DNA from: a candidate division CSSED10-310 bacterium
Lineage (GTDB): Bacteria > CSSED10-310 > JAFGDC01
Reading direction: 5' to 3'
DNA length: 21,747 nt
Assembly (NCBI GenBank): GCA_016932295.1
Contig: JAFGDC010000177.1
Location: 1 to 21,747 of the forward strand
The position numbers and the translations under genes were made by a program. The notes beneath the pieces are model-generated. The model ran no database searches. It had not been told where the DNA came from and was given only the letters and a program-made list of their open reading frames with translations. The stretch's first letter is position 1. Each line of letters opens with the position of its first letter. This document shows positions 1 to 21,747 of this stretch, in pieces.

Positions 1-507
1 TATTATTTTCACCTGTGGTTGTCCAGTTTTCGCAACAAAAACTTTTATTGACTGTCGGTTCGATCTGACTTTTGCGGAGCCCTGCCAAATCCCCACCTGT
101 GAGCGGGAGGGGTGTCCAGCAGGCCTGGTGGACGCTTTTCAAGGGTAATAGCTTCGTCCGCGGAGCACAGGGTTCCGACCCCGGAGCAGGTTGCCTGTCA
201 AAACCGGCAAACCGACTCGAAGAAGAAATCGGTCGTTGCAAGGCCTCTGGTGTCGACGTTTCGCAGCGAGCAGTTCAAGATTCCGGGTACGTTCCCAGAA
301 GGGGGATGCGCGCCACAGCTTCGCACCATGCGCCTTATCACGAGTATGGACAACGATTTATCGAACGTTCCCTGCTATCTCGAACAGTTAACATTTCCAG
401 CGGTGGAGTTGGGAATCGGCTTTTGGCAGTGGTCAAAAATTTTGGAGTTGCATTATATCCTCACATCAATAATCATTTGTGGTCAACCATCGCACGGTGG
501 AGTATCA
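1..507. other. Intergenic stretch, no gene recognised
   Basis: The open frame of the first gene extends upstream to 112, but its translation before 508 is low-complexity and Cys/Arg/Ser-rich without domain character, and a good ribosome binding site exists only at 508. No tRNA, riboswitch or rRNA fold was recognised on either strand. A TTGACT at 48-53 looks like a -35 box but has no -10 at the right distance. The promoter of the following operon could not be assigned. Confidence 0.6.
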
Positions 508-3500
508 ATGAAGTCGCGTTTGTTTCGTGTCGGTTTCGGAGCAGCGGTCATCCTGATGGGGGTCGCCGCAGCGGCGACCTTGCCTGGATGGCCGCTGGAT
601 CACATTACCTTTCTACAAGGTATCCCACACCACCCCGCCTTACCGGTTGTACCGATCGTCTGCATTGGACTGGTGGCGGCAGGAATCACCGTGGCGCTGA
701 CGAGGCATCCATGGTCCGCAATCGCGGCGATCGTGGCGACCATGGTCGCGACCACGGGTGAATTCCTGTTACTCAGTGGCTCGCCTCCCCTGGGGACGGG
801 TTTGCTGATAGGGGGAACACTACTGGCTGCCGGGGTGCTGCGCGCGCGGTTCACCTCACCCGGTGCCAGGCCGCCGGCGATACGAGACCATTCAGGCTGG
901 ATCTTCCTCTTCGTCTCCATCCTGCTGGTGGCGGCTTTGGTGCGCTGCTACAGGATAGACACCTTCGAGCAGCGGTTGTGTTTCAGTCATGACAGTACCA
1001 TCGATGTGGCTTACAAGGGCGAATGGGCAATGGATTTTCTGGCCGGCCGACCGTACACCGCTTTTATTCTCCACTGGGGCGAACGGGAAACCCTTTACAT
1101 CTACCTGGAATCACTGCTCATCCTGCTGTTCGGCCAGAACCTCATGTCGCTGACCGTGCTGTCCATCGCCAGCGGGGTGCTCACTGTCTTGTTGACCATC
1201 TGGCTGGGGAGACGCTTGTTCGATCTCGGCACCGGCCTGACAGCCGGATTGCTCCTGGCGGTTTCACCATGGTTGATCGCAACCAATCGCATCTCGGAAC
1301 GTTTTAACTTTGTACCGTTGTTCACGGTTGTCGCCCTGCTGACCACTGTTAAAGCCCTGCAGGACGGACGATGGTGGCGGAGTGTGACGGCTGGGGCATG
1401 GTTGGGCATCGGTCTGTACACGTTCCCGTCATATCGCGTGGTTCCAATCATCGCGTTGGTGGCATGGGGATCGTGGATCGCCTTCGAACGAGGCAGGCGA
1501 CGGTCCCTGCTGCTCTTCATGCCGCTGTATTGGTTGGCCTTTGCCTTGGTCGCACTGGCGCCTCTCAAATTCAGCATTACTGAATTCATGGCTCATTTTG
1601 TTCTGGCTCGGGAACATGGCTTCAAAATGTACAAACATGTCGAGGATATCTTCAATAATGGCCGCCTGCTGTTCACTTCATTTCATCTTCGTTTCTGGGG
1701 AGACATGTCCTACAGCAGCCAGCGCCCGCTTCTGCATCCCCTGCTCGGCGTGGCGCTGCTGGTTGGGTTGTGGCTGTTCATTCTGCGCTTGAAACGCAAG
1801 GAGACGCTGTTTTCTCTCGCCTGGCTGCTGATCGGTTTGCTCCCGGTGATTGTCTCGGATCCGGTTCCCCGGCGGATGGGAGTTTCCTTGCCGGTCATCT
1901 ATCTGCTCGCGGCGTCCGGACTCCTGGCCCTGTGCCGTCGACTCACCGAAAACCGGTCCCGCTGGTCACCTTTGCTCGCCGGAGGACTCACGGCGGCGGT
2001 TATCGTTCCCATCGCAGCAACGGATCTCGCTCAACTCTTCACCGTGGATTACTGCACCGGCAGCGAGCGTGTCTGCGAGCTGTACCGCATGGAGGAGTAT
2101 GTGCGAACTGTCGGTCCGTATTTCCAGACCTTCACCACCCACATGGGTGAATACCAGCAGTTATTGAAATACTACAAGCACAGCTCGGCGGATGACCACA
2201 ACGACTACGAAAAACAAGTCATCAATCCGATGGATCAAATCCCGTTGCACAAGCAGGTTGACAGAGATGTCCTGCTGGTGATCGGTCCCCAGAAACAGCA
2301 CCAACGGGCCATACCATTGCTGGAGGAGTATTATCCGAAGGCCACTCGGGTGGATCACAGAGCGCCCGATGGCAGGATCATGTTCACCTCGCTGTTTATC
2401 GGCCGTGATGACATGGCGGTCAACCAGGGACTACTCCTGGAATTGGGCGATGGCGGTGGGCACGGCGCTGCGCGGATAGATCGGGAGATGGGATTTGCCG
2501 CCGGCGTGCCGACGGATGTCCCCATCCCCTGTAATGGTCGCTGGCGAGGTTCCTTCTTCCTTCCGCAGAGCGGCGTGGTGTCTTTTGCGCTGGTGGGAGA
2601 AATGTCCAGCGTGGTGACGGTTGACGGGGAGCGGATCGGACGGAAGGGATACGGTGCCGGGCGAACTGATGTTCAGAGATTCCTGTTCAAGGGCATGCAT
2701 GACCTGGAAATAGGATTCGAAGCGGTACTGCGCACGGACCGGTTGGTCCCGGGCGTGATCTTCCCCGGCATGGGATACGATCATCTGCCACCGGAATATT
2801 TCATGCCGTTCCCCACCCGCCGAAATGAATTGGCGGCCCCCCCCTGCCGGACATCAACCTTGCAATATGTATCCACCGGCACGTTCACTCCGTCATCACC
2901 CTATACCAACGCGGCGTTCACCGCTCGTCAACTGGCGATAGGACATCACGGTGAACGCTACCTGGCCGATCCGGATACCATCACCATCGGCTGTTACACT
3001 GCGGATGGTGCGCTGAAATTCGCTTTCACCCCGCTCTCCGATCCGGTGGAGCGCTGGGAATCACCCCGTGAGTTCAACGGTGAACGAAATCGCGAATTGC
3101 TGATCCGAACCACTGGCCAAGGCGAGCTGCTGGTGGTGGATCAGACCAGGGGTGATATCCACTGTTTCGATCTCGAGGGCAACAGGTTGTGGAAGAAGGC
3201 CGGTATCGATGTATACATCCAGCGTCTGATCAATAATCAATCCTCGACCGCCGTCTGGATGCTCGCCGGCGGCAGACTCCACCACCTGGATGAACCCTCC
3301 GGTGCCTTCTCGTTGATGCCGGAACTGGCCAACGCGCTGACCGGTTATTACGAGATCAACGCCGCCTGCGCGAATCCTGAAAGGGACCTGTTTTATTTTT
3401 ACGACGGCGCTTTTGAAAAGATACTCTCCTTCGATCGTGAGGGACGGCTCGTGAGCGAAATCCACAACCTGGGGCGGCAGGACAATCCCCGCCTTGACAT

Positions 3501-3735
3501 CCTGCCGGACGGCAGCCTGCTGTTCTGCGGACTACGAAGCCATAATGTGCACGCCATCTCGGCCGCGGGTGAATGCCTGCTCGGCCGGATCGGAAATCCA
3601 CCCAGGAACATCCTTGGCTGTGATACATTCGAAATGATCTCGGACATGATGGTGGGGAACGAAGGCAGGGACGTGTACCTTGTCTTTTACAGCGGCATCG
3701 TGCAACACTTCAGTCGCATGGAGGAGGAGCGATGA
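508..3735 (+). CDS. GT-C family (GT39/PMT-like) membrane glycosyltransferase with C-terminal PA14-like region and beta-propeller
   Basis: This is a 1075-residue protein. The ATG at 508 is preceded by GGTGGAG (496-502). Residues 1 to about 510 are a polytopic membrane region typical of GT-C glycosyltransferases, which use polyprenyl-phosphate sugars on the outer face of the inner membrane. The first large loop holds an acidic segment around H161-D162-S-T-I-D166, where this superfamily keeps its catalytic acidic residue. The NRISERFNF stretch also resembles the family's conserved SR motif. After the membrane part, residues about 511-660 are a soluble linker. Residues about 670-711 read like a PA14/carbohydrate-binding fold (W-R-G-S-F-F-L-P-Q-S-G, then V-D-G-E-R-I-G). 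About 785-1075 contains six short beta-rich repeats like NHL/PQQ blades. Most GT39 proteins lack such a tail. It overlaps the next GT-C gene by ATGA, so the two are probably translationally coupled. Acceptor and sugar are unknown. Confidence 0.85.
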   Translation: MKSRLFRVGFGAAVILMGVAAAATLPGWPLDHITFLQGIPHHPALPVVPIVCIGLVAAGITVALTRHPWSAIAAIVATMVATTGEFLLLSGSPPLGTGLLIGGTLLAAGVLRARFTSPGARPPAIRDHSGWIFLFVSILLVAALVRCYRIDTFEQRLCFSHDSTIDVAYKGEWAMDFLAGRPYTAFILHWGERETLYIYLESLLILLFGQNLMSLTVLSIASGVLTVLLTIWLGRRLFDLGTGLTAGLLLAVSPWLIATNRISERFNFVPLFTVVALLTTVKALQDGRWWRSVTAGAWLGIGLYTFPSYRVVPIIALVAWGSWIAFERGRRRSLLLFMPLYWLAFALVALAPLKFSITEFMAHFVLAREHGFKMYKHVEDIFNNGRLLFTSFHLRFWGDMSYSSQRPLLHPLLGVALLVGLWLFILRLKRKETLFSLAWLLIGLLPVIVSDPVPRRMGVSLPVIYLLAASGLLALCRRLTENRSRWSPLLAGGLTAAVIVPIAATDLAQLFTVDYCTGSERVCELYRMEEYVRTVGPYFQTFTTHMGEYQQLLKYYKHSSADDHNDYEKQVINPMDQIPLHKQVDRDVLLVIGPQKQHQRAIPLLEEYYPKATRVDHRAPDGRIMFTSLFIGRDDMAVNQGLLLELGDGGGHGAARIDREMGFAAGVPTDVPIPCNGRWRGSFFLPQSGVVSFALVGEMSSVVTVDGERIGRKGYGAGRTDVQRFLFKGMHDLEIGFEAVLRTDRLVPGVIFPGMGYDHLPPEYFMPFPTRRNELAAPPCRTSTLQYVSTGTFTPSSPYTNAAFTARQLAIGHHGERYLADPDTITIGCYTADGALKFAFTPLSDPVERWESPREFNGERNRELLIRTTGQGELLVVDQTRGDIHCFDLEGNRLWKKAGIDVYIQRLINNQSSTAVWMLAGGRLHHLDEPSGAFSLMPELANALTGYYEINAACANPERDLFYFYDGAFEKILSFDREGRLVSEIHNLGRQDNPRLDILPDGSLLFCGLRSHNVHAISAAGECLLGRIGNPPRNILGCDTFEMISDMMVGNEGRDVYLVFYSGIVQHFSRMEEER

Positions 3736-5858
3736 CTGGAATGCACCTTGCCCGTTCGAGCCGGGCAACCCGTGGAATGATACTGCTGGTATTCTGCCTG
3801 TTCACTCTTGCGGTGTTCCTGATCACCGGAGCGCGCATCACGCCAACCGATGACACCTTCGCACTGCAAGCCTTCTCTCCTTTCATGGAGTTTTTGATCG
3901 CCACCAGCCTTGATCTTCGGGACATCATGTTGAAAAACCACAAGATCGTCGTTCTGGTCCTCGGCGCCGTCACACTGACACTCTACATCAGTTGGTTCCT
4001 CCTGCGGCGGCGCCACCGATTCCCCGGCCTGCTCCATCCGGCGCTGGTGTGTGCGGTTGTTGCTCAGTACTTGCTCTACAACGAGTCCTATGAATTTGGC
4101 TTCATCACCTATGCGGCGGCGTTCTTCCTGGCATTGACCAGCGTCAGGCTGGCCGGTTCGGCAGTCCCATGGGACGGGTGGGAACCCTATAAGCCACGGC
4201 ATATAATCGGAATAACCGCGATCTTCCTGACGGCGTTTCTGATGCTCTTCTACCGGCTCGACAACTGGGTGCCGTGCTGTTTCCGCTGGGCGGAACCGAC
4301 TTTCTGGGATACGTATCAGTTTCTTCACGGGAAGATGGATGTCTGGAAGCACGCGGTCATCCTTGGACAATCGCGGGAAACCACCTCCGGCGAATGCATT
4401 TTTTATCTGGGCATGATGGTTCCTCTCATCAAGCTGTTCGGTTTCAAAATCGTCACATTCAGAATGCTCTCGGTGTTCGGGGGCATTCTCACCCTTATTC
4501 TGAGCTATGTCTTTTTCGACCGGTTTCATCACCGCCGGATCGCCCTGCTGGCCACCGCATACCTGGCGGTATCCGGATGGCTCCTGCTGTATGCTCGTTC
4601 AGAAACCTATGTCCTGTTCATGGTACCGCTGGCGCTGTTCACTTTTCATATGTTTTCGCTAGGCTTGTTCAATGACAATCTGTGGTCGTTCGCCTGGGCC
4701 GGACTCGGCATCGGACTCATGCCGTATTTTTATGCGCCGATCCGCATCATGCCCATCATACTGATCGGCTACCTGCTGGTGCGAGGATTCCTCGATGTGA
4801 CCTGGTTCAACCGGCGGCGCCCCCTGGGCTCGCGGCTGATTGCGGCGCTGCGCCGGTACCTGCTGCCCCTGCTGGTGATATTCACTGTCTTCATGATCGT
4901 CATTTCTCCCCAATTCACTGATATACCGCAGGTGAAACGCATGTATTTCAGCGGTCGCGGTGAACATGTAATCAACATGACCGCCCACCCGCATATCATG
5001 AAGATGCTGCTCGATGATCCCACCGCTGAACCGCCGTATCCGCTCGACCTCCGGGTCAGAGTCGGCGCAGGGATAATCTGGTCGAATATCGTGTCCTTTT
5101 TCAAAAATGTCTTTGGATTGCGACCGGTTCCCATTTCCTTCGAATATGAACGCCTCCTGGTGGGTGGTTTGGCGTTACTGGGCATACTCGGGCTGGGCAT
5201 CACCGTCTCGAGGTGGCGCGAGGAACGTCATCTGCTGATGTTGATCTGGTTGCTGTTCGGGGTATCCCTCGCCATGGGTTCAAACATGATTTCCCCGGCC
5301 AGGGTTCTGCTGGCGGTCATTCCCATAGCATTTTTCATCGCTGTCGGCGTGGACGGTCTGTGGCGGGAATGGGAGAGCGTCCTGGGTCGCGCCGCCGTGC
5401 TGGCCGTCCCGGTTTTCCTCACGTGCTTCACAGCCCTGTTATTATCTGAGATCACGACGTTCTATCCGAAATTGGGGACCTATGAATTCATCTCCAAGCC
5501 CCACCAGGCTTCGGAAAAGGTCAAGAGTTACCTGCCGGAGACAGAGGTGATCATGGTCTTCCCCACCTGGAATTTCTACGCAGAGGGATACCTGCGCGTC
5601 TATCTGGACGAATGGTTCCAGACCCAGGATCCGAACCGACTCATCCTCTATTTCATGTTCTCCGATTATGATGAACTCATTGCGGATATCGGCGCGGGAG
5701 TATACGATAAGCGCGGTGTGGTTTTCATGATCGAGAACAACCAACAGGAAGAGATCGCCAGCAAGGCCAACGATGTCTTGGCGGCGGTCAGAGACAGGTG
5801 GTCCGATAAGGAGGCGCGCCTGGTCGGAGACTGGATGCGTATCGTGGACACCAGGTAG
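3732..5858 (+). CDS. GT-C family membrane glycosyltransferase (GT39-like)
   Basis: This 708-residue integral membrane protein starts inside the stop codon of the previous gene (ATGA), with GAGGAGG at 3721-3727 as the ribosome binding site. Hydrophobic segments cover most of residues 15-580. A loop after an early helix carries R185-W-A-E188-P-T-F-W-D193, the acidic loop position expected for the catalytic base in GT-C enzymes. The C-terminal 130 residues are soluble, probably periplasmic, with a Rossmann-like pattern (E-V-I-M-V-F-P-T-W) as in many dolichyl-phosphate-mannose-type transferases. Its pairing with the upstream GT-C protein suggests both act on the same surface glycan or glycoprotein. 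No nucleotide-sugar or flippase genes lie next to it, so substrate is unassigned. Confidence 0.85.
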   Translation: MTGMHLARSSRATRGMILLVFCLFTLAVFLITGARITPTDDTFALQAFSPFMEFLIATSLDLRDIMLKNHKIVVLVLGAVTLTLYISWFLLRRRHRFPGLLHPALVCAVVAQYLLYNESYEFGFITYAAAFFLALTSVRLAGSAVPWDGWEPYKPRHIIGITAIFLTAFLMLFYRLDNWVPCCFRWAEPTFWDTYQFLHGKMDVWKHAVILGQSRETTSGECIFYLGMMVPLIKLFGFKIVTFRMLSVFGGILTLILSYVFFDRFHHRRIALLATAYLAVSGWLLLYARSETYVLFMVPLALFTFHMFSLGLFNDNLWSFAWAGLGIGLMPYFYAPIRIMPIILIGYLLVRGFLDVTWFNRRRPLGSRLIAALRRYLLPLLVIFTVFMIVISPQFTDIPQVKRMYFSGRGEHVINMTAHPHIMKMLLDDPTAEPPYPLDLRVRVGAGIIWSNIVSFFKNVFGLRPVPISFEYERLLVGGLALLGILGLGITVSRWREERHLLMLIWLLFGVSLAMGSNMISPARVLLAVIPIAFFIAVGVDGLWREWESVLGRAAVLAVPVFLTCFTALLLSEITTFYPKLGTYEFISKPHQASEKVKSYLPETEVIMVFPTWNFYAEGYLRVYLDEWFQTQDPNRLILYFMFSDYDELIADIGAGVYDKRGVVFMIENNQQEEIASKANDVLAAVRDRWSDKEARLVGDWMRIVDTR

Positions 5859-5889
5859 CGGGTTCCTCATCAACCGTCAGGAGGATGCG

Positions 5890-6378
5890 GTGGCTGCGCC
5901 CCTGGATACGCAACATTCCGGCGGCTTCGCCTCGTATTGTGGATTATTCTGCGGCGCCTGCGTCATCACCGTGGCGATTAAGGGCAACCAGTTGGAGCAG
6001 CTTGCGGAGAAGCTCTGCATGACGCCGGAGGATCTCTTCTGCGGTGGGTGCAAAAGCGAGAGCCTGGCGATGCATTGTGGTTCCTGCATGATTCGCCAAT
6101 GTGCCATCGAGCGTGGTGTCGCAGTTTGTGGCGAGTGTTCAGAGTATCCTTGTCGATTGTTACAGGCGTTCAACGATGATCAAAATCCACATCATTCAGC
6201 GGTGATCCGCAATCAGGAACGGATCCGGCGGATCGGATTGAAGGACTGGCTGGAGGAACAGGAGCGACGTTGGACATGCTCGGGATGCGGCACTCCCTTT
6301 TCATGGTACGACACCACGTGCAGCCTGTGCGGTGCTCCGCTGCGGGATGCCGTAATGGAAATGGAGCAGAATGCGTGA
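5890..6378 (+). CDS. DUF3795-type cysteine-rich small protein with C-terminal zinc ribbon
   Basis: This is a 162-residue protein with a GTG start at 5890, placed after CAGGAGG (5878-5884), 31 nt beyond the preceding stop. Longer readings would run into the upstream gene and lack a ribosome site. The N-terminal half has the DUF3795 signature Y16-C17-G-L-F-C21-G-A-C24, then C51-G-G-C54, C63-G-S-C66, C71 and C80-G-E-C83..C88, suggesting bound zinc or an Fe-S centre. Residues 130-147 add C130-S-G-C133 and C144-S-L-C147, a classical zinc ribbon. The biochemical role of DUF3795 is not established. It is cytoplasmic by lack of signal or membrane segments. It is probably cotranscribed with the two glycosyltransferases, but a functional tie is not evident. 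Confidence 0.8.
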   Translation: MAAPLDTQHSGGFASYCGLFCGACVITVAIKGNQLEQLAEKLCMTPEDLFCGGCKSESLAMHCGSCMIRQCAIERGVAVCGECSEYPCRLLQAFNDDQNPHHSAVIRNQERIRRIGLKDWLEEQERRWTCSGCGTPFSWYDTTCSLCGAPLRDAVMEMEQNA

Positions 6379-6382
6379 TTCC

Positions 6383-6412
6383 GCGGCTGGTTCAATGAAC
6401 CGAACCATCCGC
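6383..6412. terminator. Hairpin between convergent genes, probable bidirectional terminator
   Basis: GCGGCTGGTTC (6383-6393) pairs with GAACCATCCGC (6402-6412), giving 10 base pairs with one C/T mismatch and an 8-nt loop. It lies 5 nt after the stop of the DUF3795 gene and downstream of the convergent lyase gene ending at 6486. There is no U-tract on either strand, so intrinsic termination is plausible but not certain. Confidence 0.45.
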
Positions 6413-6485
6413 CGCAATGCACCGTCGGCGTCACTGTCCCCTGCCGCGTATCCGCGTGGTTCTCCGGGCACTCGATCCTGATTGA

Positions 6486-8018
6486 CTACCAGGAACTCCC
6501 CAGGGCGCCGATCTCACCCGTGACCTCATCCAGCAACGTGCACATGCGCATGGCTTCCGTCATGTTGTTGTGATCAGGAAACAGGGGACGGTCCTCATCC
6601 AGATGGGCCACGACCTTTCGGACAGCACGACGGCCGGCTTCAGTGCCTCGGCCGAAGTTGAACGTCCGAAAATCCAGACCCTGAGCGGCGGCGATGGCTT
6701 CGATACCCAACACGCTGTTGGCGTTGTTGAGGATTTGCCTGGTTTTTAAAGCGGTATTCATCCCCATGCTGACAAAATCTTCCTGATCCGCCGCCGCAGG
6801 GATGGACTGCACGCACGCAGGCATCGACAACGTACGCTGCTCGACGATCAGCATGCCGGCCGTGTACTGGCTCAACATAAGACCGGAAAACATACCGGCG
6901 CCCTTGGTAAGGAAGGCCGGCAGCCCCACACTCAAGGCCGGATTCAGCAGGCGGTTGAGACGGCGCTCGGACAGGACGGAAATCATGCAAATCGAAGCGC
7001 CGACCATATCGAGGGGCAGACTGATCGGCGTGCCCTGGAAGTTCGCGCCGGTCAGAACGAGGTTCTCCTGGGGAATGAAGATCGGGTTGTCTCCCACGCC
7101 GTTGATTTCAACCTCGAACTGGGCACGGGCATACGCCAGATGATCACGGGCGGCACCAATGACCTGGGGAGTCGAGCGCATGGAATACGCATCCTGCACC
7201 TTGACCTTGAGCTTCCCGGTCTGCAGGTCCGAACCATTGATGATTTTCATGATGTTGTTCGCGCAGGTCACCGCCCCCTTGAAGCCACGCAGTTTGTGAA
7301 GGCGCTGGTCATATGGCTTGAGATTGGCCAGCAGCGCCTCCAGTGTCATCGCCGCGACTATCTCGGCCTGCGATATCCACCGTTCCGCGTCGTACACCTC
7401 TAGGCATCCCATGCCGGCGATCACATTGGAGCCGTTGATGGTTGCCAGTCCATCACGCGCCAACAGGCCCGGGACTGGTATTCCGGCCTTTTCCATTGCA
7501 TTCTTGGACGGCATTCGTTCGCCTTCAAAAAATGCTTCACCCTCGCCCATCATGAGCAGGGCGATCTGGCTCATGGGAGCGAGGTCACCGCACGCACCGA
7601 CGCTGCCCTTCTCGCACACTACCGGCGTCACCCCACGATTGAGCAGTTCCACGAGGGTTTCGGTTATCTCCCGCCGGCAGCCGGAATTGCCGTGACAATG
7701 TACATTTATCCTGGTGGCCATGGCGGCTCGCACCACCTCTATTGGAAACGGTTTGCCGATACCAGCGGAATGATTGTAGATCAGATACTTCTGGAACTGT
7801 TTCACCTGATCGTCAGTCAACACCACTTCGGAAAATTCACCGATTCCGGTGTTGACTCCGTACATGATCTCCCGCGCCTCGATCTTCTTGTTGAGCAAGC
7901 CGCGACAGGTATTGATCCTGTCGATGGCAGTGCCGCTCAATGCTACCTTTTCACCATGTCTGGCGATGTTTACGACATCTTCGATCTTGAGACTGTATCC
8001 ATCAAGTACTACCGTCAT
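6486..8018 (-). CDS. MIO-family aromatic/histidine ammonia-lyase-like enzyme with Cys in the cofactor triad
   Basis: This 510-residue protein is the usual length for bacterial histidine ammonia-lyase (HAL). The family uses a 4-methylideneimidazole-5-one (MIO) group made from an Ala-Ser-Gly loop to eliminate ammonia from, or isomerise, aromatic amino acids or histidine. The loop sits in K-G-S-V-G-A142-C143-G144-D-L-A-P, so the middle Ser is Cys. Numbering coincides with Pseudomonas putida HAL (Ala142-Ser143-Gly144). Other active-site positions are present: Y53 in Y-G-V-N-T-G, H83, N195, Y278, R281 and Q412-E413. It differs from HAL at N82-H83 (HAL has SH), at ANFQGTPI (HAL: GNFHGE; plant PAL has NFQGTPI) and at QEDFVSMG (HAL: QEDHVSMG). 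Substrate is therefore uncertain: it may be an aromatic lyase, an aminomutase or a HAL. No hutU, hutI or hutG genes are nearby. ATG at 8018 has GGAG 8 nt upstream, plus its own promoter at 8179-8206. Confidence 0.9.
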   Translation of the reverse strand: MTVVLDGYSLKIEDVVNIARHGEKVALSGTAIDRINTCRGLLNKKIEAREIMYGVNTGIGEFSEVVLTDDQVKQFQKYLIYNHSAGIGKPFPIEVVRAAMATRINVHCHGNSGCRREITETLVELLNRGVTPVVCEKGSVGACGDLAPMSQIALLMMGEGEAFFEGERMPSKNAMEKAGIPVPGLLARDGLATINGSNVIAGMGCLEVYDAERWISQAEIVAAMTLEALLANLKPYDQRLHKLRGFKGAVTCANNIMKIINGSDLQTGKLKVKVQDAYSMRSTPQVIGAARDHLAYARAQFEVEINGVGDNPIFIPQENLVLTGANFQGTPISLPLDMVGASICMISVLSERRLNRLLNPALSVGLPAFLTKGAGMFSGLMLSQYTAGMLIVEQRTLSMPACVQSIPAAADQEDFVSMGMNTALKTRQILNNANSVLGIEAIAAAQGLDFRTFNFGRGTEAGRRAVRKVVAHLDEDRPLFPDHNNMTEAMRMCTLLDEVTGEIGALGSSW

Positions 8019-8079
8019 TTACCGCACTCCATCCGTTGTGGTTACTAAAAGCATACCTTCCCTTGCGCCGGTGCTTCGC

Positions 8080-8118
8080 GGTCGCGCCGCTCCGCGGAAG
8101 CGACGGCACGCCGCGACC
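8080..8118 (-). repeat. GC-rich inverted repeat in the leader of the Cys-MIO lyase gene
   Basis: GGTCGCG (8080-8086) and CGCGACC (8112-8118) form a perfect 7-bp outer stem. Part of the interior (CCG...CGG) can pair further. It lies between the predicted transcription start near 8172 and the ATG at 8018, so it would be in the 5' untranslated RNA. I do not recognise a known riboswitch fold. Confidence 0.4.
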
Positions 8119-8178
8119 GAGACGTGCATTGACGCATGGCCCAGCTTTCAACGATTGCTGGCGGGAAATTCGCGTTTC

Positions 8179-8206
8179 ACTATATCCCCTGCCGTATGGA
8201 TGTCAA
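8179..8206 (-). promoter_or_regulatory. Sigma70-type promoter for the Cys-MIO lyase gene
   Basis: Read on the - strand: TTGACA (8206-8201), 16-nt spacer, TATAGT (8184-8179). The -35 is a perfect consensus and the -10 matches 5 of 6. Transcription would begin near 8172, leaving a leader of about 155 nt. This implies the lyase is transcribed independently of the pentapeptide/TPR gene, whose stop is about 160 nt upstream. Confidence 0.6.
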
Positions 8207-8368
8207 CCTGATACCCCCCGCCAGCTTCATAGCGACATGATCGGAAGACCGAACCCCACGACATCAATTCACCCATGCTTCGCGCCGCAAGAACCGTATG
8301 TCCCAATACTCCAGTTGATACTCCCGGCGGTATTGCATGCGCACGAGCACGCCCTCGGTTTTACTGAT

Positions 8369-10879
8369 TTACAGGTCCCGTCGTTCTTCCGGGAATAACT
8401 CTCTCAACCGCCTGTCGGCTTCAGTCTCATGCTGAGTACCAGCGAACTCCTCCCTGATTTGCGCAAGGGTCTCACGAGCGCCGGGCAGGTTGCCGCGTCG
8501 CACCCTTGTCTCGACGAGTTCAAAGAGCAGCCAGCGCCGCAATCCACGGTCAGTGACATGAGCCAGCATCTGGTTCAATTCGTTTTCCGCCGCTTCCTGC
8601 TGTTCCGTTGACTTGAGCAGGTTGTACAAACCAGAATGGCCCTTGAAAGCCACCATCGGCTGGGTGGCATAGGTGTCTATGATATTCCGGAAAATCGCTT
8701 CGGCCTCCTCACGCCGGCCCTGTTCCTGCATGATATGGGCTTGCCCTTCGAGGGCACGGGCGCGTTGCTCCGCTCGTTCAGCCATGCCGGCTATCTCATT
8801 GTACAGATCCATGGCTTCCTGGGATTTCCCCAGGCGGCGCAACAGCTCGGTCTTGCCGAACAAGGCATCCATCACCAGTTCTGTATCCCCGGCGTATTGT
8901 TTCTGGATCCTGTCGTAGATCCGCATTGCGGCTTCCGTGTCACCCGCCTCCGATTGAATTTCGGCCAGCCGCCGCAGGGCAAAGGAACCCTGGTTGCCGC
9001 TGTGTGAATCATCGGCGATCGTGGTGAGAATCTCTATCGCTTCGGCACGCGAACCTTTCCTGAGAAGGAGGTTGGCGATACTGACCAAGGCATTGTTGGC
9101 ATTCCAGTAATCATTACGCGCCAATGCCTTGCGATGGTTGATCCGAAACATTTCTTCCGCCCGTGACAGGTCGCCGCTCTCTATGTGCATGTGCGCGAGA
9201 TTGTCTCGAGCCCAATTCGCTCGCACCGGATCGTCCGTCGACCGTTCTATTTCCTGGTACAGAGCCATTGCGTCCTCTCGCCGGCCATTGGTCCGCATCA
9301 ACGGCGCCAGGAGTGTTTTGATCTCTTCCGGTTCCTTTTCCAGGGTAGCAAACCGCACAAGAGCCTCCTGATACAACCCGACAGCCTCATTCAACCTGCC
9401 ACGCTGTTGCAAACTCTGGCCCTTGCCGCGGGTCGCCACCGCTCTGGTCAGCTCACTTGATCCGTTGGTGATCAGGCTGTTGAAGATGCGCTCGGCGATA
9501 TCAAATTGAGACTCGTTCCGGTACATTTCCGCCAGTTGCATGAGAAGAGAATCTGTTTCCTGATCGACGGTGACGAGTATGGTGTCCTCATTTTCAAGGA
9601 AGCGCTGACGGGCTTGTTGTTTTTCTCCCACCTCGAACTGCGCGCGGATAAGATCCACGAATGTGCGCAGGCGGTCCGGTTGCGTGGCGGCATCCCGGAG
9701 CAGGTTCTCGAAAATTTCCACGGCGTTCCGGCTGTCGCTGGTTTTCAATTGGACCTTGGCAAGGAGTTTCCTGGTTTCCATGACCCGCTCAGGTGATTCC
9801 CTGAAGACTTCGAGCATCTGCTCCAATACATCCTGTGCAGCCTGCCAGTTTTCCATGGCTTCATATACGGTCGCGGTGGATCGCATAAGCCAGAATCGAT
9901 GCTCGATATTGGCCGGGTCAGTCTCGAATCCGGCCATGATGCCAAGCAGCTTTTCGAACTGCCGGCGATTGAAGAGTAAGTCGAAGATGCAATAGTGTGC
10001 CGGGAGGATCACGGTGAACTCACCATCGGCATCCTCCAGCGCTTTGCGGCAGTAATCCAGTGCTTCATCGGTCCGTTTCAAGCCTTTCAATGCATTCCCC
10101 ATATAGAGAAACATCCTGGCCCGTTTCCGTAAATCCTTGCTGAATTGAACACTGCCTCGTTTCGCCAGTTCCAGCACCTTCGCATGCTGGTTCTGACCCA
10201 GTAACTGGTCGAGATGCAGCACAAAAGACGAAAAATCCCAGTTATCGGGATTGGTCCGTATGGAATGGATGCTCATTCCGATGGAAACCACCGACAACAT
10301 GACCAGGATGAGCAGTCCGAGCCGGGCGTAGGATGCGGCGGTCATGCCAGTCCCCTTGAACTGAGCGCCGCCAAGATGGCCGGTATCCCTGAGATGAGGA
10401 TCGAATGTGCAACCATGTGCCGACATGCCATGCAGAACGGCACCATCGAAGTGGCTCCCACGGAGGTCGCAGTTCCAAAGCTGGCTGTTCCGGAGCGAGG
10501 CATGTCTGAGATCAGCGCCGGTCAGATCGCAGTCCCGCAGCCGGGTATCATCGGCATCTGCCGAGGTCATGACGGCACCCTTCATGCCGCAGCGGATGAA
10601 TTGAGCGCCACACAAACGGCATCGGGATACATCAACGCCGTCGAGGCGGCAGTCGGTGAATCTGCAGCGCCGGAGATCAGCGCCGGCGAACCGCGCCTCA
10701 CGCAGATCGACATTCTCGAATTCGGTGGCCCGCATTTTCAGGCCTGTGGCATCGATTCCGCGCAAGTCTGCACCGGAAACTTTCCTGCCGCGCACCAGAT
10801 CGCCGGCGGACATGGTGTTCGCCGAGCCGTTCTTGACGTCCGTATCATGAGATCCGGACCGATCAGTCCCTCTCATCAT
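8369..10879 (-). CDS. Pentapeptide-repeat / single transmembrane / TPR protein
   Basis: This is an 836-residue protein. The ATG at 10879 follows GTGAGGAG with 5-nt spacing; a second ATG follows immediately. Residues about 36-175 are pentapeptide repeats with the A(D/N)LXX pattern (A37-D-L-R, A67-D-L-R, A122-D-L-R), which fold into a right-handed beta-helix. Residues 187-204 form one hydrophobic membrane helix. From about 225 to the C-terminus the protein is a long series of TPR-like helical pairs, including F-(X)-L-G-x-Y type motifs and repeats with A-(x)6-Y/F spacing. The likely topology is a cytoplasmic beta-helix, one membrane span, and a large periplasmic TPR solenoid; this is inferred, since there is no cleavable signal. 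TPR solenoids bind proteins, so the protein may link a cytoplasmic partner to a periplasmic one. It has its own promoter (10940-10969). Function is unknown. Confidence 0.8.
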   Translation of the reverse strand: MMRGTDRSGSHDTDVKNGSANTMSAGDLVRGRKVSGADLRGIDATGLKMRATEFENVDLREARFAGADLRRCRFTDCRLDGVDVSRCRLCGAQFIRCGMKGAVMTSADADDTRLRDCDLTGADLRHASLRNSQLWNCDLRGSHFDGAVLHGMSAHGCTFDPHLRDTGHLGGAQFKGTGMTAASYARLGLLILVMLSVVSIGMSIHSIRTNPDNWDFSSFVLHLDQLLGQNQHAKVLELAKRGSVQFSKDLRKRARMFLYMGNALKGLKRTDEALDYCRKALEDADGEFTVILPAHYCIFDLLFNRRQFEKLLGIMAGFETDPANIEHRFWLMRSTATVYEAMENWQAAQDVLEQMLEVFRESPERVMETRKLLAKVQLKTSDSRNAVEIFENLLRDAATQPDRLRTFVDLIRAQFEVGEKQQARQRFLENEDTILVTVDQETDSLLMQLAEMYRNESQFDIAERIFNSLITNGSSELTRAVATRGKGQSLQQRGRLNEAVGLYQEALVRFATLEKEPEEIKTLLAPLMRTNGRREDAMALYQEIERSTDDPVRANWARDNLAHMHIESGDLSRAEEMFRINHRKALARNDYWNANNALVSIANLLLRKGSRAEAIEILTTIADDSHSGNQGSFALRRLAEIQSEAGDTEAAMRIYDRIQKQYAGDTELVMDALFGKTELLRRLGKSQEAMDLYNEIAGMAERAEQRARALEGQAHIMQEQGRREEAEAIFRNIIDTYATQPMVAFKGHSGLYNLLKSTEQQEAAENELNQMLAHVTDRGLRRWLLFELVETRVRRGNLPGARETLAQIREEFAGTQHETEADRRLRELFPEERRDL

Positions 10880-10939
10880 GCTTTCTCCTCACTTCCTGGG
10901 ATGGCACGGGATCTGAGGTGTAACTCATTGCGATATGAG

Positions 10940-10969
10940 ACTATACGGCCAAAATACGAGGGCGGTCAA
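10940..10969 (-). promoter_or_regulatory. Sigma70-type promoter for the pentapeptide/TPR gene
   Basis: Read on the - strand: TTGACC (10969-10964), 18-nt spacer, TATAGT (10945-10940), each matching consensus at 5 of 6. The predicted start of transcription is near 10933, about 55 nt before the ATG at 10879. A second copy of the 8-mer TTGACCGC lies 14 nt upstream (10983-10976), giving a tandem direct repeat over the -35 region. Confidence 0.6.
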
Positions 10970-11005
10970 GAATCTGCGGTCAACGCCCGACAAGGGCGCA
11001 TTCCG

Positions 11006-11017
11006 GTCGGCGCCGAC
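11006..11017. repeat. 12-nt perfect palindrome after the long HAL-like gene
   Basis: GTCGGCGCCGAC is a perfect palindrome between the stop of the long lyase (11041) and the next gene's promoter. A smaller stem, CGCCC (10984-10988) with GGGCG (10994-10998), follows. Either could end the upstream transcript or serve as an operator. There is no U-tract and no direct evidence for either role. Confidence 0.3.
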
Positions 11018-11040
11018 AGGGCTTCAGCCGCCACCGCGGC

Positions 11041-12981
11041 TCACTCCTCCAGCAGACCGCTCAGAATACGACCGCGCACCAGGTGAGTTGCCGCTTCAAT
11101 GTCCTTGTACAGAGGACGATCCCGATCCAGGAAGGGAATTTCCCGCCGGATGATCGAACGGGCCTGGTCACACCGCGGCGCGACCCGTAAAGGTGCGCGC
11201 AGGTCCATGCCTTGAGCGGCGCAAAGCAGCTCGATGGCAACGATAATCTCGACATGTTCGAGAATTTGCCGGGCCTTTCGAGCGGAAATAGTGCCCATGC
11301 TGACGTGATCCTCGGTGTTGGCGCTGGTCGGGATCGAATCGACGCCAGCAGGATGCGCCAGGCACTTGTTCTCGGAGACGAGCGCGGCCGCGGTGTACTG
11401 AGCCAACATGAAGCCGCTGTTGCTGCCGCTGGTGAGTACCAGGAACGCCGGCAAGCCATTGCTCACGTTCTGATCAACCAGGTGAGCGATCCGCCGCTCG
11501 GCGATGCTGCCGACCTCGGCGAGAGCTATGGCCAGATAATCCATGCACAGCGCAATGATCTCGCCATGGAAATTACCGCCTGAACAGACGGCTGCCTCGA
11601 GCTGCTCCCGGTTCAGCTTGCTCCGGTATTCCTCCAGACTGCCGGCAGCCATGTCCGGGGGAAAGATGAGTGGATTGTCGGTGGCGGCATTAATTTCTAT
11701 GGTTACCACCTGCGCGGCATGCTCCAGAGCGGCGAGAGCGGCGCCAAGGACCTGTGGGGCACAACGGAAAGAATAGTCATCCTGTACCGGTTGAATATCC
11801 GGCAGCATTCCGCTCAGCAGTTGCACGCCCATTTTGAACAAGGACTGCAGCCGCTTGTCGTCGGTTTCCTGCCTGGACCAGAGTGCGACCAGGTGTTTGA
11901 TATGGGCGGCGATGGTGCGCCGCCACTGCGAGACAACGGGCATTCTGAAGCCGACAGCCTGGTGTTCGGACGCGAGAGCGTTGCACCAACTCCTGATTAC
12001 ATCACGCAACTCGATGATCTCCGCCAACCCTTTTTCCGGGGGCAGATAGTCCTGCAACGAATCGAGCACATGTATCAACTGCCCTGCCATGCCGAAATTG
12101 ATCGGAATGTTGAGCACCTGGCTGCCCTGCAGCATCCTGCGGAGATTTGCCGCCACGTCGATTTGACCTTGATGGGGACGCACCTCATGAACACGTGCAT
12201 CCAGTGCATAGGTGACCGCCTTGATGGCTTCATAGCTCATGGCGCACGCGACCTGTGCGGTCTTCATCAGGGCCCGGGCATCGCTGATGGTGAGCGCCGC
12301 GATGGCGGTCATCACCTGGGTGCCGTTATTGAGCGCCAAGCCCTCCTTCGCTTCCAGGATCACCGGCAGGGTGGCCGGAAGCCGGGCATCGCCCTCTTTC
12401 ACTGGCGTGAACGCATGGCGCGGCACGCGTTCCAGATAGACACCAGGCCGCGCGGGCGCCGGCTCATCCTGCCGTGTACCGCTGTAGATTTCACCCTTGC
12501 CGGTGAGGACGAGAGCCAGATGGGACAACGGGGCGAGATCACCACTGGCACCCACGGAGCCCTTCTCGGGAATGAGGGGGAAGATGCCGTGATTGACGAG
12601 ATCAGCCAGCGCCTGCACGGTATCGGAGCGAATGCCGGAATACCCCTTGGCCAATGTGTTCAGCCGCAGCAGCATGATGGCGCGGACCACGTCCTCGGGC
12701 AATGGATCACCCACGCCGCAGGCATGACTCTCGATCAGATTCTGCTGCAGAGCGCCGGTAATTTTCCTCGATATCCTGACATGACGCAGAGCGCCGAAGC
12801 CGGTGGTGAGACCATAGACCACATCCTCCGCATGCAGCAGCCGGTCTATTACCGCACGGCACCGATCCATGGCCTGAATCGAGGCATTGGAAAGGAGCAC
12901 GCCAACACGCTGCCTTGCCACCAGCTCGACGGTGGCGATATCAAGCGAGGAGCCATCGATTTCAACCGAGGAAACAGGCAC
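11041..12981 (-). CDS. hutH: Histidine ammonia-lyase-like MIO enzyme, long form with inserted helical segment
   Basis: This is a 646-residue protein with a GTG start at 12981 preceded by a GAGGGGGG ribosome site. HAL deaminates L-histidine to trans-urocanate. The MIO loop is intact: G-S-V-G-A145-S146-G147-D-L-A-P-L-S-H. Other catalytic features are Y56, the S85-H86 pair typical of HAL, N218-N-G-T-Q, Y403-S-F-R406 and T-S-A-N-T-E-D-H-V-S-M-G, where HAL usually has NQEDH. Typical bacterial HALs are about 510 residues. The extra length is an insertion at about residues 291-397, between R-R-M-L-Q-G-S and the Q-D-D-Y-S-F-R block, rich in helix-forming sequence. It is 36 nt downstream of the TPR gene and so probably in the parA operon. 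Histidine is the favoured substrate by motif, but no other Hut pathway gene is present. Confidence 0.85.
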   Translation of the reverse strand: MPVSSVEIDGSSLDIATVELVARQRVGVLLSNASIQAMDRCRAVIDRLLHAEDVVYGLTTGFGALRHVRISRKITGALQQNLIESHACGVGDPLPEDVVRAIMLLRLNTLAKGYSGIRSDTVQALADLVNHGIFPLIPEKGSVGASGDLAPLSHLALVLTGKGEIYSGTRQDEPAPARPGVYLERVPRHAFTPVKEGDARLPATLPVILEAKEGLALNNGTQVMTAIAALTISDARALMKTAQVACAMSYEAIKAVTYALDARVHEVRPHQGQIDVAANLRRMLQGSQVLNIPINFGMAGQLIHVLDSLQDYLPPEKGLAEIIELRDVIRSWCNALASEHQAVGFRMPVVSQWRRTIAAHIKHLVALWSRQETDDKRLQSLFKMGVQLLSGMLPDIQPVQDDYSFRCAPQVLGAALAALEHAAQVVTIEINAATDNPLIFPPDMAAGSLEEYRSKLNREQLEAAVCSGGNFHGEIIALCMDYLAIALAEVGSIAERRIAHLVDQNVSNGLPAFLVLTSGSNSGFMLAQYTAAALVSENKCLAHPAGVDSIPTSANTEDHVSMGTISARKARQILEHVEIIVAIELLCAAQGMDLRAPLRVAPRCDQARSIIRREIPFLDRDRPLYKDIEAATHLVRGRILSGLLEE

Positions 12982-13017
12982 AGATTCACCCCCCTCGAAC
13001 GTAATATCGTTGTGTGC

Positions 13018-13641
13018 TTAAATGTCCCGCGGTCGATTGCGGGATTGAAAAACGTCTTCGCCGAACGATTGCGCCAATCGCGGATCCAGTAAAACCGCAC
13101 GTTCATAAGCCGACATGGCCTTGTCTGGCTTACCGATCTTGTAATACATGGCGCTCAAGTTGTTCCAGGCGTCCACATCTTCCGGATTGAGTGTGACCAG
13201 ACGTTCGTAATGCATGACCGCGGTTGCCGGTTGGCCGACGGCTTCGTACGCCAGCGCCAGGTTGTAACGGAAATTGAGATCCTCCAGTATCTCCAGCGCT
13301 TTGATGTACTGCACGATGGACATTTCCGGATCTCCCTGCTTGAAGGCCTGAGCTGCCTTGCGGGCTGACTTCAAGGCGGATTCCCGCATTGCATCGAAAT
13401 CGGTCAAAGGATCGAAGATGCCTTTCTTGGCTTCCTTGAGAAGTTGCCGCAAAGCCGACAGTAAATTCTCTTCCGGTTTCAAACGCAATCGAATGATGAC
13501 TTCATCACCTTCCCTCGTGGCAACGCCGCGCGAGAAGTCCACCACCACATCCTGTTCATTCTGCAGCCTCGTGGTTCTGCGGAAAATTGCATCTATACCC
13601 TTGCCCAGTACATTTTCTTCCGAGCCTTCAACATTCGGCAC
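13018..13641 (-). CDS. TPR protein with Spo0J/ParB-like N-terminal ParA-interaction motif
   Basis: This is a 207-residue protein. The GTG at 13641 follows GGAGGT with 5-nt spacing and overlaps the end of parA by 14 nt, showing translational coupling. Residues 12-20 read L-G-K-G-I-D-A-I-F. In ParB/Spo0J proteins the N-terminus carries a very similar L-G-K-G-I-N-A-L-F or L-G-R-G-L-x-A-L motif that contacts ParA and stimulates its ATPase. Residues about 31-55 look beta-rich, 58-77 helical, and about 88-190 form three TPR units (88-121, 123-156, 157-190). There is no ParB nuclease-like or helix-turn-helix domain. It probably acts as a ParA adaptor that binds a protein through its TPRs; this is inference. 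The protein is cytoplasmic, with no signal or membrane segment. Confidence 0.85.
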   Translation of the reverse strand: MPNVEGSEENVLGKGIDAIFRRTTRLQNEQDVVVDFSRGVATREGDEVIIRLRLKPEENLLSALRQLLKEAKKGIFDPLTDFDAMRESALKSARKAAQAFKQGDPEMSIVQYIKALEILEDLNFRYNLALAYEAVGQPATAVMHYERLVTLNPEDVDAWNNLSAMYYKIGKPDKAMSAYERAVLLDPRLAQSFGEDVFQSRNRPRDI

Positions 13642-14407
13642 TGAGCACCTCCTTGGCGAGATCGCGGTAATCCCTGGTCCCATTCGAATCACTGGCGTAG
13701 AGATTGATCGGCAACCCATGACTGGGCGCTTCGGCGAGCTTGATGTTCATGCGGATGATTGAGTCGTAGATCTTGTCCCGGAAGTAACGCTTCAACTCTT
13801 GAAGAATCTGCTCACAGAGCTTGGTGTTGCTCTGGTACAAGGTCACGAGAATCCCTGCCAGACGCAGATCCGGATTGAGCCGCTTCTGCACGATCTTGAT
13901 GGTGTGCATAAGCTGACTCATGCCTTCCAAGGCGTAGAAATGCGCCTGCACGGGTATGACCACCTCCCTGGCGGTGGTCATGGCATTGAGCGTCAACAAT
14001 CCCAACGATGGCGGACAGTCCAGCACCACGTAATCATAATCGTCGATGGCCGCCATGATCTTCTCGCGTAACAGAATCTCGCGGCCGATCGCGTTCACCA
14101 ACTCCACCTCGGCACCGGAAAGATGAATGGTGGAAGGAATCATCTTGAGATTCGGCTGGGGAGTGTCTTGCACTACATCGTCGACCTCCAGATCCGGATC
14201 GATGAGCAGGTGGTACACAGACCGTTTCAGATCCTCCGAGCTGATACCGAGACCGATGGTGCCATTTGCCTGAGGATCCAGATCCACCAGCAATACACGA
14301 CGACCCGCCTCGGCAAGGCAGGCGCTGAGATTGATCGCCGTGGTGGTCTTGCCGCTTCCGCCTTTCTGGTTTGCTATGGCGATGATCTTCGGGAGCGAAT
14401 TGCCCAT
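13628..14407 (-). CDS. parA: ParA/Soj-type partition ATPase
   Basis: This is a 259-residue protein. ATG at 14407 is preceded by TAGGAG with 5-nt spacing. An ATG 15 codons upstream lies almost on the predicted transcription start and has no clear ribosome site. The deviant Walker A box is N13-Q-K15-G-G-S-G-K20-T-T, with the signature first Lys and Ser where Val is common. Walker A' is V-D-L-D-P-Q and Walker B is V-V-L-D-C-P-P-S-L-G. The A-E-A-P-S-H-G motif marks it as close to chromosomal Soj. ParA dimers bind DNA nonspecifically when ATP-bound and are released by a partner's N-terminus. By eye-alignment with B. subtilis Soj, the DNA-binding arginine R189 corresponds to N194 and R218 to K223. 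There is no ParB gene next to it; the partner position is taken by the TPR gene. Confidence 0.9.
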   Translation of the reverse strand: MGNSLPKIIAIANQKGGSGKTTTAINLSACLAEAGRRVLLVDLDPQANGTIGLGISSEDLKRSVYHLLIDPDLEVDDVVQDTPQPNLKMIPSTIHLSGAEVELVNAIGREILLREKIMAAIDDYDYVVLDCPPSLGLLTLNAMTTAREVVIPVQAHFYALEGMSQLMHTIKIVQKRLNPDLRLAGILVTLYQSNTKLCEQILQELKRYFRDKIYDSIIRMNIKLAEAPSHGLPINLYASDSNGTRDYRDLAKEVLSAEC

Positions 14408-14456
14408 AAAAACTCCTACCTGCTGAAGCTCGTTAGTCACGTTCTGGGACATATGG

Positions 14457-14485
14457 ACAATAACAATCAGGAATTTTTAAGTCAA
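14457..14485 (-). promoter_or_regulatory. Probable promoter of the parA-TPR-lyase operon
   Basis: Read on the - strand: TTGACT (14485-14480), 17-nt spacer, TATTGT (14462-14457). It matches consensus at 5 of 6 and 4 of 6 with ideal spacing. Transcription near 14450 would give a leader of about 43 nt to the ATG at 14407, and supports that start. Confidence 0.5.
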
Positions 14486-14970
14486 GCTCCAGCACCCTCC
14501 ACTCAATCCCCACCCATCCCTCCACACAGGAAGCATTTTATAGGGTATGAGCCACCAGTACGCGTCCTGCTCACCGGAAGTAAATCCATACCAGCCCGGT
14601 CCGTCCATGGTTTCTCCGAACGGCGGGACAGGCAAGCCGGCGGTACATGCCGCTGAAACGCCACAGGGCATCCATGCTCGATTGCACGGGATCGAGACCG
14701 GGAAAGATGCCTGTCAACGTCAACTGCCGCCCGATGACCGCCTCCTCACACGCGAAGCGCCCGCGACAGAGCGGACGCAATCCCTGATGCTCGTGGACCG
14801 TGAAAGATGCAAGATAATCACTGGAAAACCCAATTACCGGCACTCACGTGCTTCCCACCACCATCAGCCGCCAGCTCCCATTCCGATGCAACGGTTTTCA
14901 CCGCGATACCCGGCACTGGGTACGAATCGGACCAGCCGGCATCTTCCCGATGACAGGCCGTCCCTTCTCT
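14486..14970. other. Intergenic stretch between divergent genes, no confident gene
   Basis: About 485 nt with short overlapping open frames on both strands. Two - strand frames (14571-14843 and 14477-14671) give adjoining peptides that could be read as one frameshifted remnant. I see no recognisable domain, ribosome site or codon bias, so it is left unannotated. No RNA gene was recognised. Confidence 0.5.
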
Positions 14971-14999
14971 TGACATTCCCATGGTTATCTCATACAGAA
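14971..14999 (+). promoter_or_regulatory. Possible promoter of the M6 metalloprotease gene
   Basis: TTGACA (14971-14976) is a perfect -35; the hexamer 17 nt later is TACAGA (14994-14999), which matches only 3 of 6. Transcription from here would give a leader of about 128 nt before the ATG at 15134. The -35 is strong but the -10 is weak. Confidence 0.35.
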
Positions 15000-15133
15000 G
15001 ACAAGGTACTATTATGGGCTGTCATGTTGGTTCGTGCTTCCATGGTTCATCTCGAATCATCCGCAACGGACGTTCAGCATGCGCGGGAAAGAACACGGTA
15101 GTGGCAATCAATCAAAACAAGGAGACTAACCGT

Positions 15134-17899
15134 ATGCATCATCTGTTTACACGAATCCTGCTCGTTTGTGTGGTGGCGGTGGCTGGCGCCGCGATCGGAG
15201 TGAAAGCGGTGGCGCCGGTCCCCGGCACGTACGATCCGGTCACCATGACCTTCTACGAGAATGGTCTCAAGGTACCGATCGTGCAGGAGGAGGCCGGAAC
15301 GGTGAACAAGACATTGACCCGCAGCACCCTGAACACGATCGTGCTGCTGCAATGCGCCTCCGACCAGACCTGGACGTATCCGTCCAGCGATTTCGACGAC
15401 ATGCTTTTCACGGACCACACCTATGCCACGGGAAGCATGCGTGATTACTACGAGGAGGTTTCCTACGGCCAGCTCATGCTGGAAGGCACGGTAGCCGGCT
15501 GGTACACCGCGGCCAATACCTATGCCTATTACACCGGAGGTAATTACGGATTCGATCCTGACGGCCATGCGACAGAATTCATCCGGGAGGCCATTCAGAA
15601 TGCCGATACGGATGTTGATTTTGCGCTTTTCGATAATGATGGCGACGGTGTTGTTGAAGGTTTGATCGTTGTGCACCAGGGTCCTGGAGGTGAAGGCGGC
15701 AATCCCAACCAGTTCTGGTCACACAAGGGCTGGCTGAGTCCGCCCGAACAGGTGGACGGGGTTGAGATCAGCGAGTACAACCTCGATCCGGAGCGTAAGC
15801 CGCATGGTCCCATCGAAACCATAGGCGTGTTCTGCCATGAGTTCGGTCACACCCTGGGTGCGCCCGACCTTTACGACACCGATTATACTCCCGGCTGCGA
15901 TCCTGTCGGCCGTTACGGCGTGATGTGCAGCGGCAGTTACAACGGGCAACCGGCGGGCGCCAATCCGGCGCACTTCATGGCCTGGAACAAGGTCTTGTTC
16001 GGATGGCTCGAGCCGACAATCATAGTCGCGCCTCAGAACGGTCTGCCCCTTGTCGACGTGAAGATGATCAACAACGCGCAGGCCTGCTACCGGCTCCCCA
16101 TCGCCAACAGTCCCGATGAACACTTCCTGGTGGAAAACCGATGGGTGGATTCCCCCGCGTATTTCGATCAGCGCGGCACCGGGTACGACTCCGGCGCCCT
16201 GCTGACGCATTGCCATGACAACGGCAGCAGCGCCAATGAACCGTTTCACTGCTTCCTGCGCGATCCCGATCCAGACCATCCGGACCACAAGAACGCCGCC
16301 TACTGCGCTGAAGATGGACAGACCGAATGCACTCCTTACACCGCCGTGGATTCCGACGGCTACTACCTACCCAGTGGCATCTACTTCAAGAACTTCAGTA
16401 CTTCCGGCGCCAACATGACCTTCGATGTGGACCTCAAGCCGGTATTCATTTACAACCACATGGATCTTACGGTGCCGCAGAGCGGCGGCGAATACCAGAT
16501 GGCGGTCACGGTGCAAAACAAGGCATACAATGCCACCAACATCACCGCCACCCTGAGTTGCAGCTCCAGCCAGGTCACCATCACCAAGGCATCCGCGAAC
16601 TACCCCGATATCGCCAACGATGCCACCGGCGCAAACACCACAGACACATTCACGTACACCGTGAATGGATCGGGCCCCAAGGGTGAAATCGCCGTATTCA
16701 CTCTGAACTTCAGTGCCAACAGCGTCAACCTCGATTATACGCCCGTCTCCTTCGCGGTCATCGTCAATACGAGCCCGATCCTGTTCGTCGATGACGACCA
16801 GAATCAACGATGGGTGCCGGAAGCCATGGAGGTCTACTTCACGGAAGCGCTGGATGGCACTGGTTATGACTATGATGTCTGGGAGAATGCTGCCTACCTG
16901 TCGCATCCGGAATACGCGAATTTACAGCAGTACGACATCGTAGTCTGGAACACCGGCTCTGGGTACAACAAGGCCATCAGTGAAGAAGAACAGGTCACCC
17001 TCGGCCAGTATCTTGATGCCGGCGGTTACCTGTTCATCAGCTCCCAGGAATATCTGTATCAGGAGTATGGCTATCCCGACGGTGAAGACTGGGTAGCGGC
17101 AACAGTTCCCGGTGAATTTGCCCACGACTACCTGCATATCGCCTCATTGGAACAGGATGAGTATTACTACCACGTGTTCGGCGTGGCTGACTGCCCACTT
17201 ACCACGGGCATGAACGTGGCATTGACCGATCACATTTCCGACGATCCCACCGGTTCGAGCATCGAGACCGGCGGATACGATTGGTGGCCGGACAATATCC
17301 TGCCCGATGCCACTGCCCAGGCGATATTCACGGCAGAATCCCACAACTATCCCACTGGCATGCATCCCGACTACTTCGAGACCGGCACCGACGAGATTGT
17401 CGAAGGCCCATGTGCCCTGATGTATCCCAAGCCAGGCACCACCGCCGACTACAAGGTCATCTTCCTCGCCTTCTCCTTCGAAGGCATGCCGCTCACCGAC
17501 CGGGTGACACTTCTCACCAACTCGATCAACTGGTTCAACGGCGCCATGACCGACGGCATCTCACTGCAAATCAACCAGAACATGTTCACTTCCGGTGACC
17601 AGTTCGTACTGGGCGCCACCATCCGCAACACCAACGCCACCCCCGTCACCGTGGATGAATACATCGTCCTCGATATCTGGGGAACCGCCTACTACTTCTG
17701 GCCGAGCTGGACCATGGATCTGGAGTTCAACACCACCAACCTGAACGCCTACGAGTCCCGTTCGCAGGCAGTACTCAGCTTCCCCTGGCCGGACGGCGCC
17801 GGAGAAGCCGACGATATCAAGTTCTGGGGAGCCCTCCTCCACACCGGCACCATCGAGGTTTTCGGTGACTTCGACTACGTGAGTTTCGGCTGGAACTAA
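15134..17899 (+). CDS. Secreted M6-family metalloprotease with Ig-like and GATase-like C-terminal domains
   Basis: This is a 921-residue protein. ATG at 15134 follows AAGGAGA and begins a signal peptide (charged start, hydrophobic L-L-V-C-V-V-A-V-A-G-A-A, probable cleavage after residue 26). The catalytic domain holds H235-E236-F-G-H239-T-L-G-A-P-D245, the HExxHxxGxxD zinc site of M6 (immune inhibitor A-like) peptidases. The Met-turn is at Y-G-V-M264-C-S. D167-N-D-G-D-G resembles a calcium loop. Residues about 437-545 form an Ig-like domain (M-A-V-T-V-Q-N-K-A). About 549-800 begins I-L-F-V-D-D-D and resembles the class I glutamine-amidotransferase-like domain often fused to secreted proteases. 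About 809-921 is another beta domain. It likely degrades extracellular protein. No T9SS C-terminal sorting tail is seen. It is convergent with a glycosyltransferase gene. Confidence 0.9.
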   Translation: MHHLFTRILLVCVVAVAGAAIGVKAVAPVPGTYDPVTMTFYENGLKVPIVQEEAGTVNKTLTRSTLNTIVLLQCASDQTWTYPSSDFDDMLFTDHTYATGSMRDYYEEVSYGQLMLEGTVAGWYTAANTYAYYTGGNYGFDPDGHATEFIREAIQNADTDVDFALFDNDGDGVVEGLIVVHQGPGGEGGNPNQFWSHKGWLSPPEQVDGVEISEYNLDPERKPHGPIETIGVFCHEFGHTLGAPDLYDTDYTPGCDPVGRYGVMCSGSYNGQPAGANPAHFMAWNKVLFGWLEPTIIVAPQNGLPLVDVKMINNAQACYRLPIANSPDEHFLVENRWVDSPAYFDQRGTGYDSGALLTHCHDNGSSANEPFHCFLRDPDPDHPDHKNAAYCAEDGQTECTPYTAVDSDGYYLPSGIYFKNFSTSGANMTFDVDLKPVFIYNHMDLTVPQSGGEYQMAVTVQNKAYNATNITATLSCSSSQVTITKASANYPDIANDATGANTTDTFTYTVNGSGPKGEIAVFTLNFSANSVNLDYTPVSFAVIVNTSPILFVDDDQNQRWVPEAMEVYFTEALDGTGYDYDVWENAAYLSHPEYANLQQYDIVVWNTGSGYNKAISEEEQVTLGQYLDAGGYLFISSQEYLYQEYGYPDGEDWVAATVPGEFAHDYLHIASLEQDEYYYHVFGVADCPLTTGMNVALTDHISDDPTGSSIETGGYDWWPDNILPDATAQAIFTAESHNYPTGMHPDYFETGTDEIVEGPCALMYPKPGTTADYKVIFLAFSFEGMPLTDRVTLLTNSINWFNGAMTDGISLQINQNMFTSGDQFVLGATIRNTNATPVTVDEYIVLDIWGTAYYFWPSWTMDLEFNTTNLNAYESRSQAVLSFPWPDGAGEADDIKFWGALLHTGTIEVFGDFDYVSFGWN

Positions 17900-17919
17900 T
17901 CCACTACAGGTAATGCAGA

Positions 17920-17948
17920 GACAACGCCCGCTTCAGGCGGGCGTTGTC
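17920..17948. terminator. Perfect 12-bp hairpin after the protease gene, probable terminator
   Basis: GACAACGCCCGC (17920-17931) is exactly complementary to GCGGGCGTTGTC (17937-17948) around a 5-nt TTCAG loop. It lies 20 nt past the protease stop, and the opposing glycosyltransferase ends at 18107, so it could serve both directions. A U-run after the stem is lacking. The remaining 158 nt to 18107 contain nothing recognised. Confidence 0.65.
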
Positions 17949-18106
17949 ATGTACCCGTCAATGTCGCGGCCCGCCGCAGGCCAACTGCCCCATGCGATTC
18001 ACACCCCATCCTCCCCGCCACGATCGGAACATGCCCTGACATGTCACCGCATCGGATCGCCGCCAGACTCCATGCTTCACTTGAGTCTTTCCGGTTCGGC
18101 GAACGA

Positions 18107-20185
18107 CTACAGCACGTACCGGCGCGCCCACTCCGAAACGGCGAACACATGGAATGAATCATTGACGAACGCCGTGGGCAATCCGGCTGTCCGTGCCCAG
18201 GTATCCTCCGGCGGATAAGAGGAGCGATTGTGCCTGGTGGTAATGAGGTAGTCGACTGCCAGCGCGGTGATGTTGCGATGCCAGGCTGAATATTCGGGAT
18301 TGGACATGATGTCGCCATGGACGTACCCGCAACCATAATACGGAGCTGCACCAGTCGCATTACGGGGGACAAAGACCGGCATGTTGCGCAACCGGGCCCC
18401 GAAATAGGGGTAGGGAGCATTGGAGCCGGCATAGGCGATCCGGAGTGACTTGTATGTTCCCATTTCCATGAGCCATTCCATCACGCCGGACAGATCGCCG
18501 GTGATGTAATCCCACTTGTGCCGTGCATATTCAGGCAATACTACCGCTCCAGCAGCGGCGGCGATGAGGAGAATCACCAGCGATCCTGCCACCGCCAATT
18601 TTGTCCGCCACAAATAAAAACCTCGTAATCGGCGGGGAACGTAGGCATCTCCCATCTTCGCCACTGCGCCAAGGACCAGTGCGCCTGCCAGCAGATACCG
18701 ATGGAATGCCGGCCGGCCAGGCAGAGCAAGACAATGATAGGTATTGCTCCACACCGCACCGAGCAGGGCGATCGGTACCACGAATCGCCATTTCCCCAGG
18801 CAATGACTCGCCAGGGCGACCGCAAGTCCGGACGCCAGCAAGGCCGGGAAAAAGAATCGCGCATTGTAGCGGTACGGCACCAGCCAGTAGTAGACCATGA
18901 AAACCAAGAGTGGCGAAACGGCCGCATACAGCCTCGATATCCACCTCTCCATGGTGTGCCCTCGCGAGGTCATGATGACGAGCAGGGGCGCCAAGATCAC
19001 CGCTGGAATAAACAACACAGGGGTCTGCCAGCCCACTTCCGTCAGACCAGACCTGGAGAACAGCATGTGCGCCAGATCCGCCTCGTGCATTCCGCTTCCC
19101 ACGAAGACCCTGGAGCTGTAAGCGCCGGCGATAATCACGCGACCGAACAGTTCGACATGGGCGGGATAGATCGGATTACCGGTAATGATGGCATTACGCA
19201 GGTAGGTGAAGCCGCCGGTGGCGATCAGTCCAGTTGAAAAAGCCGCTATCCCCGGCAGTCTTGAAGTTGCCCGTAATAACGTGAACCCGGCGGGCGCCAG
19301 GAGAACCAGGGAAAAGGGAACCGATGAGTATTTCACTCCCACGAACATGCCGATGGCGAGGCCGGCAATCATGGCATTGAAGGCGGATGGACGCCGGTGG
19401 TGCATAAGCACGGCGGCGAAGGCAAGTCCGAAACAGCCTGCCATGGTAAGATCATTGTAGGCGATACCGCTCATTCCGATTGCGAACGGCATGGTGCCGA
19501 AAGCCAACGCGCCTGTCCACGCATCCTTCGGTGAACAGTCCAGTTGCCTGGCGGCGCTGAACAGACCGATCATACCGGCCACCAGGAACGGCAACTGGGC
19601 GAACGGCGCCAGTAGATCGGAACGCAGCGGCGCCATCCACCAGAACGCCCACATCCCGGCGTTGAGCGGATAATACGGTGGGGCACTGTCACCGTAATGC
19701 TGCAGCATGGTACGGAGATCATGGCTGAGCAGCCAGTCCGCCGGGAATGCCAGGTGGTAGGTCCACACATCCCATCCTGCCGGACCATCGCCTATGGTTT
19801 TCGTGATCACCGTCACGAGCGCGCCGCAGAGGAACAGAAGAAGCGAGAGATCCAGCCATCCCATCGGGGATCGATGAGAAACCGCGCATCCAGGCGCTGT
19901 GGTCGAGAGCGCGCCACGCCACCGGAGAAACACCTCCGTACCGAGCACCAGTACACCGATCAGCGCACTCATCGTGAACAGATCGAGATGGCCGGGCACT
20001 CCCGCCATAAGAACAACAAGAAGCACTCCTGAAAACCACAGGACTGGGATAGACAGCAATCGATCCTCACGTTTTTCAAGACTCGATGCCGTCCAGAGAT
20101 GAGCGGCGCGGTAGATCGCCAGGCAGAACAGTATCAGCAGGGGGAAGGCTGGTGCATCCTCCCAGTTCAAGGTCGTCGGATTCAC
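18107..20185 (-). CDS. GT-C family (GT39/PMT-like) membrane glycosyltransferase
   Basis: This is a 692-residue polytopic membrane protein. Its GTG start at 20185 overlaps the stop of the upstream sulfatase-like gene as GTGA, so the two are translationally coupled. The first large loop contains G-W-D-V-W-T-Y-H-L-A-F-P, equivalent to the DxxxYHLxxP loop of GT39-type enzymes that transfer a sugar from a polyprenyl-phosphate donor. About ten hydrophobic segments run up to around residue 560. The last 130 residues are soluble, with Y-A-G-S-N-A-P-Y-P-Y-F-G, as in related GT-C proteins. The donor and acceptor are unknown. Pairing with an exported phosphatase/sulfatase-like enzyme suggests joint action on an extracytoplasmic glycan. 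Confidence 0.85.
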   Translation of the reverse strand: MNPTTLNWEDAPAFPLLILFCLAIYRAAHLWTASSLEKREDRLLSIPVLWFSGVLLVVLMAGVPGHLDLFTMSALIGVLVLGTEVFLRWRGALSTTAPGCAVSHRSPMGWLDLSLLLFLCGALVTVITKTIGDGPAGWDVWTYHLAFPADWLLSHDLRTMLQHYGDSAPPYYPLNAGMWAFWWMAPLRSDLLAPFAQLPFLVAGMIGLFSAARQLDCSPKDAWTGALAFGTMPFAIGMSGIAYNDLTMAGCFGLAFAAVLMHHRRPSAFNAMIAGLAIGMFVGVKYSSVPFSLVLLAPAGFTLLRATSRLPGIAAFSTGLIATGGFTYLRNAIITGNPIYPAHVELFGRVIIAGAYSSRVFVGSGMHEADLAHMLFSRSGLTEVGWQTPVLFIPAVILAPLLVIMTSRGHTMERWISRLYAAVSPLLVFMVYYWLVPYRYNARFFFPALLASGLAVALASHCLGKWRFVVPIALLGAVWSNTYHCLALPGRPAFHRYLLAGALVLGAVAKMGDAYVPRRLRGFYLWRTKLAVAGSLVILLIAAAAGAVVLPEYARHKWDYITGDLSGVMEWLMEMGTYKSLRIAYAGSNAPYPYFGARLRNMPVFVPRNATGAAPYYGCGYVHGDIMSNPEYSAWHRNITALAVDYLITTRHNRSSYPPEDTWARTAGLPTAFVNDSFHVFAVSEWARRYVL

Positions 20186-21543
20186 TCTATATAACCCAGC
20201 GTCTGGAGGATTTCCCGGTCCTCGTCGTTGATGCCGTCTCGCTCGGAGTCCGCCTCCAATGCCACCGCGCCGTCCTCCATCATCCGGATGATGGTCGTCT
20301 TGATCTGGTCACGGGCGGGGGCTGCCGTATCGATGGGTGAGAGTTCTCCGGGATCATTGTCGAGGTCGTACGATTGGAGCCAGCCGGTGGCAATCTGCAT
20401 GATATGCTTGTGAGCACCGACCCGGAATCCGGCATGAAGTTGATGGCTCATGGCTTTTTTTTTCAATGACTTCGGTACCAATTTGGCGGCCCCGGAATAG
20501 GTCTCGAAAAAGACGACCTTTTCCCGGCCGGTGGCTGGATCGCCGTTCAAGACAGGCACAAGACTCTCTCCCATGGGTTTGATGCCGCCATCGGGCATTC
20601 CCGCCAGCATGGTCACTGTGGGCAGAAAATCAACCTGTTGCGCTGGATATGAGGTGATCTCACCCGCCCGTTTCATCCCGGGATAGGAAATCATGAAAGG
20701 AATATGCAGCCCTGGATTGTATACCCGGCGCCCGTGCCCCAGGTAGTTGTGTTCCCCGAAACTCTCACCGTGGTCAGCGGTGACCACGACACAGGTGGTT
20801 TTATCGAGACCGGTGCGGTGGAGTGCGTGCATCACTCTGTCAAACTGACGGTCGGTGAAGGCGATCTCAATGTTGTATTCTGTAATCCTGCTCTTGTACC
20901 GTCCGTCCTTCTCATAGTCGCGAGGTTCGGCGCTGGGTCGGAAGTGTGGGTGTTCAGCATAGGGCCAATGAGGATCGAAGTAATGCAGCCACATGAAGAA
21001 AGGTTCTTTCCTGTCTTTCGCCAACCATCTGAGCGCCTCGTCGGTTACCTGATCGGCGAACCGCTGGGAGTTCACAACCCGATACCGATCGGTCATAGTG
21101 TCGTCATACAGATCGAAGCCCTTGTTCAAACCGCAGAGATGTGATTTCAACGTCCATCCGCTGAGAAATGCAGCCGTGACATAGCCCTGTGCCTTGAAAA
21201 GTTCAGCCATGGTATGCTCATCGGGCAGAATACGGATGCCGTTCCGCACAGCGCCATGTTGATGTGCGAAGTGCGCCGTCATGATGGTGGCATGCCCCGG
21301 ACCAGTCAGAGGAATTTGGGACAGGGTGTCGCTGAAGGTCAATGCGTTTTTGGCAAAGCGGTCCAACGCCGGTGTTATAGGTCTGGGGTACCCGTAGCAG
21401 GACAGGTGATCGGCGCGCAGCGTATCGAACGTCACCAGGATGCAGTTCCTGAACCGGCCTTCATCGGCACTGACGGACCAGGCGACCGTTACCAGCAATA
21501 CCAATCCCGCCAACCATCTCCTTTGTATCGACTGTTGCCTCAT
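20182..21543 (-). CDS. Exported sulfatase-superfamily hydrolase with Thr at the nucleophile position
   Basis: This is a 453-residue protein. ATG at 21543 follows a GGGGGG-rich ribosome site and starts a signal peptide (R8-R-W-L-A-G-L-V-L-L-V, cleavage near A26). An in-frame ATG 29 codons earlier lacks these features. The metal-binding pattern of the alkaline phosphatase superfamily is clear: D40 in F-D-T-L-R-A-D-H, and D257-H258 in T-A-D-H-G-E-S-F-G. True sulfatases carry C/S-x-P-S-R, where Cys or Ser becomes formylglycine. Here the segment is P-L-T80-G-P-G-H84, with Thr, as in phosphoethanolamine transferases and nucleotide pyrophosphatases. It is thus probably not a formylglycine sulfatase and may cleave a phosphate or phosphodiester bond, or transfer a phospho-group; that is inference. 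It leads an operon with the downstream GT-C enzyme. Confidence 0.85.
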   Translation of the reverse strand: MRQQSIQRRWLAGLVLLVTVAWSVSADEGRFRNCILVTFDTLRADHLSCYGYPRPITPALDRFAKNALTFSDTLSQIPLTGPGHATIMTAHFAHQHGAVRNGIRILPDEHTMAELFKAQGYVTAAFLSGWTLKSHLCGLNKGFDLYDDTMTDRYRVVNSQRFADQVTDEALRWLAKDRKEPFFMWLHYFDPHWPYAEHPHFRPSAEPRDYEKDGRYKSRITEYNIEIAFTDRQFDRVMHALHRTGLDKTTCVVVTADHGESFGEHNYLGHGRRVYNPGLHIPFMISYPGMKRAGEITSYPAQQVDFLPTVTMLAGMPDGGIKPMGESLVPVLNGDPATGREKVVFFETYSGAAKLVPKSLKKKAMSHQLHAGFRVGAHKHIMQIATGWLQSYDLDNDPGELSPIDTAAPARDQIKTTIIRMMEDGAVALEADSERDGINDEDREILQTLGYIE

Positions 21544-21716
21544 CCGCTCATTCCCCCCGAAATCAACCTTGTCCACCCTGTGAGCGTTGCATGGGGACCG
21601 CCATTGGCAGTCACTCGGATGCGAGTTCATACCGCCAAGGAGAACATCATGGCAGTTCTTCAGTCCCGATATTCTGATCGGCGGTCATCACTTTCAAGTT
21701 CCCGCGACAGGCAGCG

Positions 21717-21746
21717 ATGATAATGTATTCAATGGGTTCAAGTCAA
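21717..21746 (-). promoter_or_regulatory. Probable promoter of the sulfatase-like/glycosyltransferase operon
   Basis: Read on the - strand at the right edge: TTGACT (21746-21741), 18-nt spacer, TATCAT (21722-21717), each 5 of 6 to consensus. The start would be near 21710 with a leader of about 167 nt. The window ends here, so upstream control elements are not visible. Confidence 0.5.
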
Positions 21747-21747
21747 A

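Follow-up and report, generated by a model that had tools for sequence, protein, structure and literature searches.

What does a Soj-type ParA ATPase act on when the gene that follows it encodes a TPR protein which has the N-terminal tip of a ParB and the body of something else? The question is raised by two overlapping genes on the minus strand of the 21,747-nucleotide stretch of DNA analyzed here (the window), for which the original prediction proposed a candidate system for the positioning of protein cargo. The evidence considered below comprises the domain layout of the partner, the conservation of its tip, the gene order at control loci, the peptide pocket of the ParA and its clade, the searches for further partners and the neighboring genes.

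The ParA Gene and its Partner

The pair and its elements are as follows.

13628..14407, minus strand, parA of the Soj type (259 aa; ATG start; AGGAG 5 nt upstream; deviant Walker A motif KGGSGKT)
13018..13641, minus strand, TPR partner (207 aa; GTG start)
13628..13641, minus strand, overlap of the parA end and the partner start (14 nt)
13648..13654, minus strand, AAGGAGG resembling a ribosome-binding site, within the parA 3' end and 6 nt before the GTG
13582..13608, minus strand, ParB-type ParA-binding tip LGKGIDAIF, partner residues 12–20 (motif as defined in PMC12462528)
13567..13611, minus strand, run of 15 residues identical to the relative P0005, residues 11–25
13426..13548, minus strand, part predicted to form three beta-strands and one helix, residues 32–72 (model of moderate to low confidence; no Pfam match)
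13087..13398, minus strand, three TPR helix pairs, residues 82–185 (Pfam, model and fold search)

The first gene was expected to encode a Soj-type ParA and does so: it has the KGGSGKT motif, and its best solved relative by sequence is 8ray (E 5.9e-74), the structure of Myxococcus xanthus ParA (PMC12462528), with 1wcv matching at E 1.7e-62; these are features of the ParA of ParABS systems. The translational coupling claimed for the two genes keeps the support of the 14-nt overlap and of the AAGGAGG ahead of the GTG, from which we infer that the partner is coupled to parA.

According to its sequence and a predicted model, the partner (P0003; P0001 designates the same protein with one extra leading residue) consists, in this order, of a tail (residues 1–29), a beta/helix part, the TPRs and a short end. 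The tail is predicted to be disordered (pLDDT<50), the beta-strands are predicted at residues 32–36, 39–44, and 47–52 and the helix at 60–72, the ten-residue block means of pLDDT being all below 75 ahead of residue 80, and residues 82–198 match general TPR folds in a fold search. A second model with P0005 as the first sequence returned the same order of elements; as both models were built from the same two sequences, they are not independent. P0005 shares some of the beta/helix part, in the pattern V.F..G..TR.G.E..IRL..KP.

In Pfam searches of P0001 (E<=0.01) TPR families alone exceed their cut-offs, BTAD and DUF6584 staying below theirs, and there is no match to ParB_N, HTH_ParB or a chemoreceptor family; neither ParB_N nor HTH_ParB matches P0005 at E<=0.001. 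The control ParBs of loci L007 and L014 match both ParB families with E 1.6e-34 or better. The earlier statement that the remainder of the protein is TPR and not ParB is borne out as regards the ParB domains and is too broad as regards the TPRs, which extend only over residues about 82–189, residues 32–72 being predicted as beta/helix.

The ParB-Type Tip

The Spo0J-like tip announced for residues 12–20 is found there as LGKGIDAIF, so that the partner carries the N-terminal LG[KR]G-type tip of ParABS. A loose form of the tip pattern appeared within the first 40 residues in 7 of 1,000,000 whole-protein shuffles, and the strict form in none. The motif of M. xanthus ParB spans aa 11–19, inside an unstructured tail (1–35), and five of its positions have been shown to be important (L11, R13, L15, L18, and I19; PMC12462528); these correspond to L12, K14, I16, I19, and F20 of the partner. 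About half of chromosomal ParBs have a lysine at the central tip position, and lysine in place of arginine gave weaker stimulation in M. xanthus (PMC12462528). The net charge of partner residues 1–29 is -1; other activators have a basic N-terminus.

One full-length relative of the partner was found, P0005, which is identical to P0003 in 80 of 207 columns. Their longest identical run, the 15 residues spanning the tip, was equaled in 8 of 200,000 column shuffles; the next longest is 4, and identity outside the tip run is 34%. The two proteins have eleven 5-residue words in common, all within this run, so conservation of the tip was a condition of finding P0005; the contrast between tip and rest nevertheless argues for constraint on the tip. 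These comparisons support the assignment of the tip as a ParA-binding motif of the ParB type, which is the same in both known members. P0005 and the ParA P0029, which is identical to the window ParA (P0002) at 169 of 258 residues, each come from a contig of 5,773 bp with one and the same source label, and thus probably share one contig and adjoin.

The Position of parB

A match to the window ParA at E<=1e-60 was present in 35 records of a plasmid collection, of which 12 were listed and six chosen as control loci (L007–L012; ParA 46.6–52.9% identical to that of the window). In all six, the gene directly after parA encodes a tip of the LG[KR]G type (LGKGINALF, LGKGLDALI, LGRGLSALM, LGRGLDAVF, LGRGLDALL, and LGKGLAALL, respectively); it is annotated as ParB/RepB/Spo0J in five and was recognized as ParB by eye in the unannotated L008. 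According to the annotation, parA runs into parB by 29 nt in L007 and by 11 nt in L010, compared with 14 nt for the window pair; gaps of 20, 11, and 5 nt separate the two genes in L009, L011, and L012. Among 39 viral ParA loci one (L014) has a tip-bearing open reading frame, which adjoins the ParA and encodes an ordinary ParB. Given the order of the six control loci, the partner stands where parB would be expected and has the tip of a ParB, though not its body, and it seems that a TPR module has taken the place of the ParB body here.

The ParA Clade and its Peptide Pocket

Relatives of the window ParA were taken as the best 120 of 7,998 scored candidates. Twenty of these (P0025–P0044) are 61–75% identical to it and score 344–418 bits, the remaining listed rows reaching at most 323 bits; the closest among the best 120, P0025 (75%), lies on a 37 kb contig, and P0026 belongs to candidate division CSSED10-310 by source name, so that the window, judged by its ParA and this name, probably comes from that division or close to it. 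In a tree of 37 of the 120 rows, the 21-member ParA clade and the long-branched P0045 form a single 100/100 branch, in which P0002 and P0025 are sisters (98/96).

The 21 members were compared with the 99 other listed ParA rows, mostly of one Soj type, and differ from them at positions which are otherwise nearly invariant. S51 is replaced by I, E156 by H and N196 by K in every member, and V18 by S in 20, R220 by M in 19 and P219 by R in 20, the usual residue being retained in 98 of the 99 other rows in each case except P219 (93 of 99). The Walker A motif reads KGGSAK in 14 members, KGGSGK in six and KGGAAK in one, the last glycine being replaced in most of the clade; of the 99 other rows, 97 have KGGVGK. 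Position 194, usually the Arg of the QxSRTN loop, is G in 19 members, N in one and K in one; in Soj, residues R194 and N196 are presumably in contact with DNA. K223 of the window ParA, a position occupied by K in 12 members and R in nine, aligns with M. xanthus R238, whose change to E abolishes non-specific DNA binding (PMC12462528). With G at position 194 in most members, K for N196 and K or R at 223, the DNA-facing side of the protein appears altered, yet its charge is not lost.

The pocket for the ParB peptide lies in the following stretch.

13877..14107, minus strand, ParA stretch with the ParB-peptide pocket V101, E102, L135, L137, L140, I172, and L177

In M. xanthus ParA the ParB motif is accommodated by V116, L150, L152, L155, L187, and L192, and the arginine of the motif contacts Y81, E82, D110, and E117 (PMC12462528). 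Alignment with 8ray equates the former with V101, L135, L137, L140, I172, and L177 of the window ParA and the latter with Y65, H66, H95, and E102. The six pocket positions are hydrophobic, and Y65 and E102 invariant, in all 21 clade members, which supports the view that the window ParA retains a pocket matching the tip. Histidine occupies position 66 in 19 members and position 95 in 20, with D in the remaining two and one, respectively; a role of H66 and H95 as a specificity switch was considered and rejected, as the solved Soj chains 1wcv and 6iub likewise have Y-H.

Searches for Further Partners

Four matches were obtained with phmmer of P0003 among 450 candidates (E<=0.001), namely the window protein, P0005 and two TPR-only proteins, and 21 with a profile search of 2,619 candidates (E<=0.01), in which the tip occurs in the window protein and P0005 only. 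These searches would overlook partners whose tip differs or whose length exceeds about 362 aa and, since relatives are findable only through identical tip words, the rarity of the pair is not established. Scans of genome contigs and viral contigs gave no further partner, and a clade-specific DNA pattern was absent from the viral contigs. P0029 is the only one of P0025–P0044 whose contig apparently recurs among the 21 matches; no partner match lies alongside P0025 (37 kb contig), P0026 (175 kb), P0032 (188 kb) or P0044 (2.97 Mb). The lack of partner matches beside most ParA relatives can be explained by the limits of the searches or equally by true absence. The call for further tip-bearing TPR proteins next to ParA genes has therefore been answered in part, by P0005, apparently together with P0029, and by no other.

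Partner residues 1–29 are so short a query that searches with them are uninformative: tblastn returned two plasmid records at E 10 and one phage record at E 5, the latter within a gene noted as M.TseIB, and phmmer found nothing among PDB sequences at E<=10. The complete P0003 matches 46 plasmid records at E<=0.01, all with less than 60% identity; the features annotated in the 20 listed are for the most part TPR proteins or hypothetical ones, and two of the 20 span most of P0003. None of the literature matches listed describes a TPR partner that bears a tip of the ParB type, which is weak evidence given that subscription journals are mostly uncovered.

Neighboring Genes

The gene downstream of the pair is the following.

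11041..12981, minus strand, gene of an aromatic/histidine ammonia-lyase-like protein (646 aa; 36 nt downstream of the partner)

Judged from the spacing, this gene is possibly in the same transcript as the pair; there is no reason to name its product as the cargo. The protein has ASG, and a second histidine/aromatic ammonia-lyase-like protein (6486–8018, minus strand, 510 aa) has ACG, at what we take to be the cofactor triad, and in the 646-aa protein an insertion separates two lyase stretches. Between the lyase genes (8369–10879, minus strand) is encoded a protein of 836 aa with N-terminal pentapeptide repeats, a long TPR array and, by eye, an apparent membrane helix at about 186–206. Upstream of parA, on the opposite strand (14981–17899, plus), lies the gene of a large protein with an M6-type (immune inhibitor A-like) peptidase domain. 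No cargo gene is evident in the window, the lyases and the pentapeptide-TPR protein naming none.

No site with up to three mismatches to what we take as the parS consensus occurs in the 21,747 bases of the window, and none of the four neighboring proteins scanned with Pfam is DNA-binding. Two sigma70-like sites were found (1.6 expected), and there was no Rfam match at gathering thresholds.

Relation to Known ParA Systems

Like chromosomal ParABS systems (Soj/Spo0J; M. xanthus), the pair combines a Soj-type ParA that has a peptide pocket with a partner whose disordered N-terminus bears an LG[KR]G-type tip, the genes following each other in the parA-parB order with a short overlap; in contrast to those systems, the partner matches neither ParB_N (CTPase) nor HTH_ParB, and no parS-like site was found in the window. 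Since the ParB domains were tested for and are absent, the pair is not a ParABS member. It looks like a putative ParA/activator positioning pair, and two features of such cargo-positioning systems, K or R at the DNA-binding position (K223) and a conserved pocket, are each present in 21 of 21 clade ParAs.

Activators of ParA/MinD ATPases are described as modular, a basic N-terminal peptide being grafted onto diverse interaction domains, and TlpT and McdB are named as having a basic N-terminus (PMC7993993). PomZ-PomX of Myxococcus resembles the present pair in having a short N-terminal activating peptide on a protein-interaction scaffold and a protein cargo, and differs in that the PomX body polymerises and in the type of its 22-residue tip; HEAT repeats are present in PomY, which activates through its C-terminal region (PMC7993993; PMC13170346). 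In PpfA-TlpT of R. sphaeroides, too, a nucleoid-located ParA-like protein is paired with a partner for protein cargo; however, TlpT is a chemoreceptor and part of the cargo, and the window partner has no chemoreceptor family match. PpfA is described as spread over the chromosome and non-dynamic. McdA-McdB, which serves carboxysomes, also couples a ParA/MinD ATPase to a non-ParB partner for protein cargo.

The pair fits the modular-activator rule as published for PomX, TlpT, and McdB. The positioning reading of the original prediction is upheld in part, at the level of sequence, by tip, slot and pocket, and is less new than it seemed, modular activators being already in print (PMC7993993). The novelty lies in a motif of the chromosomal ParB type being carried by a TPR protein whose gene takes the position of parB.

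Proposed Mechanism and Alternatives

On balance, it is probable that parA and the TPR gene form a ParA-driven positioning pair which arose by exchange of the ParB body and whose partner carries a protein cargo; most likely the partner would activate the ATPase and serve as a cargo adaptor on the ParA gradient. The nucleoid would be coated by ATP-bound ParA dimers, the tip would turn the TPR protein into an ATPase-activating partner of ParA, and the TPR module, perhaps with the beta/helix part, would bind a protein cargo or give rise to a multivalent assembly. The cargo may then follow the ParA gradient, being moved or spaced by the ParA on the nucleoid. ParB stimulation is strongest when two tips are brought together (PMC12462528), and the TPR protein would accordingly have to assemble with itself or bind a multivalent cargo, in all probability. 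At its origin, a TPR module would have been swapped for the ParB body at the parB position, with about the first 20 codons kept. What the sequence itself shows is a tip that is conserved in one relative, a ParA pocket, a gene order and a lack of ParB domains; from these we infer binding, ATPase stimulation, nucleoid binding, the carriage of cargo and the exchange. A parB slot filled by an ATPase-docking tip and a scaffold suggests a machine which positions protein cargo and not DNA.

Alternatively, the ParA could be the chromosome-segregation ParA, with a canonical ParB elsewhere, the TPR protein borrowing the pocket as a side partner in order to anchor ParA at a landmark or tune its ATPase. 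The pocket looks able to take ordinary ParB tips and most ParA relatives brought no partner match, as this would have it; we nevertheless hold it to be rather unlikely, because parA and parB adjoin in all six control loci and here the partner occupies that very slot, and because the ParA clade stands apart from ordinary Soj (in a 100/100 branch with P0045) and has changed near-invariant positions such as V18 and N196. It is quite unlikely that the chromosomal parB itself was rebuilt in this lineage through loss of its CTPase clamp and DNA-binding body in favor of a TPR scaffold with the tip, either directing ParA to a protein assembly in place of the origin or moving the chromosome, with no ParB clamp, by way of a separate DNA-binding protein bound to the TPRs.

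A split ParB, in which the TPR protein links ParA to a separate centromere-binding protein for DNA segregation, would agree with the gene position and tip of the partner and with the fact that TPRs bind protein partners. On the archaeal plasmid pNOB8 ParA is joined to AspA through ParB (PMC9178275). The lack of a parS-like site in the 21.7 kb window and of a DNA-binding protein among the four scanned neighbors makes such a link distinctly improbable in the present case. That the tip is a functionless relic of gene replacement might be argued from P0005 having been findable only because its tip is identical, yet a tip run conserved at 15 of 15 residues against 34% outside it leaves this notion with very little credit. 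Least of all can the pair be put down to chance or a mis-called start, as a single contig and a GTG start might invite: the motif is in register in P0005, apparently on the contig of ParA P0029, the tip is rare in shuffles, and a ribosome-binding-like site precedes the GTG.

Significance

If the positioning reading is true, the pair would be a natural case of a chromosomal ParB docking tip on a non-ParB body at the parB position, and would offer a direct test of the tip alone as a portable address tag for ParA. It would also test whether a swap of the partner body redirects a chromosome-type ParA to protein cargo, and would amount to a small two-part positioning kit, made up of an ATPase of 259 aa and an adaptor of 207 aa that contains a TPR module.
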